Positions 1 to 64,000 of a DNA stretch of 64,000 nt are shown here, one piece after another (positions within the stretch are counted from its first letter, which is position 1; the number at the start of each line of letters is the position of its first letter). Under the pieces are notes generated by a model. The model saw nothing but the letters and a program-made list of their open reading frames with translations, did no database searches and was not told where the DNA came from. The stretch is taken from contig NZ_JAJRCG010000013.1 in assembly GCF_028679125.1 (NCBI RefSeq), positions 1 to 64,000 of the forward strand, given 5' to 3'. This DNA comes from Methanoregula sp. Its GTDB lineage: Archaea; Halobacteriota; Methanomicrobia; Methanomicrobiales; Methanospirillaceae. The position numbers and the translations under genes were made by a program.

Positions 1-9
1 AAAAGAAGT

Positions 10-82
10 GCCCCAGGCCTGATTTGAACAGGCGACAACCAGATCTTCAGTCTGGCGCTCTCCCGGGCTGAGCTACTAGGGC
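10..82 (-). tRNA. tRNA-Phe (anticodon GAA)
   Basis: The minus strand folds into a complete cloverleaf. The 7-bp acceptor stem pairs GCCCTAG with CTGGGGC and includes one T-G pair. The anticodon loop CTGAAGA sits on a CCAGA/TCTGG stem and reads GAA. The T arm is CCTG-TTCAAAT-CAGG. CCA is not encoded. It delivers phenylalanine to UUU and UUC codons. Confidence 0.95.
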
Positions 83-170
83 AGGGATACAAATGTTGTT
101 CCTGTTGACTAATAAATGATCTGGTATTGCGGGCATCATTCCCCGCGACCCGGCCCGGCGTGCGGCAGTT

Positions 171-182
171 CTTATTTATATG
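171..182 (+). promoter_or_regulatory. TATA-box promoter of the DHH gene, probably leaderless
   Basis: The motif cttatttatat lies with its centre about 27 bp before the ATG at 204, and no Shine-Dalgarno sequence is visible in between. That spacing in archaea puts the transcription start at or next to the start codon, so the mRNA is probably leaderless. Confidence 0.55.
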
Positions 183-203
183 CCGGGATATCAGTATTAA
201 CCC

Positions 204-1166
204 ATGGCATCCCCGAAGAACAGTGAAGATTCCGGTCTTGCGCAGGCAATAAAAAGCCGCGCAGCGCATGTCGTGCACCTGACGCACAATGATCTCGATG
301 CAGTGGGTGCGGATGCGGTGCACCGGATGAAGTTCGGGAACGACGGAGTCTTCACCATCTGGAGTTCGGTGGGAAAATTTGCTGCCCTCTTCTCGCTTGT
401 TGCAGCCTGTGACGGGAAGGGAGACCTCCTCTCGATCTCGGATCTCGGGTTCCATGCGGATGCAGAGTCCATTGCGGCGAAGGCAAAGAAGAACGGCTGG
501 GTTGTCGAGTGGCGGGACCATCACCGCTGGCGTGAGGAAGAGGTGAAGAAGATCGAGAAGGCGGTAGCGCTGCTCCGGATCGATACCTCGGCCTGTGGTG
601 CCGGTATCGTTGCCCGTGATCTCCTGCCCGGTGATCCGGTTGCAACGGAAGTTGCCCGCGTTGTCTGCGATTACGATCTCTGGAAACATGCGGACCCCCG
701 CTCCGCGGTGCTCGGGCAGGTGCTCCAGAGAAAAGAGAACCGGGAGCACGTGCGGGACTGTCTGGTCAAAGGCGTATTCTCGGACGAGCAGATTGAGCGC
801 GAGTACCAGGATATCAAAGCCGAGATGACCGGCATGATGCAGAGGAGCCTGCAGCACGCCACCTTCACCGGCACCAGATACCGGATCGCGTTTGCCCCGC
901 TGTACGGGTACCCGAGCGAGACCGCCCATTTCATCCGGCACGAGAAGCAGACCGATATCGAGGTGATTATAGGTAAGGACGGGAAGTTCTCGATCCGGTC
1001 CGTCCCGCCCATCAGCCACCTCATTGCCCGCGAGTTCGGCGGCGGCGGCCACCCGAACGCGGCCGGCGGATCGTTCAGGTTCTCGGTGGTGGAACGATTC
1101 ACCTGGTGGCTCTTCAAGAAGAGCCGGCATTTCGATGAACTCGTGAAGGTGGCAGAGAGCCACTAA
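204..1166 (+). CDS. DHH/DHHA1-family phosphoesterase
   Basis: This 320-residue cytosolic protein has the DHH phosphoesterase layout. Metal-binding residues are seen in HNDLD (residues 28-32, a variant of HxDxD), D80 in ISDLG and D105-H106-H107. The C-terminal DHHA1 signature GGGGHPNAAG begins near residue 279. Families with this layout include NanoRNase/pAp phosphatase and RecJ-like enzymes, which cleave phosphoester bonds using Mn2+ or Mg2+. The length fits the short NrnA-like class rather than full RecJ, and the substrate cannot be read from sequence. It is monocistronic, with a TATA box placed for a leaderless start at 204. The next gene starts 84 bp downstream with its own ribosome-binding site. 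Confidence 0.85.
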   Translation: MASPKNSEDSGLAQAIKSRAAHVVHLTHNDLDAVGADAVHRMKFGNDGVFTIWSSVGKFAALFSLVAACDGKGDLLSISDLGFHADAESIAAKAKKNGWVVEWRDHHRWREEEVKKIEKAVALLRIDTSACGAGIVARDLLPGDPVATEVARVVCDYDLWKHADPRSAVLGQVLQRKENREHVRDCLVKGVFSDEQIEREYQDIKAEMTGMMQRSLQHATFTGTRYRIAFAPLYGYPSETAHFIRHEKQTDIEVIIGKDGKFSIRSVPPISHLIAREFGGGGHPNAAGGSFRFSVVERFTWWLFKKSRHFDELVKVAESH

Positions 1167-1250
1167 CACCGTTTCCGTTTTTTCCCTGTTTTCATTCCAA
1201 AAGCCCAACCATTAAATCCGTGTGAAGGAAAATCCGGTGAGGAACATACC

Positions 1251-2471
1251 ATGAAATATTTCATTCCCATACTTCTCCTTGTAGCTCTCTGTCTCGGTGC
1301 TCTGCCTGTCTCGGCATCCGCACCCGCAGGGGGATCAGGCTGGCTGACGATCAACTGCGATACCAACGGGGCATCGGTCTATCTCGATGACACCTACAAA
1401 GGCGTTATCTCAGGGGGATCCCTGGATATTGCCGATGGGGCCTACGCTGCCACGTATACTGTGAAGATGAGTGGTTATTACGATGCCAGCGGCGAGGTTA
1501 ACTATGTCCCGGGCGGGGATGCAAACCTTGAGATCGCGGTTACACTCACGCCCAAGCCCGTTGGCAACAGCAGGGGATGGATCAACGTGTACTGCAATGT
1601 CGACGGCGCAGCAGTTGCATTCGATGGCGTAACAAAGGGGAAGACCTCGGCCGGGGTCTATTCGCAGGAAGTCTCCACAACCGGAACACCCTACACCTCC
1701 TATACCGTCAGCAAGAGCGGGTACGAGACCTACTACGGAACTGTCTCTTCCATGCCCACGGAAGATGAGACCATCTCGCTGTATGCTACCCTGAACAAGG
1801 CTGCAACAACCGTGGCGACAACCTCGCCCACGCTCATTGGCGGCGCCAGCGGGTTTTACCAGGTTACCTGCAACGTGAACGGGGCATCGGTGTACTTCGA
1901 TTCAAACTACCAGGGAAAAACTTCTTCCGGGTCGCTCACGGTCCCGGTCTATCTCACCGGAACGCCCTACAAGACCTATCGCGTGGAGAAGAGCGGGTAT
2001 ACCACGGTCACCGGCACGATGCCGTCCCTGCCGGCAAAAGACAAGACCGTGACCTTTGCTGTCACGCTCAGCCCTTCCACAACGCAGACCGTCCAGACAA
2101 CGGCAACAACCGCCAGCCCTGCCGGCAGTGAACAGGGTTACATCGTCATCCACTCGAATGTTGACGGTGCAACGGTAACGATTGCATCGTACCCTGCCGG
2201 TGTCATTAAAAACGGCGTGCTCAGGATCCCCGTCTCGACCACCGGGACCCCCTTCTCCGAATTCACGGTCTCCAAAACCGGGTATGCAACGACCACCGGC
2301 ACGGTTCCCCGCCAGCCTTCAGCAGGAGAGACTGTGGATATTTACGTAACGCTGACCGCCCAGCAGGCAACAACGACCCCGACACAGGAGGCCCCGGTGT
2401 CTGTTCCCGTCATCATTGGCGGGCTGTTCGGAGCAGCACTTCTTGCCGGAACCAGCCGGATCAGGAAATGA
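1251..2471 (+). CDS. Secreted four-repeat PEGA-like surface protein
   Basis: The 406-residue protein starts with a signal peptide (MKYFIPILLLVALCLGALPVSA). It then carries four degenerate repeats of about 80-90 residues, starting near residues 28, 104, 200 and 298. Each has an N-terminal GxxxVxCNVDGAxVxxD segment, a central TxxTPYxxYxVxKSGY core and a closing VTL strand. This is the PEGA fold type, common in archaeal S-layer-associated proteins. Ser/Thr-rich linkers between repeats are likely glycosylated (inference). The C-terminus has one hydrophobic segment with a basic tail, without a PGF motif. The Shine-Dalgarno GGTGAGG lies just upstream of the ATG. A membrane-anchored exported protein of unknown binding role is the best call. 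Confidence 0.7.
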   Translation: MKYFIPILLLVALCLGALPVSASAPAGGSGWLTINCDTNGASVYLDDTYKGVISGGSLDIADGAYAATYTVKMSGYYDASGEVNYVPGGDANLEIAVTLTPKPVGNSRGWINVYCNVDGAAVAFDGVTKGKTSAGVYSQEVSTTGTPYTSYTVSKSGYETYYGTVSSMPTEDETISLYATLNKAATTVATTSPTLIGGASGFYQVTCNVNGASVYFDSNYQGKTSSGSLTVPVYLTGTPYKTYRVEKSGYTTVTGTMPSLPAKDKTVTFAVTLSPSTTQTVQTTATTASPAGSEQGYIVIHSNVDGATVTIASYPAGVIKNGVLRIPVSTTGTPFSEFTVSKTGYATTTGTVPRQPSAGETVDIYVTLTAQQATTTPTQEAPVSVPVIIGGLFGAALLAGTSRIRK

Positions 2472-2602
2472 ATCCTTACCAATCATCTTTTTCGCACCAG
2501 TCTCCTGGTTCCCGGTTGTTTTCGGACCGGGTCGGGCAGCAATTATTATCGCCCCGGCCATCCACTGATTTTTTATACCGCATCAACCAATGACAGGATA
2601 CT

Positions 2603-3100
2603 ATGAAAATACAATATATTGTCATAACCGGCCTCTGCCTCATGGCGCTGGCGGTGATGCCTGTACAGGCATTCACGATGAAGTCGCTTGCTATCACTGT
2701 TGACCAGAGCGGCGCAGCACAAATCGACATGCAGTACGACCTCAACTTTATCGAACAGACTGCGGTCTTCTTCAGGATTGCAGACCCGGCACAGGAACTC
2801 CAGTCTGCATTCAATTCGGCAAGCTCAAAGCCGGTTACGGTGACCTCGGCAACATCCTCCTCCTCGCAGATACTGGTGCCATCGTATGCATCCATTGCAG
2901 AGAAGGATGGCTCGACCGTGATGACAACCCCGTCACTCTCGTTTGAGCGTGCCGAGGCAGTCCTGAAGAACTACTGGTTTGCCCCGCTGGTATCCCCGGA
3001 CTTCTCGCCCGCGGTGACAACCGTCACGTTCCCGGACGGGTACCAGGAGAGGTTCTATGACCAGATCAGTATCCCCGCGGTCACGCACCAGGTAGCCTGA
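2603..3100 (+). CDS. Secreted protein of unknown function
   Basis: This 165-residue protein has a clear signal peptide (residues 1-22, ending PVQA). The mature part of about 143 residues is rich in Ser, Thr and Val. It contains a segment beginning FTMKSLAITVDQSGAAQIDMQYDL that looks like beta strands. No transmembrane segment follows the signal peptide, so it is probably released or bound to the cell surface. I do not recognise a family. A TATA-like ttttttatacc ends about 25 bp before the ATG and suggests its own short-leader promoter. It lies in a run of exported proteins between the PEGA gene and the binding-protein/legumain fusion. Confidence 0.6.
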   Translation: MKIQYIVITGLCLMALAVMPVQAFTMKSLAITVDQSGAAQIDMQYDLNFIEQTAVFFRIADPAQELQSAFNSASSKPVTVTSATSSSSQILVPSYASIAEKDGSTVMTTPSLSFERAEAVLKNYWFAPLVSPDFSPAVTTVTFPDGYQERFYDQISIPAVTHQVA

Positions 3101-3388
3101 TCCGGCTCTTACGATAATCACTCACTTTTTTTCACATCCTGAATATTTTCCCATGCCAAATTCCTGTAAGACAGGTACCGTTTAAAATCATCCTTTACCA
3201 ACCCGTTGTTAATCCCTGACGGGAATGATTAGCCCGAAAATCCGGGAACGTTGAACATTTGACAGGAAGGACTGCCGGGTGCCTGTTCCGGCAGTGCAAA
3301 ACCGTCATCAAAAACATACTCTTAAAAACCCGGTTTTCCCACCATTGGTACACGCACTGCAGGGAGGCCCGCGGTACGGGGATCGCGG

Positions 3389-5503
3389 GTGGATTGCCCG
3401 GGGGTGTTTTTCATCGACAGGAAAAAAAACGGCTACATCGCGCTCGTCCTCATTATCCTGATTATCGGGATATGGGGCGGTTATACCATCAGCCATTCCC
3501 TCACCCCGGTCCGGGTCGGTGTGCTCCTCTCCATGACCGGTGACCTGGAGAACCGCGAACCGCTCGAATGGGCACAGGAGAACATCAACCAGAACGGCGG
3601 GATTGGCGGAAGGCCCCTTGAACTCGTGTACAAGGACACTGCCAAAGGGGATACCCTGACCCTTGCAAAGGAACTCCTCGCAGATGGCACGATCCACGTG
3701 GTTATCGGGCCGGACACCAGCGATGATACCTATACCCTCGCCCCGTTATTTGCGGAGAAGAATAAGATTCTCATCAGCCCGTACGCAACCTCCGGCGACC
3801 TGTACCGGGCATTCGGGAAATCCGGCACGTTCTGGCGGACCACCCAGGGAGATGTTGCACAGATAAAAACGATCCTCTCGATCCTGAAGAGCCGGAATGC
3901 CGGACACGTGGCCCTGCTGGTGGAGAACACGTCGTACGGCGATACGTTCTATGACTGGACCGGGTTCTTTGCCATCGAGTACGGCATCAACCTGACCTCC
4001 ATCCAGCAGTTCGAGCGGGAGACCGGCCGGGTCGGCGAAAACGTGGACCTGGCACTTGCACAGGACCCGGACTATATCATCGCCATCTGCGGCCCGGTCG
4101 ATGCGGCAACGATCAAACAGGCCATGGATCGTTCGGGGACGCAAACGAAACTCTTCCTTGCCGATTCCGCAGCATCGCCGCTGCTCGTGAGCCAGCTCGG
4201 CAGAGCTGCCGAAGGGATGGAGGGCACGACACCGACCGCTGACCCGGCAAGCGGTTTTGCGAGTGCCTACCAGGAGAAATTCGGGCACGCCCCCTCGGAT
4301 TTTGCTGCACCGATCTATGATGCCCTCCTGCTTGCTGCCGCAACCGAGGCCCGGCAGGATGCGGTCTTTTCAGAGATCCCTGCCGATTCCCTCCGGCATG
4401 TCGTATACGGCAACGGGACTCTTGTCGGATGGAATGCAACAGGAATCCATGATGCGCTGAAATCGATCCGGTCCGGGGGAAGCCCGGATCTCTCCGGTGC
4501 AAGCGGGCCGCTCAGGTACGACGCCGAATACGGTGTTGACCCGTTGGTTGCCTATTATTCCATCTGGGTTGTCGAGAACGGCACCCTCTCCGCCCATGAC
4601 GTGATCGGCTCCGAAAAGACCGGTTCAGCCGGCGTGGAAGGGGTGTCAGCATCCGGGTCACGTGCAACACGGACGAACATGGGCTCCGCGACATCCGGGA
4701 CATCCCGTTATACCCCTCTCACGGAACGGAAGGATTTCCAGGCGGTTATTGTCGGATCATCCCGGGGCTGGAATAATTACCGGCACCAGTCCGATGCGCT
4801 GGCCGTATATGCCCTGCTCCGCAAAAATGGTGTTCAGGACGATCATATCATCCTCATGCTGTATGATGACATCCCGAACCTCCCGGAGAATCCGATCAAG
4901 GGGGATGTCCATAATACCCTGAACGGAATCAACCTCCGGTCCGGGGCCCGGACCGATTACACTGGCAGACAGGTGACTGCTGAGACCTTCGAGAATGTGA
5001 TGCTGGGCAACCTGACCGCTGACACACCCGTGGTGCTGGAGAGCAACACCAGTACGGATGTCTTTGTATACATTGCAAGTCATGGGACACCGGGACGAAC
5101 GCTCATCACCGGTAGTACCACCAGCCTCACGACAGAGGAGTTCACGAATCTGACCAACCGTATGGAGCGGGAAGGGAAATACCGGCAGATTGTGTACCTG
5201 GTGGAGACCTGCTTCAGCGAGGGTATTGCGCGGAACAGTACGGCAAAGGGCATGCTGTACCTTACCGGCGCTTCCGCCACGGAGCCTTCGCTCGGGGCAG
5301 TGTACGACATGGGGATAAAGCAATGGCTCTCGGATGAGTTCACGGCAACATTCCTGAACGTAATCCGGACCGATCCCGACATCACGTTCAGGGAACTCTA
5401 CATCACCACGTACGAGCGGGTGACGGGCTCGCATGTCCGGATGCTGAATACGGAGAACTTCGGGAATATCGACATCCCGGTCCGGGAGTATCTCACACCC
5501 TGA
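3389..5503 (+). CDS. ABC-type ligand-binding domain fused to a legumain-like C13 peptidase
   Basis: The 704-residue protein has an N-terminal membrane anchor (residues 15-33). Next is a type-1 periplasmic-binding domain of the Leu/Ile/Val family (about 38-395; VRVGVLLSMTGDLE, INQNGGIGGRPLELVYKD). A Ser/Gly/Thr-rich linker (about 405-450) leads to a caspase-fold C13 domain (about 455-704). The peptidase part closely follows plant and animal legumain: NNYRHQSDA, LMLYDDI, a DYTG segment, SHGTPG with catalytic H565 and VETCFSEG with catalytic C608. It should act outside the cell on the membrane surface, possibly as a ligand-controlled Asn-specific protease or transpeptidase (inference). The start used is GTG 3389; GTG 3404 is an alternative. 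Confidence 0.82.
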   Translation: MDCPGVFFIDRKKNGYIALVLIILIIGIWGGYTISHSLTPVRVGVLLSMTGDLENREPLEWAQENINQNGGIGGRPLELVYKDTAKGDTLTLAKELLADGTIHVVIGPDTSDDTYTLAPLFAEKNKILISPYATSGDLYRAFGKSGTFWRTTQGDVAQIKTILSILKSRNAGHVALLVENTSYGDTFYDWTGFFAIEYGINLTSIQQFERETGRVGENVDLALAQDPDYIIAICGPVDAATIKQAMDRSGTQTKLFLADSAASPLLVSQLGRAAEGMEGTTPTADPASGFASAYQEKFGHAPSDFAAPIYDALLLAAATEARQDAVFSEIPADSLRHVVYGNGTLVGWNATGIHDALKSIRSGGSPDLSGASGPLRYDAEYGVDPLVAYYSIWVVENGTLSAHDVIGSEKTGSAGVEGVSASGSRATRTNMGSATSGTSRYTPLTERKDFQAVIVGSSRGWNNYRHQSDALAVYALLRKNGVQDDHIILMLYDDIPNLPENPIKGDVHNTLNGINLRSGARTDYTGRQVTAETFENVMLGNLTADTPVVLESNTSTDVFVYIASHGTPGRTLITGSTTSLTTEEFTNLTNRMEREGKYRQIVYLVETCFSEGIARNSTAKGMLYLTGASATEPSLGAVYDMGIKQWLSDEFTATFLNVIRTDPDITFRELYITTYERVTGSHVRMLNTENFGNIDIPVREYLTP

Positions 5504-5735
5504 ACAGGAACAATCTCCCGTCCGCAACAACGGTCGCTGGCGCGCTCGTTATCCCCCGACTCTTCCAGACCCGTTCCCGCATGCGACACTCGTGCATGAC
5601 GAAAAATGTGGGCCACAGTTTCACCATCACCTCACGTTTCGGCAGATCGTGGTGAACCCGGGGCAGAGTATTACATCCCGCACCCGGATCTGGCAAGGAG
5701 ATGAGACCGGTATGCCTGCAGGATAGTTGCCGGTG

Positions 5736-6527
5736 TCACCGCACGTATGCCGCGTGATCGAAAAGATCCTTCCAGTACGTGTCGCACTCCATCGTACAAT
5801 ATCCCCCGGCAACAATCTGGTCCGGGTCAAGATGGGTGAGAGCGAGTGCAATGGCCTCCTTGTCGGGGTCGATGATGAACACTTTTTTGAGAGTGTATTC
5901 GCTCGTGAGATTGAAAAGAGTCTTCAGGCATTCCTTCCCGACCGCCACCTGGTCCTGGTGCTCCATCAGGAGGGCGAGATCTTCGGGGTTCGGTTTTGGC
6001 TGGAAGAAGACGATTTTCTGGCGGGCCAGCGCGGCGAGCTCGGTCTCCTGCATGGCATCGCAGACCAGGATATTCCCGGCAATACCCGTGTCCCGCATGG
6101 TCCGCATCAGGGTGCCGTATGCCTCGCAGATCGCACCCGACCATTCGTCGTTGTCATGGTAATACCGGTCTTCAATATCCAGGATATGGGGCGCGGGCAT
6201 CGCACACCATGCACCTTTCTTCCTTACAACAATGCCCGCAGCATCCTCAACAATGTCGCGGGTATCAACATGGATCTCTCCGGTTGCCTTCCGCTCGCAG
6301 ACATCTGAAAAAGCGGCCAGGATCCGGTCAGCGTAAAATTTCCCCCCGGCACAGGGTGTTTCTATCCCGGCTTCGACCTGCGGGGCAAGCGAACGGTCGA
6401 GCTGGTACGTGATGATGTCAGCCATATGGCCCCTGTGTTCTGCAATCCAACCAGCCAGTGCGCCCGCATCCGGCTGCCCGGGTTCAGCCCCGAATCCCCG
6501 CGTTGGGAGTTTCACCCGTTTTACCAT
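5736..6527 (-). CDS. Conserved protein of unknown function next to metG
   Basis: The protein has about 263 residues from ATG 6527. An in-frame ATG at 6554 would leave only 13 bp to the divergent metG, so the downstream start is preferred. There is no signal peptide or membrane segment, so it is probably cytosolic. I see Cys residues at GAWCAMPAP, NILVCDAM, VGKECL and GGYCTMECD, which could bind metal (inference), and a region VFIIDPDKEAIALALTHLDPDQIVAGG with an alternating alpha/beta feel. I do not recognise the family. Codon use matches its neighbours, so it is native. It shares a compact divergent promoter region with methionyl-tRNA synthetase. Confidence 0.65.
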   Translation of the reverse strand: MVKRVKLPTRGFGAEPGQPDAGALAGWIAEHRGHMADIITYQLDRSLAPQVEAGIETPCAGGKFYADRILAAFSDVCERKATGEIHVDTRDIVEDAAGIVVRKKGAWCAMPAPHILDIEDRYYHDNDEWSGAICEAYGTLMRTMRDTGIAGNILVCDAMQETELAALARQKIVFFQPKPNPEDLALLMEHQDQVAVGKECLKTLFNLTSEYTLKKVFIIDPDKEAIALALTHLDPDQIVAGGYCTMECDTYWKDLFDHAAYVR

Positions 6528-6567
6528 AGTAGAGATCTTATTACTCATAAACATCTAAAAAGTACTG

Positions 6568-8556
6568 ATGACTCAACAGCCGCTGCTCGTCACCTGCGGG
6601 TTGCCGTACACTAACGGCCCCTGCCATTTAGGACATCTGCGAACGTACGTCCCTGCCGACATGTACGTCCGCTACATGCGGCGGGCAGGCGAAGAAGTCC
6701 TCTTCGTCTGCGGTTCGGACAACCACGGCACGCCTATTGTGGTCTCCGCGGAGGAGCAGGGGATCTCCCCGCGTGCGCTCTCGGAACGCTATCACAAGCA
6801 TTTCGATGAGACGTTCAAACGAATGGGTGTCATGTTCGACCGGTTCGGGATGACCGATGACCCGGCCACCCATCACCGGGCGCAGTCCATTGTTGCCGAA
6901 CTCGAGAAGAAGGGCTACATCTACAAGCAAACCGTCCACCAGGCCTACTGTACGAAGTGCAAACGGTTCCTGCCGGACCGGTACGTGGAAGGGATCTGCC
7001 CCCACTGCGGCAAACCGGCCCGGGGCGACGAGTGCGACCAGGGATGCGGCAAGCACCTTGAGCCCGGCGAGATCAAGGACCCGGTCTGCAAGGTCTGCGG
7101 AACGAAAGCGGAGTTCCGCGACCAGGAGCACTACTTCTTCAAACTCTCGGAGTTCAAGGACTTCCTTCTCCCCTTCCTCGACCAGGTCCGGGGCACGAGC
7201 AATGCGAAGAATTACGCGATCGGCTGGATCAAGGAAGAGCTCCATGACTGGTGCATCACGAGAACCCTTGAGTGGGGCGTGAAGTTCCCGGGACGCGACG
7301 ATCTCGTGGTCTATGTCTGGGTCGATGCCCCCATCGGCTATATTGCCTTCACCGAGGAATGGGCCAGGGCGAACGGCCAGGACTGGAAGCGCTACTGGTG
7401 CGGCGAGAACCGGGTCACCCATTTCATCGGCGGCGACATCATCTACCACCACTGCATCTTCTGGCCTGCGCTGCTCAAGGGAGCCGGCTATGGCGTGCCG
7501 CATGCAATCGTTGCGAGCGGGATGGTGAAGGTTGATGACCACAAATTCTCCAAGTCACGGGGATACGTGGTCTGGACCAACGACGATTATCTCGACAAGG
7601 GCCTGCCCGCCGATTATCTCCGTTACTACCTGCTTGCGTACACCAGCCACACCAAGGAACTGAACTTCTCGTGGAAGGTCTTTTCCGAGCGAATCAACAA
7701 CGAGGTTGTCAATATCTTCGGCAACTTCGTATACCGTACGCTCTACTTTGCCCAGAAGGAATTTGACGGCATTCCGGCCGGCACGGTCGATCCCGCCATC
7801 ATGGACGAGATCGGGAAGTGTCTTGCAAACGTGGACCAGTTCATGCGGGACTACGAGTTCAAGGGCGCTGTTGACGCGATCATGGCGCTCGCCGCGTTCG
7901 GCAACACCTACATCCAGACCAATGCCCCGTGGAAACTGATCAAGACCGACCGGGCTGCGGCTGCACAGGTGATCCTGAACTGTGTCCAGATCACAAAAGC
8001 GCTCGCGCTCCTGATCCAGCCGGCAATGCCCGATACGGCCGAGCGGTGCTGGAAGCAGCTCGGGTACTATGACAGCGTGGCAGCACATCCGATCAGCGAT
8101 GCCACCCGCCCGGTGCCCGAGGCATGCATCAAACCCCCCACCCCCCTCTTCGTGAAGATGGAAGAGACGCAGGTGAAAGAGCTTGATGCCCTGCTCCAGA
8201 AACGAGTCGCGGAGGCGAACAGGAAGATGGAAAAGACACCCGCTATATCAATCGATGATTTTGCAAAAGTTGAGATGAAGACCGGAAAAGTGCTTGCGGC
8301 AGAAGCGATCCCAAAGTCCAGCAAGCTCCTGAAGTTGCAGGTGGATGTCGGTGGCGAGACGCGCCAGATCGTGAGCGGTATTGCCCAGTTCTACAAACCG
8401 GAAGAGCTCGTGGGCCAGAACGTGATCGTGCTGACCAACCTTGCGCCGGCAAAGATCTTCGGCGTCGAGAGCAATGGGATGATCCTCGCTGCCGGGGATG
8501 CGGCCTCTCTCCTCACGCCCCTGAAAGCGGTGGAACCGGGAACGAAGATCCGGTAA
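6568..8556 (+). CDS. metG: Methionyl-tRNA synthetase with C-terminal tRNA-binding domain
   Basis: This 662-residue class I synthetase charges tRNA-Met. The HIGH motif is HLGH at residues 20-23. The zinc-binding insertion has four Cys pairs in the region around 130-180 (CTKC, CPHC, CDQGC, CKVC). The KMSKS loop is KFSKS at 326-330. The anticodon-binding helical region follows. The last ~110 residues (from IDDFAKVEMKTGKVLAAE) are an EMAPII/Trbp111-type tRNA-binding domain, giving the long dimeric form. The start codon lies about 27 bp after a cttatta TATA-like element, which suggests a leaderless mRNA. Confidence 0.97.
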   Translation: MTQQPLLVTCGLPYTNGPCHLGHLRTYVPADMYVRYMRRAGEEVLFVCGSDNHGTPIVVSAEEQGISPRALSERYHKHFDETFKRMGVMFDRFGMTDDPATHHRAQSIVAELEKKGYIYKQTVHQAYCTKCKRFLPDRYVEGICPHCGKPARGDECDQGCGKHLEPGEIKDPVCKVCGTKAEFRDQEHYFFKLSEFKDFLLPFLDQVRGTSNAKNYAIGWIKEELHDWCITRTLEWGVKFPGRDDLVVYVWVDAPIGYIAFTEEWARANGQDWKRYWCGENRVTHFIGGDIIYHHCIFWPALLKGAGYGVPHAIVASGMVKVDDHKFSKSRGYVVWTNDDYLDKGLPADYLRYYLLAYTSHTKELNFSWKVFSERINNEVVNIFGNFVYRTLYFAQKEFDGIPAGTVDPAIMDEIGKCLANVDQFMRDYEFKGAVDAIMALAAFGNTYIQTNAPWKLIKTDRAAAAQVILNCVQITKALALLIQPAMPDTAERCWKQLGYYDSVAAHPISDATRPVPEACIKPPTPLFVKMEETQVKELDALLQKRVAEANRKMEKTPAISIDDFAKVEMKTGKVLAAEAIPKSSKLLKLQVDVGGETRQIVSGIAQFYKPEELVGQNVIVLTNLAPAKIFGVESNGMILAAGDAASLLTPLKAVEPGTKIR

Positions 8557-8557
8557 T

Positions 8558-8600
8558 TCTTTTTTTATAAAACAGATCCGGGCTTTTTTATTTTTTTTAA
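8558..8600 (+). terminator. T-tract terminator after metG
   Basis: Two T-rich tracts (8560-8566 and 8584-8598) follow the metG stop. Archaeal RNA polymerase terminates at such U-tracts without needing a hairpin. Confidence 0.5.
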
Positions 8601-8656
8601 GAAAAGTATGTTGAATCTATGCTGCCGGACAGACGTCGAAATGTACAGAGCGGTAA

Positions 8657-9478
8657 TTAACTTGCCGGATGAGCCATCTGCGACTTTTTCAGATTCGTTA
8701 CATCGTCAATAGCGACAACAACAAATCTCGCTTTATCAATCGAGACCGGCTCGGCATTCACCCTGAGCCAGCAGGGACAGAGCTTCCCATCGATCCGGAG
8801 GGTAAGTTCAATCATCGCATCCCGTATGCTACTACCGGTTGCGATCACCTGTTCCAGCCCCTTTCGGAGCGGACACGTCGGGCACATAGTTGCATAACCA
8901 CATCCCCTTGGATCTTCCTCACTATTGACGCACCCGAGTCCTCCCCCTCCCCGGTTCCCGATCACATCTGCCGGTTCCCGCAGGACCATCCCCGCAATGA
9001 ACCGGCTTGCGTGGGTGATGACGGTATCCTCATTCAGGAGCAGGACACCCACCGGAAGCGCTGAAAAGATCTTATTGAGGTTATCAACCGATTGTTCAGC
9101 CTTCTTTCTCAGGATAGCCTGGAGGGTTTTGTGCCCGAGCTCTGCATACTGGGCCGAAGGTTCCCCACCCTTCTGGACATAGAAATCCGCACCATTATTA
9201 AGGGCCTCGATCACGATCTCCTCCCTTCCTTTTCCGGTGTAAATAATGACCGGGATATCCCCGTACTGTTTCCGGATCTCTTTTAAGAACTGGATGCCGT
9301 TCATCTCCGGCATCTGGTAATCGGTGATGATCGCATCATACGTTGGAATCGTGGATGAATCCAACATCTTTTTTGCCGAATCACAGGTATCGACCCGGAA
9401 ATTCCCGCCGTCTTCAAGAAAAATCTTAGTGATATCAAGAATATCCGGTTCGTCATCAACATACAGGAGTGTATACAT
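8657..9478 (-). CDS. Response regulator receiver fused to a Cys-rich PAS domain
   Basis: The 273-residue protein has an N-terminal receiver (residues 1-120) with acidic pocket D8-D9, phospho-acceptor D53 (ITDYQMPEMNG) and K103. A C-terminal PAS domain (about 130-265) carries a Cys set: C183, C193, C199, C202, C234 and C236. It has no kinase or DNA-binding output, so it probably works as a phospho-relay or sensory partner. The start is ATG 9478, because a GGAGAG Shine-Dalgarno lies just upstream and the receiver begins immediately (MYTLLYVDDEP). It diverges from the CheY-CheC-kinase operon and probably belongs to the same signalling unit (inference from position). Confidence 0.88.
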   Translation of the reverse strand: MYTLLYVDDEPDILDITKIFLEDGGNFRVDTCDSAKKMLDSSTIPTYDAIITDYQMPEMNGIQFLKEIRKQYGDIPVIIYTGKGREEIVIEALNNGADFYVQKGGEPSAQYAELGHKTLQAILRKKAEQSVDNLNKIFSALPVGVLLLNEDTVITHASRFIAGMVLREPADVIGNRGGGGLGCVNSEEDPRGCGYATMCPTCPLRKGLEQVIATGSSIRDAMIELTLRIDGKLCPCWLRVNAEPVSIDKARFVVVAIDDVTNLKKSQMAHPAS

Positions 9479-9741
9479 GAAGCGTCTCTCCAGAATTCTC
9501 ATTATCATAGAATCTGCGGGGGTATGAGGATATCGCACTGATGCAGGAGTGGTAACACCGGTGTCAACCCGGACCGGATTGCGCGGGTTTACAAGACACC
9601 GGGTCATACTCCGGGCACACGTGATTAATGTACCCGTTATCGGAATTTCCGGGCAGCATTTCCCACGGGGATTTTATTAAATCTCAACACCAAGATCAGC
9701 TAGTAACAGCCGGTATCCGGCTACCGGGAGAGTGCGTGCGT

Positions 9742-10104
9742 ATGGGAAAAGTATTGGTTATTGATGATTCCTCGTTCCAGCGGAAAATTATTTCCGGTGT
9801 GTTAACCCAGAACGGGTACAACGTTGTCCTGACGGAGAACGGCAAAGAAGGACTTGAGCGGGCATTACAGGAAAAGCCGGACCTGATTTTTACCGATCTG
9901 CTGATGCCGGAATATGACGGGTTCTGGCTGTTGGAACAGTTACAGTCCCATGACCTGTCCATCCCGGTCATTGTCCTCACATCGGACATCCAGAAGACTA
10001 CTGAACAGCGGTGCCGGGGTCTGGGGGCTGTCACAATTCTCAACAAACCAGTCAACAAAGAGCAGGTAATCTCAGCGGTCCGTACAATTCTCGGGAACCC
10101 GTGA
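9742..10104 (+). CDS. CheY-like single-domain response regulator
   Basis: This is a 120-residue stand-alone receiver starting MGKVLVIDDSS. The phospho-acceptor is D52 (FTDLLMPEYDG), with S81 (VLTS) and K102 (NKP) completing the active site. GTG 9736 is an alternative start, nearer the GGGAG Shine-Dalgarno, and would add two residues. There is no output domain, so it acts through protein partners. It is followed after 6 bp by a CheC-like phosphatase gene and then a kinase-like gene, so all three are probably co-transcribed. CheC proteins dephosphorylate CheY-P, and this receiver is the obvious substrate. Confidence 0.9.
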   Translation: MGKVLVIDDSSFQRKIISGVLTQNGYNVVLTENGKEGLERALQEKPDLIFTDLLMPEYDGFWLLEQLQSHDLSIPVIVLTSDIQKTTEQRCRGLGAVTILNKPVNKEQVISAVRTILGNP

Positions 10105-10110
10105 TGCTCA

Positions 10111-10713
10111 ATGATCGATAAAGACTCCCGTGATGCCATCACCGAGATGATCAATATCGGGGTGGGACGGGCTGCCGGCATCCTCAATGAGATCACGGGT
10201 TCAAACATCAAGCTCCGGGTTCCCCATCTCCACATCATCCGGTTTGGTGACCTTTCGGATGCACACATCAACCTCATGGGAAAAGAGAGGCTCTCGACAA
10301 TCATGCAGGAGTTCCACGGTAATTTTTCCGGGACAACCTCGCTTGCATTTTCCGAGGAGAGCGCAGCCTCGCTTGTGAAACTGCTCTCCGGTGAGTCCGG
10401 GCCGACACCCGATATGGATACCGTTCAGGTCGAGACATTAAAAGAGGTGGGAAATATCATCATCAACGCGGTGATGGGCTCGATCTCGAACGTTCTTGCA
10501 GAAAACCTCGTCTTTACCCTGCCGGAATATTGTGAAGGGAACATAACCGAGATCGCCTCCGGTCGCCACGCCATCAAACCTGACGACTGGATTATCCTCG
10601 CTCAGACCCAGTTCCTGATAGAGTCCATGAGTATCGAAGGCATGATCCTGCTGGTGCTGGAAGTCGGTTCGCTCGACCGGCTTGTTCAAAGTATTCATCA
10701 GCAACAATCCTGA
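10111..10713 (+). CDS. CheC-like CheY-P phosphatase
   Basis: The 200-residue protein has the CheC/CheX duplicated phosphatase signature (D/S)-x3-E-x2-N-x22-P. The first copy is D8-E12-N15-P38 and matches exactly. The second (LKEVGNIIIN...FTLP, about residues 112-145) keeps E, N and P at the right spacing but has Glu at the leading D/S position. This family removes phosphate from CheY-P and tunes chemotaxis or related adaptation. It lies between the receiver gene and the kinase-like gene with 6- and 10-bp gaps, which supports one operon. No chemoreceptor, CheA or archaellum gene is in the window, so the output may not be motility. Confidence 0.88.
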   Translation: MIDKDSRDAITEMINIGVGRAAGILNEITGSNIKLRVPHLHIIRFGDLSDAHINLMGKERLSTIMQEFHGNFSGTTSLAFSEESAASLVKLLSGESGPTPDMDTVQVETLKEVGNIIINAVMGSISNVLAENLVFTLPEYCEGNITEIASGRHAIKPDDWIILAQTQFLIESMSIEGMILLVLEVGSLDRLVQSIHQQQS

Positions 10714-10723
10714 AGGTGAAGAG

Positions 10724-11842
10724 ATGAGTGGGACTGCAATTAACCGGGAGTGTCTTGTTCTCTACGATCATCTTTACATTGGGGTTCTTGTCGTACGAAC
10801 GGATTTTACCATCTGTTTCTGGAACCGGTGTCTGGAAGAATGGACCGGGATAAAAAGAGACGATGTCGAAGGTGTCAACCTCTTCTCCCGCTTTCCTCAG
10901 CTCGACACTCCCTCGATCCGCGCGAGGTTCCCCGCAGTGTTCGAAGAGGGGCCCCCGGTGTTCCTCTCCTCACGGTTCCATCCCCACCTCGTCCCGTCGC
11001 CCCTGCCAGACGGTTCCTTGCGTGTCCAGAAAGGATCCATCCTGCCGCTCCGGCTGGAAGAGGAGACATTCGCCATGCTCGTCATCGAAGATGTGACAGA
11101 TCAGGTACACCAGGTGACCGAGTACCGCAAAATGCGGGACATCGCACGGCTGGAACTTGACGAGAAGAAGAATGCCCAGGTCGCTCTCCGGATAGCCAAT
11201 GCGAAACTCAGTCTTTTCTCTGATATTACTCTTCAGGACATCCGAAGTCAGGTAGTAGCCGCCCGGGGATTCGATCATTTACTTAAGATGAATCTGTCAA
11301 ATCTCGAGAAGAGCAAGTCCTTCTCTGATAAGATCGACCATCAGCTTACCCTCATTGAGAAATATGTAACGATGATGCTTGAGTTTGTCCAGTTGGGTGC
11401 AGCGGTTCCCACGTGGCATCTTCTGGATCCGATTCTCCGGAAAGCAAAACTGGATGCGCAGCTGAAAAACCTCGAAACCGACTCCGGGCTGGAGGGTCTT
11501 GAGATTTTTGCGCCTCCTCTTCTTGATCGTATCGCAATAAACCTGCTGGAGAATGCACAGCAGCACGGTGAAAATCCAGAGGTCCGGGTAAAAATCTCGT
11601 TTCGGGAAGAGCCGGAGTATGGTGTTCTCCTGGTTGAGGATAACGGAGCGGGTGTGAAGCCGGAGGACAAGACCGCTATTTTCAAACCCGGCTTCGGGAC
11701 AAAGGTCAAGCTCAGTCTTTACCATACCCGGGAGATTCTTGCGATCACCAGCATTACCATCGAAGAGACCGGATGTTATGGGACGGGTGCCCGGTTTGAG
11801 ATGCATCTCCCGAAGGATACCTACCGTTACGTGCATACCTGA
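10724..11842 (+). CDS. PAS sensor histidine-kinase homologue lacking the phospho-acceptor His
   Basis: The 372-residue protein starts at ATG 10724, just after a GGTGA Shine-Dalgarno; an upstream ATG at 10682 would overlap cheC by 32 bp. An N-terminal PAS domain covers about residues 12-130. A helical region 140-260 corresponds to the dimerisation domain. The HATPase domain (about 265-372) has the N box INLLENAQQHG and G box EDNGAGVKPED. In related archaeal kinases the phospho-accepting site reads RHDIxNQ. Here it reads LQDIRSQ, with Gln at position 171 in place of His. The protein is cytosolic and has no transmembrane segment. It may be a pseudokinase or phosphatase-type partner (inference). 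Confidence 0.8.
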   Translation: MSGTAINRECLVLYDHLYIGVLVVRTDFTICFWNRCLEEWTGIKRDDVEGVNLFSRFPQLDTPSIRARFPAVFEEGPPVFLSSRFHPHLVPSPLPDGSLRVQKGSILPLRLEEETFAMLVIEDVTDQVHQVTEYRKMRDIARLELDEKKNAQVALRIANAKLSLFSDITLQDIRSQVVAARGFDHLLKMNLSNLEKSKSFSDKIDHQLTLIEKYVTMMLEFVQLGAAVPTWHLLDPILRKAKLDAQLKNLETDSGLEGLEIFAPPLLDRIAINLLENAQQHGENPEVRVKISFREEPEYGVLLVEDNGAGVKPEDKTAIFKPGFGTKVKLSLYHTREILAITSITIEETGCYGTGARFEMHLPKDTYRYVHT

Positions 11843-12050
11843 TGTAATAACGGAGATCAATCCCCGGATGTGGTCATCCATTCGTTTAGAGAGAAGCAAC
11901 AAAGACCGGAGAACTCTACGGTGGATATACAATTATTGACCGGGTCTGCCGAGATCAAGAATGTAGTAATTGAGAGGACCTTTTTTTTCGATAACAAATC
12001 ATAGTAGTGTTTTGGACTTGAAACGCAGTACTCCCCGACAGGATTTTATC

Positions 12051-12063
12051 TTTTTATAAATAT
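12051..12063 (+). promoter_or_regulatory. TATA-box promoter without a clear downstream gene
   Basis: The sequence tttttataaatat is a strong archaeal TATA box that predicts a transcript start near 12084. A GGTGA element and ATG (12147) follow about 60 bp later, but the reading frame behind them is not convincing. Confidence 0.4.
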
Positions 12064-12146
12064 CTTCAATCAATTGTGTGTTATTTCAAAAAAGCTGTGA
12101 CCGCATCCTGCCGGTATTTTCCCGATATTTCAGGATAGGTGAAACC

Positions 12147-12419
12147 ATGCCGGGTTGGTCTCCCGGCATGGGTATGGATAAAGAGATATTCGGATCCTAT
12201 GTGTGCAACAGGACCGGTTCACAATGGCACAGGTCTCGCAACGAGGTCGCGATGGCGCTGGACGATAGTTGTCGTGCGCCAGTTCTCGCTCGTTGCGATC
12301 TCCCGTATCCATCCCCCGACAGGCATCCGGTCCGGGTGGGCTCCGGTGCCTGCGGGTATGTTCTCACGGAAGGGAAGGCACATGGTGTACCGCTTCCTGC
12401 TCCCGAATGTTGCTCTTAG
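12147..12419 (+). CDS. Doubtful 90-codon reading frame, possible gene remnant
   Basis: An ATG preceded by GGTGA at 12139 opens a 90-codon frame that ends at 12419. The predicted peptide is rich in Cys, Arg, Pro and Ser (SYVCNRTGSQWHR, ACGYVLTEGK) and matches nothing I know. The overlapping frame from 12139 to 12621 is equally open, which suggests decay or chance openness in GC-rich DNA. It is listed only because a promoter and ribosome-binding site are correctly placed. Confidence 0.2.
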   Translation: MPGWSPGMGMDKEIFGSYVCNRTGSQWHRSRNEVAMALDDSCRAPVLARCDLPYPSPDRHPVRVGSGACGYVLTEGKAHGVPLPAPECCS

Positions 12420-12813
12420 AGTTCATGGCATGGTCTCCCGGCCGCCCGTTGCAGATCTCTGGTGCATATCCTGCAATTGCGGCCTGCATGTCTCCTGTGC
12501 TATCCGCCACCGGCAGCACGGCCGCAGGAGAGATCTGCCGGGGAAAGTGAGCCGGCGGATATCTCCCGGGACCGTATGCGGGGTGGTTCGGATACGAGTG
12601 TTTCGTGTCCTGTATCGGTGACACAACACTCTGATCCCTATGTCGGGTGCGGCTGCACTTATATTGGTAAAATAGGGCTGGTAGGAGACTCATACTCCGC
12701 GGTTATACCAGATAACCGGGCGAACCGGAAGCGTATTTATCCAGATTGTGATCCGGCGGGATCCCGGATTGCCCGGATCCTGACCGGCGAAAGAAATGGT
12801 CCTGGACAGAGTG

Positions 12814-13308
12814 TTACTTCCGTCCCGCCATCTGCTTTGCAGTCAGGAACCAGTGCAGTTCGCCGGAGGGATGTCCGGTGAACGAATAATTCCGGATCTT
12901 TGCCAGGGCGCCCTTTGTCATCGCAATACCAGCATCGTTGTTACCGGAAATGATCCGGCTGATCAATGCCGAGAGCAGGGGTTCGTGGCCAACCAGCAGG
13001 ACTGCGGAAGTATGGTGGTGCCGGTCGATCTCGCGGCAGATCGTATCCGGGTTCCCGCCCGGAACCAGTGTCTTCCACGTGACGATCTTTTCCGGGACGC
13101 CCAGTACGTCTGCAACAATCGCTGCGGTCTCCTGCGCCCGGACAAGCGGACTTGCCGCAATGAGATCGAACGTCAGTTGCTGCGCTGCGATCCAGTACGC
13201 AACGGCAAGGATATCGTCGCGTCCCTTTTTCGTCAGGTGACGGTCAGCATCGCTCCTGCCGGCCCCGGTATCCTCTGCCTTCCCGTGCCGTAAAATAAAA
13301 ACATCCAC
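12814..13308 (-). CDS. sixA: SixA-like phosphohistidine phosphatase
   Basis: This 164-residue protein of the histidine phosphatase superfamily removes phosphate from phosphohistidine. RHG with nucleophile H8 opens the protein (DVFILRHGKAED), SPLVRAQETA supplies the second Arg, and VGHEP carries the other catalytic His. The start chosen is GTG 13308, because the protein then begins exactly like bacterial SixA and a TATA-like element lies about 26 bp upstream, giving a leaderless mRNA. ATG 13359 would add 17 unconserved residues. It may act on His phosphorelays, though none is linked genetically. Confidence 0.85.
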   Translation of the reverse strand: MDVFILRHGKAEDTGAGRSDADRHLTKKGRDDILAVAYWIAAQQLTFDLIAASPLVRAQETAAIVADVLGVPEKIVTWKTLVPGGNPDTICREIDRHHHTSAVLLVGHEPLLSALISRIISGNNDAGIAMTKGALAKIRNYSFTGHPSGELHWFLTAKQMAGRK

Positions 13309-13373
13309 ACATGGACTGTTGCACGGCGGGGGATAAGTATTGTGATTTGAAAAAAACAAGGGAACGCCAGCGC

Positions 13374-14465
13374 TTAACGCTTCCCGGTCTTCTGGTGCCG
13401 GATCGCCATCAGCAGCGCCACCGCGGCCAGCACCACCGCCCCTTCAAACCCGGGCGTCGGTTTCGTTTTTGAAAGCCCGGTCACAAACTCGGATGTGGTT
13501 CCCGCCGTGATATCGGTTGTTGTCTCAAGATCCTGGTAACCGTCAAGGATCAGTCTGATGGTATGGGTTCCCGGTGTCAGCCCGGGGATCGTTGCCGGGG
13601 AGATCCCCTTCATCTTCCCATCGATATACACCAGTGCACCCACGGGGGAGGTTGTTACGGAAAGGGAACCGGTACTGGCGGAAACCGGGGTTCCGGTTCC
13701 TGTGATTGCGGTCGTTGCTCCTGCACCGGCCGGGGTTGCTGCCGGTGTGGCAGTCTGCGTCGGAGTCCTCGTATACAGGGTGACCTGGATATCCGTAAAT
13801 CCGCCATCCACGGAAACATCCTGTGTATAATCTGCGTACCCCTCCGCTCTCAGGAGTACCGTGTGGCGGCCGTTTGGCACGGCATCGAGCGACATGGGGG
13901 TAATGCCCCTGATCGTGTTGTCGAGATAGACCGTTGCGCCCCTGGGATTCGAACTGACCGTGATGCTCCCGTACGCCGGTGTGGGGGTTGGCGTGGGCAT
14001 GCCGACAAGATGCGTATACTCGGTCATGGTCGACGTGATCACGTGACTCCGGGCGTCCAGTTCCTGTACCTTGAGTACCGATATGTTCGATCCCGTTGCA
14101 GTACTGTCAGGCACCTGCCCTTTCAGGGAGAGTCGGACGATCACTTCATCCTTGGCCGGGTAGGAGAGTTCGTACCCCGCGAGAGTAAGGATCTTTCCCC
14201 GTTCGTTTGGCCGGGTATTCTCCACCCGGTCGATGATCACCGTATAGACCCAGATCGGGTCATCGAGCGCGGTAACGAACTGAAGGTCGTCATAGGATGA
14301 GAATGACGTGCCGGAAGCCGCGTACACCGTGGCGGTCACATTGACCGGATCGCCGGCATCCATAGTGTCCGGGCTGATCGTTACCGAAGAGACTGAAAAT
14401 GCCATTGCACCCGGCACAAGAAGGAGTACAACAAGTGCGATGAGCCAGAATGTCCGGGAATACAC
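13374..14465 (-). CDS. Secreted PEGA-domain surface protein with PGF-CTERM anchor
   Basis: The protein has about 363 residues from GTG 14465, supported by AAGGTG upstream. A signal peptide (FWLIALVVLLLVPGAMA) is followed by a beta-rich domain of about 130 residues and a Thr-Pro linker. Two PEGA domains follow (GSITVSSNPRGATVYLDN and GSLSVTTSPVGALVYIDG), separated by a Thr/Ala/Pro linker. The C-terminus has TPGFEGAVVLAAVALLMAI plus a basic tail. This is a PGF-CTERM signal, which archaeosortase A cleaves to attach a lipid anchor. It should be displayed at the S-layer. A tattata TATA box lies at about 14497-14506, between guaB and this gene. Confidence 0.8.
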   Translation of the reverse strand: MYSRTFWLIALVVLLLVPGAMAFSVSSVTISPDTMDAGDPVNVTATVYAASGTSFSSYDDLQFVTALDDPIWVYTVIIDRVENTRPNERGKILTLAGYELSYPAKDEVIVRLSLKGQVPDSTATGSNISVLKVQELDARSHVITSTMTEYTHLVGMPTPTPTPAYGSITVSSNPRGATVYLDNTIRGITPMSLDAVPNGRHTVLLRAEGYADYTQDVSVDGGFTDIQVTLYTRTPTQTATPAATPAGAGATTAITGTGTPVSASTGSLSVTTSPVGALVYIDGKMKGISPATIPGLTPGTHTIRLILDGYQDLETTTDITAGTTSEFVTGLSKTKPTPGFEGAVVLAAVALLMAIRHQKTGKR

Positions 14466-14514
14466 AGGACTACACCTTGGTAAAGGTGAATCGCTGGTAG
14501 TATAATATCCTGGC

Positions 14515-14530
14515 GGCAGGAAAAAAAGAG
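14515..14530 (-). terminator. T-tract terminator after guaB
   Basis: The minus strand reads a run of seven T just after the guaB stop codon. It lies in front of the TATA box of the next minus-strand gene. Confidence 0.4.
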
Positions 14531-14532
14531 GA

Positions 14533-16002
14533 TTATTCAAAGAGCCGGTAGTTCGGCGCTTCGTCGGTGATCATGATATTGTGGGGGTGACTCTCGGTCA
14601 TGCCGGCGTTCGTGATCCGTACGAACCGGGCTTTCGTGTGCATATCATCAATTGTCTTTGCACCCGAGTATCCCATCGCGGACTTGAGGCCGCCCACGAG
14701 CTGATAGATGACCTCTCCCACGTGACCGACATACGGGGTAACACCTTCCACGCCTTCAGGCACGAACTTCGTGCTGCCGATACCCTTCTTCTGGAAGTAC
14801 CGGTCGCTCGATTCGCCGGTGCTCATGACCCCGAGCGATCCCATACCGCGGTACTGCTTGTACCGCCGGCCTTTCATGGTGATCACTTTGCCGGGTGACT
14901 CATCCGTGCCGGCAAACATGCTGCCCATCATCACCGTACTTGCACCGGCAGCGATTGCCTTTGCCACATCTCCACTGTACCTCACACCCCCATCGGAGAT
15001 GATCGGGATGCCCGCGTTTCTTGCCACATCTGCAACCTGCGCAACAGCGGTTACCTGGGGGACACCCGTACCGGCAACGATCCGCGTGGTACAGATGGAG
15101 CCCGGTCCGATACCGACCTTGATACCGTCAACACCGGCATCCAGCAGCGCCGCAGCTGCCTCTTTTGTTGCAATGTTGCCTGCCACCACATCCGCCTTTA
15201 CGCTGCCCTTGATCTCCTTGACTGCCGCCACGACTTTCATGTTATGGCCGTGGGCACAGTCCACGACCAGCGCATCCACGCCGTGCTGGTCAAGGAGCTC
15301 GGCCCGGGCGAAATCGAACGGGCCGACTGCCGCTGCAACCCTGAGGCTGCCGCTGGCATCCCGGCTCGCGTGCGGGTACTGGCGTTTTTCCAGGATATCC
15401 TGCAGGGTGATGATACCGATCAGTTTTCCATTCTTGTTGACAACAGGGAGACGTTCGACCTTGTTGGTATACATGATCTCCAGCGCTTTCTCGGCAGTGA
15501 TCTCTTCGTTTGCGACAATGGGGTTCTTTGTCATAATGGTGGTGATATTCTCGTCGCCGCGTTTCACCACGATCGCCCGCACGTCCCTCCGGCTGACGAT
15601 ACCGATGATTTTTCCCTTGTCAACAACCGGCACGCCGCCGATGCTGTACTGCTGCATCAGCCGCTCTGCGTCCGAGACCGTTGCCGTGTCTTCAACGTAG
15701 AGCACATCACGCTCGATCATCTCTTCTGCCTGTTTGACAGCAACAACTTCCTGCATCTCGTGCTCGGCGGTCATATTGCGGTGGATGACACCGATGCCAC
15801 CCATGCGGGCAAGCGTTATCGCCATCGTTGCCTCGGTCACGGTATCCATGGCGGCCGAGACCAGCGGGATATTGACATCGATCTTCTTCGAAAACCGTGA
15901 ACGTGTGTCAACCTCGGAGGGTTCAATCCACGATTCCAGCGGTTCCAGGAGAACATCATCAAAGGTTAAGGAGAGAGGTACATCCAGTTTTTCGTTAAAC
16001 AT
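14533..16002 (-). CDS. guaB: IMP dehydrogenase
   Basis: This 489-residue enzyme oxidises IMP to XMP with NAD+, the committed step to GMP. The TIM barrel is interrupted by two CBS domains (about residues 95-210). The catalytic loop GPGSICTTRI carries C304, and the mobile flap region includes GMGSLGVMS. It is full length. The start at 16002 has a GGTGA Shine-Dalgarno that overlaps the end of mfnB, so it is translated as the second gene of an mfnB-guaB operon. The pairing mixes coenzyme and purine synthesis. Confidence 0.97.
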   Translation of the reverse strand: MFNEKLDVPLSLTFDDVLLEPLESWIEPSEVDTRSRFSKKIDVNIPLVSAAMDTVTEATMAITLARMGGIGVIHRNMTAEHEMQEVVAVKQAEEMIERDVLYVEDTATVSDAERLMQQYSIGGVPVVDKGKIIGIVSRRDVRAIVVKRGDENITTIMTKNPIVANEEITAEKALEIMYTNKVERLPVVNKNGKLIGIITLQDILEKRQYPHASRDASGSLRVAAAVGPFDFARAELLDQHGVDALVVDCAHGHNMKVVAAVKEIKGSVKADVVAGNIATKEAAAALLDAGVDGIKVGIGPGSICTTRIVAGTGVPQVTAVAQVADVARNAGIPIISDGGVRYSGDVAKAIAAGASTVMMGSMFAGTDESPGKVITMKGRRYKQYRGMGSLGVMSTGESSDRYFQKKGIGSTKFVPEGVEGVTPYVGHVGEVIYQLVGGLKSAMGYSGAKTIDDMHTKARFVRITNAGMTESHPHNIMITDEAPNYRLFE

Positions 16003-16006
16003 ATGG

Positions 16007-16693
16007 TCACCTGATCATTGCGAGTGCTTTTTTGATCAAATCTTCCCTGACAGTTGCGGTACGGTCGCCCCCGCAGACCATGCCACGGACACCGATGATC
16101 TCCGGATCGATCCGTTTGAGCGCATCAATGTCCTCGAACTTCAGGGAACCGGCAAGAGCGGTTCCGAGTCCGAGTTTCCTGTTCTCCTCCGTAAAAGAGC
16201 GGAGTGCTTTCTCGTCCATGAAAGCAAACGTGCTCTGCCGGTCCTTGAGGCCGGTATCGACCATGGCAAAGTCTGCACCGCATTCCGCGGCAATGGGAGC
16301 CATGTCGAAAGGAGAGATGGCGTGCATGCGTTCGAAATCCGAGTATGCTGCAATGACGACATACTTCTCCGGGAACTCGTCCTTTACGGCCCGGACCACG
16401 GCACCGATCAGTTCGCGGGCCTCGTTCTTTCCTTCAAAGGCAAGCCCGATCTTGATGTAGTCAGCTCCGGCATGGGCAGCGCCGTACGCGGTGAGGGCAG
16501 CCCCGCCCGGTTTGAAGTCGAAATCGCCAATGGCTGCGCTCACGGGTTTTTTCACGTACTCCTTGATCTCACGGATGACCCAGGGAAAGTTGGCGCCGAG
16601 CGAGCCTTCGGACGGTTTCTTGACGTCAATAATGTCAGCGGCAGTAGAGTTTTTCGCCTCAGTGATGGAGCTGGGGCTGACCAACAATTGCAT
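16007..16693 (-). CDS. mfnB: (5-formylfuran-3-yl)methyl phosphate synthase, methanofuran pathway
   Basis: This 228-residue TIM-barrel protein joins two glyceraldehyde-3-phosphate molecules into the furan ring precursor of methanofuran, the first C1 carrier of methanogenesis. The segment IIDVKKPSEGSLGANFPW carries the Schiff-base lysine (K25 by comparison with the Methanocaldococcus enzyme). AAIGDFDFKPGG and VDTGLKDRQ are further family segments. Length and motifs are normal. It is divergent from the HisA-like gene across 43 bp and is followed by guaB only 4 bp downstream. Its presence is strong evidence for a methanogen. Confidence 0.93.
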   Translation of the reverse strand: MQLLVSPSSITEAKNSTAADIIDVKKPSEGSLGANFPWVIREIKEYVKKPVSAAIGDFDFKPGGAALTAYGAAHAGADYIKIGLAFEGKNEARELIGAVVRAVKDEFPEKYVVIAAYSDFERMHAISPFDMAPIAAECGADFAMVDTGLKDRQSTFAFMDEKALRSFTEENRKLGLGTALAGSLKFEDIDALKRIDPEIIGVRGMVCGGDRTATVREDLIKKALAMIR

Positions 16694-16736
16694 AAAGTTT
16701 AATGATCTTTTATCCTAATAGTGGTTTGCTTCGTCT

Positions 16737-17408
16737 ATGGAACTGATTCTTGCAATGGATTTGAAGAATAATCTGGTCGTGCACGGGAAATCCGGGCAGC
16801 GTGAGGGCTACAAACCGCTGGACTGGGGCTGTTCACCGACGGCAGAGCCGCAGGGGTTTCTCCGGGCGATCCGACCCAGATCTATTTACATTGCGGATCT
16901 CGACCGCATCGGACGGACCGGTTCGCATGACCTGATTGTCCGGCAGTGCGCACGGGAAGTCCATTCCTGCTACATTGACCGGGGATGCCGGTCGCCGGGC
17001 GATCAGCTCGAAGGCTATCATATCCACAATATTGTTGGCACCGAGACCGGGGGAGACGATCTCGCACAGTACCCGGGCGGCCTCTTAAGCCTCGATATCA
17101 AAAACGGCCGGGTCATCCCCTCAGGCCGCGATCCGGGGGACGTGCTCCGGCAGGCCAATGGCTGGAAGTTCGAAGGATGCATCATCCTCAACATCACCGC
17201 GGTGGGAACGGAGTCGGGCATCGACCGGCAACGGCTCGATGCAATGCGGGCGGCCTATCACCGGAAATTATACTATGGCGGCGGGGTCTCGACCATTGCC
17301 GATCTCGAAGCGATCGAGTCTGCCGGGTTCGATGGTGCGATCATCGCAACGGCCTTACACCACGGGACCGTTCCGATCGGATGGATACGGAGGGGACGGA
17401 TGTGTTAG
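16737..17408 (+). CDS. HisA/HisF-family TIM-barrel protein of unknown substrate
   Basis: The 223-residue protein resembles phosphoribosyl isomerase HisA (MELILAMDLKNNLVVHGKSG at the N-terminus; LYYGGGVSTIADLEAI near the C-terminus phosphate site). It is shorter than canonical HisA at about 240 residues, and the usual IPAIDL opening has become LAMDL. It is probably a paralogue with another sugar-phosphate substrate, not the histidine enzyme. It is divergent from mfnB and overlaps the thymidylate kinase start by 7 bp. The mfnB neighbour suggests coenzyme synthesis, but this is inference. Confidence 0.7.
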   Translation: MELILAMDLKNNLVVHGKSGQREGYKPLDWGCSPTAEPQGFLRAIRPRSIYIADLDRIGRTGSHDLIVRQCAREVHSCYIDRGCRSPGDQLEGYHIHNIVGTETGGDDLAQYPGGLLSLDIKNGRVIPSGRDPGDVLRQANGWKFEGCIILNITAVGTESGIDRQRLDAMRAAYHRKLYYGGGVSTIADLEAIESAGFDGAIIATALHHGTVPIGWIRRGRMC

Positions 17409-18019
17409 TCACGCTTGAAGGCATTGACGGGAGCGGGAAGAGCACGCTCCATGCAGCGCTCAGGGACCTGCTCGCAGATCTCGATCCTCTCATGACCCGG
17501 GAACCCGGGGCAACCTGGGTCGGGGAGCAGGTGCGCCGTGCGGTCAAAGAACAGATAGACCCGGTAACCGAAGCAACCCTCTTTGTCGCGGATCACGCAG
17601 CTCATCTCGCGAAGGTTGTCCGCCCGGCCCTGGCGGAGGGGCGGCTCGTGATCTCCGACCGGTACAGCGACAGCCGGTACGCGTACCAGTCCGTGACCCT
17701 GCAGGGCATCGTCCCGGAGCCGGAGAAGTGGCTGCGGGCCATGCACAATGGCTGGACGATCATTCCCGACCGGACATTCCTCTGCGTTCTTCCCGTTGAC
17801 GATGCCCTGACCCGGCTGAAACCGGATGCCCAGCGCGAACACTTCGAGAAGCGCGAGATTCTGGAGAAAGTCCAGAACAATTATCTTGCGTATGCCCGTG
17901 CGGAGCCGGGCCGGTTTGTGGTTGTGGATGCGATGCTTTCTCCTGAGATTGTTGCGGGGTTTGTGGCGGATGCTATTCGGTTGGATCTCTCTTCTGGAAA
18001 GAGGAAGCGGAAGAAGTAA
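17402..18019 (+). CDS. tmk: Thymidylate kinase
   Basis: This 205-residue kinase phosphorylates dTMP to dTDP. The P-loop EGIDGSGKST is at residues 6-15, TREPGAT binds the nucleotide, and SDRYSDSRYAYQ is the DRY-type catalytic and lid region. The start is GTG 17402: a GGAGGGG Shine-Dalgarno lies 6 bp upstream and the protein then begins MLVTLEGIDG, as is typical of the family. An in-frame ATG at 17381 would swallow the Shine-Dalgarno. It overlaps the HisA-like gene and is translationally coupled to it. A Lys/Arg-rich tail (GKRKRKK) ends the protein. Confidence 0.93.
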   Translation: MLVTLEGIDGSGKSTLHAALRDLLADLDPLMTREPGATWVGEQVRRAVKEQIDPVTEATLFVADHAAHLAKVVRPALAEGRLVISDRYSDSRYAYQSVTLQGIVPEPEKWLRAMHNGWTIIPDRTFLCVLPVDDALTRLKPDAQREHFEKREILEKVQNNYLAYARAEPGRFVVVDAMLSPEIVAGFVADAIRLDLSSGKRKRKK

Positions 18020-18061
18020 ATCGATCGGATCCTGATTGAAAATTATTTGATTTTCTTTTGT

Positions 18062-18079
18062 TCCGCTGACCGCAGCGGA
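18062..18079 (+). repeat. Perfect 7-bp hairpin downstream of tmk
   Basis: TCCGCTG and CAGCGGA pair around an ACCG loop, 43 bp after the tmk stop, and are preceded by a T-rich stretch. It may protect the mRNA end or be part of a structured RNA. Confidence 0.5.
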
Positions 18080-18670
18080 TTTGCGAGAGTGCCCACCCCC
18101 TGATGGGGGTCGCTCGGCCGCCTCGTCGGGGCCTCGCTGGGCAAGATTCTGTAACGTTGATTGTAGGAAATTGCCAAACCGTGAAATTCCCTGTCCACGG
18201 GGGTGTGTTAGGCCTGCAAACTCTTGTGAAATCATCTCCGCGTAAATCGCTCCGATTGGCGAACGGAGCCCATTTTGAAAAACGGGTTTTCTGATACTCG
18301 CGTTTTTTTGCGAATTATAGAGCAGTGTTTTTGAAAGAGGGCCATATCATCGATATTTTATGGATATGGGGGGTATTTCAGCCCCTAAAAAACGTCTAAA
18401 TATTGCCTTTTGGAGGGCCATGGGATTGAAATCCTGTGGAAAAGGCTGCCCGGAGAAATGGCGGGGGGTAAATCCGGGGCTCTCTTTGGAAGAGATTCCG
18501 TCTTGTCGATTGCAGGTAAATGAGCCGCCGCGAGAGGCAATGGTCGCTCTTCCGAAAAGGCACACCGCATCCTGTACGAGGACACCACATACTATGTTGG
18601 TGGAGATCAGAGTACCTGGAGTATGCCGTGAAATCAGATTCTGGGAGTGTCCGTTCTGACGAGCGCAAAC

Positions 18671-18680
18671 AAATATAAAT
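18671..18680 (+). promoter_or_regulatory. TATA-box promoter of the small Cys-rich gene
   Basis: The sequence aaatataaat predicts a start near 18702. A GGGAA Shine-Dalgarno (18713-18717) precedes the ATG at 18722. Confidence 0.5.
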
Positions 18681-18721
18681 GTTTAATATAATGAGCAATC
18701 AACAACAGCGTAGGGAATACT

Positions 18722-18964
18722 ATGCCGGTTAGAAAATGTCCCAAATGTGGAGAAGATATTACCTGTCGTATGTGTAATGGTGTCGGTCTTATTCGTGAAA
18801 AATTAATGGGTGTTCCAGTAAATGAAAGAAAGTGTCTTGATTGTAAGGGAACGGGCAAACAACGTTATCATCGGTGCCGCAAGGGTGTAAGCAAAGGAAC
18901 CCCGCGAGTACCGAGCGGTGGCATTCATATTAATAACTATATTCAAAACACTAACAAAAAATAA
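18722..18964 (+). CDS. Small DnaJ-type zinc-knuckle protein
   Basis: This 80-residue protein has CPKCGEDITCRMCNGVG and CLDCKGTGKQRYHRC. These CxxCxGxG-like repeats resemble the Cys-rich zinc domain of DnaJ without its J domain. The C-terminal 25 residues are Asn-rich. The gene is AT-rich compared with its neighbours, with many AAA and ATT codons, and sits alone after the 700-bp gene-free stretch, so recent acquisition is likely. It has a good TATA box and ribosome-binding site. A role in protein or RNA binding is possible, but no specific function can be given. Confidence 0.65.
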   Translation: MPVRKCPKCGEDITCRMCNGVGLIREKLMGVPVNERKCLDCKGTGKQRYHRCRKGVSKGTPRVPSGGIHINNYIQNTNKK

Positions 18965-19111
18965 AAAACCCCTGCAGTATTTTGTAAGAGGACATTCAAA
19001 AGTTCGGCAAGAGAGTCATTGATGTATGACTTTTACGAGATGTCAAGAGATTTTTTTGCATAATTAAATCTGTTTTTTGCATGAGGATAATTCTTTGAAA
19101 AATTAAAATTT

Positions 19112-21709
19112 TTATTCCTTCTTCGCAATCGTCACGATCACATCGCCAACCGTCAAAACATCCACCTTCGCCCCTTCCTCCATGTAGGAGTATTTGGGCG
19201 TGAAGACGTTCTCCGGCAGGGCGACTTCGGTACCACCGAGCTGGATCGTCTTGGGCGGATTTGCCAGCTGCTCCGGCGAGAGCGCCTTCACCGCGTCCAT
19301 GAATGCCTGCCCCTCCTTGCGGAAGGTCTTGCCGACAATCGAGCGATTGAACTCGATGTCGGAGATCACGCGGTCGAGCTTTGCCACATCGGTGCGCCAG
19401 TGGACATCGGCATTGAGCGTCCGCCCGGTGTCGCCCTCGTCATTGACCGAGTGCGGGGCATAGATGGTGACCTTGCCGAGCGGGGCATTGAGGGCCATGC
19501 CATTGTCATGCTTGTACTTCCGCACTTCCGCAACCACCTGGATAAGCGTGTTGCCTTCCTTCCGTGCAGCATCGTCCTCGTACGTGAACGAGACCCACGG
19601 CTGTTTGTGCACGCTCTGGCCCGGGTTGAAGTAGGAATAGCACTCCTCGGCAAAGTAGGGCGTGAACGGTGCAAGCATCCGGCAGAGCGCGTCGAAAGCT
19701 GTGTGGAGCACGAGGCAGGCGCTTGCCCGTGAGGCGTCCTGCTGGTAGAGCCGTCCCTTCACGAGCTCGATGTAATTGTCGGCCAGCACATCCCACGCGA
19801 ACTCCCGGATTGCCTTGAGCGCGGTGTCGAACTGGTAGGACTCCATGGCCTTGCTCACCTGTTCGATCGTATCCGAGAGCCGGACAAGGAGCCAGCGGTC
19901 GGCAAGTGCGATGACCGGTGTGTCATTGTCAAACCCGCCCTTCTCCAGCTGAATCAGGGCGAACTTGGTGATGTTCCACATCTTGGTCTGGAAACGTGAC
20001 GCGGAGACCACGTCGTTCCAGTTGAACATGATGTCGGAACCGGTTGCAGCTCCCATGGCGCCCCACTGGCGGAGGGCATCGGCGCCGTACTTGACGAGGA
20101 TCTCCTCCGGGACGATGATGTTGCCCCGGCTCTTGCTCATCTTGAACCCATCCTCGCCCAGCACCATGCCGTTGACAAGGATCTGGTCCCAGGGCCTGCT
20201 GCCGGTGAGGGCAACGGCCCGGAGGATCGAGTAGAATGCCCAGGTGCGGATGATGTCGTGGCCCTGGGGACGGATCTGGGCAGGGAAGTACGGCGGTTTG
20301 CCGCTGCCGTCCCAGCCGGTAACGTTCATGACGGAGATGGAGGAGTCCATCCAGGTATCGAGCACATCGACTTCTCCGTCAAACTCGGTGCTGCCGCACT
20401 TTTTGCACGGGTGCTTCGGCTTGGTGAGGGTGGGATCGATGGGCAGATCCTTCTCGTCCGGTACTGCCAGCTCGCCGCACTTCTTGCAGAACCAGACCGG
20501 GATCGGGGTGGCGAAGATCCGCTGCCGTGAGATACACCAGTCCCATTCCATCTGCTCGACCCAGTTCTCCATCCTAAGAAGCATGTGTTCGGGATACCAC
20601 GTGACCTCATGGGCTGCCTTCTGGATCTCGTCTGGCTTGATCTTGATGAACCACTGCCGCTCGGAGAGGATCTCGATGGGCGTCTTGCAGCGCCAGCAGG
20701 TTCCCACGCGCTGGGCGAGTTTCTCCTGCTTGTGGAGGATCTTCTTCTCCTTCATATCGGCAAGGATTGCGGCCCGGCAGTCCGTGGTGTTCAGGCCCTG
20801 GTATTTGCCGGCAATCGCGGTCATCTTACCCTGGCGGTCGATGGCCTTCCGGAGCGCGAGGTTGTGCTGCTTCCACCAGTGGACATCCTGCTTGTCGCCG
20901 AACGTACAGATCATGACCGCGCCGGAACCAAATGCCGGGTCAACGGCTTCATCGATGATGACCGGAACATCATGGCCGAAGAGCGGGACTTTCATGGTCT
21001 TGCCCTTAAGCTTTGTGTAGCGCTCGTCATTGGGGTGGACGGCAACGGCAACACAGGCAGCGAGGAGCTCGGGCCGGGTGGTCGCGATCTCCACGCCATC
21101 GAAATCAAAGTAGTTGAGCTGGGTCTCGCGGTCTTCGTACGAGACTTCCGCAAACGCGATCGCGGTCTCGCACCGGGTGCAGTAATTCACCGGGTGCTCG
21201 TCCTGGTAGATGTATCCCGAAGCCAGCATGCGCAAAAATGAGAGCTGCGTCTTGCTGTAGTACTTCGGTGTCATCGTGATGTACTCGTTGGACCAGTCCG
21301 TGGAGAAGGCCATCTTCCGGAGCGTGATGCGCATTGCCGCGATGTTCTTCTCGGTCAGCTCGCGGCACATCTTCCGGAACTCCTCGCGGGATACATCGTT
21401 CTTGGTGATGTGGTTGAGCTCCTCGACCTTCACTTCCGTCGGAAGGCCGTGGCAGTCCCAGCCCTGCGGGAACATCACGTTGAAACCCTTCATGCGCTTG
21501 TAGCGGGCAAAAAAGTCGATGTAGCACCAGTTCAGCGCATTGCCGATATGGAAGTTCCCGGTCGGGTAGGGCGGGGGGGTATCGATGACGAACTGCGGTT
21601 TTTTCGAGTTGCGGTCAAAATAATGATCCTCGTCGCGCCAGGTTTTGCGCCAGCGCTCCTCCACTTCGGCGAAATCATAGTTTTTCGGCAGTTGATCAGA
21701 TGACACCAT
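19112..21709 (-). CDS. valS: Valyl-tRNA synthetase
   Basis: This class I synthetase of about 865 residues charges tRNA-Val. HIGN at residues 54-57 is the HIGH motif and KMSKSRGN is the second signature. A CP1 editing domain (from about 150, including [15 protein letters not shown]) hydrolyses misacylated Thr-tRNA. Cys pairs (CTRC, CWRC, CKKC) suggest zinc sites. The start ATG 21709 is chosen because the protein begins there as the family does and a TATA box (actatatttta, centre near 21738) lies 26-29 bp upstream, giving a leaderless mRNA. Longer frames upstream run through the promoter and into the divergent DUF92 gene. Confidence 0.95.
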
Positions 21710-21805
21710 TCGGGACAAGGTTGGTTGTGGAATAAAATATAGTGATCGCATTGCGCAGGTCCCGGTACGATAAAACTCTTTTTGCTTGAAGACAAATGAT
21801 GACCA

Positions 21806-23020
21806 ATGCAGCGACAACGGGGCCTCGGGTATGCAGCAGCGCTGGCCGGTGGGACCACCCTCATAGGTCCGTACCTTGAACCCGCGTGGCTGATGGCGCT
21901 TGTTGTCATCCTGTACGCACTCATCCTCTGGAAATTTTTTGATACGAAATATCTCGCCTATACGATCTGTGCCCTTGCCGCCCTGTACGGCGTCGGTCTT
22001 CTCCCGTTCTTTGTCTTTGCCACCACCCTTGCAATGATGGTGCTTGGGGAACTGGTCTTCCAGCATGGTGCCGATGACCTGAACACGTACCTGTATTATA
22101 TCATATCAACCGCATGGGCCGGCGTGCTCGTCATGGCCTACCTCCATGAGATGGCAATCCTGACCATCATCTTCGGCATCATTGCTGCTGTCCTCCTCAA
22201 AGTGATCCTGCTCAAGTACGAGGATTCTCTTGTTATCGAGGGCGTGGGCACTGCGATGACCATGCTGCTCATCCAGGAGCTCAATTACCAGGCCGATCTC
22301 CAGCTGGTTGTTATCGCGGTCATCGCTGCGTTCGCATTTGCCTATTTTGCCTATCGCTCAAAGACGGCAGACCTGTCCGGCCTCTTCTCCATTGCCCTTG
22401 TCGGTATCATCCTGCTGGTCTTTTCCAATCCCCGCTGGCTCCTGGTCATGATCGTCTTTTTCGTAATGGGATCGGTTGCAACGAAATACAAGTTCGAGTA
22501 CAAGAAGCGGATCGGTGTCGAGCAGGGCCAGAGCGGGGCGCGGGGGTACAAGAATGTCTTTGCGAACGGGATTGCAGCGACTGCAGCTGCCATCCTCTAT
22601 GGTGTCTTCCAGGATCCCGTTTTTGTTGTCATGTATGTCGGCTGCGTGGCAACGGCCGCGGCCGATACGCTGGCCAGCGAGATCGGGGTCACCGGTGGAG
22701 TTCCCCGTCTTATTACCACCCTGAAGCAGGTTCCCATCGGGACGAACGGCGGCGTCACGTTTGTTGGCGAACTGGTTGCACTGATCGGGGGGTTTGTCGT
22801 GTCCGTTGCAGCATTCCTGCTGGGAGTCATCACCCTCCCGATGCTGATTGCCTGCACGCTTGCCGGTTTCATCGGCACCAATATCGACAGTCTTGTCGGT
22901 GCAACGCTGGAGAACCGGGGATTCCTCGGGAACGCCGGGACAAACTTCCTTGCCACTATCAGCGGCGGGATCGTAGCGGTCGCAATCTTCCTGCTTATCC
23001 TGCCGTTTATTCCCGCATAA
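21806..23020 (+). CDS. DUF92-family integral membrane protein
   Basis: The 404-residue protein has about ten transmembrane segments. Its C-terminal ~220 residues show the DUF92 pattern ([57 protein letters not shown]). The plant member VTE6 is a phytyl-phosphate kinase, so this protein may phosphorylate an isoprenoid phosphate for archaeal lipid synthesis or salvage (inference). The N-terminal half is an extra membrane domain. It diverges from valS across 96 bp that hold TATA boxes for both genes. The real substrate is not known. Confidence 0.8.
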
Positions 23021-23105
23021 TGTCCGGTAAAAATGTCCGGTAACAACGAATAAAAAAAGTTGGATCTTTATCGTATTCAGAAATTACTCTTGAGTGCCTG
23101 CGGCA

Positions 23106-23951
23106 TCAGTATTTGTACCAGCGTCCCTTGCTATCGTATTCGCCGGTTACCTGCTGCTGGATGACGATTGTTGTTCCTTTTGCCAGGTTACGGAAGAAAC
23201 AGGCCTTGTAGGTGCTGATGAGCGGGATGATGATGAGCCCGGCTATGAAGAGTACCGCCGCGGTGACCCAGATACCTTCTGTTCCGATCAGGGTCATGAA
23301 CTGGTCGAACGTGAATGCCATCTGCTGCTCCTGGGTATAGTTCATGAAGGGCTCGAGTTTCGCTATCAGGGGGATTTCCCAGACAATCATCAGGCCAAAG
23401 AGAATAACGCAGACCATAACGACCGATACAACGAGGAACCTGATGAACTGCGACATGTTCGTACTGACCAGCTGGATGCTCCGCTGGATCGATTCGAACA
23501 CTTTCCGGTCCTCGAAGACTGCTGCGTTGTCGGTGAAGATGGTGAGGAGGAGGCTTGGCAGGACGACTCCGAATGAGAGGAAAACCATGACCGCATTGCC
23601 CGGGGCAGTCCCGATGAGGGTGAGGGTCAGGACAACGAGCACGAAAACCAGCATGGTCATGAACATGATGACCATCAGGGGGAGGAGGACGCGGAAATAA
23701 TACTGCCATGATGCGCCGATCATCGAACGGATATCACCGCCATTGCTCCGGATGAGGAAGAGGGCCCCGGTAACAAAGAAGAGGAGCACCAGTCCCGCAA
23801 GCACAAGAAGCCGCCCGGCAAAGAACACACCGGAGAAGACCGCGAGCAGCCAGAGCGCGGCGGCAAGGAGACCTCCGATAATGCCGGGTATCCAGAGCAG
23901 CGGCATCCGGGCAAGAAGACCGCATGCCTCTTTCAGTTCTGCGATCGCCAT
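23106..23951 (-). CDS. Six-helix integral membrane protein of unknown function
   Basis: The 281-residue protein has about six long hydrophobic segments (near residues 18-40, 45-65, 90-115, 120-145, 170-195 and 230-255). The short polar tail ends GRWYKY. A soluble loop after helix 4 carries DNAAVFEDRKVFESIQRSIQLV. This layout is that of a widespread archaeal family of glycerophosphodiester-phosphodiesterase-membrane-domain-like proteins without known activity. Its ATG follows the stop of the pyruvate-kinase-domain gene by 2 bp, so the two are co-transcribed. Confidence 0.7.
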   Translation of the reverse strand: MAIAELKEACGLLARMPLLWIPGIIGGLLAAALWLLAVFSGVFFAGRLLVLAGLVLLFFVTGALFLIRSNGGDIRSMIGASWQYYFRVLLPLMVIMFMTMLVFVLVVLTLTLIGTAPGNAVMVFLSFGVVLPSLLLTIFTDNAAVFEDRKVFESIQRSIQLVSTNMSQFIRFLVVSVVMVCVILFGLMIVWEIPLIAKLEPFMNYTQEQQMAFTFDQFMTLIGTEGIWVTAAVLFIAGLIIIPLISTYKACFFRNLAKGTTIVIQQQVTGEYDSKGRWYKY

Positions 23952-23953
23952 TG

Positions 23954-24544
23954 TTACCGGTTCCTCGGCATTGCCACGATCTCACGAACCTGGAGGTCGA
24001 AGAAATTCGCCGTGTTTGCCGGGCGGATGACGCAGACCGTATCGGCACCGGTTGCCGTGCCCCCGACCGCGATGACTTCTTCGCTGATCCCGATGGCGCC
24101 CTGGTCGGCGGCAATCAGTACGCATTCCACGCCAACCTTGAGACCGATGGCAACGGTGCGCCGGAGCGCTTCGGCAATCGCTTCGGTGCGCGACCCGCCT
24201 CCGACTTTCGGTGACCGGGAGAGGGCGCGTTCAAGACCGGAGAGCGCATGGGTGCCGGTGACGATGGTCACACCCTCTTTACGGAGCTGTTCGGCAATAC
24301 CGTTTGAAAACTCCCATTCGCCCGGTTTGGCGAATCCGAACACGTGGGTGACGACAACGAGCCGGAGTCCCGATCCCTTCATGGCGTCCGCAAATACCTG
24401 CGCGGTCTTACCGGACGAGCTTGCAACAACAATGGTTTTGAGCCCCAATTCCTTTGCCCGCTCGACAGAAAACCGGGCCGCATCCCCCGTGTTTGCCGGG
24501 CCCGGCGTATCAAAATAATAACATTTCTTCTGAACAAACGTCAT
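23954..24544 (-). CDS. Stand-alone pyruvate kinase C-terminal-domain protein
   Basis: The 196-residue protein corresponds to the alpha/beta C-terminal (allosteric) domain of pyruvate kinase without the catalytic barrel. It shows NTGDAARFSVERAKELGLKT near the start, VVASSSGKTA and HVFGFAKPGEWEF. Proteins of this type are conserved in methanogens and have no proven activity. A nucleotide- or effector-binding role is plausible (inference). It heads a two-gene unit with the six-helix membrane protein. It diverges from the YchF-like GTPase gene at 24635 across about 90 bp. Confidence 0.75.
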   Translation of the reverse strand: MTFVQKKCYYFDTPGPANTGDAARFSVERAKELGLKTIVVASSSGKTAQVFADAMKGSGLRLVVVTHVFGFAKPGEWEFSNGIAEQLRKEGVTIVTGTHALSGLERALSRSPKVGGGSRTEAIAEALRRTVAIGLKVGVECVLIAADQGAIGISEEVIAVGGTATGADTVCVIRPANTANFFDLQVREIVAMPRNR

Positions 24545-24634
24545 AAGTACCTTTTAATAAGCCGTAATGAAAAACTTTGTCAGATTCTATCCGGAGGAAT
24601 CCGGGATCAAATCTGCATATCGAGGATTAGTATC

Positions 24635-25804
24635 ATGCTCACGCTTGCACTTGCAGGAAAACCCAATTGCGGGAAATCCACCTTTTTCAAGGCCGCCACG
24701 ATGGCGAATGCCGAGATCGCGAACTACCCGTTCACCACCATCAACCCTAACTTCGGGGTTGCGTATGTGCGAACCAGGTGCGCCTGCACCGAACTCAAGG
24801 TGAAGTGCACCCACTGCGTTGAGGGTAACCGCTTCGTTGCGGTCAATTTAATCGATGTCGCCGGGCTCGTGCCCGATGCGCACAAGGGCAAAGGGCTGGG
24901 CAACCAGTTCCTCGATACCCTCCGGCAGGCAGACGCGATCCTCCATATCATTGATGCAAGCGGCGGGACGGACAGCGAAGGAAACCCGGTTGGCGTGGGC
25001 AACCATGACCCGGCCGAGGATGTGAAGTTCCTCGGGTACGAGATGACGATGTGGGTCCACGGGATCCTTGACAAGCACTGGACCCGGATCAGCCGCGGAT
25101 CACAGGGGAAAGGGCATGCCATCCAGGAGGGCGTTGCCGAGACGTTTGCCACCCTTGGCATCACGTTCGAGGACGTGCGCGACATCGAGCTGAACCTGAA
25201 GATCGATCTCGTGCATGCAACCATGGACGATCTCATCCCGTTCTGTGCGGAGATCGTGAAGATCTCAAAGCCGATGCTCATCATCGGCAACAAGTTCGAT
25301 GAGGCGCCCGAGGCTCTCCGGGCAAAACTCGCTGAGGCGAAGGTGGCCTTTTCAAGCGCGGCATCCGAACTTGCGCTGCGCAATGCTGCGACAGCAAACG
25401 TTGTCAAGTACCTGCCGGGCGATGAGGAGTTCAAAGTAGTGAACGAAGCGTCACTCTCTGCTCCCCAGAAGGCCGGCCTTGCGAAGATCGCCGGCGTGAT
25501 GAAGGAGTGCAAGGGCACGGGCGTCCAGCAGGCCATCAACCGTGCGGTCTTCGAACTCCTCGACATGATCGTGGTCTACCCGGTGGAGGATGAGAACCAC
25601 TACTGCAACAAGCAGGGCGATGTGCTGCCCGATGCCTACCTGATGCGGAAGGGCTCGACGCCCAAGGATCTCGCGTTCCAGGTCCACACGGAGATTGGCA
25701 AGGGGTTCCTCTATGCGGTCGATGCCAGGACCAAGATGCGGATCAAGGAAACCCACGAGCTGAAGAACGGGGACGTTATCAAGATCGTGAGCGCCGCGAA
25801 GTAA
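24635..25804 (+). CDS. YchF-like Obg-family GTPase/ATPase
   Basis: The 389-residue P-loop protein has G1 GKPNCGKST (residues 8-16), G3 DVAGLV and G4-like NKFD. A long helical insertion and a C-terminal TGS domain (from about residue 315, PVEDENHYCNKQGDVLPDAYLMRKG) follow. The Cys-rich loop CACTELKVKCTHC after switch I is typical of the archaeal branch and could bind a metal. Members bind ribosomes and hydrolyse ATP or GTP. The start ATG 24635 follows a GAGG element at 24622; longer upstream frames run into the divergent gene and have no family similarity. Confidence 0.92.
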   Translation: MLTLALAGKPNCGKSTFFKAATMANAEIANYPFTTINPNFGVAYVRTRCACTELKVKCTHCVEGNRFVAVNLIDVAGLVPDAHKGKGLGNQFLDTLRQADAILHIIDASGGTDSEGNPVGVGNHDPAEDVKFLGYEMTMWVHGILDKHWTRISRGSQGKGHAIQEGVAETFATLGITFEDVRDIELNLKIDLVHATMDDLIPFCAEIVKISKPMLIIGNKFDEAPEALRAKLAEAKVAFSSAASELALRNAATANVVKYLPGDEEFKVVNEASLSAPQKAGLAKIAGVMKECKGTGVQQAINRAVFELLDMIVVYPVEDENHYCNKQGDVLPDAYLMRKGSTPKDLAFQVHTEIGKGFLYAVDARTKMRIKETHELKNGDVIKIVSAAK

Positions 25805-25939
25805 GCGTGCAAACGAAAGGGTGCGGCGGGTTCCGGGGGGCGTATGACGATTGTCATGCAATTGTCAGACAATCCAGCCGCCCTTTGCCGAAATATCCTC
25901 TTTTTACCTCTTTTTTTACGCTAAAACCGTGCTTTTCCC

Positions 25940-25951
25940 GGAAAGTTTATA
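25940..25951 (+). promoter_or_regulatory. Strong TATA-box promoter
   Basis: The sequence gtttatataggg matches the archaeal TATA consensus and predicts a start near 25972, about 30 bp before the ATG at 26002. An AGGAGGTG Shine-Dalgarno is present in that leader. Confidence 0.65.
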
Positions 25952-26001
25952 TAGGGACAATGTGAACAGGTCATTTACCGAAGAGAAGGCAGGAGGTGGA
26001 G

Positions 26002-26325
26002 ATGATAGGAGGAGAAATTTATCAGGCCCAGGTGATCAGGAACTTCTTTGACTGTATCACCGGCACGGACCGGAACCTGACCCGGATCTTTATGTGCGTC
26101 ATGAGCCTTGCAAAACTCCGCATGGAATCCCCCGAGAAGATGGCTTCTCTCACTGACCAGCTCAAGAAGAGCAAGATCCATAAGGAACTCTCGGTTGACA
26201 TCCTGGACTACATGTGCGATGCTGCAAACCAGCTCGAACTCACCAGCGTCAAGACCGCGTTCGGGGTCAAGGATATCCAGGAAGTTGCGCAGGACTTCAC
26301 CGGCATCAGTATGGACAGCCTGTAA
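26002..26325 (+). CDS. Small acidic-helical protein of unknown function, strongly expressed signals
   Basis: This 107-residue soluble protein is predicted mostly alpha-helical (DNLTRIFMCVMSLAKL-like helices, MESPEKMASLTDQLKKSK, VDILDYMCDAANQLEL). No family is recognised. The Shine-Dalgarno AGGAGGTG ends 3 bp before the ATG, which is unusually strong for this window. With the near-consensus TATA box it points to high expression. The start at ATG 26002 is preferred to GTG 25996, which would sit inside the Shine-Dalgarno. The gene stands alone. Confidence 0.65.
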   Translation: MIGGEIYQAQVIRNFFDCITGTDRNLTRIFMCVMSLAKLRMESPEKMASLTDQLKKSKIHKELSVDILDYMCDAANQLELTSVKTAFGVKDIQEVAQDFTGISMDSL

Positions 26326-26453
26326 CCGGGCTGGGAATAATCTTTTTTGAAGATAATCAAAGTAAATAACAGTAACTTTATGCATTAACGTCTAAAAACG
26401 CGCGTATAAACGCACTTTTGTTTTCCATCGGGAGATACACAATCACTTGTGAA

Positions 26454-27023
26454 TTAAACAAAATTTTCTATCCATTCATATAACTCATTAAATTTTGTAT
26501 CATATTCAAGCCTAGTGGACATATCGTAGATGGCATTCATTGAGTTACTGATTCGTTTTATCTCAAAAATGATTTCTGGGGGATTTGGCTCAAGTCTAAT
26601 AATCTGATTATAGCACTCCTTTGCCTCATCAAGCCACTCAAGATTCGTACACATATTTCCTTTTCTATATAAAAGTTCTAGATTATAGGGATCGAGTTCA
26701 ATAGATTTGTTATAGCATTTAAGCGCTGTTTCATATCGGTGAAGAAATAAATTAGCAATTGCCTTTTCATGCCATATTTCAGAATTGAGTTCTTCGTCTG
26801 GTTCAAGAACAAGAAATCGATTTATGCAACCAATCGCCTCGTCAAATTGCAATAAAAAAAGTAATGCTCTCGCTTTAAATCGCCATAAATATGCATTATC
26901 TGGATTTTTATTTAGTTCTCGCTCGAATTTTTGGTTTTCTTGAGTATATCGGGTAAAAAGATCCGGATAATAGAATTCGATATCAGATGGATCATCTTCA
27001 CCAAATAGACTGTAATCTAACAT
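26454..27023 (-). CDS. Tetratricopeptide-repeat protein in AT-rich DNA
   Basis: The 189-residue protein has three to four TPR units between residues 35 and 165 (AYLWRFKARALLFLLQFDEAIGC, IWHEKAIANLFLHRYETALKCY, LELLYRKGNMCTNLEWLDEAKECY). These units make a scaffold for protein contacts. There is no signal peptide or enzyme domain. Base composition is far more AT-rich than neighbouring genes, as expected for recently acquired DNA. A TATA box (attataaat, 27054-27064) gives a short leader. It borders the repeat patch at 27.2-27.6 kb. The partner is unknown. Confidence 0.7.
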   Translation of the reverse strand: MLDYSLFGEDDPSDIEFYYPDLFTRYTQENQKFERELNKNPDNAYLWRFKARALLFLLQFDEAIGCINRFLVLEPDEELNSEIWHEKAIANLFLHRYETALKCYNKSIELDPYNLELLYRKGNMCTNLEWLDEAKECYNQIIRLEPNPPEIIFEIKRISNSMNAIYDMSTRLEYDTKFNELYEWIENFV

Positions 27024-27259
27024 TAATACTCAATTTAATAGTTCTCTCAGTTCAATTTATAATATTACCCCAATCCAAATAATTCCGCATTTTACAGTGT
27101 GAGTTATTCTATATTAGACTAGATAAAAAAAACGCTAGAGACTTGCAGGGCTCATTTTCACCCTATGTGCCTCGCGCTCTGTCGGCAGGTGCTCTCAAAG
27201 GGGCTTCTCGTTCACATTACCAGATTTCTTCTATCTATCCGGATCCGGGTAAGTGCGTA

Positions 27260-27286
27260 GCGCAAAACCCGCCAGGCGTTTTGCGC
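27260..27286. repeat. Imperfect hairpin with 9-bp arms
   Basis: GCGCAAAAC (27260-27268) pairs exactly with GTTTTGCGC (27278-27286) around a 9-nt loop. It lies just upstream of the three 20-nt repeats. Confidence 0.7.
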
Positions 27287-27372
27287 GTAAGGCATCGCAA
27301 CGGGGGGTTCTGATTCCCCGAAACAAGAACGATTCGCTGTTAAATTCCCTATGTTCCGCCGCTCCAACATTC

Positions 27373-27392
27373 TGTACCCACGCGACCCCCCC
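27373..27392 (+). repeat. 20-nt repeat, copy 1
   Basis: The sequence tgtacccacgcgaccccccc is found in this orientation here and again at 27579, and inverted at 27471. Confidence 0.9.
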
Positions 27393-27429
27393 TCCACTAA
27401 AATATCCGCACCCACTCACAATTACGACG

Positions 27430-27450
27430 TGAAAATCCCCCATTTTCACA
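27430..27450. repeat. Perfect 8-bp hairpin between repeat copies 1 and 2
   Basis: GTGAAAAT and ATTTTCAC pair around a CCCCC loop, nearly midway between the inverted 20-nt copies. Confidence 0.8.
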
Positions 27451-27470
27451 CAAAAACCGAAAGGGGCAAG

Positions 27471-27490
27471 GGGGGGTCGCGTGGGTACAA
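27471..27490 (-). repeat. 20-nt repeat, copy 2 (inverted)
   Basis: This is the exact reverse complement of copies 1 and 3. Copies 1 and 2 therefore form an inverted pair around a 78-bp interior. Confidence 0.9.
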
Positions 27491-27578
27491 AAATATTTTT
27501 GCGGCCCGGACCGCCCAGCCGTAACCGGATAATTACGACAGTAAATCTCCTTGTATCCCCGGATCCGGGCCGGAGGAT

Positions 27579-27598
27579 TGTACCCACGCGACCCCCCC
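27579..27598 (+). repeat. 20-nt repeat, copy 3
   Basis: Identical in sequence and direction to copy 1; it starts 206 bp downstream of it and 108 bp after copy 2. Confidence 0.9.
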
Positions 27599-27696
27599 AC
27601 TACGGTAAAAAGCCGGAAGCCCGGGCTCAGCGAATCATATTCACCAGAACCGGAACCATTCGCCCGGCTCCTTCAAAACCGGGAGAAAAAAAAAGT

Positions 27697-28170
27697 TTAC
27701 GCTATCCCCATTGCCTTCTTGTAATCGTTCAGGAGCCGGACGATCATCCTGCGGTGCTCGTCCAGCGCCTCCGCATCATCCTCTGAAGTGATGAGCGCGA
27801 CCACGTAGATCAGGATAAGGGCATTGTCGAGTTCGAGCGTTCCCGCGTCCTCGATCTTTTCCGGGGACAGGTTAATGGCGGTATACGCATGTTCAGCGGG
27901 AGTGAACGTAAGGGAAAGATCGGCAGTGACCTGCGAGTTATTCCGGTCCTCCGCATTGGCACGGAAAATGGCAAGCGCTTTTTTCAGCGCTGCATTGGCG
28001 GGACTGTCGGGGATCAGGGAAATGGCATGGGTACATTCCCGGCTTGCGTTCTCGTACAGGCCGAACTTGAAGGCAAGGAATGCGGATGCGATCTCGTGGG
28101 CGGTCTCCGGGGGAAATTTTGGGTAGTGCGCTCTCATCTGTCCTATATAGGCATCAAGATATTTTTCCAT
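27697..28170 (-). CDS. Helical soluble protein of unknown function
   Basis: The 157-residue protein is predicted mainly helical and may contain a single degenerate TPR pair (SAFLAFKFGLYENASRECTHAISLIPDSPANAALKKAL, split across residues 28-66). The second half (TADLSLTFTPAEHAYTAINLSPEKIEDAG) looks mixed, with a hydrophobic helix NALILIYVVALI. There is no signal peptide. GGAGACGTGA upstream of the ATG serves as Shine-Dalgarno. Codon use matches the host. I do not recognise a family. It faces the repeat patch and stands alone. Confidence 0.55.
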   Translation of the reverse strand: MEKYLDAYIGQMRAHYPKFPPETAHEIASAFLAFKFGLYENASRECTHAISLIPDSPANAALKKALAIFRANAEDRNNSQVTADLSLTFTPAEHAYTAINLSPEKIEDAGTLELDNALILIYVVALITSEDDAEALDEHRRMIVRLLNDYKKAMGIA

Positions 28171-28410
28171 CAGGTCACGTCTCCGTTGTAAAAAACAGGG
28201 TGAACCCGGGGAAAGCCGGACTGCACCTGAATTTTCCGGGGTCTGTCAGGGAACAGGAACCCGCAGGTTCCCGTTGACAGGGTTACCGGATAATAATGTG
28301 AATCCGATTCTCATGAACATATCCATACGCGCCGCCACGGTGCCGGATATATGTAACCCGGGGTATCAATGGTTTTTATCAGGAAGAGGCTCCAATAGTT
28401 CACTGACGGT

Positions 28411-29172
28411 ATGGGTGCAGTAATTTTTTCTGATGTGCACGCTGATGCAGATGCGATCGGAGCGCTTGCGTCCTGCATTCGTACACCGGTATTCAGGCAG
28501 ACATTCGGACCGGTCGACGTTCTCGTTAACCTGGGGGATCTCCTCCACCGGGGGAGCCGCCCTCAGGAGACCCTTGAGAAGGTCCATACCCTTTCACAGG
28601 AGTTCCGGCTGGTCTCGGTGATGGGCAACCATGACCATGCCTACCTCAACGGGATTCTTGTCAGTGGCAGCGATGCGGCGAGCACGTACCGGCACGAACA
28701 GCTCCGTGACTCCCCGCTCCTCTCCATCTTCGATGCCATGCCCATGGACTGGCAGGATAACTGCATGCTCTTCGTGCATGGCGGCCCGCTGGAGTTAGGT
28801 ACCCAGACGCTCCGGCTCAAGTGCTGGCAGCGGCTCTCCCACCAGAGCGGCGATTTCTTCACCGGTTACCACTATACGGCAACGATGGCGTTCGATGCCC
28901 TTGCAGAGCGCGGGCTTACCCATATGGTCTGCGGTCACCAGCACGAGCACATCTGCTGCAGGAAGACTCCTGACGGGATTTTTGAGCAGCACCTGGATTT
29001 TATACCCCTGAAGATCTCCAATGGCGAATCGGATATCCTGCTTGAGGTTGCCCGCATCCCGCTTGACTGCCCGACCCTCTTCCGGCTTGGCGGGTGTCAT
29101 GGGGATACACCGGAATTTGCCTATACTGACTATTCGACCTTCTCCTTTATCCGGCTCATGCCCCGTGCCTGA
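28411..29172 (+). CDS. Calcineurin-like metallophosphoesterase
   Basis: The 253-residue protein has the full metallophosphoesterase set. FSDVHADADA (D8, H10), NLGDLLHRG, VMGNHDHA, FVHGG and CGHQHEH supply the two-metal site. It is the YfcE/phosphodiesterase-like class acting on phosphomonoesters or cyclic nucleotides; the substrate is not readable. It is cytosolic, with no signal peptide or membrane segment. It stands alone between the helical protein and the ribbon-helix-helix gene. The unusual part is the C-terminal 80 residues with extra Cys residues (CCRK, CPTLF, GGCHG). Confidence 0.88.
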   Translation: MGAVIFSDVHADADAIGALASCIRTPVFRQTFGPVDVLVNLGDLLHRGSRPQETLEKVHTLSQEFRLVSVMGNHDHAYLNGILVSGSDAASTYRHEQLRDSPLLSIFDAMPMDWQDNCMLFVHGGPLELGTQTLRLKCWQRLSHQSGDFFTGYHYTATMAFDALAERGLTHMVCGHQHEHICCRKTPDGIFEQHLDFIPLKISNGESDILLEVARIPLDCPTLFRLGGCHGDTPEFAYTDYSTFSFIRLMPRA

Positions 29173-29304
29173 ACTTTGTTTTCCGGGATGGGTATCTGAA
29201 AAACCATGACGGTTCGCCGTCGTGAATATGAGGATCTCGCCAAATCGCGCTGCCTTTTCCCATTGCATATAAAGTCAGACGCGTATTTTCGCATTTTTCG
29301 GGCA

Positions 29305-29318
29305 ATATTTATATAACG
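29305..29318 (+). promoter_or_regulatory. TATA box giving a leaderless antitoxin-like mRNA
   Basis: The sequence atatttatataacg has its centre 26 bp before the ATG at 29338. No Shine-Dalgarno is present. Confidence 0.6.
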
Positions 29319-29320
29319 TG

Positions 29321-29333
29321 ACCACAAAGTGGT
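29321..29333. promoter_or_regulatory. Inverted repeat, probable autoregulatory operator
   Basis: ACCAC-AAA-GTGGT is a perfect palindrome lying between the TATA box and the start codon of a ribbon-helix-helix-type protein. Binding here would block initiation. The regulatory role is inferred from position. Confidence 0.5.
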
Positions 29334-29337
29334 TATT

Positions 29338-29532
29338 ATGCCTCGTGCTGGTGAGGGACGGTCGATACGGATCGATCCTGATGTGTATGAGGCGCTTCTC
29401 ACGCTGAAATGTGGGAATATGACGTTCTCGGACGTTATAGCAAAAATGCTCCAGGAATCCTATGGCTGGTCGGATCACTATCCCGCCGGCCAGAAGAACC
29501 TGGAGGATTTCATCGATATGCCAGCCCGGTGA
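29338..29532 (+). CDS. VapB/DUF7557-type ribbon-helix-helix antitoxin-like protein
   Basis: The 64-residue protein starts with a basic strand SIRIDPDVYEALLTLK followed by two helices (TFSDVIAKMLQESYG). This is the layout of archaeal VapB-like antitoxins that dimerise and bind palindromic operators. The ATG 29338 is preferred to GTG 29329, because the TATA box is spaced for a leaderless start there and the palindrome lies directly upstream. No PIN-domain or other toxin gene follows; only a possible short frame lies at 29539-29667. It may be an orphan antitoxin or a stand-alone regulator. Confidence 0.7.
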   Translation: MPRAGEGRSIRIDPDVYEALLTLKCGNMTFSDVIAKMLQESYGWSDHYPAGQKNLEDFIDMPAR

Positions 29533-29538
29533 TACCCG

Positions 29539-29667
29539 GTGCATTGCGCAGTCTTCCGGGGAAGATCCAGAGTAATTCCAGAAAATGCAGATATCTGTAG
29601 AGAATATCTCAACCTGCTGGCAGCAGATAGTGATGAGATTCTCCGGGATCCAAAAGGAAGCAGATAA
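29539..29667 (+). CDS. Possible 42-residue ORF or toxin remnant after the antitoxin
   Basis: A GTG-initiated frame runs to TAA at 29667. Its second half reads like protein (IPENADICREYLNLLAADSD) and contrasts with the first half. It lies where a VapC toxin would begin but is far too short for a PIN domain, and I see no catalytic Asp pattern. There is no Shine-Dalgarno. It could be a tiny native protein, a decayed remnant or chance. Confidence 0.2.
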   Translation: MHCAVFRGRSRVIPENADICREYLNLLAADSDEILRDPKGSR

Positions 29668-29707
29668 TGAAACCTGAATCAATGATCCCTGTGTCGTCCT
29701 GTTACCA

Positions 29708-30997
29708 TCACGACGATGCCGGGTCGTTCATCTGAAGTTGCACGTCACCCTCACTCATTCCCATAATTTTTTCCTTAAGTTCACGAAGCAGTTCGGGGAT
29801 ATGCTTTGCAGTTTTCAGACGCCATTCTTCCAGCTCCCCGAGCGTCTGGTTTTCCTTCTCAAGCATTGCACGGATCTGCGCCTTCTCCCGTTCCAGCGAC
29901 TGCATCTTCGTGATCAGGCAATGGGTTGAAAGGGCCAGCTCAGCCTTCCGGCAGGACTCCTCGAGTTCTTTGAGTGAGGAAACAGCGGTGCAGATATCGC
30001 CGCGGAACCCGGGCGTATCAGAAAAGACCGCACGCTCTTCCTTGTTCTTCAGGAGAACTTCCCCGGAAGCAATCATCCGCTCTGCAACCGGGCAGGCCGC
30101 TTTCAGTGCTGCATCCAGCTGTTCCCGGTCCGGGATTTCATGATCCGACAGCAGTGCCATGGCGGTATTCAGGACGGCGATCTCGGTCGGGTGGCGCTGC
30201 CGGGATGCAATCTTCTCCGCTTTCCGTAATACATGGGATGCGGTCATGGAGAGTGCCGAGTAGGTCCTGGCTGCATCGTCACGCTGCCGGGCAAGGTCTG
30301 CTATTGCAGATTTCTGAGACTCGATCTCCCCCATGCGGGGATCCTGCGGCAGGGCGCCCAGCTCCGCATCTATCGCTGCCGACCGGGTTTCAAGTTCTGC
30401 AATCCGCGTATGGGCCCGCCCGAGTTTCTCTTCCGATTTATCGTAATCGATCCGGAGATCGGTCACTGCATCGAAGAGCTCCCGCGCTGCCGACACTTCG
30501 GCCAACTCTTTCCGGTACGTGGCGATCAGCGGGTTGATGGTATTGATACCGTGCCCGATCTCATCGATCCCATGGCGGACAGTTTTCATCTCCTCCGGGA
30601 AGATGGCCTGGAGGTACCTCCCCTGCCCGCGTGTGCTGTTGATACAGCTCTTTGCGCATTCGACCGCAACTGCATAAAACTCTTCAGGATCTTCCGGCAG
30701 GTCCTTTGCCAGGGAACCTTTCATTGCCCTCACAAACTGCGGCAGGGAATTCTTTGCAATGGTCTTGAGTTTGGGGTGAATCGCCGGATCATGTTCAGCA
30801 CCGGCAATATTGTTGATGATGAGGTGGAGACCTGCAACGCCGTTTCGTATCGCGTTCATCGGCTCTCTGGTTCCGGCAACAAAGGATTCTTTTGCGGAAC
30901 TCTCCCGCCCGGTCAGCCATGCAGGGACTGCATCAAAGGTAATGTCCTGCGGCTCGGTTTTTTTGGTTCCGAAGATCTTTTTCAGGAAATCATGCAT
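29708..30997 (-). CDS. Large coiled-coil protein of unknown function
   Basis: The 429-residue soluble protein is rich in Glu, Lys, Ala and Leu. Long heptad-like helices lie around residues 165-260 (DYDKSEEKLGRAHTRIAELETR, KSAIADLARQRDDAARTY) and 345-420 (LKELEESCRKAELALS, EKENQTLGELEEWRLKTAKHIPELLRELKEKIM). The N-terminal ~150 residues form a compact helical domain. GGGAG upstream of the ATG is the ribosome-binding site. It may be the last gene of a larB-nadM transcript, 53 bp after nadM. The length and coil suggest a structural or scaffold role, but no family is recognised. Confidence 0.6.
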   Translation of the reverse strand: MHDFLKKIFGTKKTEPQDITFDAVPAWLTGRESSAKESFVAGTREPMNAIRNGVAGLHLIINNIAGAEHDPAIHPKLKTIAKNSLPQFVRAMKGSLAKDLPEDPEEFYAVAVECAKSCINSTRGQGRYLQAIFPEEMKTVRHGIDEIGHGINTINPLIATYRKELAEVSAARELFDAVTDLRIDYDKSEEKLGRAHTRIAELETRSAAIDAELGALPQDPRMGEIESQKSAIADLARQRDDAARTYSALSMTASHVLRKAEKIASRQRHPTEIAVLNTAMALLSDHEIPDREQLDAALKAACPVAERMIASGEVLLKNKEERAVFSDTPGFRGDICTAVSSLKELEESCRKAELALSTHCLITKMQSLEREKAQIRAMLEKENQTLGELEEWRLKTAKHIPELLRELKEKIMGMSEGDVQLQMNDPASS

Positions 30998-31050
30998 GCC
31001 AAATTACTCCCGTGATATTACTCCGTGACCTCGCTGGATGGCGATCACTC

Positions 31051-31557
31051 TCAATCGTTCCTGGAAATCTGGCGCAGGCGCTTCTCGCCATCGATCTCTT
31101 TGAGCACCTGAACAACTGCGGGAGGAACGAGTTTCTTCCATGGCTCCCCCTGAATGATTCTCCTGCGAATCTCCGTGCCGCACAGGAGTTCGCGTTCGTA
31201 CATGGCCGGCGACTGGACGTTCACACCGGCCTCATGGAAGAGCCGGACAACGAGCGGGTTTGAGGAATAGCATACATCGAAAGGCGGTGCCATGGACCGG
31301 ACGTGGGCAACCCAGAGCGCGTTCCGCTGGACATCTTCGATCGGGATGACATAGTACGGGCAGTCGAGCGTTGCGAGCGAGCGGGTGATCATGAGCACCC
31401 GCTCACCGGCCGTGAACGGGTTGTCCACGTGGTGCGAGAGCTGTGCGCTCCCGATACCAATGATGATCTCGTCAACCTTGCCCGCAATGTGTTCGAGCAC
31501 GGTCTGGTGCCCGTTATGGAATGGCTGGAATCTCCCTACATAGAACCCGCGTTTCAT
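31051..31557 (-). CDS. nadM: Archaeal nicotinamide-nucleotide adenylyltransferase
   Basis: The 168-residue enzyme transfers AMP from ATP to NMN or NaMN to make NAD+ or deamido-NAD+. The nucleotidyltransferase signature [13 protein letters not shown] opens the protein, and CGTEIRRRI near residue 130 is the C-terminal ATP-binding motif. The start ATG 31557 is fixed by the family N-terminus and a GGAG element inside the end of larB; longer frames extend into larB. The ATGA overlap with larB implies translational coupling. Confidence 0.93.
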
Positions 31558-32342
31558 GATCCTGCTCCTGCTCCTGCTCCGAGATTTGCAATCCGCGCTG
31601 CAAACGCCCCGCCCGTGAACCCGGCATCGATGTTGACAACGGCAATGACCGAGCACGACTGGAGCATGCTCGCAAGCGCGGCCCGGCCTTCACCCATGTA
31701 GCCATACCCCACGCTGACGGGAATGCCGACAACCGGTTTGTCCACGAGCCCTGCAACAACTGCGGGGAGCGTCCCTTCCCGTCCCGCGCAGACCACAAAA
31801 ACATGGGCGCCGAGCAGCGGTTTGAGTGCTGGGAAGAGACGGTGGATGCCGGCAGCGCCGACATCGTACGCGGTCCGCACCTCGCATCCCATCTCCTCGG
31901 CAATGATCCGCGCCTCTTCCGCAACCCGGATATCCGAAGTCCCTGCCGTGATGATCCCGACAATGCCCCCGGTCCGCTTCGGTGCCGGGCCATTGCCGGC
32001 AACAAGGACGCGCCCCGCTTCACGGTAGTCGACCGCGAGGCCGGCCTTTCCTGCCGCATCCCGGATACCGGCTGCCTGATCTGCACTGACCCGTGTGACA
32101 ACGCATCGCCCTGCTGCCGTTGCATGGCGGATGACAATCTCTGCAAGATGGAGGGGATCCTTTCCCTCGGCAAGGACGACCTCCGGCATGCCGCAGCGGA
32201 CGCCCCGCCCGAGATCGATGCAGGCAAAATCGCCGATCCGGTCAAGGCGCAGGCCCTCGATGGCTTCCGCGGCAGACTCAAGCGTGATCGTGCCGCCCCG
32301 GTATTGTTCGAGAAGATCCTGTAATTGCGGATTTGCCGGCAT
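31554..32342 (-). CDS. larB: LarB-type NaAD carboxylase/hydrolase (pyridinium-3,5-biscarboxylate mononucleotide synthase)
   Basis: The 262-residue protein joins an N-terminal domain of about 105 residues to a C-terminal AIR-carboxylase (PurE)-like domain. Segments include [56 protein letters not shown] and [16 protein letters not shown]. LarB carboxylates nicotinic acid adenine dinucleotide and cleaves AMP in the first step to the nickel-pincer cofactor of LarA-type racemases. The Gly/Ala-rich C-terminus (GAGAGAG) is odd and overlaps nadM by four bases. LarC and LarE genes are not in the window. Confidence 0.88.
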
Positions 32343-32391
32343 GGTAGTAGTAATAAGTTATGGACCGGCGTATTATAATACGTTCATTGTC

Positions 32392-32712
32392 ATGTCGTAT
32401 CTCGTCTATATTGCCGCCTTCGGAACCGCAGCCGTGATCTTTCTCTGGCTGCGCGATGCGAGGATCTTCTTCCGGACCGGTCTTCCGGGTTACCGTAAAG
32501 CTGCCTACTGGGGCGTTGCCTATGGCGCGCTGGCATCGCTGGGGTTCCAGATAGCATGGTTCATGCAGGACTACGAGATCCTCGGCCTTGGCCTGATCCT
32601 CGGCGCCATCTATCTCCAGACCAACCGGAAGAAAGAGGATATCTGGAAGAACGAGGAGACCCTGGATCGTTTCCTTGGCAGCGTACCCATAAACAGGACG
32701 AACAAGAAATAA
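32392..32712 (+). CDS. Small membrane protein of unknown function
   Basis: The 106-residue protein has two to three hydrophobic helices (YLVYIAAFGTAAVIFLWL; YWGVAYGALASLGFQIAWFM; ILGLGLILGAIYL) and a charged soluble tail (RKKEDIWKNEETLDRF). The start ATG 32392 lies about 20 bp after a tattataat TATA box, giving a very short leader. Upstream in-frame codons lie inside the divergent larB. It is followed after 38 bp by hisS and may be co-transcribed with it. No family is recognised. Confidence 0.65.
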   Translation: MSYLVYIAAFGTAAVIFLWLRDARIFFRTGLPGYRKAAYWGVAYGALASLGFQIAWFMQDYEILGLGLILGAIYLQTNRKKEDIWKNEETLDRFLGSVPINRTNKK

Positions 32713-32750
32713 TGTGATAACAACAGATCTAACAGGAAGGATTTTTCACC

Positions 32751-33986
32751 ATGCTCCAGAAACCACGAGGAACCAGGGACTTTTTACCGGATGAGATGGA
32801 GGCCCGGCGCGCTGTCGAATGGCGCCTGCGGGAGGTTGCGCGGCGCTGGGGCTACCGCGAGGTCTGCACCCCGGAGTTCGAGGATCTCGAACTCTTCACC
32901 ATGCGTTCCGGTGAAGGGATCATCGGGGAGATGTACGTCTTCGAGGACAAGGGCGGCCGGAAGCTCGCCCTGCGCCCCGAGATCACGGCAGCGGTCATCC
33001 GGATGTACATCAACGAGGCGAAGGTTGCCCCCAAGCCCCTCCGGTGGTGCTACTATGCCGACTGCTTCCGGTACGAGCGGCCGCAGAAGGGAAGGTACCG
33101 CCAGTTCTGGCAGTTCGGCGTGGAACTGATCGGTGCCGACTCGGCGATTGCCGATGCCGAAGTGATCATGCTCGCGTCGGACATGCTGAATGCAACGGGC
33201 GTCCGCTACGATCTGAAAGTCGGGCATCTCTCGTTTGTCAAGAATCTCCTGAAAGACGTGGAACCTGAGATCCAGCGGAAGATCCGGGCCCAGCTCGACA
33301 AGAAGGACTTCGAGGGGCTGAACCTGACCCTTGACAGCATGAACAAGCCGGACCTCGCGGAGTCTCTCACCACCCTTGTCGCATGCCAGGATCTCAATGA
33401 GGCATTCGAGATTGCCGGTGCGATCCCGGAGCGGGAGCGGATCGAGCAGACCATGGGATATCTGGATGCGGCGAAGGTGAAGTATTCCCTGAATCTCGGC
33501 ATTGCCCGGGGGCTCGACTATTACACCGGCATTGTCTTCGAAGGGTTCGCAGACAACCTCGGGGCCGAGAACCAGATCCTTGGCGGCGGGGTGTACCGCC
33601 TCGCCCATCTATTTGGCGGGGACGACGTGGCGTCCTGCGGGTTTGCCATCGGCTTTGACCGGGTGATGGTCTCGCTGGGAGAGTCCGCCGGTAAGAAGGA
33701 TACCGTTGCTGCGATCGTCTGCACCCCGGAGGCGCGGAACCGTGCGCTCGACGTGGCGAAGGCCTTCCGCTCTGCGGGCATCCGGACCGAGATGGATCTG
33801 ATGGGCCGGGGTTTCGGCCAGCAGCTGGCGCATGCCGCGAAATCCGCAGCCTTTGCCGTGATCATCGGCCAGCGCGAGGTCGAATCGAGCGAAGTGACGC
33901 TCAAGAACCTGCAGAGCGGGGAGCAGAAAACCATAACGCTGGATGCCGCAGTTGCCGAGGTGGTTGCGTCTGGTTCTCGCGGATGA
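32751..33986 (+). CDS. hisS: Histidyl-tRNA synthetase
   Basis: The 411-residue class II synthetase charges tRNA-His. Motif 1 lies in PRGTRDFLPDEM, motif 2 in RPEITAAVIR and CFRYERPQKGRYRQFWQFG. The histidine-binding signature is ARGLDYYTG, and motif 3 is CGFAIGFDRVMV. A C-terminal anticodon-binding domain (from about 325) ends the protein. The GGAAGG Shine-Dalgarno lies 11 bp before the ATG. The stop codon lies inside the start of top6B (44-bp overlap), so the two genes are coupled. Confidence 0.95.
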   Translation: MLQKPRGTRDFLPDEMEARRAVEWRLREVARRWGYREVCTPEFEDLELFTMRSGEGIIGEMYVFEDKGGRKLALRPEITAAVIRMYINEAKVAPKPLRWCYYADCFRYERPQKGRYRQFWQFGVELIGADSAIADAEVIMLASDMLNATGVRYDLKVGHLSFVKNLLKDVEPEIQRKIRAQLDKKDFEGLNLTLDSMNKPDLAESLTTLVACQDLNEAFEIAGAIPERERIEQTMGYLDAAKVKYSLNLGIARGLDYYTGIVFEGFADNLGAENQILGGGVYRLAHLFGGDDVASCGFAIGFDRVMVSLGESAGKKDTVAAIVCTPEARNRALDVAKAFRSAGIRTEMDLMGRGFGQQLAHAAKSAAFAVIIGQREVESSEVTLKNLQSGEQKTITLDAAVAEVVASGSRG

Positions 33987-35772
33987 GCTGGCCAAGCAGC
34001 AGCGGAGCATCAGCGTTGCAGAATTCTTCGAGAAGAACAAGCACCTGCTCGGTTTCGACTCCCCCACGCGCGGCGTGATCACCACCATCAAGGAAGCGGT
34101 GGACAACTCCCTGGATGCCTGCGAGGAAGCGCAGGTGCTCCCGGACATTTTTATCAGCATCAAGAAGACCGGAAATGACATCTTCCGGATCATTGTCGAG
34201 GACAATGGCCCGGGAATAGTGCCCGCCCAGATCCCGTTCGTCTTCGGGAAACTGCTGTACGGTTCGCGGTTCCACCAGATCCGGCAGACCCGGGGGCAGC
34301 AGGGTATCGGGATCTCCGCCGCGGTACTGTATGCCCAGCTCACGAGCGGGCTGCCCTCGATTGTCATCTCCCGCACCGGGCATAAGGAACCGGCGTACCG
34401 GTTCGAGATCCAGATCAAGATCGAGACCAACGAGCCTGACATCATCGCGCAGGGGCCCTTTGAATGGGATCGTATCCACGGGACAAGGGTGCAGATCGAG
34501 TTCAGGAGCACGATGGCGGCGAAGAAGAAACTTCTCGAATACCTCCGGTACACGTCGGTTGTTAACCCCCATGCACGGTTCCGGGTGGAACTCGATGACG
34601 AGTCCTTCACCTTCGAGCGCGTCAGCCAAGAGGTGATCGTCTGCCCGGTTGCGATCCAGCCGCACCCCCATGGGATCGAACTGGGGCAGTTCAAGCGCAT
34701 GACTGCCGCAAGCAACCAGAACCTGATCGATTTCCTTGAGGAAGGATTCAGCCGTGTCGGGAAGAAGACCGCGCAGGATATGTGCGACCGGGCCGGGCTG
34801 AAGAGCAGCCTGAAGGCAAAGGGACTTTCCGCCGATCAGCAGAAAGCCCTGCTTGCCGCCATGCAGGAGATCGCGGTTCCTGCCCCGCCGACATCCCAGT
34901 GCCTCTCGCCCATTGGCGAGGAACTGATCCGGCGGGGGCTCGACAAGGAGTTCCAGATGGACTTTGTCGCTGCCCGTACCCGGGCAACGTCCGTCTTCTC
35001 AGGCCACCCGTTCATGGTCGAGGCAGCGATCGGGTACGGCGGGAAACTGCCTGCGGAGGGAAACGCGATCATTCTCCGGTTTGCCAACCGTGTCCCGCTC
35101 ATGTACCAGCAGGGCGCGTGCGCCATCACGGAGTGCATTGCGAACGTGAACTGGAAGAACTACAATCTCTCCCAACAGGGGCTCCCGATGGGCCCCGTTC
35201 TCATCCTTGTCCACGTGGCCTCGACCAATGTCCCGTTCACGAGCGAAAGCAAGGACGCCATCGCGAGCATCCCGGAGATCGAGAAGGAGATCGTCCTTGC
35301 CCTCCAGGATCTCGGCCGCGAGCTCAAGAACTTCGTCTCGCGCCGGGACAAGAATAAACTGGCCGAGGACCGGGCACGTGCGGTCTGCGCCATCATCCCG
35401 GAGATTGCCGTGAAGGTGAGCGAGATCGTGGAGAAGCCGCTGGTCGATACCTCGCCCATCGAGGGCAGGCTCATGCGGAAACTGATTGCCAAGAAGTGGA
35501 CCCGGGACGGGAAGGTCACGATCGAGCTCGCCAACTACAGCGGGCATGAGGGCGAGATCTCCGCGTACGATATCTCGGCCGACAATGCGACAGATGCGGT
35601 GCCGAAAGCAGATTTCGTGAGCGAGATGGACGGCCAGTTCACGAAGGTCTGGAAGATGACGATCCCTGCAAAGAGCGTGTGGCATGTCTCGTATACCGGG
35701 AAAGGCGGGGGCATCCTCGAGATCCGGGGCGTAGACGACAACAAGAAGATGGTGGTGGATCTCGATGTCTAA
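33943..35772 (+). CDS. top6B: DNA topoisomerase VI subunit B
   Basis: The 609-residue ATPase subunit drives strand passage by topoisomerase VI. The GHKL ATPase domain has the N box ([14 protein letters not shown]), G1 box (DNGPGIV) and [13 protein letters not shown]. The H2TH linker and transducer domain follow. A C-terminal beta domain of about 70 residues closes the protein. The ATG 33943 gives an N-terminus [19 protein letters not shown] 33964 would match the usual family start MxLVLAxEL more closely, so the true start is uncertain. It overlaps top6A by 8 bp. Confidence 0.95.
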
Positions 35773-36853
35773 AGAGGAACTTGAGAAGAAGGCGATGATC
35801 TCGCTCCTCCATATTGCGAGCGCGTGGTACGACCAGATGAAGTCCGGCGAGATCCCCTCCATCTCCCTGCCGTCACGGACGAAATTCAATATCGAGTATG
35901 ACGATGCAAGCGAGGTCTGGAAGTACGGGGACAAGGAGAGCATGCGGAATGCTGCCTCGGCCAAGAGCGCAACGCACCTCTTAAAGATGGCCTACGTGAT
36001 CGGGTTCATCAAACAACAGTTGCGCGAGAACCGTTCGTCAACGCTGAGAGAGATGTATTACATCTCTGAGGGCTGGAAGCGTGCGAAGTTCGGCGCACAG
36101 GACGAGAGCAACTACCTTATCGAGGATCTTGAGATCCTCTCAGATGTCCCCCGCGAAGGGTTTCACCTCCATCCCGAGGAGAACGGCGCCTCTATCTACG
36201 GCCCGATGCGTATCCGCGAGGAGACCCGGCGCGGGATGAAGACGATCCACTGCCAGGACGATGTCGGGCTCGCGGGGTATACGATCCCGAACAGCGTGGA
36301 GAATATCGAGTTCGTGGACCATGATGCCAAGTTCGTCATTGCCATAGAGACCGGTGGTATGTATGACCGTCTGATTGAGAACGGCTTCGACGAGGAGTAC
36401 CACGCAATCCTCCTCCACCTCAAAGGCCAGCCGGCGCGTTCAACCCGGCGGATGCTCAACAAGATCAGCTCGAACTGGGATCTGCCGATCCTCGCATTCA
36501 CAGATGGCGACCCATGGTCCTACCGCATCTACGGCTCGGTTGCCTACGGGTCCATCAAGAGTGCCCACATGTCGGAACTGCTCGCAACCCCGAAAGCGCA
36601 GTTCCTCGGCCTGCGCCCGAGCGATATCCGGGATTATGACCTGCCCTCGGATACCCTGACCGAGAAGGATATCGAGGCGCTGCGATCCGAACTGACCGAT
36701 CCCCGGTTTGCCACCGATTTCTGGAGAAAGGAGATCAACCTGCAGCTCGAACTGGGACTCAAGTCGGAACAGCAGGCATTTGCCGCACACGGACTGGACT
36801 TTGTCACGAAGAAGTATTTGCCGACGCGGCTCTCCGAGATGGGGATCATCTGA
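35765..36853 (+). CDS. top6A: DNA topoisomerase VI subunit A (Spo11-like)
   Basis: The 362-residue subunit makes the double-strand cut. The winged-helix domain carries the catalytic Tyr in [11 protein letters not shown] (Y98-Y99; by comparison with Spo11 the second Tyr attacks DNA). The Toprim domain has [15 protein letters not shown] and [11 protein letters not shown], binding Mg2+. Length is normal. The start overlaps the end of top6B, so the two subunits are made in balance from one mRNA. The glycan cluster starts only 8 bp after its stop, and read-through from top6 is likely (inference). Confidence 0.95.
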
Positions 36854-36861
36854 ACGCTGGT

Positions 36862-38259
36862 ATGACTGTTGCTGTCTGTTACCCGGAGAAATATCCTGTT
36901 GAGGAGACATTTCAGCTCCTCAGGATACCGTGGGAATGGTATATTGAGGGCAACCGGTACGATGTTGTCATTGCCCGGAAGGCCGATGTCGCCGGATATG
37001 ACGGACCCGTTATCGATCTTACGGATAATGATTTTTTCCGGAAGATCGCGGACCTGCTGAACCGGGGTGAGATGCATCTCCACGAACCTTCCTGCGACAT
37101 CGAACTGGATCGCGTCCGGCAAGAGATAAAACGGTATATCGTTCTCGTGGAGATCCCCCCGGTACCCTGGGGGCACCCGTACATGGTTGCCCTCACCCAT
37201 GATGTGGATGTCACTTCAGTGAAGGAATGCCGGTTCACAACAGTGGGATATGCGGCATACCAGTGTTGCATACAGGGCAATGGCGCAGCCGGGCTCCGGC
37301 TGCTCGCTGCCCGGTGCGGGTTCGGGAAGGACCCGTGGATACTCTTCGACCGCTGGAAGGAACTGGAAGGATCGATGGGCGTCAGGTCAACGTTCTTCTT
37401 CGTGCCGCGCCCGGATGAGCCGGGACAGTGCGCCCACCCGTACCGCTCTGTCTGCTATCATGCGGATCCGGGGGTGATTGCATCTCTTCCCACAGAGGGG
37501 TGGGAAGCCGGCGTCCACGGCATCGACAACTGGATCGATGCCCGCCTCGGGGCGGAGGAGCGGGAAGTGCTGGGAGGAACGTCCGGTGGCAACCGGACGC
37601 ACTGGCTCCTCTTTGGCGAGAAGAGCTGGCAGGTGCTGGAGGCTGCCGGGTATTCCTGGGACTCGACCTTCGGGTACAACGACGACGCCGGTTTCCGTGC
37701 AGGCACGCTCCAGGTGTACAGGCCGGAACACGTGGACAATCTCCTTGAACTCCCGCTCCATATCCAGGATCTCGGGCTCTTCGGGGAGTTCTGCTGGGCC
37801 CTCGCGCGGGATGAGTGGGAGAAGACACCCTGCCTCCACCTGTCAGCACCCGCTGCACGCGATCACTGCGATCATATCTTCGGTTATGCCCGGAAGTACG
37901 GCGGCGCAGTCACCCTCCTGTGGCATTACGAGAACCTGGTCCCGCCCCGCGACTGGTCCGGGTTATACCGGGATCTCATTACCCGGGCAAAGTCTGATGG
38001 TGCATGGGTAACGACCGCAGGGAACGTTGTGGAATGGTTCAGGAAACGGCGGCAGATTCATATTACCTGCGTCCCTGGAAAGAACAAACTTACAATATCT
38101 GTTGAGGGCAATCTCTCATCAGATTTGTCACCCCCTCTGATGATGAGAATTCATATCCCCGGCAACCGAATGATATCTGTCAATGCCGATTATCTCCCGA
38201 GCGGAGAATATATCGACGTTAAACTGGACAAGATGTGTATAACGGTCTCATTTGTATGA
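36862..38259 (+). CDS. Polysaccharide deacetylase-family protein
   Basis: The 465-residue protein contains a NodB-like barrel between residues about 105 and 380. The metal-binding pair is HDVD (ALTHDVDVT), with GVHGIDN as the second metal or His motif and a late LLWHYEN. These enzymes deacetylate N-acetyl sugars. There is no signal peptide, so it may act on cytoplasmic intermediates. A 105-residue N-terminal extension with pocket-like sequence and a C-terminal beta domain (ITCVPGKNKLTISVEGN) flank the barrel. It overlaps the next gene by four bases (ATGA). It opens the glycan cluster. Confidence 0.8.
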   Translation: MTVAVCYPEKYPVEETFQLLRIPWEWYIEGNRYDVVIARKADVAGYDGPVIDLTDNDFFRKIADLLNRGEMHLHEPSCDIELDRVRQEIKRYIVLVEIPPVPWGHPYMVALTHDVDVTSVKECRFTTVGYAAYQCCIQGNGAAGLRLLAARCGFGKDPWILFDRWKELEGSMGVRSTFFFVPRPDEPGQCAHPYRSVCYHADPGVIASLPTEGWEAGVHGIDNWIDARLGAEEREVLGGTSGGNRTHWLLFGEKSWQVLEAAGYSWDSTFGYNDDAGFRAGTLQVYRPEHVDNLLELPLHIQDLGLFGEFCWALARDEWEKTPCLHLSAPAARDHCDHIFGYARKYGGAVTLLWHYENLVPPRDWSGLYRDLITRAKSDGAWVTTAGNVVEWFRKRRQIHITCVPGKNKLTISVEGNLSSDLSPPLMMRIHIPGNRMISVNADYLPSGEYIDVKLDKMCITVSFV

Positions 38260-38954
38260 TCCTCCAGAAAATTTTTCTTAAATTAAAAAGTCCTGAAATC
38301 GCGGATTCCTGGTTCATGCATACGTCTGTAGTTCAGCATGCGGTGAAAATCTGCCTGAAAATGTATAATTGCATTGCACCGAAACTTCCGCTCTGTCGCA
38401 GGGTAAATGGGGGATACCTTGGAACCGGCAACCAGATCCACCCAACCGCAATTATTGACTATGATCATGTCGTTATCGGGGATTTCTGTATCATTGAAAA
38501 AAACGTTGTGATAGACAAGAATTCCATTATCGGTAATTACGTTATTATACGGGAGGGCGCCGTCATAGGATCAGAAGGTTTTGAGTTTCGCAGGATAGCC
38601 GGAGAGATTGTACCGGTGGTGCACCTGGGGGGCATCATCATTGGTGACAATGCAGTCATTGGTCCCCGGGTTTGTATTGACAAAAGTGTCCTTGGGGAAT
38701 ATACCGAAGTTGGAGCATCAGCCGACATCCGCTCTGAAGTACAGATTGGGCATGGGATAAAAATCGGATGCTCTACCACGATCCTGGATGGGACCATGGT
38801 CGGAGGATATGCAAAGATCGGCAATCAGGTAACGATCGGCCGGCACTGCTCGATAGCTGATGGTCTCAACCTTGTGGATGGTGCAGTGATACCGGATTCC
38901 GCTATCATTACACGGGATATGAAAAACACTGCGGGAAATCGAGAGGATTCATGA
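38256..38954 (+). CDS. LpxD-like hexapeptide-repeat acyltransferase (1)
   Basis: The 232-residue protein carries left-handed beta-helix repeats from about residue 55 (HPTAIIDYDHVVIGDFCIIEKNVVIDKN and similar) with LpxD-like His segment VVHLGGIIIGDN. It should transfer an acyl group from a carrier to a sugar amine. The start ATG 38256 overlaps the previous stop (ATGA), so translation is coupled. DNA here is more AT-rich than the housekeeping part. It pairs with a second LpxD-like gene just downstream, and the ACP genes that follow supply a possible acyl donor. Confidence 0.8.
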   Translation: MILQKIFLKLKSPEIADSWFMHTSVVQHAVKICLKMYNCIAPKLPLCRRVNGGYLGTGNQIHPTAIIDYDHVVIGDFCIIEKNVVIDKNSIIGNYVIIREGAVIGSEGFEFRRIAGEIVPVVHLGGIIIGDNAVIGPRVCIDKSVLGEYTEVGASADIRSEVQIGHGIKIGCSTTILDGTMVGGYAKIGNQVTIGRHCSIADGLNLVDGAVIPDSAIITRDMKNTAGNREDS

Positions 38955-38993
38955 CTGGATATATGCCAAAAAAGCGATGGGAGGTGAATCCGG

Positions 38994-39872
38994 ATGAGAT
39001 TATCTGAATGCCTGTCTGAAAAAAATGCAATTGTCCGGGATGGCGATTTTTCATCGATAGGCACATTATTTTCCCACAACCCGCAACAGGTAGTTTATGC
39101 TGTTTCCGAACAGGACATACGAAAAATTGCCGGCAACCCGTCAGTTTCCTGTGTCATCACGACTGCGGCTCTCTCGCAGAAAGTCCCCTGCACGGTAGGT
39201 ATTGCTGCGGTCCGGGATCCTCGGCGCGAATTCCAGGCACTTCAGTCATTGATGGCCAGACATCCGGAATTTATTCTCCCTACCTTCATCAACAGGATCT
39301 CATCTTCCGTAAAAATTCACCCGAGTGCGCTGATTGCTCCGCATAGCGTTGTAATTGGCAGGGATGTGGTTATAGAAAAAAATGTGGTTGTCAACGAACA
39401 GACCATCATAGATGAGGGGTCCATTATCAGGTCAAACTGCATTATCGGTGATGCGGTGGCGCCATTTGGTAATACTCATGAGGGTTCCCTGATACAGCCG
39501 CCCGGCGGGGTACATCTTCACCGTGACGTTGACCTTCACGCAAATATCATCATTCGCCGTGCGGCATTCAAAGGATATACCGAGATCGGCGAACAGACAA
39601 AAATCGATAATCTGAGCACGATTGGGCAGGGCACTGTGATCGGAAAACACTGCCTGCTCTGTGGCGGGGTCACGCTGGGTGATTTCATTACCATCGGTGA
39701 TGATGGATGGATTGGTCCCAATGTGTATCTTTCTGACCAGATCGCCATCGGGAATCGTGTTTACATCACGATTGGTTCACGGGTCAGCAGGGATATTGCT
39801 GATGCGAAAGTCGTGAAAGATAATTTTGTCCTTGATCGAAACCGGTTCAAAGGAGTTATCCGGGGAATGTAA
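38994..39872 (+). CDS. LpxD-like hexapeptide-repeat acyltransferase (2)
   Basis: The 292-residue protein has an N-terminal ~95-residue domain like the uridine-binding domain of LpxD (KNAIVRDGDFSSIGTLFSHNP), then left-handed beta-helix repeats (VKIHPSALIAPHSVVIGRDVVIEKNVVV onward) with the HLHRDVDLHANIII segment. It is a probable N- or O-acyltransferase acting on a nucleotide sugar. A GGGAGGTG Shine-Dalgarno lies 7 bp before ATG 38994. The two adjacent LpxD-like genes suggest two acylation steps, although archaea lack lipid A. Confidence 0.82.
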   Translation: MRLSECLSEKNAIVRDGDFSSIGTLFSHNPQQVVYAVSEQDIRKIAGNPSVSCVITTAALSQKVPCTVGIAAVRDPRREFQALQSLMARHPEFILPTFINRISSSVKIHPSALIAPHSVVIGRDVVIEKNVVVNEQTIIDEGSIIRSNCIIGDAVAPFGNTHEGSLIQPPGGVHLHRDVDLHANIIIRRAAFKGYTEIGEQTKIDNLSTIGQGTVIGKHCLLCGGVTLGDFITIGDDGWIGPNVYLSDQIAIGNRVYITIGSRVSRDIADAKVVKDNFVLDRNRFKGVIRGM

Positions 39873-39944
39873 TATGGAGGATACTCCCACATACTCATGA
39901 GGATATCCCACCACGGTCAAAACAGAGATGTGAGAACTGGAACT

Positions 39945-40313
39945 ATGCAGAATATCGGTATTGGCACGGATATTGTCGAGATCAAACGGTTTGAAAATTT
40001 CGGTGATCCGCAATTCACCCCGTTTTTAACGAGGAATTATACGCAAAAAGAACGGGATTATTGCCTGTCAAAAGATGCTCCGGCCCCGCATCTTGCTGCA
40101 AGGTTTGCCGGGAAAGAAGCGGTGATAAAAGCCCTTTACAGTTTGCATATCACCCATATTTTTTATCCTGCTATTGAAATCCTTAACGACGATCGTGGTG
40201 TTCCATACGTCAGGATTAATACCGATCAAGCAGAAAAAATAAGTATTAAAATCAGTTTGTCACACAATTCTGATATGGCACTAGCTTTTTGCATAATAAT
40301 TCAGGAGATTTGA
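39945..40313 (+). CDS. acpS: Holo-[acyl-carrier-protein] synthase
   Basis: The 122-residue enzyme attaches 4'-phosphopantetheine from CoA to a Ser of an acyl carrier protein. The AcpS signature is IGTDIVEIKRF (with catalytic Asp), and RFAGKEAVIKAL is the second conserved box with the Glu that binds Mg2+. Start ATG 39945 gives the family N-terminus. It lies 2 bp before the ACP gene it should modify. AcpS and ACP are rare in archaea, which lack a standard fatty acid synthase, so this pair probably came by transfer with the cluster. Confidence 0.9.
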   Translation: MQNIGIGTDIVEIKRFENFGDPQFTPFLTRNYTQKERDYCLSKDAPAPHLAARFAGKEAVIKALYSLHITHIFYPAIEILNDDRGVPYVRINTDQAEKISIKISLSHNSDMALAFCIIIQEI

Positions 40314-40314
40314 C

Positions 40315-40554
40315 ATGGCACCATTTAACGAGGATACTATAAAAAATATTTTTTGTGAAGTGCTCGGTCTTCCTGCACAGAACGTTACGGATACCCTTGC
40401 CTACAATTCCTGCGAGCAGTGGGACTCCCTTAAACATCTCCAGATAGTCGCAATGTTTGAAGAGAGTTTCGGGATCGAGATTGATATGGATGATATCATC
40501 GCAATGGAAACGTACGGGAAAGTAAAGGAAATCCTGCACAAATATCTGACGTAA
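40315..40554 (+). CDS. Acyl carrier protein
   Basis: The 79-residue acidic helical protein has the phosphopantetheine site WDSLKHL (Ser38). Its helix layout is normal for ACP (N-terminal EDTIKNIFCEVLGL; third helix DDIIAMETYGKVKEIL). It should carry an acyl group as a thioester for the ligase and reductase genes that follow. It overlaps no gene but sits directly between acpS and the acyl-activating enzyme, so the set is a loading module. Confidence 0.92.
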   Translation: MAPFNEDTIKNIFCEVLGLPAQNVTDTLAYNSCEQWDSLKHLQIVAMFEESFGIEIDMDDIIAMETYGKVKEILHKYLT

Positions 40555-40561
40555 TCCGGTT

Positions 40562-42058
40562 ATGAATTTTGTTGAATATCTCTTTGAAAATGTTCGGGAT
40601 ACCGGTAAGGACTGCCTGGTATTCCGTGATGGCAGCCTTACCTATCAGGATCTCATCTCCAGGGTCAACAGCCTTTCAGTGCATCTCGCATCAACCATCG
40701 GCAGGGGAAACGAGTGCCTCATCCTTTCCGAAAACACACCATTTTTTGTCATTGCCTATCTTGCGATCATCCGGAGCGGAAATACCGCTCTCCTTGTCGA
40801 GACCCGGATATCTGATACCCAACTCGCCACGATTTATCGTGAATGCCGGATACGGACATCGTTTGTCCAGAAAAAATTCATAACAAAATCTGTCGGGAGG
40901 GACAATGTCATTACCGAGGACATACTCATAGAATTGTCTCCCGCAGATACATTCGCGACCAGTCCCGTGCAGGATGATGCAGTTGCTGTCGTGATCTTCA
41001 CCTCCGGCAGTACCGGGGCAAAGAAGGGTGTCATGCTGACGCATAAAAATTTATGTGCCAACACTACGTCGATTGTCCAGTACCTGGGCCTGACACCGGA
41101 TGACCGGATCTGTGCAACTCTCCCCTTCTTTTACTGTTATGGTGCATCACTGCTGCACACGCATCTCCGGGTCGGCGGGAGCATCCTGCTCTCGAAGAAT
41201 ATCTTCCTTGGCGGTGTCATCCGCGATATCAATACGTTCCGGTGCACGGGATTTGCCGGCGTTCCCAGCACGTACCAGATCCTGATCAACAAAACGCCGT
41301 TTCTCAAAGAACCCCTTCCGACCCTGCGGTACATGCAGCAAGCCGGGGGACAGCTGCCGAACAAATATATCCGGATGATTGCGGAAGCATTCCCGGAAAA
41401 AAAGTTCTTTGTGATGTACGGGGCTACCGAAGCAACCGCACGGATGTCCTATCTCCCGCCGGAGATGATCCTTACTAAACTGGGATCACTGGGCAGGGGA
41501 ATCCCGGGTGTCACTCTTGACGTGGTCAATGAAGCCGGCATACCGGTGCGACCCGGGGAGATCGGGGAGATTGTCGCTTCCGGTGACAATATCATGGAGG
41601 GATACTACGGCGATCCGGAGGGTACCGCTGAAGTGTTAAAAGACGGCCGGCTCCGGACCGGCGATCTCGCAACTGTTGATGACGACGGGTATATCTTCAT
41701 CCACGGGAGGGCCAAGAACATCATCAAGTCCGGGGGGTACCGTATCTCCCCGAACGAGATCGAGGATTTCATCTGTACCCTTGACGGTGTATCGGGGTGC
41801 GTTGTCCTGGGATTGCCCGATGAGACGATGGGTGAGGCGGTTACTGCTGTAGTCCAGCACACGGGAAAAGATCCTGCACCGGATTTCAGGGAGATGATCG
41901 TTACACGGTGCAGGCAGCACCTTCCTTCATATAAAGTCCCGTGCCGGCTCTTTTTTGTCCGGGAATTCCCACTCAATGCTTCTGATAAAGTGGATAAGCC
42001 GGCACTGACTATGACTATCCAGGAAGAACTCAAAAGTGATCCCAGGGCAGGTCAATGA
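40562..42058 (+). CDS. Acyl-activating AMP-dependent ligase (acyl-ACP or acyl-CoA synthetase)
   Basis: The 498-residue enzyme of the ANL superfamily activates a carboxylic acid as acyl-AMP and transfers it to a thiol. Motifs are FTSGSTGAKKGVMLTH (A3), YGATEATARMSYLPPE (A5), GDLATVDDDGYIFIHGRAKNIIKSGG (A7-A8) and the catalytic Lys region near the C-terminus (SDKVDKPAL). With an adjacent ACP, the thiol acceptor is probably ACP (inference). Its stop overlaps the next gene by 4 bp. Codon use is intermediate between the AT-rich cluster and the host. Confidence 0.88.
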   Translation: MNFVEYLFENVRDTGKDCLVFRDGSLTYQDLISRVNSLSVHLASTIGRGNECLILSENTPFFVIAYLAIIRSGNTALLVETRISDTQLATIYRECRIRTSFVQKKFITKSVGRDNVITEDILIELSPADTFATSPVQDDAVAVVIFTSGSTGAKKGVMLTHKNLCANTTSIVQYLGLTPDDRICATLPFFYCYGASLLHTHLRVGGSILLSKNIFLGGVIRDINTFRCTGFAGVPSTYQILINKTPFLKEPLPTLRYMQQAGGQLPNKYIRMIAEAFPEKKFFVMYGATEATARMSYLPPEMILTKLGSLGRGIPGVTLDVVNEAGIPVRPGEIGEIVASGDNIMEGYYGDPEGTAEVLKDGRLRTGDLATVDDDGYIFIHGRAKNIIKSGGYRISPNEIEDFICTLDGVSGCVVLGLPDETMGEAVTAVVQHTGKDPAPDFREMIVTRCRQHLPSYKVPCRLFFVREFPLNASDKVDKPALTMTIQEELKSDPRAGQ

Positions 42059-43182
42059 TGCCGTGTGCAGAAGACGATCGTTCTCATAGTTCCCGTCTGC
42101 GGGATATTCTCCTCTCAAAGGAGCCGTATTCAGAGAGCGATGCACACAAATGCGAAACGCTCATGCCTATCCTGCGGGAGCAACTCAAAGGGGCACGGGA
42201 GAACAACCCGCAGATTGACCATTTTCTCACCCGACAGGGGATTATTGTCGACGATCTCCAGAATCTCGAAGAAGTTCCCTTCATGCCGGTCCAGATGTTC
42301 AAGCGTTTCGATCTCCGGACCTGCCCGGAACAGGCAATTGCAAAGATCCTCCAGTCGAGCGGGACAACGGGCGGCACGCCGAGCAGGATCCCGCTTGACA
42401 AGTCCACGGCCATGAACCAGATCAGGGCGCTCAAGACGATCCTCGCGGATTACCTGGGGAAGAACCGGAAGATCTTCCTGGTCATCGATCATGAAGGGAT
42501 CAACAGCCCGTCCATGGCGTTCTCTGCCAGGACGGCCGGTGTTCGAGGGTTGAGCATCTATGCAAAGAAGACCTTTTACCTCTTAAAAGAAGAGAACGGG
42601 AAACTCGTCCTGAACCTGCCGGTGATCCGGGATGTCATGGAGAAGTATTCGCAGGACGATGTGTATGCGTTCGGGTTCACGTACATCATCTGGACCACCT
42701 TCTACGAGCAGGTGAAGAAGGAGGGTCTCCGCTTCTCTTTTAAGAATTTCACGCTCTTCCATGGCGGGGGCTGGAAAAAGATGCAGGATCTTGCGGTTTC
42801 CAAAGATGAGTTCTCCGCATCGATAGCAGCGATATTCGGAGCGCAGCCCGAAAACATCCTGGACTTTTACGGGATGGCGGAGCAGACCGGGATTATTTTC
42901 GTTGACTGCAAGGAAGGACACAAGCATGTGCCCGCGTTCTCCCAGGTGATTATCCGCGATCCGTATACGCTCCAGCCATGTCCCCCCGGCAAGCCCGGGC
43001 TGATTGAGGTGATGAGCGTCCTTGCCGACAGTTATTACGACCAGGCCGTCCTGACGGAAGATCTCGGCGTGCTTGTCGGGGTAGATGACTGCCCGTGCGG
43101 GCGCAAGGGCCGGTATTTCCGGTTTGTGTCCCGGGTCGAGAAAGCCGAAGTGCGCGGATGCGGCGATACGTTCCGGGAGTGA
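42055..43182 (+). CDS. LuxE-like acyl-protein synthetase
   Basis: The 375-residue protein belongs to the LuxE/acyl-protein ligase branch of the ANL superfamily. The nucleotide loop reads LQSSGTTGGTPSR, FHGGGWKKM and DFYGMAEQTG are further boxes. The C-terminus has a Cys pair DDCPCGRKGRYF, typical of this branch. In luminous bacteria LuxE activates fatty acid and passes it to LuxC for reduction to aldehyde. It is immediately upstream of a LuxC-like gene here, so the same two-step chemistry is probable. Two activating ligases in one operon suggest two acids or an acid-carrier relay. Confidence 0.87.
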   Translation: MMPCAEDDRSHSSRLRDILLSKEPYSESDAHKCETLMPILREQLKGARENNPQIDHFLTRQGIIVDDLQNLEEVPFMPVQMFKRFDLRTCPEQAIAKILQSSGTTGGTPSRIPLDKSTAMNQIRALKTILADYLGKNRKIFLVIDHEGINSPSMAFSARTAGVRGLSIYAKKTFYLLKEENGKLVLNLPVIRDVMEKYSQDDVYAFGFTYIIWTTFYEQVKKEGLRFSFKNFTLFHGGGWKKMQDLAVSKDEFSASIAAIFGAQPENILDFYGMAEQTGIIFVDCKEGHKHVPAFSQVIIRDPYTLQPCPPGKPGLIEVMSVLADSYYDQAVLTEDLGVLVGVDDCPCGRKGRYFRFVSRVEKAEVRGCGDTFRE

Positions 43183-43186
43183 GAGG

Positions 43187-44476
43187 ATGATCACCTGCCA
43201 CCTTGTTGATGGAAAGTTCGAAAAGCAATCCTGCACGGATTTTGACGGGATCGTCACCAGTATCAACCGGAACCGCGAGGTGCTTACAGCACTCCCGGTT
43301 GATGCCATCATCAAAATCCTTGACGGGCTGGGAAAACGCGTACTGAAAAATCCGGAGATCAATACCGTGCCCGGGGTCAGTTTCATCTCGCTCTGGCTGC
43401 GCCGGGAAAACCTGGATAAGATCTGCCAGATTAATTACTCGGATAAACGGTATATTGACGGGTTCGGTAAAACCGGGCAGAACTTCCTGATGATGGCCCA
43501 GCCACGGGGAATCGTCTGCCAGTGGATAGCAGCAAACATGCCAACGCTGGGATTCTTCTCGGTTGTCCAGGCGATCCTTTCCAAGAACGGGAGTATTGTC
43601 AAGATGCCGGAAGAGTATGTCCCGCTCATCTCCTCCATTCTCCGGGAACTGCCGGCTATCTCGGTTGAGTACGAGGGGAAGACGTATTCCGGTAAGACAA
43701 TCCTCGATGCCATTGCCCTTGTTTCCTTTGAGGGCAGGACGCAGGAGACAAGCGAGCAGTTCTCCCTTGCAGCAGACTGCCGCATCATCTTTGGGGGGAG
43801 CGAAGCGGTCCGCATCATCTCCCGCCTTCCCTGCCGCGACCACTGCGAGACCGTCATCTTCGGCCCGAAATACTCGTTTGCCGTATTCGACCGGGAGTTC
43901 ATCGCATCCGAAGGTTTCAGGAAATCGCTGGATCTCGTTGCAAAGGATGTTGCCGTTTTCAACCAGATGGCCTGTTCCTCCCCGCATGTGCTCTTCCTGG
44001 AAAAGAGCCGGTATTCCGTGGAGACGATCGCATCCTGGCTGAAAGAGTCATTTGAGAAGATGCCCCCCGTACTCCGACACCAGCCGATCTCATCCGGCAT
44101 GTCGGCAAGGATCATCAATGCCCGGGCTGAATACCAGCTCGCAGACGGGAGGAACTGTATTGCACCGCAGGATCTCGGCTGGACGATCCTCATGAACCAG
44201 GAGCCATGCCTGGAAGAGCCGGTCCAGGGCAAGTGTATCTTTCTCAAGGAGATCGGGTCAGCAGATGAGGTGATTCCCCTGGTCAACCACAAGATCCAGG
44301 CGATATCGATCGGGATCCTTGATCCCGTAAAGCGCGAATCGTTTGCCCGACAGGCGACCTACCGGGGGGCGGACCGGATCGTCATCCCCGGAACCATCCA
44401 CGACTTCACGCTCCCGTGGGATGGGATCATGACGTTGAACCGGCTGGTGCGATGGGTTATCCTGAAACATTCCTGA
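43187..44476 (+). CDS. LuxC-like acyl-CoA/ACP reductase
   Basis: The 429-residue protein matches LuxC, an aldehyde-dehydrogenase-fold enzyme that reduces an enzyme-bound acyl thioester with NADPH to a fatty aldehyde. The catalytic Cys lies in FNQMACSSPHVLF (C263). The NAD-fold and substrate regions are full length. The start ATG 43187 follows the LuxE stop by 4 bp with GAGAGG before it. LuxE and LuxC together make an acid reductase. No LuxA/LuxB luciferase is present, so light production is not the purpose. Confidence 0.88.
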   Translation: MITCHLVDGKFEKQSCTDFDGIVTSINRNREVLTALPVDAIIKILDGLGKRVLKNPEINTVPGVSFISLWLRRENLDKICQINYSDKRYIDGFGKTGQNFLMMAQPRGIVCQWIAANMPTLGFFSVVQAILSKNGSIVKMPEEYVPLISSILRELPAISVEYEGKTYSGKTILDAIALVSFEGRTQETSEQFSLAADCRIIFGGSEAVRIISRLPCRDHCETVIFGPKYSFAVFDREFIASEGFRKSLDLVAKDVAVFNQMACSSPHVLFLEKSRYSVETIASWLKESFEKMPPVLRHQPISSGMSARIINARAEYQLADGRNCIAPQDLGWTILMNQEPCLEEPVQGKCIFLKEIGSADEVIPLVNHKIQAISIGILDPVKRESFARQATYRGADRIVIPGTIHDFTLPWDGIMTLNRLVRWVILKHS

Positions 44477-44689
44477 AATGATGGTTTTCCGGATATCCCG
44501 GTCCATGAAGCAGGGTTCCGGAACAGCGGATCCTGTCTGGTGTTATGGATGGTATCAGTATATGGCTTAAGTACCCCTGCGTTAAATAGAATAACTATAC
44601 CAGAACCGATTTGATGGATGGAATATGCCTGAACGGTTATATTCTCATAAAAGAAATCGTGCGAACAGAGAACCTGCGACGTGATCATG

Positions 44690-45433
44690 ATGCTACTTCA
44701 GGGAAAAACAGCAGTCATCACAGGGTGCTCAAGGGGAATTGGGAAGAGCATTCTTGAAGCTTATGCAGAGAATGGGGCAAACATCTGGGCATGCAGCCGT
44801 ACATCTTCTGAGGAGTACCAGCATTATCTCCAGGAATTATCCGAGCGCCACTCAGTACAGATTACTCCCGTTTTCTTTGACATGACAGATTGTGAACAGG
44901 TGGCCCAGGCAATGAAGCAGATTCTTGCATCGCATGACCATCTGGATATCCTTGTGAACAATGCAGGTATTGTATCCAAGAATGCATTATTCCAACTCAC
45001 TCCCATGAAAACCATAAAGGAGGTTTTCGAAGTAAATTTCTTTGCACACCTGCTCATCACGCAATATATCCTCAAAGCAATGACCCGGCAGAACTCCGGC
45101 AGTATCATCAACATGGCCTCCATTGCGGGAATTGATGGCGAACCAGGTCAGCTGGAATACGTGTGCAGCAAAGCCGCCATCATCGGTGCCACCAGAAAAC
45201 TTTCACGGGAACTTTCATTTGCGCATATCCGGGTGAATGCTATTGCACCGGGAATAACCGATACGGATATGATTGGACAGATGTCTGAAGATGTATTGAA
45301 CCGGTTTATGCAGCAGTGCAGCCTGAAACGCCCGGCCCGGCCGGAAGAGATCGCCCGCGTTGCCGTGTTCCTGGGATCCGACATGGCATCCTATGTGAAC
45401 GGGCAGGTTATCCGGGTTGACGGTGGTTTGTAA
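44690..45433 (+). CDS. FabG-like short-chain dehydrogenase/reductase
   Basis: The 247-residue NAD(P)-dependent oxidoreductase has the TGCSRGIG nucleotide motif near its start, NNAG, a catalytic Ser in NMASIAG and YVCSK as the YxxxK pair. The C-terminal VNGQVIRVDGG is FabG-like. It may reduce a keto or aldehyde group made by the enzymes around it. It is separated from LuxC by about 210 bp that hold promoter-like sequence. It touches the transketolase gene with no gap beyond the stop. Starts at 44681 (GTG) and 44687 (ATG) are possible. Confidence 0.87.
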   Translation: MLLQGKTAVITGCSRGIGKSILEAYAENGANIWACSRTSSEEYQHYLQELSERHSVQITPVFFDMTDCEQVAQAMKQILASHDHLDILVNNAGIVSKNALFQLTPMKTIKEVFEVNFFAHLLITQYILKAMTRQNSGSIINMASIAGIDGEPGQLEYVCSKAAIIGATRKLSRELSFAHIRVNAIAPGITDTDMIGQMSEDVLNRFMQQCSLKRPARPEEIARVAVFLGSDMASYVNGQVIRVDGGL

Positions 45434-46285
45434 ATGCCGGTGGACAGATCAAACGATGATGAAATTCACGCTCTCCAGGACAGGGCAAAACGGATGCGGG
45501 AGACTGCGCTGCACATGGCATTCTCTGCGGGTTCCAATGGTGCGCATCTGGGAGGTGGTCTCTCCCTGATCGAGATTATGGCAACACTGTATGGAGGCGT
45601 GTTGCATATCGATCCAAAAAATCCAGAATGGGATGATCGTGACCGGTTCATTCTCAGTAAAGGGCATGGGGTTCTGGCGTATTATCCGGCGCTTGTCGAA
45701 GCGGGTTTTTTCCCATCAGAAGATCTGAAAAAATTTGAAGTAAACGGGAATTACCTGCCGGGTCACCCAATCATGAACATGAAAAAAGGGATTGAGTGTT
45801 CCAGTGGCAGCCTCGGCATGGGGCTCTCATTCGGTGTTGGCGTGGCACTCACCGGCAAAATGCGGAATAAATCCTATCACACGTATGTCGTGCTCGGTGA
45901 TGGGGAATGCGATGAAGGTACCGTCTGGGAAGCGGCCATGTCAGCATCGCATTTCCATTTGAATAACCTCATCGCTATTGTAGACCAGAACCAGTTACAG
46001 TATGACGGTGTATGTTCTGAAATTATGGACATGGGAGATTTCAAAGCTAAATGGGAGAGTTTCGGGTGGGATGCAACTGAGATCGATGGCCATGATATCA
46101 GAGCGCTGCTTCACGCGTTCAGGTGCTGCCTGCAAACCCCGGTATTAAAACCTCATGTTATCATCGCAAGGACCGTTAAGGGGAAAGGTGTCTCGTTCAT
46201 GGAGAATAAAAAAGAATGGCACCATGGAAGCCTGACACAGAAACAGTATGAGTCGGCGATCGCAGAGATCCGGGGTGTGCAGTGA
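45434..46285 (+). CDS. Transketolase-like protein, N-terminal (TPP-binding) half
   Basis: The 283-residue protein is the first half of a split transketolase. It has SKGHGVLAYY, SSGSLGMGLSFGVG and the TPP/Mg signature GDGECDEGTVWEAAMSASHFHLNNLIAIVDQN. It transfers a two-carbon ketol group together with the following subunit. It ends where the second half starts, with a 1-bp overlap. It is preceded directly by the SDR gene. In many archaea this pair is a pentose-making transketolase, but its place inside an aldehyde-forming cluster suggests a dedicated glycan role (inference). Confidence 0.88.
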   Translation: MPVDRSNDDEIHALQDRAKRMRETALHMAFSAGSNGAHLGGGLSLIEIMATLYGGVLHIDPKNPEWDDRDRFILSKGHGVLAYYPALVEAGFFPSEDLKKFEVNGNYLPGHPIMNMKKGIECSSGSLGMGLSFGVGVALTGKMRNKSYHTYVVLGDGECDEGTVWEAAMSASHFHLNNLIAIVDQNQLQYDGVCSEIMDMGDFKAKWESFGWDATEIDGHDIRALLHAFRCCLQTPVLKPHVIIARTVKGKGVSFMENKKEWHHGSLTQKQYESAIAEIRGVQ

Positions 46286-47268
46286 TGGCTCCCCTGACTC
46301 CGCTGAATGCCCGGATCTATTCCAAGCTGGGCCAGAGAGGATCGTTCTCTCTTGCGATTGAAGAGGTTGCAGCGCAGGATGAAGAACTGGTGGTGATGAC
46401 CGCCGACCTGACAACACTGACGGGGCTGACACGGTTCAAGGAGAAGTATCCCGGCAAGTTCCTGAACATTGGTATTGCGGAACAGAATATGATCTGCCTT
46501 GCTGCGGGGATGGCAAAAGAGGGAAAGAATGTATTCGTGACAACCTATGCCAATTTCCTTGCCATGAGAGCCTACGAGCAGATCCGGATCCAGCTCGGGT
46601 ATATGCAGTTTCCCGTCAGGGTCATTGGTACCGGTAGCGGTCTTGCCATGGGGATGTCCGGGAATACTCATTATGGGATTGAGGATATTGCTCTCATGCG
46701 GGCCGTTCCCGGTCTTATGGTGGTCTCTCCGGCCGATGGAGCGGAAACCACAAAGGTCATCCATGAGGCAGCACACTATCCCGGGCCCGTGTATGTGCGC
46801 CTGAGCGGTGTGATGAATACCCCTATCGTCTATACTGAAGAGTACCCGTTTGCATTTGGGAAAGCGGTACGACTGCGGGAGGGAGATGATGTGGCGGTTA
46901 TTGCAACCGGTACCATGGTGCATGAATCGATCCGTGCCGCTGAATTGTTAAAGGAGAAAGGCATCTCTGCATCCGTTCTTAACATGCATACGATAAAACC
47001 CCTTGATACTGCGGCAATCCGGAATGCCTGCACCCGGTCAAACCTCATTGTGACGGTTGAGGAACATTCGATCATTGGAGGTCTGGGAAGTGCTGTGGCG
47101 GAATGTATCAGTGAAACTGCGGGTAGCCCCCGGCTTTTACGCATCGGAATTCCGGATGCTTTCCAAAAAGTCGGGGATTACCGGTATCTCCTTGAGCAGA
47201 ATGGGCTTTCCGCTCCCCAGATTGCAGAGAAAATTTCCATTACCTTTGGTCCGGGCTTTCGGTCATGA
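46285..47268 (+). CDS. Transketolase-like protein, C-terminal half
   Basis: The 327-residue subunit has the pyrimidine-binding domain (NIGIAEQNMICLAAGMA, where Glu activates TPP) and the C-terminal domain (VAVIATGTMVHESIRAAELLKEKGI, TVEEHSIIGGLGSAVAE). It works as a complex with the preceding protein. ATG 46285 overlaps the previous stop, so stoichiometry is set by translational coupling. Beyond it lies a 100-bp gap and then glycosyltransferases. Confidence 0.88.
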   Translation: MAPLTPLNARIYSKLGQRGSFSLAIEEVAAQDEELVVMTADLTTLTGLTRFKEKYPGKFLNIGIAEQNMICLAAGMAKEGKNVFVTTYANFLAMRAYEQIRIQLGYMQFPVRVIGTGSGLAMGMSGNTHYGIEDIALMRAVPGLMVVSPADGAETTKVIHEAAHYPGPVYVRLSGVMNTPIVYTEEYPFAFGKAVRLREGDDVAVIATGTMVHESIRAAELLKEKGISASVLNMHTIKPLDTAAIRNACTRSNLIVTVEEHSIIGGLGSAVAECISETAGSPRLLRIGIPDAFQKVGDYRYLLEQNGLSAPQIAEKISITFGPGFRS

Positions 47269-47368
47269 TGACAGAAACTGAGTATACAGTAGTATTCCCT
47301 TTTTGGAATCCTCTCGAAAAGAGCCGGAAAATGTACTATGAATCCGGTGATGGGTCCGGGAAAAACAG

Positions 47369-48643
47369 ATGATACGTTGGGGCGTTGCGAGAATGACAGA
47401 CCAGGATCCGGCTGCAGGTTCATTGGCAGGGAGTGAAAAGGTACTGGGCGAAAGAACGCTTCTTGTCATCTCGCCGGATTTTCCTGCCCAGGATAACCGG
47501 TACATGGGATCGCTCTTTGTAAAGAACCAGCTTGAATCCCTGAAACATCATTTTAAACACGTTATCGTGATTGTCCCGGTACTCTTCAGTGGAGGAATAC
47601 TGCCAAATGACCGGTACTGCCACGATTACTCCTATGACAATATATCTGTCTATTATCCCCGGTGTTTTTTCTTTCCCCGAAGTGTATCCCTTCCCCTCAT
47701 AAAAAATTCCCAAAAATTCTCCTTTGATACCCGATTGTCTGCAGTTCAGAACCTGATCGAAAAGAAGCACCTTCAGTTTGATCTGATTCATGCGCATTTT
47801 ACATGGCCATCAACATATATTGCGACCCGGTTGAAGGAACAGTACCATATTCCCGTAGCAGCCACCATCCATGAAGATTCCGGCTGGCTGAAGGAAGAGA
47901 TCCAAGACGCTAATCAGAGTCTGGTGGACTCCTGGAGGAATGCGGATGCACTTATCCGTGTGAACCGACAGGAAATACCCTTGTTGAAACAGTACAATGA
48001 TGCAGTGTTTTTTGTCCCGAACGGATTCTCACCCCTGTTTAAGCCCATGGATACACGGACATGCCGTTTACAACTCCAGGTATCCCTGGAAAAACCTGTA
48101 CTGTTCAGTGTCGGAGATCTTATTCCCCGGAAAGGTTTTTCGTACCTGATCGATGCGTTGACGATTGTCAGAAGGCAGTATCCGAATATCATCTGTTACA
48201 TTGGTGGCCATGGGCCGGAGGAGAAAAATCTCCGGCGGCAGATCCGGGATAACCACCTGGAAGATAGGGTTATTCTCCTGGGATCCATCCCGGAAGATAT
48301 ACTCCCCCTGTGGATGAATTGTGCAGATCTCTATGCCCTTCCGAGTCTCCAGGAAAGTTTCGGTATCGTGCAGATCGAAGCGCTTGCCTGCGGGAAACCG
48401 GTAATTGCAGCCCGGAATGCCGGCAGCAGGGAGATTGTGGTCTCTGATGATATCGGCGTATTATGTGACCCTCATGATTCGGATTCCCTGGCATGTGCAC
48501 TTGTTCAGGGACTGAGTCGGAAATGGGATCATCAGAAAATTCTTGCATACTCGGAAAAGTACTCCTGGGAAATGGTTGTTAAGTCAATACTCCCCATTTA
48601 TATACGGATTATAAGGAACAACCGGACGCATGACCCGCCATAA
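47369..48643 (+). CDS. GT4-family glycosyltransferase
   Basis: The 424-residue GT-B enzyme transfers sugars from a nucleotide donor. The N-terminal acceptor domain (LLVISPDFPAQDNRYMGSLF) and the C-terminal donor domain (FSVGDLIPRKGFSYLIDAL; SLQESFGIVQIEALACGKPVIA, the EX7E-type site) are both complete. An in-frame ATG at 47393 lies a little closer to the domain and is an alternative start. The gene overlaps the next glycosyltransferase by 14 bp. There is no signal peptide; it works on the inner membrane face. Confidence 0.85.
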   Translation: MIRWGVARMTDQDPAAGSLAGSEKVLGERTLLVISPDFPAQDNRYMGSLFVKNQLESLKHHFKHVIVIVPVLFSGGILPNDRYCHDYSYDNISVYYPRCFFFPRSVSLPLIKNSQKFSFDTRLSAVQNLIEKKHLQFDLIHAHFTWPSTYIATRLKEQYHIPVAATIHEDSGWLKEEIQDANQSLVDSWRNADALIRVNRQEIPLLKQYNDAVFFVPNGFSPLFKPMDTRTCRLQLQVSLEKPVLFSVGDLIPRKGFSYLIDALTIVRRQYPNIICYIGGHGPEEKNLRRQIRDNHLEDRVILLGSIPEDILPLWMNCADLYALPSLQESFGIVQIEALACGKPVIAARNAGSREIVVSDDIGVLCDPHDSDSLACALVQGLSRKWDHQKILAYSEKYSWEMVVKSILPIYIRIIRNNRTHDPP

Positions 48644-49529
48644 CCCTCTCGTATCAGTTGTAACGCCATCGTTCAACAAAGGACCCTTCATCAAAGAGAC
48701 AATCCAGAGTATCCAGGACCAGAGTTATTCTCATATTGAGCATATTGTCATTGACGGGGGCTCAACAGATGAGACGCTCGCAATCCTGAAAAAGTATGAA
48801 GGGCAGATCTCCTGGGTCTCGGAGCCGGATCGGGGTCAGTCGCACGCGATTAACAAGGGGTGGGAGAGGGCTCGGGGAGAGATCATCGCGTACCTGAATG
48901 CCGATGACACCTATACCCGCGATGCTGTTGAAACTGCGGTTACTTACCTGAATGAACATCCCGATGTTGGCATGGTCTACGGAGATGGCATCATGACCGA
49001 TGAGAGGGGTCGGTTTCTTGAAGAGGGACGCGCCGGTGAATTCAGCCTGAGAGAACTCGTGTATTGTCGTGATGCCATCCTCCAACCCGCGGTATTCCTC
49101 CGGAAATCTGTGTATGACCGGATAGGCGGTATTGATGAGAGCCTGCATCTTGCCATGGACCTCGACTACTGGATCCGTGTCGGGCTTCTCTTTCAGGTTG
49201 TTCATATCCCTCACATCCTTGCTACCGCAAAAGTATACGGAGATGCAAAGAGCGTTGCACTGATGCACAGGTACGTGAGTGATTACGAGCATATTCTGGA
49301 GAAAGTGTTTGCAGATTCGTACCTGCCCCCTGAACTGGCTGCCGAAAAAAATGCTGTTTATAATTACGTGTATGTCAAAGGGGGACTCGATTTTATCCAC
49401 CTGGGTAGGAGACGGGAAGGGATGCGGTACCTCGGGAAGGCATTCCGGATGAACCCGTTCCGGTGTGCGGGGAATGTGCTCGCCCTTCTCGGGCGATATG
49501 GTTACCGGAATATTATCGGACGTCGATAA
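48630..49529 (+). CDS. GT2-family glycosyltransferase
   Basis: The 299-residue GT-A enzyme has the opening VSVVTPSFNKGPFIKETIQSI, IDGGSTDETLAIL and the DxD-type metal motif NADDTY. A late AMDLDYWIRVGLLF box and a C-terminal helical tail follow. It transfers a sugar from a nucleotide donor to a growing glycan. The gene overlaps the GT4 gene by 14 bp, so the two transferases are made together. Convergent with the minus-strand GT4 gene downstream. Confidence 0.85.
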   Translation: MTRHNPLVSVVTPSFNKGPFIKETIQSIQDQSYSHIEHIVIDGGSTDETLAILKKYEGQISWVSEPDRGQSHAINKGWERARGEIIAYLNADDTYTRDAVETAVTYLNEHPDVGMVYGDGIMTDERGRFLEEGRAGEFSLRELVYCRDAILQPAVFLRKSVYDRIGGIDESLHLAMDLDYWIRVGLLFQVVHIPHILATAKVYGDAKSVALMHRYVSDYEHILEKVFADSYLPPELAAEKNAVYNYVYVKGGLDFIHLGRRREGMRYLGKAFRMNPFRCAGNVLALLGRYGYRNIIGRR

Positions 49530-49585
49530 AAATCCAGATAACCCCGAAATATTTGATAAAAAATCGTTGGTTACCCAGGAATTTT

Positions 49586-50749
49586 TTAATGGTAGTGTTC
49601 TAAAGCGGTCTCGTACACTTTTTTTGTCATGGCTGCGGTTTTTTCCCAGGAGAATAATTTCGCTCGTTCGCGACTCCGGGCGATCAGATTTGCCCTTATG
49701 CTCTCATCGGCGATGATCCGTTCAACGCTGTCTGCCAGTGATGCACCGTCAACAGGATCGAAGTAGAGCGCTGCATCGCCCCCGACTTCCGGAAGCGAGC
49801 TGGTATTGCTCAGGAGTGCCGGGCAGCCACAAGAAAATGCTTCCAGAACAGGAATACCGAATCCTTCATACAATGAGGGAAAAATAAACGCATATGCGTT
49901 ATTATACAACTGCACCAGGGTGGCATCATCTGCTGGAAAATTGTGCACCCGTGAGACCAAGCCTATTTCGCGTATCAGTTTTTTTTCTGAATCCGTGAAT
50001 TTTCCCCCGCCGGCACACACGAGGTGCATATTGACTTCCTTTTTCAGTACCGGGGAGAGTGCCTTGATCATGAATGTGAAATTTTTGTAACTGAATCTGT
50101 TCCCGCAAAACAGAAGATATTTTTCAGGGATATTCTTTTCCCCGCCAAGCCGGGGGAGTGGTGGATCTTTTTCCGGATTGAATGAACTTGCAAGGTGGAT
50201 TACCTGTATCCTATCCGGATCCATCCCCAGAAACTTCACAATATCTTTTTTGGTATTATCAGAAATTGCAATAATCTGCGTTGCATCTTCAACAAGCCTT
50301 TTTTTCCACGCAGGTGCAGGATCACGTCGGTCAAAATTGTCCGGATATGTTTCCTGAATCATATCATAAATTGTCACAATGTACGGACGCTTTTTAAGAT
50401 ATTTCAGAAAATATGGCTGATAATAAGTCGGGTGAAAAACGTCAAAATCCTGTGCCTGTAACTGCTTTATCGCCTCATGCTGGTTGTTGAAGATGTGATT
50501 CATGAAATTTACATGAATTTTTCTCTGGATATCCATGAAAAAACGGGAGTCCGAGAGATTGTCTCTATGTGTCCAGTACCGGTTCAGTTGAGGCATCTGA
50601 GCCAGATGATCATTTTGCGAATAGCGCAATGTGAGACGAAAATTGATCATCCTGTCATGAGAATATTGATTCATCAGTTCGCAAAAATACCGGGAGATCC
50701 CTCCAAAGTACTGGATGGTAAATATCTGATGGTCATAGAGAATTTTCAT
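49586..50749 (-). CDS. GT4-family glycosyltransferase (Rv-like WbaZ type)
   Basis: The 387-residue GT-B enzyme has the N-terminal FGGISRYFCELMNQY glycine loop and the C-terminal box SLYEGFGIPVLEAFSCGCPALLSNTSSLPEVGGDAALYF, a standard EX7E-type donor site. It probably uses GDP-mannose or a UDP-hexose (inference from family). GAGGGA lies just before the ATG. It is transcribed against the previous genes and diverges from the next glycosyltransferase over about 500 bp of gene-free DNA. Confidence 0.85.
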   Translation of the reverse strand: MKILYDHQIFTIQYFGGISRYFCELMNQYSHDRMINFRLTLRYSQNDHLAQMPQLNRYWTHRDNLSDSRFFMDIQRKIHVNFMNHIFNNQHEAIKQLQAQDFDVFHPTYYQPYFLKYLKKRPYIVTIYDMIQETYPDNFDRRDPAPAWKKRLVEDATQIIAISDNTKKDIVKFLGMDPDRIQVIHLASSFNPEKDPPLPRLGGEKNIPEKYLLFCGNRFSYKNFTFMIKALSPVLKKEVNMHLVCAGGGKFTDSEKKLIREIGLVSRVHNFPADDATLVQLYNNAYAFIFPSLYEGFGIPVLEAFSCGCPALLSNTSSLPEVGGDAALYFDPVDGASLADSVERIIADESIRANLIARSRERAKLFSWEKTAAMTKKVYETALEHYH

Positions 50750-51256
50750 GTTTCCCTCATATATTATCTCGATGCAGATTTACAGGATTCCAACCTTGAA
50801 AAATTATCTGACTGTCAGTCAGATTATACTTACTCTCACTTCCATGTATCGGGATTCGTGATGTTTTCATCATTATTGGAAAACTTCCGTGACCGGCAGC
50901 TTTTTTCCCCCTTCCAATTCATGCTTTTTATGAAGTTAATTCTCAATCTTAATTCCCCTGAGATAATAACGATTCAAATAATTATGAATGGTGACCGTTT
51001 TGTTTCAGAAATATGCCCTATCGATATCCGTGGGAAATTTTTTTATCATTGTGATCATCAGGCCATGAAACCGGGAATGATTCTTTAATTCACAGATTTA
51101 TTTCAGTTTAAATGAAGATCTCACGCAGGTAGTGTACCGAATCCCGGCAATAGGGAAATTGATATAAATCCTGGTATCGGTATGCATTATCTAAAAGCAG
51201 AACATATCAATAATTATAGATTTATCCGGATAGGAAATCTGGTTTTTCATGGGGAA
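50750..51256. other. 507-bp divergent intergenic region
   Basis: AT-rich DNA between two divergent glycosyltransferase genes. It holds a TATA box (gatataaat, 51161-51169) for the plus-strand gene and a perfect 8-bp inverted repeat at 50806-50824. A frame across it (50477-51088) overlaps the minus-strand gene and is not credible. Confidence 0.55.
50806..50824. promoter_or_regulatory. Perfect inverted repeat, possible operator
   Basis: ATCTGACT-GTC-AGTCAGAT has 8-bp arms and lies 57 bp upstream of the minus-strand glycosyltransferase start. The position suits a regulator-binding site, but no regulator is identified. Confidence 0.4.
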
Positions 51257-52504
51257 ATGAGCAACATGCACACGTTTCAAAGGACTTTCATAAATCACTC
51301 GAAAAAAATATTGAGGCAAGTACATTCGATGGTTTTCAGGCCCAATGATCGTATCATCTGGAATTTTGACGAATACCTGCCCCCCTGCAACCTGACAGGA
51401 AGTGGAGCTGCGCCAAAGAAAGCTCTGGTATCGTATATTGTCAAACCTCTCCTGCCATGTCAGGGTAGACGGGATACCTCCACATTCAGCAACAATGGAA
51501 TAGCTCAGTATATCCCCCGGGCATTGAACGAACTGGGATATTCCGTTGACATTGTCAATTATGATAACCGGAAGTTTATCCCTACAAAAAAATATGACCT
51601 GTTTATCGGTCATACCGGTATAAATTTTGAGAATATCACTGAAAAACTGGACTCTCAATGCACAAAGATTTACTTCTCAACCGGTACGTACTGGAAATCC
51701 TGGAACCTTGCGGAGCAGAGTCGACGGGATGATCTCCAGAGTCGCAGAGGGGCCCAGTTGCCCGTCGATCGATTCATAGGGATTGATGAGGAATATGCAA
51801 ATACGGCTGCTGATGGGATTATCTGCCTGGGAAATGACGTTGCCAAAGAAACCTATAGCAAATTTCCCTCGGTAGTGAATATCAACAATGCGGTGTTTCC
51901 TGACAAGTATTCCATTGCGAATAAAAATTTCAATGCAGGACGTAATAATTTCCTCTTCTTCAATGGCTGGGGCAATGTGCATAAAGGATTGGATTTATTA
52001 CTTGATGCATTCACTCAACTTGACCAGCACCTCTATGTGCGACAGGATATAGAACCGGCCTTTTTGAAAATATATAAAAAGGAACTGACCGAGTATCCGA
52101 ATATTCACCTGGTACCGTTCCTGGAAAAACCCTCGAAGGATTTTTTCTCTCTCATGGATACCTGTAATTTTATCATTTCCCCGACATGTGCCGAAGGGCA
52201 GCCGGGCTCTGTCATCGAATGTATGGCCCACGGGTTAATTCCCCTCTTGAGCAGGGAAGCGAATATCGATACCAAAGAATTCGGTCTCACTTTCAAAGAG
52301 AACCGCGCTGAAGAGATCATTTCTGTTGTGCGTGAAGTTTCTCAAAAACCTGAAGCATGGTATAAGGACAAATCTTCACAGACTCTTGAAGAGATCCGGA
52401 ATTATTATACTCCGGAGCAATTTCTTAAAAACATGAAAAGTGCTGTCCAGACAATTGTCCAGAACAAATCACAGACCTTGACAAAAACTCAGAATATCAC
52501 GTAG
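51257..52504 (+). CDS. GT4-like glycosyltransferase
   Basis: The protein has about 415 residues. The N-terminal domain includes STFSNNGIAQYIPRALNELGYSVDIVNYD. The donor domain has FLFFNGWGNVHKGLDLLLDAF and SPTCAEGQPGSVIECMAHGLIPLLS, a variant EX7E box. The start ATG 51257 is preferred to ATG 51182 because the TATA box predicts transcription start near 51190. ATG 51266 is another choice. DNA is AT-rich relative to the host. It is convergent with the flippase gene. Confidence 0.72.
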   Translation: MSNMHTFQRTFINHSKKILRQVHSMVFRPNDRIIWNFDEYLPPCNLTGSGAAPKKALVSYIVKPLLPCQGRRDTSTFSNNGIAQYIPRALNELGYSVDIVNYDNRKFIPTKKYDLFIGHTGINFENITEKLDSQCTKIYFSTGTYWKSWNLAEQSRRDDLQSRRGAQLPVDRFIGIDEEYANTAADGIICLGNDVAKETYSKFPSVVNINNAVFPDKYSIANKNFNAGRNNFLFFNGWGNVHKGLDLLLDAFTQLDQHLYVRQDIEPAFLKIYKKELTEYPNIHLVPFLEKPSKDFFSLMDTCNFIISPTCAEGQPGSVIECMAHGLIPLLSREANIDTKEFGLTFKENRAEEIISVVREVSQKPEAWYKDKSSQTLEEIRNYYTPEQFLKNMKSAVQTIVQNKSQTLTKTQNIT

Positions 52505-52586
52505 TAAGAATGTATTGAGACTGGTTTGGATACGCTTGCATTTGTGATGTTTTCATTGAAAAATGGTAATAAAATTCCTTCAGGTA

Positions 52587-54059
52587 TTACGGAATGCCGG
52601 GAAGATGCATGGTTACCAGTAATTCTTTCAGGTCGTTCCTGATCGTACGATCAATTCCAAGCACGGCGCAGAAATAGATTACCGCACTGAATGCCAGGAC
52701 AAGTATTAGGCCGATAAATGTCTGGACTGGCAGAACGGTTGTGTATGCCAGAAGGAACGCAACCATAATAAATGCAGAAATAATCAGATTGATGACGGAT
52801 CTCAAATCAACGCGGACATGTAGGGAAGATCTCAGTATGCCATATGCAAGAACCGCGTTCATCGACATGGTGACAAGCATCGCGATTGCAGCTCCTGATA
52901 TTCCCCATACCGGGATCAGCAGAATGTTCAGAATGATATTCATGATTGCTGAAGCCGCCGTGATATAGAATGAAATCCTTGGCATATCCATAGCATTCAG
53001 GCACGTTGTCTGGAGATACATGAAGATATTTGCAACCTGGACAAACAACAGGATGATGAGAATCGGTGCTCCGGATTCAAATGCAGCCCCGTAGAAGAAG
53101 TAGAGCAGTTTATCCGAAAGAATAATCCCGCCCGCAATTACCGGGATGGCCAGAAATAATGAATACGTGATGGCTCTTGCCAGTGCATATTCGATTAAGT
53201 GAAATTGTTTTTCTGCATGCCAGTTGCTGATCCGGGGGTACAAAACCACATGAAATGCGGTTACAAGGAATGAGGCAGCCGATGTCAACTGGAATGCAAC
53301 GCGGTAAATCCCGACATCGGCTTCTGTCATGAGGAGGCCAATGAGGATTGTATCTGCATAGTTGAATATGAGGAGACCCCCGGATGAGAGAAATGTCCAG
53401 ATGGAAAAAGAGAAGAGCCCTTTAAAATGGGAGAGATTGCAGTGCGTAAGACTCAGACGGATGAATTTCAGGTCAATCACAATTGCTACGATCATTCCTG
53501 CAATGAAGCCGGCGACAAGTCCCCCGACACTACAACCAACAAACACTGCCAGGATCTGAACCAGGTTTTTTGCTATGGTATTGAACAGGTTACTGACCTG
53601 CATGATCCCGACCTGTGCAGTTCCGTAGAGATTTGTTCCAGCAACACTTGCCAGTGTTCCAGCAATAAGTGCGATAATCAACCAGTAGATCAGTCCGTTA
53701 TTCTCCAGTCCTGCCAGATACGGGGAAAAAATAATGAACACGGCAATTGAGAGGCAGAGAAGCACCATCCGCATAATAAAAAATGCGGTAAAAAATTCGT
53801 TTTGTTCCTTCCCCTCACTGATCCTTTTTACTGCGGCCCCGCCAAGGCCCCCATCCCCAATCAGATCAAAAATTCCATAATATGCAAGGAAGAGGAAATA
53901 TGCACCAAGGACCGCGGGTCCAAGGAAATGGGCGAAATAGAATGTTGCAATATAGCCAAAGCCGGTGACGGCAAGGAGCGACCCGAATGACAGCAATGCC
54001 TGTCGCTGGATTGGGTTGATGGTCATGAAATCTGACAAGAGTTTCCTCAAAAAAATCAT
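52587..54059 (-). CDS. Wzx-like polysaccharide flippase (MATE/MOP superfamily)
   Basis: The 490-residue protein has about 12-14 transmembrane helices and the O-antigen-translocase family pattern (RQALLSFGSLLAVTGFGYIATFYFAHFLGPAVLGAYFLF near the N-terminus). It should flip a lipid-linked glycan across the membrane. The cluster also holds an ABC-2 permease, so two export routes may coexist. AT-rich codon use fits the cluster. The start at 54059 gives MIFLRKLLSDFMTINPIQRQALLSFG; internal ATG choices exist. Confidence 0.85.
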   Translation of the reverse strand: MIFLRKLLSDFMTINPIQRQALLSFGSLLAVTGFGYIATFYFAHFLGPAVLGAYFLFLAYYGIFDLIGDGGLGGAAVKRISEGKEQNEFFTAFFIMRMVLLCLSIAVFIIFSPYLAGLENNGLIYWLIIALIAGTLASVAGTNLYGTAQVGIMQVSNLFNTIAKNLVQILAVFVGCSVGGLVAGFIAGMIVAIVIDLKFIRLSLTHCNLSHFKGLFSFSIWTFLSSGGLLIFNYADTILIGLLMTEADVGIYRVAFQLTSAASFLVTAFHVVLYPRISNWHAEKQFHLIEYALARAITYSLFLAIPVIAGGIILSDKLLYFFYGAAFESGAPILIILLFVQVANIFMYLQTTCLNAMDMPRISFYITAASAIMNIILNILLIPVWGISGAAIAMLVTMSMNAVLAYGILRSSLHVRVDLRSVINLIISAFIMVAFLLAYTTVLPVQTFIGLILVLAFSAVIYFCAVLGIDRTIRNDLKELLVTMHLPGIP

Positions 54060-54256
54060 GGCTGTTCCATCCCGGTGATCATGGACATATCCCGCAATGC
54101 ACCGGATTTGGAGTACTGAGTGGAATCACGTGCACACTGGTGCCAGGGTTTGAGGGCATGGGAACAATCGTTCATTCAGGTATTCTTACTGGTTATCTCA
54201 ATTAACACTAAATTATGTTGCCGTTATCTTTAGTGAGAAAAATCCCGTTATGAAAA

Positions 54257-55285
54257 TCAGGACTGTGCCGGATAGTCCTGCTGGGTCTTAATCCACGCAA
54301 TGGTCCTGTCCAGCCCGTGTTCAAGGGAAGCCTTTGGTACCCACTTCAGAATCTCTTTTGCCTTCGTGACATCAGGCCGGCGCCGGAGCGGATCGTCCTC
54401 CGGTAACGGGTGGAATGACAACGAGGACTTCGATCCTGTCAGGTGAATGACCTTCTTCGCAAGTTCGAGCACCGTGATCTCGTTCACGTTGCCGATATTA
54501 ATGACCTGCCCTTCAGCAGCATCGAGCGCTGCAAGGCGGAGGAGCCCCTCTATCTGATCGGTCACGTAGGTGAAACTCCGGGTCTGTGAGCCATCGCCGA
54601 AGATAGTCAAAGGCTGGTTTTTCAACGCCTGGTCGATGAACCGGGGGATCACGCGACCGTAGATCCCGTCCAGCCGGATCCGCGGGCCGTACGTGTTGAA
54701 GATCCGGGCAATGCGCGTATTGAGGTGGTGCTGGCGGCGGTACGCGATCACGTATGCCTCGCCGCACCTCTTTGCCTCATCGTAGCAGCCCCTGGGACCA
54801 ATGGGGTTTACATTGCCGTAATAGGTTTCCGGAGTCGGTACAATATCCGGATTACCATATACTTCGCTGGTGGATGTGTACACGAGCCTTGCATTATGCT
54901 TCTTTGCGATCCCCAGTGCTACCATGACCCCCAGGGTATTTGACTTGAGAATCTGGATGGGGTAATGTTCGAATTCAAACGGCGATGCACGGCTTGCCAT
55001 CTCGAAAATATAGTCAAGGTGTGTATCCATAGCGATGGGAACCGAGATGTCGTGCTCGATAAAACGGAACCGTTCGTTTCCCATCAGTGACTGAATATTG
55101 CACTTCTGTCCGCTGGCAAAGTTATCGATGCAGGTGACCTCTGCGCCTAAATTGAGCAGGGTCTCGCACATCCATGAGCCGAGAAAACCCGCACCCCCGG
55201 TAACGAGGACTCGTTTGTCTTCGAAGGATATCTCTCCAAGGTTTTTCTGGATGGTTTTCAGTTCAGCACGTGAATCAAACGTCAT
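54257..55285 (-). CDS. UDP-glucuronate decarboxylase-like epimerase (UDP-xylose synthase)
   Basis: The 342-residue SDR enzyme has VTGGAGFLGSWMCE at the NAD-binding loop and a UXS-type YDEAKR catalytic segment (GPRGCYDEAKRCGEAY), with STSEVYG and IFNTYGPR. It probably decarboxylates UDP-glucuronate to UDP-xylose. An unusual N-terminal extension of about 20 residues precedes the Rossmann fold. It overlaps galU by four bases, and ugd lies just upstream on the same strand, which supports the pathway call. Confidence 0.82.
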   Translation of the reverse strand: MTFDSRAELKTIQKNLGEISFEDKRVLVTGGAGFLGSWMCETLLNLGAEVTCIDNFASGQKCNIQSLMGNERFRFIEHDISVPIAMDTHLDYIFEMASRASPFEFEHYPIQILKSNTLGVMVALGIAKKHNARLVYTSTSEVYGNPDIVPTPETYYGNVNPIGPRGCYDEAKRCGEAYVIAYRRQHHLNTRIARIFNTYGPRIRLDGIYGRVIPRFIDQALKNQPLTIFGDGSQTRSFTYVTDQIEGLLRLAALDAAEGQVINIGNVNEITVLELAKKVIHLTGSKSSLSFHPLPEDDPLRRRPDVTKAKEILKWVPKASLEHGLDRTIAWIKTQQDYPAQS

Positions 55286-56169
55286 GATTTATTCTCTTTC
55301 AGTAACTCGGATAAAAATGGCCGGAGATCCTTTGCAAATTCTTCCCGTTCGAGCGTCAGTTCGATACTGGATTTCATCCAGCCCAGTTTGTCACCGATAT
55401 CATACCGGCGGCAGTTGGTGACAAGGCCGAGAGGTCGATCCAGTTTTCGGAGTGCATCGGTGAGTTGGATCTCACCCCCGTACCCGGAAGGAATCTCATG
55501 TAATAACGGGAAGATCTCCGGGGGAAGGATGTACCTTCCGATTGCACCGAGATTCGAGGGAGCGTTCTCCGGAGCAGGCTTCTCGACAATATCGCGGATC
55601 TCATAGACGCCCTTTTCGATCTCTTTTCCATCTATAATGCCGTAATCCTTGATCTTATATTCCGGCACGGGTTCAACGGCAATAACCGGGCGGTGGTACC
55701 GGTCAAAGGCATCCATCATCTGGCGGGTACAGGGACCGGCGTTTTTGGGCGAAATGCAGATCGTGTCCCCGAGGAGAACGGCAAACGGCTCATTGTCACA
55801 GTGGCGTTCGGCATGGAGAACTGCATTTCCCAGTCCCTTCTGCTCCCGCTGCCGGATGAAGTGAATGTCCGGGAAATCCGAGAGGGATTGCAATGACTCC
55901 ACGAACGGGTTTGTCTCATGCCCGGTGAACCTGGCCTCCAGTTCAAAACACCGGTCGAAATGATCCTCAATAGCCCGCTTGTTGCGCCCGGTGATGATAA
56001 GGATGTCTTCGATACCGGAGAGGATTGCCTCTTCCACAACGTACTGGATGACCGGCTTGTCGACAACCGGGAGCATCTCCTTTGGCTGTGCCTTGGTGAT
56101 CGGTAAAAACCGGGTCCCAAGTCCTGCTGCGGGAATGACAACCTTTCGCACGCTCTGTTTTTTTGTCAT
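55282..56169 (-). CDS. galU: UTP-glucose-1-phosphate uridylyltransferase
   Basis: The 295-residue enzyme makes UDP-glucose from glucose-1-phosphate and UTP. KVVIPAAGLGTRFLPITKAQPKEMLPVVDKP is the nucleotidyltransferase signature. GLGNAVLHAE and a late YDIGDKLGWMKS are family segments. The start ATG 56169 has GAAGGGG upstream; a longer frame to 56289 runs into ugd. It lies 28 bp after ugd and overlaps the decarboxylase gene, so the three act as one nucleotide-sugar operon. Confidence 0.95.
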   Translation of the reverse strand: MTKKQSVRKVVIPAAGLGTRFLPITKAQPKEMLPVVDKPVIQYVVEEAILSGIEDILIITGRNKRAIEDHFDRCFELEARFTGHETNPFVESLQSLSDFPDIHFIRQREQKGLGNAVLHAERHCDNEPFAVLLGDTICISPKNAGPCTRQMMDAFDRYHRPVIAVEPVPEYKIKDYGIIDGKEIEKGVYEIRDIVEKPAPENAPSNLGAIGRYILPPEIFPLLHEIPSGYGGEIQLTDALRKLDRPLGLVTNCRRYDIGDKLGWMKSSIELTLEREEFAKDLRPFLSELLKENKS

Positions 56170-56197
56170 GAAATCCCCTTCGATCGCGGGGCTCCGT

Positions 56198-57469
56198 TTA
56201 CCAGCATATCCCCTCGCGATCCTTCCGGGACAGGATGTGCCGGCCTTCAATGATAACCGTGTGCGCCATGAGATCAAATTCTTTGTCAAGACGGGTGAAC
56301 TCCGGCCATTCCGTCATCACCAGGCAGCCATCGGCTCCGCGCAATGCATCGGCAGCGGTCGGGCAGTACTCAATGGCAGGGAAGATCTTTTTCATGTTCG
56401 GGGCTGCCATTGGATCATACGCAATGACGCGGGCACCTTTCGCGAGCAGCATCTGGATTACCGGGACTGCCCGCGAGTCCCGGATGTCATCGGTGTTGTC
56501 CTTGAAGGCAAGGCCGAGCACGGCAATCCGTTTGCCGGCAAGGGAGCCCGCCCGTTTTTCAAGAATGGTGATCATCCGGGAGGGTTGCTGTTCGTTGATC
56601 GCAAGAACGGATTGTAGTAAAACAGGTTTTTCACCGGCATGCTCTGCAAGCGAGACGAGGGCCGAAACATCCTTTGGGAAGCAACTTCCGCCAAAGCCGG
56701 CGCCGGCATTGAGGAACAGGGGGCCGATGCGGGGATCAAGTCCGACACCTTTCATCACGTCATAGACATCGATACCCAGGTTCTTGCAGATATTCCCGAT
56801 CTCGTTGGAGAACGAGATCTTTGTTGCAAGGAATGCATTGGAGGTGTACTTGATCATCTCTGCGGCAGAGATGCCCGTGTGTATCAGCGGTGCCCTGACC
56901 GACGTGTACACTTCTTCCACCTGTTTGCCGGATCGGGGATCGCTGCTGCCGATGACAAGACGGTCCGGGTTCATGAAATCCGCAACAGCCCGACCCTCCC
57001 GGAGAAACTCCGGGTTCATGGCAAACCCGATCTCGCGTTCGGTTTTTTTTGCCATCTTAAGAACGACAGGACGCACAACATGTTCGGTAGTACCCGGGGG
57101 AACCGTGCTTTTAACGACAACAACGCAATATCCCGGGATATCTTTCAATTTTTCCCCGATTGAACAGCTTGCCGATTCAATATATGACAGGTTTGCACTG
57201 CCATCCGGTTTTGGCGGTGTGCCGACACAGATGAAAACAATGTCTGCCCCAGCCACGGATTCATACCCGTCTTCTGCCCGTAACCGGTGCCCGGCATTCT
57301 TTTTCAGCAGGTCTTCCAGACCGTCTTCATAGATCGGTGGCTTTCCCTCATTGATAGCCTTAATTTTTTCAGGATCGATCTCGATGATGGTCACCTGGTG
57401 CCCGAATTCAGCAAAACAGGTACCGGTCACGAGCCCTACATATCCCCCTCCGACAACTGAGATCCTCAT
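56198..57469 (-). CDS. ugd: UDP-glucose 6-dehydrogenase
   Basis: The 423-residue enzyme oxidises UDP-glucose to UDP-glucuronate with two NAD+. The opening VVGGGYVGLVTGTCFAEFGH is the Rossmann loop, and VPPGTTE and GFAMNPEFLREG are conserved. The catalytic Cys lies in GFGGSCFPKDV, and FKDNTDDIRDSRAV marks the C-terminal domain. Length is normal. It follows the ABC-2 permease by 18 bp and precedes galU. Its product is the substrate of the downstream decarboxylase. Confidence 0.96.
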   Translation of the reverse strand: MRISVVGGGYVGLVTGTCFAEFGHQVTIIEIDPEKIKAINEGKPPIYEDGLEDLLKKNAGHRLRAEDGYESVAGADIVFICVGTPPKPDGSANLSYIESASCSIGEKLKDIPGYCVVVVKSTVPPGTTEHVVRPVVLKMAKKTEREIGFAMNPEFLREGRAVADFMNPDRLVIGSSDPRSGKQVEEVYTSVRAPLIHTGISAAEMIKYTSNAFLATKISFSNEIGNICKNLGIDVYDVMKGVGLDPRIGPLFLNAGAGFGGSCFPKDVSALVSLAEHAGEKPVLLQSVLAINEQQPSRMITILEKRAGSLAGKRIAVLGLAFKDNTDDIRDSRAVPVIQMLLAKGARVIAYDPMAAPNMKKIFPAIEYCPTAADALRGADGCLVMTEWPEFTRLDKEFDLMAHTVIIEGRHILSRKDREGICW

Positions 57470-57487
57470 GGAATATTGCTCCTCTCT

Positions 57488-58366
57488 TCAGACAATATCT
57501 GCATAATACTGCTCCATTCTCCGGAAATAAAACATGCCCGTGACCAGCAACACAATGACCATGCCTACCGATACGAGAACCATCGCACTGGGTGTCCCGC
57601 TGCCCAGCAGTGCCCAGCGGAATCCTTCAATCACGCCGGTCATGGGATTGAGGCCAAAGACCATGCGCAATGATTCCGGTACGAGACTGGATGAGTACAC
57701 AACCGGGGATGCAAACATCCAGATCTGGATCAGGAACGGGACTGTGTACTGGAAATCCCGGTACTTGACGTTCAGTGCCGAGAGCCAGAGACCTACACCC
57801 AGCGAGGTGGCAAGTGCAAGCAGCAGAAACACCGGCAGGAACACAATGTTTATCGTTGGCATAAATCCGTAATAGACCATCATGGCCATCAGGATGAGGA
57901 ACGACACGGCGAAATCTATCAGGGGCGAGATGATGCTGGAGAGTGGCATGATCAGGCGCGGGAAGTACACCTTGGTCATGATGTTGGCATTGGAGATCAT
58001 GCTGGTCGTGGACCGTGTAAGACCTTCAGCAAAGAGCATCCAGGGTAGCAGTGCTGCAAGGACAAAGAGGGGATAGGGCACGCCATCGGACGGGATCTTT
58101 GCAAGCCCCCCGAAGATGACCGTGAAGATGAGCATCGTCAGGAGCGGCTGGAGTACTGCCCAGGCAATCCCGAGCCCGGTCTGTTTGTACCGGAGTTTTA
58201 CATCCCGTAACGTGAATGAGGTGATAAGTTCCCGGTATGCCCAGAGCTCACGAAGATCCACCGGCACCCATTTCCGGGGGGGACGGATGACCAGCGTCGG
58301 GACCCGGGGGTCCTGTGAAGATGGTGACGGGCAGGGAGTTCCTTTCGGATCCAGGGGATGTGGCAT
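57488..58366 (-). CDS. ABC-2-type polysaccharide export permease
   Basis: The 292-residue protein has six transmembrane helices and the ABC-2 (TagG/Wzm/KpsM) export-permease layout. RDVKLRYKQTGLGIAWAVLQPLLTMLIF is the conserved amphipathic start, and SLVPESLRMVFGLNPMTGVIEGFRWALLG is the conserved C-terminal loop. It should export a polysaccharide or undecaprenyl-like linked glycan. A TATA-like gggtataaatgc upstream (58482-58495) marks the transcription start. No ATPase partner (Wzt/TagH) is in the window. Confidence 0.88.
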   Translation of the reverse strand: MPHPLDPKGTPCPSPSSQDPRVPTLVIRPPRKWVPVDLRELWAYRELITSFTLRDVKLRYKQTGLGIAWAVLQPLLTMLIFTVIFGGLAKIPSDGVPYPLFVLAALLPWMLFAEGLTRSTTSMISNANIMTKVYFPRLIMPLSSIISPLIDFAVSFLILMAMMVYYGFMPTINIVFLPVFLLLALATSLGVGLWLSALNVKYRDFQYTVPFLIQIWMFASPVVYSSSLVPESLRMVFGLNPMTGVIEGFRWALLGSGTPSAMVLVSVGMVIVLLVTGMFYFRRMEQYYADIV

Positions 58367-58552
58367 AGGTACCTTCAGATATACTTCCGTTCCAATTGTT
58401 CCTAGGGGAAGTCTTATGAATTATCCGGCCGTGCAACGCAATCCGGATTGTATCTGTACGGATTATATGAGATGTCAAGTATTGCATTTATACCCATAAA
58501 ATATGGCAGGGTGGTACCGGAAAAACAAAGACAAATTCAGATCTGACAGGTG

Positions 58553-60454
58553 TTATGCCACACGGTTTATCGTTATTTTACGGATGTCCAGGCATCCTGT
58601 GTCCTCTATGCCCGATCCGACGGGACCGGTACAGTTCTCCGGGACCCTGAATTCAAGGAGGTTATTTCCCAGTCGTAAAGAGGATTTCAGGGATATGGGC
58701 AGGGAAATTTCTGTATTTTGTACCGGCACCGGGTAACTGCCCACATATTTTTTATTGACGAAAATTTCAAGGGTTTTGGGGGCATCTCTGCCCGATGCCA
58801 CAAGGGTCAGCGTGCAGTTATTTTCCACGAGCGAATACCGCATGTACTGGATAGAAACGGATGAATATTGTGCAATACTGCGGACCGGCAGCCCGTCACG
58901 ATATTCAAGATTCCCCCAGCCGTCCTGCAGATCCAGCCCCATCCGCAGGGAAAAATCCGTTGCAGGATCGACAATATCGTTTTTTCTCTGCAGGTTCTGT
59001 ATCACGCTGACCGGGTTGATGATAATCGGCCCCGCACTGAATGTCCGGAAGATCTGGTTATCGGTAACATTCCAGAGACGGGAAGTATCTGCCGTTGCAA
59101 AGGATCCGGAGGAAAATGATGTCGGCGAATCGTTCCAGTTGCCATTCGGGTAATAGAATGCCCCCACAACCTGGACAAATACCGACCAGAGGATGAGGGC
59201 CCCGATGAGCAGGCAGAGAATTTTGACTGTGTTCGGACGTTTATCCCTGTCATCTCCTTTTTCCCCGCTAACTGAATCCAGGTAAATTCCCACCAGCACA
59301 AAGATCATTGGCAGGGACCCGGCAAAGAACCGGGGGCCATACGTGGTACCGGCCCACCAGCAGTTGAATGCTGAATAGACCAGGACTTCAAGAACGAATG
59401 CAATACCGAAGGAATAAAACACCTGTTGCAGGGCCGGGTTTTTTATCCGAGACCTGATGCGGAGAAATCCCAGGATGCCCAGAATTGCAATCGGCGTAAA
59501 GACAAACAATCCCCGGTTCGGGCTGATCAGGATCCCGGCAAGATGTATGAGGGTCTGGTATCCAAAAGAAAATTCTGTAAGCAGGCTGCTGTAGCCTCCA
59601 AAAATAGTTCCGGCAACCGATTCATTGTAGATGATAAACGGGAGTGCGGCAATACCCGCCGATATAATCCAGGTGCGAAAAAACCGGGTCTTCCGGAAGA
59701 CCGCGTACACAACTACCGGAAGGGCGAGGAACATATCCGCAGGCCGGGTAAATACCAGGAGAGCTGAACAGATCCCGAGAAGAACCGGGATCCATACCTC
59801 CTCCCTGCGCTCATTCCGTACCACCAGGTAGAACAGTATCGAGAAGAGTAATGCAATCATCCCGTGCTGCCATAAGGCCTGGCTGTTGATCGACCACATG
59901 CAGGTGCCAAACGCAAGGACCAGTGCGGTGATAAGGGCGATACGTTCCCGGACAATCTCTTTGAGCCCGGCATAAAAGACGGCAACAGCTGCAGCCGTAA
60001 TGACGGACGCTGCTATCTTCTCCATGACATAGACGATAAGAAAACAGGTGCTGTCCGACATATCCAGCGGAATGTGCAGTACTTTCATGACAAGATAGGG
60101 AATGATATAAAGTGGTGTTACCAGGACGGGCGTGACGATCGGGTATGCGGGATAGAGATTGTTGCCAACCTGAATGAATGATACGATGTTTTCCGGTTGG
60201 ATTAACGGCGATGAAACGCTCAGCCACAATGCATGGGTGTCGAGAATGACAAATGGCAGCAACGACGCCCCGAGCGTATCGGCGCTGTTGATATTCCGGA
60301 AATTAAGGTTGTAGATCAAAAAGGCTACAATAAACAGAACAATGCAGGGGTGATCGCGGACAAAGGCAGACAATACCGGGACGAGCCGGTTTTTCCTGAG
60401 GATATCTGGCATGCTGCAGGATTTTTCCGGTTCGTTTTTTTGCTGTTCGTTCAT
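58553..60454 (-). CDS. Multi-spanning GT-C-like membrane glycosyltransferase
   Basis: The 633-residue protein has about 10-11 transmembrane helices in its first 430 residues. An N-terminal extracellular loop follows helix 1 (NINSADTLGASLLPFVILD). The last ~200 residues form an outside beta-rich domain (LEIFVNKKYVGSYPVP, LRLGNNLLEFRVPEN). This is the layout of GT-C transferases such as PMT and ArnT, which take sugar from a polyprenyl phosphate. It follows two genes that could make and flip such a donor. The family is not certain. Confidence 0.65.
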   Translation of the reverse strand: MNEQQKNEPEKSCSMPDILRKNRLVPVLSAFVRDHPCIVLFIVAFLIYNLNFRNINSADTLGASLLPFVILDTHALWLSVSSPLIQPENIVSFIQVGNNLYPAYPIVTPVLVTPLYIIPYLVMKVLHIPLDMSDSTCFLIVYVMEKIAASVITAAAVAVFYAGLKEIVRERIALITALVLAFGTCMWSINSQALWQHGMIALLFSILFYLVVRNERREEVWIPVLLGICSALLVFTRPADMFLALPVVVYAVFRKTRFFRTWIISAGIAALPFIIYNESVAGTIFGGYSSLLTEFSFGYQTLIHLAGILISPNRGLFVFTPIAILGILGFLRIRSRIKNPALQQVFYSFGIAFVLEVLVYSAFNCWWAGTTYGPRFFAGSLPMIFVLVGIYLDSVSGEKGDDRDKRPNTVKILCLLIGALILWSVFVQVVGAFYYPNGNWNDSPTSFSSGSFATADTSRLWNVTDNQIFRTFSAGPIIINPVSVIQNLQRKNDIVDPATDFSLRMGLDLQDGWGNLEYRDGLPVRSIAQYSSVSIQYMRYSLVENNCTLTLVASGRDAPKTLEIFVNKKYVGSYPVPVQNTEISLPISLKSSLRLGNNLLEFRVPENCTGPVGSGIEDTGCLDIRKITINRVA

Positions 60455-60467
60455 GGTCCGGCAGGTC

Positions 60468-60854
60468 TTAACTTTTTACTACGAGAATCAGCCCGCAGAT
60501 GATAACCAGGGTACCGGCAATGCGGTACATTCCGACATTTTCATGCAGCAGGAATTTCGAGAGCAGGAGCACGATGATGAATGTCAGGGCAATGAACGGG
60601 TACACATAACTGAGATCCTTCTGGGAGAGTGCGACAAGCCAGAATACCGTGCTCAATCCGTACATACAGAGACCCAGTATTACGAGTGGATTGAGAAACA
60701 TTGAGATGATACCGGAGACCGTGAACTTGTCAATCGCCCCGACGGCATTCATACCGATCTTCCAGAAGACCTGACCAAGCGATGCACAGAGGATTCCGCA
60801 CAGGATAATGGCAATAACATTCATTTTTCCCTCAGTAAATTTTTGCAGGTTCAT
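60468..60854 (-). CDS. Small EmrE/EamA-type transporter, possible lipid-phosphate-sugar flippase
   Basis: The 128-residue protein has four transmembrane helices in the small multidrug resistance/EamA layout (IILCGILCASLGQVFWKIGM; ILGLCMYGLSTVFWLVALS; YPFIALTFIIVLLLSKF; GTLVIICGLILVV). ArnE/ArnF and GtrA-type proteins of this size flip polyprenyl-phosphate sugars. An in-frame ATG at 60824 is an alternative start. It lies between a GT2 synthase and a GT-C transferase, exactly as in that pathway. Confidence 0.72.
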   Translation of the reverse strand: MNLQKFTEGKMNVIAIILCGILCASLGQVFWKIGMNAVGAIDKFTVSGIISMFLNPLVILGLCMYGLSTVFWLVALSQKDLSYVYPFIALTFIIVLLLSKFLLHENVGMYRIAGTLVIICGLILVVKS

Positions 60855-60872
60855 GGGATCAAATCACGGATC

Positions 60873-61808
60873 TTACGATAACTTCTCCTCGATGCGATCC
60901 AGTTTTTTCGTAAGGAAATCCACGATCAGGCCGATGGAGATCAACTGGATGGCGAGCAGGATGGCGAACACGGATATTAACGGGTAGTATTCGTTGACAA
61001 GATGGTACACGGTCAGTCGCTCGTACAGGGCTACCGAGCCGAATCCCAATCCGATGATGATGAAGATAAAACTGGGGAACATGATCATCTTTCCGAGCGG
61101 AGACGTATCGTTCCATGCGATGGCGAGAAGGCCAAAGAACATCTTGAACCCGTCACGGATGGGATGCAGTTTGGAGGTCCCCACCCGCTCACGGTATTCA
61201 ATCGGGATCTCAATGATCTTATACCCCAGTTTGGCAGCCCGCACGGTCATCTTTGTCTCGAACTCAAGACTCTTTGCCTCGACATCGAACCGTTCAAACA
61301 TCTCCCGCCGGAATGCACGGAACCCGGTCTGGCTGTCCACAATGGTCTTTCCGCTGATATACGCGGCAAGCGAGGAGAAGATGAAATTTCCGAGACGGTT
61401 GAACAGCGGAATATTCTCCCGGTTGATTATCCGTGAGCCGAGAATCAGATCATAGCCGCATTCGATCTTCCTGACAAATTCCGGGATATATCGGGCCGGA
61501 TAGGTGCAGTCGGCATCGGTGAAGATCACGACATCCCCAGTGGTATGCTCCACGCCGGTCCGGAGTGCTGCAACCTTACCCTGGTTCTTCTCGTGCCGGA
61601 ACACGTGGGTTTTCTCATCCTGGAGCGTTTTTGCAATGGTGAATGAGGAATCCGTTGACCCGTCGTCTACGATAATTATCTCATCCACATAGGGAGCATA
61701 TTCTTCGACAACAGGTTTGATCGCTTTCTCCTCGTTGTATGCCGGTATCACCAGAGAGATTTTGAGCCTGTCGCCGTTTTCATTGGGTTGTGTTGCGTTC
61801 TGCACCAT
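60873..61808 (-). CDS. Polyprenyl-phosphate sugar synthase (DPM1/GtrB-type GT2)
   Basis: The 311-residue protein has a GT2 catalytic domain (SLVIPAYNEEKAIKPVVEEY, DDGSTDSSF, FTDADCTYPARY, GSRIINRENIPLFNRLGN, SQTGFRAFRR) and two C-terminal transmembrane helices (about 230-250 and 270-292). This is the GtrB/ArnC type that attaches a sugar to a polyprenyl phosphate. It lies upstream of the small flippase and GT-C genes, so the three probably make, flip and transfer one sugar. Confidence 0.86.
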   Translation of the reverse strand: MVQNATQPNENGDRLKISLVIPAYNEEKAIKPVVEEYAPYVDEIIIVDDGSTDSSFTIAKTLQDEKTHVFRHEKNQGKVAALRTGVEHTTGDVVIFTDADCTYPARYIPEFVRKIECGYDLILGSRIINRENIPLFNRLGNFIFSSLAAYISGKTIVDSQTGFRAFRREMFERFDVEAKSLEFETKMTVRAAKLGYKIIEIPIEYRERVGTSKLHPIRDGFKMFFGLLAIAWNDTSPLGKMIMFPSFIFIIIGLGFGSVALYERLTVYHLVNEYYPLISVFAILLAIQLISIGLIVDFLTKKLDRIEEKLS

Positions 61809-61851
61809 GTCGTTGTCCTGTCATTCCGAAGGGAATGCTTCCTTTGGATAT

Positions 61852-62838
<987 letters not shown>

Positions 62839-63885
62839 TCAGTCGTTCTTCCACCAGCGGTGCGGGAACTTTGCCTTGATGACTGCGTCACCTTTGCCGA
62901 CCGGGTCAAGTCCAGAGGCTTTCATGTCTGCATCCACCATGATCTTCACCAGGTCACCAAACTTTACCGTGGGTTTCCAGCCCAGGACTTTTTCAGACTT
63001 TGCCGCATCGGCAATCAGCACCTCGACCTCGGATGGCCGGAAATATTTCGGATCGATCCGTACGTGCTCCTCGACATCCAGCCCCGCATAGGCAAACGAT
63101 TCGTGCAGGAACTCACGGACTGAATGCGTCTCACCCGTTCCGATGACAAAATCTCCCGGTGCATCCTGCTGGAGGATCCGCCACATGCATTCCACGTACT
63201 CCGGGGCAAACCCCCAGTCGCGTTTTGCGTCAAGGTTCCCGAGATAGAGATATTTCTCTTTGCCCGCAAGGATGCGGGCAATGGACCGGGTGATCTTCCG
63301 GGTCACGAAGGTCTCGCCTCTCCGGGGGGATTCGTGGTTGAAGAGGATCCCGTTGGAGGCAAACATGGAATAGCCTTCGCGGTAGTTCCGGGTCATCCAG
63401 TACGAGTAAACCTTCGCACAGGCGTACGGGCTGCGGGGATGGAATGCCGTATCCTCGCTCTGGGGCGGGTGGGCTGCACCGAACATCTCGCTTGAAGAGG
63501 CCTGGTAAAATTTCACGCCATTGTTGCTCCGGCGGATCGCTTCCAGCAGCCGTGTGGTGCCGAGTGCGGTTACGTTACCGGTATATTCGGGTGTATCGAA
63601 ACTGACCCGCACATGGCTCTGGGCACCGAGATGGTAAACTTCGTCGGGCCGGATATTGTACATGATATTTGCAATCTGTTCCGAATCGGAGAGATCCCCA
63701 TAGTGAAGGAACATGCGTGCGGCTGGCTCGTGGGGGTCGACGTAGATGGAGTCGATCCGGCTGGTATTGAAGGTTGATGAACGGCGGACAAGCCCGTGGA
63801 CTTCATAACCTTTGGACAGGAGGAGTTCTGCGAGATAAGAACCATCCTGTCCGGTGATGCCGGTGATGAATGCTTTCTTTGTCAT
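62839..63885 (-). CDS. gmd: GDP-mannose 4,6-dehydratase
   Basis: The 348-residue SDR enzyme converts GDP-mannose to GDP-4-keto-6-deoxymannose. [20 protein letters not shown] is the signature, with [29 protein letters not shown] and [10 protein letters not shown] carrying the catalytic Tyr and Lys. The start ATG 63885 is fixed by the family N-terminus; a frame to 63984 is not conserved. A TATA box (catatattg, around 63902-63910) lies just upstream. It heads the minus-strand cluster. Confidence 0.96.
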
Positions 63886-64000
63886 GATACATCCGGTATA
63901 GCAATATATGAAATCCCTGGAAATTTCAAGGTATTGGGTACGGGACCGGCAGCCGGACGGGAATCCGATGCCGGGCTTTAACATATGCCGGGAAGTTCCG

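Follow-up and report, generated by a model that had tools for sequence, protein, structure and literature searches.

LuxE/LuxC-like enzymes and a split transketolase in a Methanoregula glycan island: a possible route to acylated surface sugars

The window, by which we mean the whole 64,000-nucleotide stretch of a Methanoregula contig that was analysed, holds a compact run of eight genes within a surface-glycan island. The original prediction, made from the sequence alone, had described these eight genes as lying on one strand and flanked by LpxD-like acyltransferases and glycosyltransferases, and the description holds: in a Pfam profile search all eight were found on the plus strand between positions 39945 and 47268, each above its cut-off, 3' of two LpxD-like acyltransferases and 5' of glycosyltransferases. 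The features are as follows.

36862..38259, plus strand: polysaccharide-deacetylase-like protein, by weak profile match; first island gene after top6BA
38235..38954, plus strand: LpxD-like hexapeptide acyltransferase 1 (LpxD1); PF00132, LpxD models under cut-off
38994..39872, plus strand: LpxD-like hexapeptide acyltransferase 2 (LpxD2); PF00132, LpxD models under cut-off
39945..40313, plus strand: AcpS, holo-ACP synthase; PF01648, TIGR00516
40315..40554, plus strand: dedicated acyl carrier protein (ACP); PF00550, Ser38 in WDSLKH
40562..42058, plus strand: ANL adenylating ligase; PF00501/PF13193
42055..43182, plus strand: LuxE-like acyl-protein synthetase; PF04443, E 2.3e-60
43187..44476, plus strand: LuxC-like acyl thioester reductase; PF05893, E 2.5e-60, open reading frame listed from 43085
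44681..45433, plus strand: SDR of the transketolase-associated type; PF13561/PF00106
45434..46285, plus strand: transketolase (TK) N-terminal half, ThDP-binding; PF00456, E 1.9e-46
46282..47268, plus strand: TK C-terminal half, substrate pocket altered; PF02779/PF02780
47369..48643, plus strand: GT4 glycosyltransferase (context); PF00534/PF13692
48630..49529, plus strand: GT2 glycosyltransferase (context); PF00535

Within the run, neighbouring genes are separated by -4 to +7 bases, the one exception being the 204 bases between LuxC and the SDR, where a search for an SDR remnant returned only a chance-level match (E 6.1). The listed LuxC start at 43085 falls inside luxE; the in-frame ATG at 43187, which lies 4 bases past the luxE stop, is the more plausible start and gives a protein of 429 residues, and the LuxC reading frames of relatives in genomes G323 and G350 encode 430 and 432.

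AcpS clears the TIGR00516 cut-off (63.7 against 59.8 bits), a genome that is 94% complete yields no PP-binding match apart from the ACP, whose Ser38 is kept in 71 of 71 aligned sequences, and each position of the ligase's TSGST motif is kept in 86-87 of 88. LuxE and LuxC match their namesakes in the LuxC-LuxE complex of luminous bacteria (structure 7xc6), with which they have Pfam families and conserved cysteines in common: LuxE Cys369 is invariant (94/94), as is LuxC Cys297 (90/90, in the numbering of the longer reading frame), and we take these to be LuxE Cys364 and LuxC Cys286. At the same time, the window pair is distant from that complex and falls far under the curated NCBIfam bioluminescence equivalog cut-offs (89.1 against 550 bits for LuxE, 73.2 against 750 for LuxC), and Pfam identified no luciferase among the window proteins that were scanned with it. 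These scores bear on the idea of a liposugar, in which long-chain fatty acyl groups would be activated, partly reduced and joined to the glycan. The families do carry fatty-acid enzyme names, and such a product is suggested for Enterobacteriaceae, Dickeya and Aeromonas flagellin islands in the available portions of three papers (PMC4875605, PMC7575072, PMC7874193). Nonetheless, a liposugar leaves no obvious place for the transketolase, there is no sign of a further ACP that could serve fatty acid synthesis, and the LuxE/LuxC scores and single PP-binding match together disfavour a long-chain lipid. We consider the liposugar improbable, and the long-chain product of the original prediction is unlikely because the genome offers that one PP-binding match.

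The two transketolase halves present a more unusual picture. The N-half keeps His26, His66, His100 and His261 and the C-half keeps Glu411, while the canonical sugar-phosphate pocket residues His461, Asp469 and Arg520 are substituted (E. coli numbering). The same pattern holds throughout the Lux-linked C-halves, in which each of the three pocket residues is found in 0 of 30, Glu411 in 30 of 30 and His473 in 28 of 30; the cofactor residue Asp155 is retained in the window and in 26 of 31 Lux-linked rows. (The N-half of locus L043, which has no C-half on its contig, was excluded from the residue comparison.) Five of seven split transketolases outside Lux loci retain all three pocket residues, and the loss is not exclusive to Lux loci, as the other two and both single-chain transketolases examined are also without them. 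The best solved relative of the C-half is 6yaj, the transketolase of Carboxydothermus hydrogenoformans, which is likewise split into subunits but in the alignment retains the canonical pocket His and Asp that the window enzyme lacks. Against the NCBIfam transketolase equivalog the halves score 278.7 and 255.8 bits separately, the cut-off of 488 being one for the whole protein. In this order a split transketolase is nothing unusual. The stretches seen around the other copies contain no Lux genes, and the two that were scanned (L044 and L047) have PfkB/HldE-like, SIS-domain or transaldolase genes beside the halves. Since split enzymes occur in such other contexts, splitting alone means little.

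Could the pair simply be the housekeeping transketolase of the pentose phosphate pathway, present in the cluster by accident? The original prediction had named the absence of any other functional transketolase from the genome as the sign of this, and the window N-half is indeed the genome's only Transketolase_N match. That much speaks for a housekeeping role; yet of 199 genomes searched from the order, 184 have no match to the N-half, including 20 listed genomes of the same genus (G056 among them), so that a transketolase is not housekeeping in the order. With the canonical pocket residues lost as well, and a gene set that recurs across phyla, we reject this explanation as very improbable.

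The recurrence is extensive. Elsewhere in the order, transketolase halves and Lux genes occur together in five genomes, and both halves were found in 22 of 80 inspected LuxE loci, with 1.8-6.5 kb between the nearest LuxE and N-half starts; in 7 of those 22 the recognised genes follow the order ACP-SDR-TKN-TKC-ANL-LuxE-LuxC, though other genes may intervene. Carriers span several bacterial phyla besides the archaea of the order. Because it recurs in this way the set is more than a chance grouping, and the recurrence also lends support to the earlier view that its members serve a single pathway. Among LuxE/LuxC loci of at least 19 kb, ACP is present in 47 of 48 and ANL in 48 of 48, with or without a transketolase. 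Cassettes with no adjoining transketolase are found in the same-genus genome G056 and in G252 and G158 (AcpS-ACP-ANL-LuxE-LuxC-SDR), in an Asgard locus (ACP-ANL-Fe-ADH-LuxE-LuxC) and in several clostridial loci (ACP-ANL-LuxE-LuxC). The two neighbours scanned in the clostridial locus L060, a sigma-54 activator and a lactate/malate dehydrogenase, are not glycan genes, and for this reason we believe that the Lux core can serve another purpose.

What changes along with the transketolase is the reductase. At the corresponding step, cassettes without a transketolase employ an iron alcohol dehydrogenase or an SDR from another clade, and the window SDR groups in trees with the transketolase-linked SDRs; Ser147, Tyr160 and Lys164 are kept in 62 of 62. 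On a tree of 53 SDRs, from which 10 were left out on length or distance, SDR type tracks the presence of a transketolase with 4 changes, against a mean of 17.5 when shuffled and with none of 500 shuffles as low; three SDRs from loci without a transketolase fall among the linked ones, one from a transketolase locus falls outside, and some branches are long. The window's partners also differ by tree, being G364 for the Lux core (0.996) and G323/G350 for the transketolase (1.000), and because the two trees pair the window differently the transketolase module moves independently of the Lux core. Between LuxC and the transketolase, G323 lacks an SDR altogether and G350 has only a truncated one.

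The joint exchange also bears on a different role for the transketolase halves, namely that they make a glycolyl-thioester on the ACP from a ketose while LuxE and LuxC act elsewhere. Such glycolyl-thioester formation on an ACP is known in some antibiotic pathways, the ACP gene adjoins here, and a pocket without sugar-phosphate residues that retains His473 would suit it. Against this, transketolase and SDR type swap jointly while ACP, ANL and LuxE/LuxC stay, and we regard the role as quite improbable.

The surroundings of the cassette indicate where its product may go. LpxD1 has the hexapeptide fold and aligns with LpxD structures, its His173 in QIGHGIKIG facing the QIAHNVHIG of LpxD; LpxD2 has no His at the corresponding motif position. 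Hexapeptide transferases of LpxD/LpxA/PglD or acetyltransferase type occur in the window, in G056, G364 and G252, and in Rhizobium, Pantoea and Deinococcus loci. The LpxD/PglD-type profile is matched in only 9 of 22 transketolase loci, with no match in the G163 and G350 stretches, and other transferases, such as a GNAT in L106, may replace the hexapeptide enzyme. The protein at 36862 has no Pfam or NCBIfam match, and relatives 63% identical to it adjoin the cassette in G056 and G364; we call it deacetylase-like because a profile of five relatives resembles the polysaccharide deacetylase 3rxz weakly and over partial length (E 1.2e-5), and could speculate that it frees an amino group for acylation. 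Amino-sugar genes lie near related cassettes (DegT in G237, L079, L085 and L106; NeuB in L106 and L122); none of the scanned window proteins proved to be an aminotransferase, and the genome's one strong DegT, PseC-like, sits on a different contig. Together with the glycosyltransferases and nucleotide-sugar genes of the window and related loci, these genes bear out the glycan context first proposed.

The same surroundings might suggest that the cassette makes a long-chain or branched ketose in free form, which would be activated as a nucleotide sugar before the glycosyltransferases polymerise it into the glycan. Ketols are transketolase products, and glycosyltransferases and nucleotide-sugar genes adjoin. 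However, such a sugar leaves no role for AcpS, ACP and ANL; the cassette contains no kinase or nucleotidyltransferase, and the nucleotide-sugar genes among those scanned from 28411 on match GalU, UDP-glucose dehydrogenase, Gmd and GDP-fucose synthase models. ACP and ANL beside the Lux genes, whether or not a transketolase is present, and acyltransferases adjoining many though not all loci, point instead to ACP as the carrier of an acyl chain. The unusual keto sugar of the original prediction is thus not supported, and we judge it unlikely.

Overall, we favour, with modest confidence, a pathway in which the genes would build a small hydroxylated acyl side chain and attach it to a sugar of the surface glycan. 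AcpS would arm the dedicated ACP. LuxE would activate a carboxyl group and LuxC reduce it to an aldehyde, as their families and conserved cysteines suggest; the transketolase halves, acting as one ThDP enzyme, would extend this aldehyde by a ketol unit of two carbons, and the SDR would reduce the resulting ketone. ANL would load the other carboxyl end on ACP, before or after the reduction, and an LpxD-like enzyme would take the chain off ACP and attach it to the sugar at an amino or hydroxyl group. Where the transketolase is missing, the aldehyde would be reduced directly by the other SDR or the iron alcohol dehydrogenase, and direct reduction is the route of tetronate-type side chains. In this context, the transketolase and its SDR would form a swappable unit whose effect is a chain two carbons longer. 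That they swap as a module on a constant Lux core makes the aldehyde from LuxE/LuxC the likely transketolase acceptor, as first proposed. A more specific version, that the acceptor is an unphosphorylated and perhaps ACP-tethered semialdehyde, and that modular two-carbon extension yields polyhydroxyacyl sugar decorations in archaea and several bacterial phyla, we offer only tentatively. For example, consider malate, a dicarboxylate, whose choice as substrate is a guess only: the predicted residue would be 102.032 Da without the transketolase and 162.053 Da with it. The latter is the mass of a hexose residue, and a malate-derived decoration, being isobaric with hexose, would be missed by mass spectrometry.

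To our knowledge, archaea generally lack bacterial-type fatty acid synthesis, and a pathway of this kind would show an archaeon using a dedicated ACP to decorate surface sugars. It would also give ThDP enzymes a part in making acyl groups, and would account for a gene set of flagellin islands that has carried the label of fatty acid biosynthesis since 2015 (PMC4522980).

The gene set is not unique to this archaeon; it is already in print for bacteria, where its function is unproven. The earlier statement that no archaeal system with this set had been described is uncontradicted in the literature searched, little of it directed at archaea, but bacterial counterparts are described in the available portions of two papers (PMC7575072, PMC7874193). 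Our searches found no paper joining LuxE, LuxC, transketolase and glycosyltransferase, nor one joining transketolase, LuxE and a lipopolysaccharide gene cluster; for the set with nonulosonic acid or Methanoculleus (a guessed genus), nothing new and relevant stood among the matches listed. The closest counterpart is a Dickeya zeae flagellin locus with LuxC, LuxE, ANL, two transketolase genes, a FabG-like SDR, ACP and a maltose O-acetyltransferase-type enzyme, in a cluster where vioA again gives an amino-sugar context; the authors interpret the set as fatty-acid and sugar genes (PMC7575072, in part). Likened by description, the Dickeya locus has the window's enzyme set, likewise within a glycan-modification locus, but concerns bacterial flagellin, has two SDRs and, in the text available, names no acpS. 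Flagellar glycosylation island group II of Aeromonas has the window's core of ACP, SDR, ANL, LuxE and LuxC, with no transketolase listed in the available text; strain AH-3, of the group with that island set, carries a glycan with an unassigned 102-Da moiety, and the deletions covered a larger block and fgi-1, not the core genes singly (PMC7874193). In Flavobacterium psychrophilum a PglD homologue is predicted to use a dedicated ACP (PMC6519341). Our proposal offers a possible identity for the AH-3 unit, the match being in nominal mass only.

Tetronate-type pathways combine a dedicated ACP, a ligase, an acid-to-aldehyde reductase and an acyltransferase with direct reduction of the aldehyde and no chain extension. 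In Vibrio cholerae O1 the tetronate genes VC0248-VC0252 presumably encode an ACP, a ligase, an Fe-ADH, the LuxE/LuxC-like RfbN and a transferase, and no transketolase. According to the available text, these five genes lie beside an amino-sugar pathway and provide the hydroxyacyl group on perosamine, and WbeL has a putative ATP-binding domain (PMC3441752); RfbN carries the name 'acyl protein synthase/acyl-CoA reductase' for Vibrio vulnificus (PMC11264103, in part). The window shares with these pathways a dedicated ACP, a ligase, LuxE/LuxC and an LpxD-like acyltransferase in a glycan locus, but where they reduce the aldehyde directly it carries the transketolase halves and an SDR of the transketolase-linked type, and because of these it is a variant and not a plain member of the tetronate type.

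Overall, we favour reading the cassette as a single pathway in which the step acting on an aldehyde can be exchanged, a pathway that would build a small hydroxylated acyl side chain on acyl carrier protein (ACP) and attach it to a surface-glycan sugar. All eight genes noted in the original prediction were found in a single + strand run, with intergenic spacings of -4 to +7 bases except for a gap of 204 bases between LuxC, which probably starts at 43187, and the SDR gene:

33943-36853: top6B-top6A, immediately preceding the glycan island
39945-47268, + strand: AcpS, ACP, ANL ligase, LuxE, LuxC, SDR, transketolase (TK) N-half, TK C-half

Two LpxD-like hexapeptide acyltransferases and a polysaccharide-deacetylase-like gene (a weak profile match) lie 5' of the cassette. 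On its 3' side are glycosyltransferases, a protein resembling polysaccharide transporters, and genes that match the models for GalU, UDP-glucose dehydrogenase, Gmd and GDP-fucose synthase. The island starts in the same way in genomes G056 and G252, and in G346 the same top6B-top6A pair is followed by a different glycan island; this region looks like an insertion hotspot. Glycan-type genes follow the pair in all three genomes (loci L011, L012, L046).

In the proposed pathway, ACP, the ANL ligase and an acyltransferase would pass an acyl group from ACP onto a sugar, LuxE and LuxC would yield the aldehyde, and the variable step would fall to an SDR, to an Fe-ADH (as in an Asgard locus, L055), or to a TK with its own SDR. 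Because both LuxE/LuxC and ANL/ACP would be needed, the gene set suggests a starting acid with two carboxyl groups. Consider malate: the product would be a dihydroxybutanoyl group (calculated mass 102.032 Da) or, with TK, a 162.053-Da unit of the same mass as a hexose residue. The original prediction, in which an activated acid is reduced to an aldehyde and extended by TK into an unusual keto sugar, is supported in part, with the product redirected from a keto sugar to an acyl side chain.

The window's genome, 94% complete at 2.67 Mb in 33 contigs, gave a single Transketolase_N match and a single PP-binding match, both inside the cassette. Across the Methanomicrobiales, a TK N-half match occurs in 15 of 199 genomes (10/132 among the most complete). 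Among the 14 whose TK neighbourhoods were inspected (G436 was left out), six carry the TK halves beside AcpS, ANL, LuxE and LuxC, with ACP: our own and the five in which the gene set, sought elsewhere in the order, recurs (G364, G237, G163, G323, G350). Between LuxC and TK, no SDR was found in G323 (L039, 11701-12224), and that of G350 is truncated (L040, 10847-11404). The remaining sites, set in stretches carrying other glycan-type genes, hold TKs that are split but lack Lux genes beside them, or that are single-chain (G168, G148). Two such split TKs (L044, L047) have PfkB, SIS-domain, HldE-like, transaldolase and radical SAM genes among their neighbours, and TKs of this type suggest separate sugar-phosphate routes. 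Since the N-half is rare in the order, and since G056 (same genus, 99% complete) has the Lux cassette yet gave no N-half match in its genome, TK looks accessory within the order.

A LuxC match occurs in 9 of 294 genomes of the phylum: six carry the AcpS/ANL/LuxE/LuxC cassette, and three, compared with the window proteins, show LuxE-LuxC alone. A TK-less version, AcpS-ACP-ANL-LuxE-LuxC-SDR, occurs in G056, G252 and G158; the acyltransferases and cassette proteins of G056 are 51-85% identical to those of the window, the SDR only 39%. FastTree phylogenies built from LuxE+LuxC+ANL place the window beside G364, with G056 next. Built from TKN+TKC, they join it to G323/G350, two genomes with a Lux core closer to that of TK-less G252/G158; these discordant pairings argue that the TK module moves independently of the Lux core. 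On a quick-method tree of 53 SDRs located near LuxE, from which 10 rows were left out for length or distance, labelling each SDR as "locus with TK" or not requires 4 changes against 17.5 when shuffled (0/500 shuffles as low), an association softened by near copies and locus-wide labelling. Three TK-less SDRs sit within the TK-linked part of the tree and one SDR from a TK locus falls outside it; a single group (support 99) unites a Bacteroidetes SDR with the TK-less SDRs of G056, G252, G158 and Methanomassiliicoccus.

LuxE Cys369 is kept in 94/94 aligned rows, LuxC Cys297 in 90/90, ACP Ser38 in 71/71 and SDR Ser147/Tyr160/Lys164 in 62/62. Lux-linked TK C-halves (n=30; E. coli numbering) all keep catalytic Glu411, and none keeps His461, Asp469 or Arg520; Arg358 is present in 23, Ser385 in 12 and His473 in 28, and the N-halves (n=31) have His100 in 25 and Asp155 in 26. 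We take His461, Arg520, Arg358 and Ser385 to hold the phosphate end, Asp469 to read a sugar hydroxyl, and His100 and His473 to read the donor C1 hydroxyl. His461, Asp469 and Arg520 are all kept in five of seven non-Lux split TKs, not in the other two, and in neither of two single-chain TKs examined; their loss is thus typical of Lux-linked TKs, yet not exclusive to them. Given their absence, we infer that the acceptor is unphosphorylated, as perhaps is the donor, such as hydroxypyruvate.

A 12-sequence LuxE alignment found at least 580 relatives in genome_contigs. Within the best 80, scored with profiles built from our own seeds and biased toward similar genes, all 48 loci of at least 19 kb have LuxE and ANL, and of these 48, ACP and LuxC are each present in 47, an SDR in 31 and TKN plus TKC in 18; overall, 22 of the 80 have both halves. 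These 22 span Lachnospiraceae, Oscillospiraceae, Bacteroidales, Kosakonia, Pantoea, Lysinibacillus, Emcibacteraceae and Gastranaerophilales, among others, and seven show the recognised genes in the order ACP-SDR-TKN-TKC-ANL-LuxE-LuxC. A Rhizobium plasmid also carries a TK cassette. A neighbour scan of six of the 22 (L079, L085, L091, L106, L110, L122) found NeuB in L106 and L122, a cytidylyltransferase in L106, DegT aminotransferases in L079, L085 and L106, a PglD-type transferase in L110 and a GNAT transferase in L106; neither of the two proteins scanned in L091 gave a match. Adverse to the acyl side-chain reading, the hexapeptide-transferase profile matches in only 9 of the 22. In two alphaproteobacterial TK cassettes (L053, L122) there are also a FabA/FabZ-like dehydratase, a GMC oxidoreductase and an uncharacterised small protein, and three loci from Oscillospiraceae and Lachnospiraceae (L073, L097, L133) each have two LuxE-LuxC pairs plus TK halves. 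An unverified phage record of human faecal origin (L147, 5941-8399) contains a LuxE-LuxC pair that is only distantly related (24% and 23% identity).

Clostridium loci with ACP-ANL-LuxE-LuxC (L056, L057, L059, L060, L062, L063, L065, L067, L069, L070) showed neither TK nor a nearby SDR (in L067, one lies ~9 kb off). Next to the core in L060 are genes for a sigma-54 activator and a lactate/malate dehydrogenase-like protein, and the core may therefore serve something other than glycans. In the Asgard archaeon Candidatus Sigynarchaeum (L055, 8399-9493), ACP-ANL-Fe-ADH-LuxE-LuxC follows a weak hexapeptide-transferase match, presumably the arrangement of the Vibrio cholerae O1 tetronate genes; tetronate is 2,4-dihydroxybutanoate.

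The literature searched yielded no account of this cassette in an archaeon, of SDR type following TK, or of the TK pocket loss. Besides the bacterial families among those 22 loci, the gene set, TK genes included, occurs in Dickeya zeae (PMC7575072), where the available text presents the flagellar loci as genes for fatty acids and sugars that may modify the flagellin glycan (PMC7575072, PMC4522980, PMC6206727; further Dickeya papers, PMC8864124, PMC8386352). Enterobacterial islands with ACP, LuxE, LuxC, CaiC and FabG were taken as a liposugar route (PMC4875605), and nearby Vibrio vulnificus gene numbers cover a NeuC homologue, a sugar acetyltransferase, ACP and an RfbN "acyl protein synthase/acyl-CoA reductase" (PMC11264103); the available portions of PMC7575072, PMC4522980, PMC6206727, PMC4875605 and PMC11264103 contain no experimentally tested cassette function. 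The acyl side-chain reading has counterparts in three further papers. In Flavobacterium psychrophilum, a dedicated ACP is predicted to supply 3,5-dihydroxyhexanoyl to a PglD homologue, the same ACP-to-sugar transfer logic as proposed here (PMC6519341); a dihydroxybutanoyl group of 102.032 Da would agree in nominal mass with a 102-Da unit left unassigned in Aeromonas AH-3 (PMC7874193); and, made from malate without TK, it would equal the tetronate carried by Vibrio cholerae O1 (PMC3441752).
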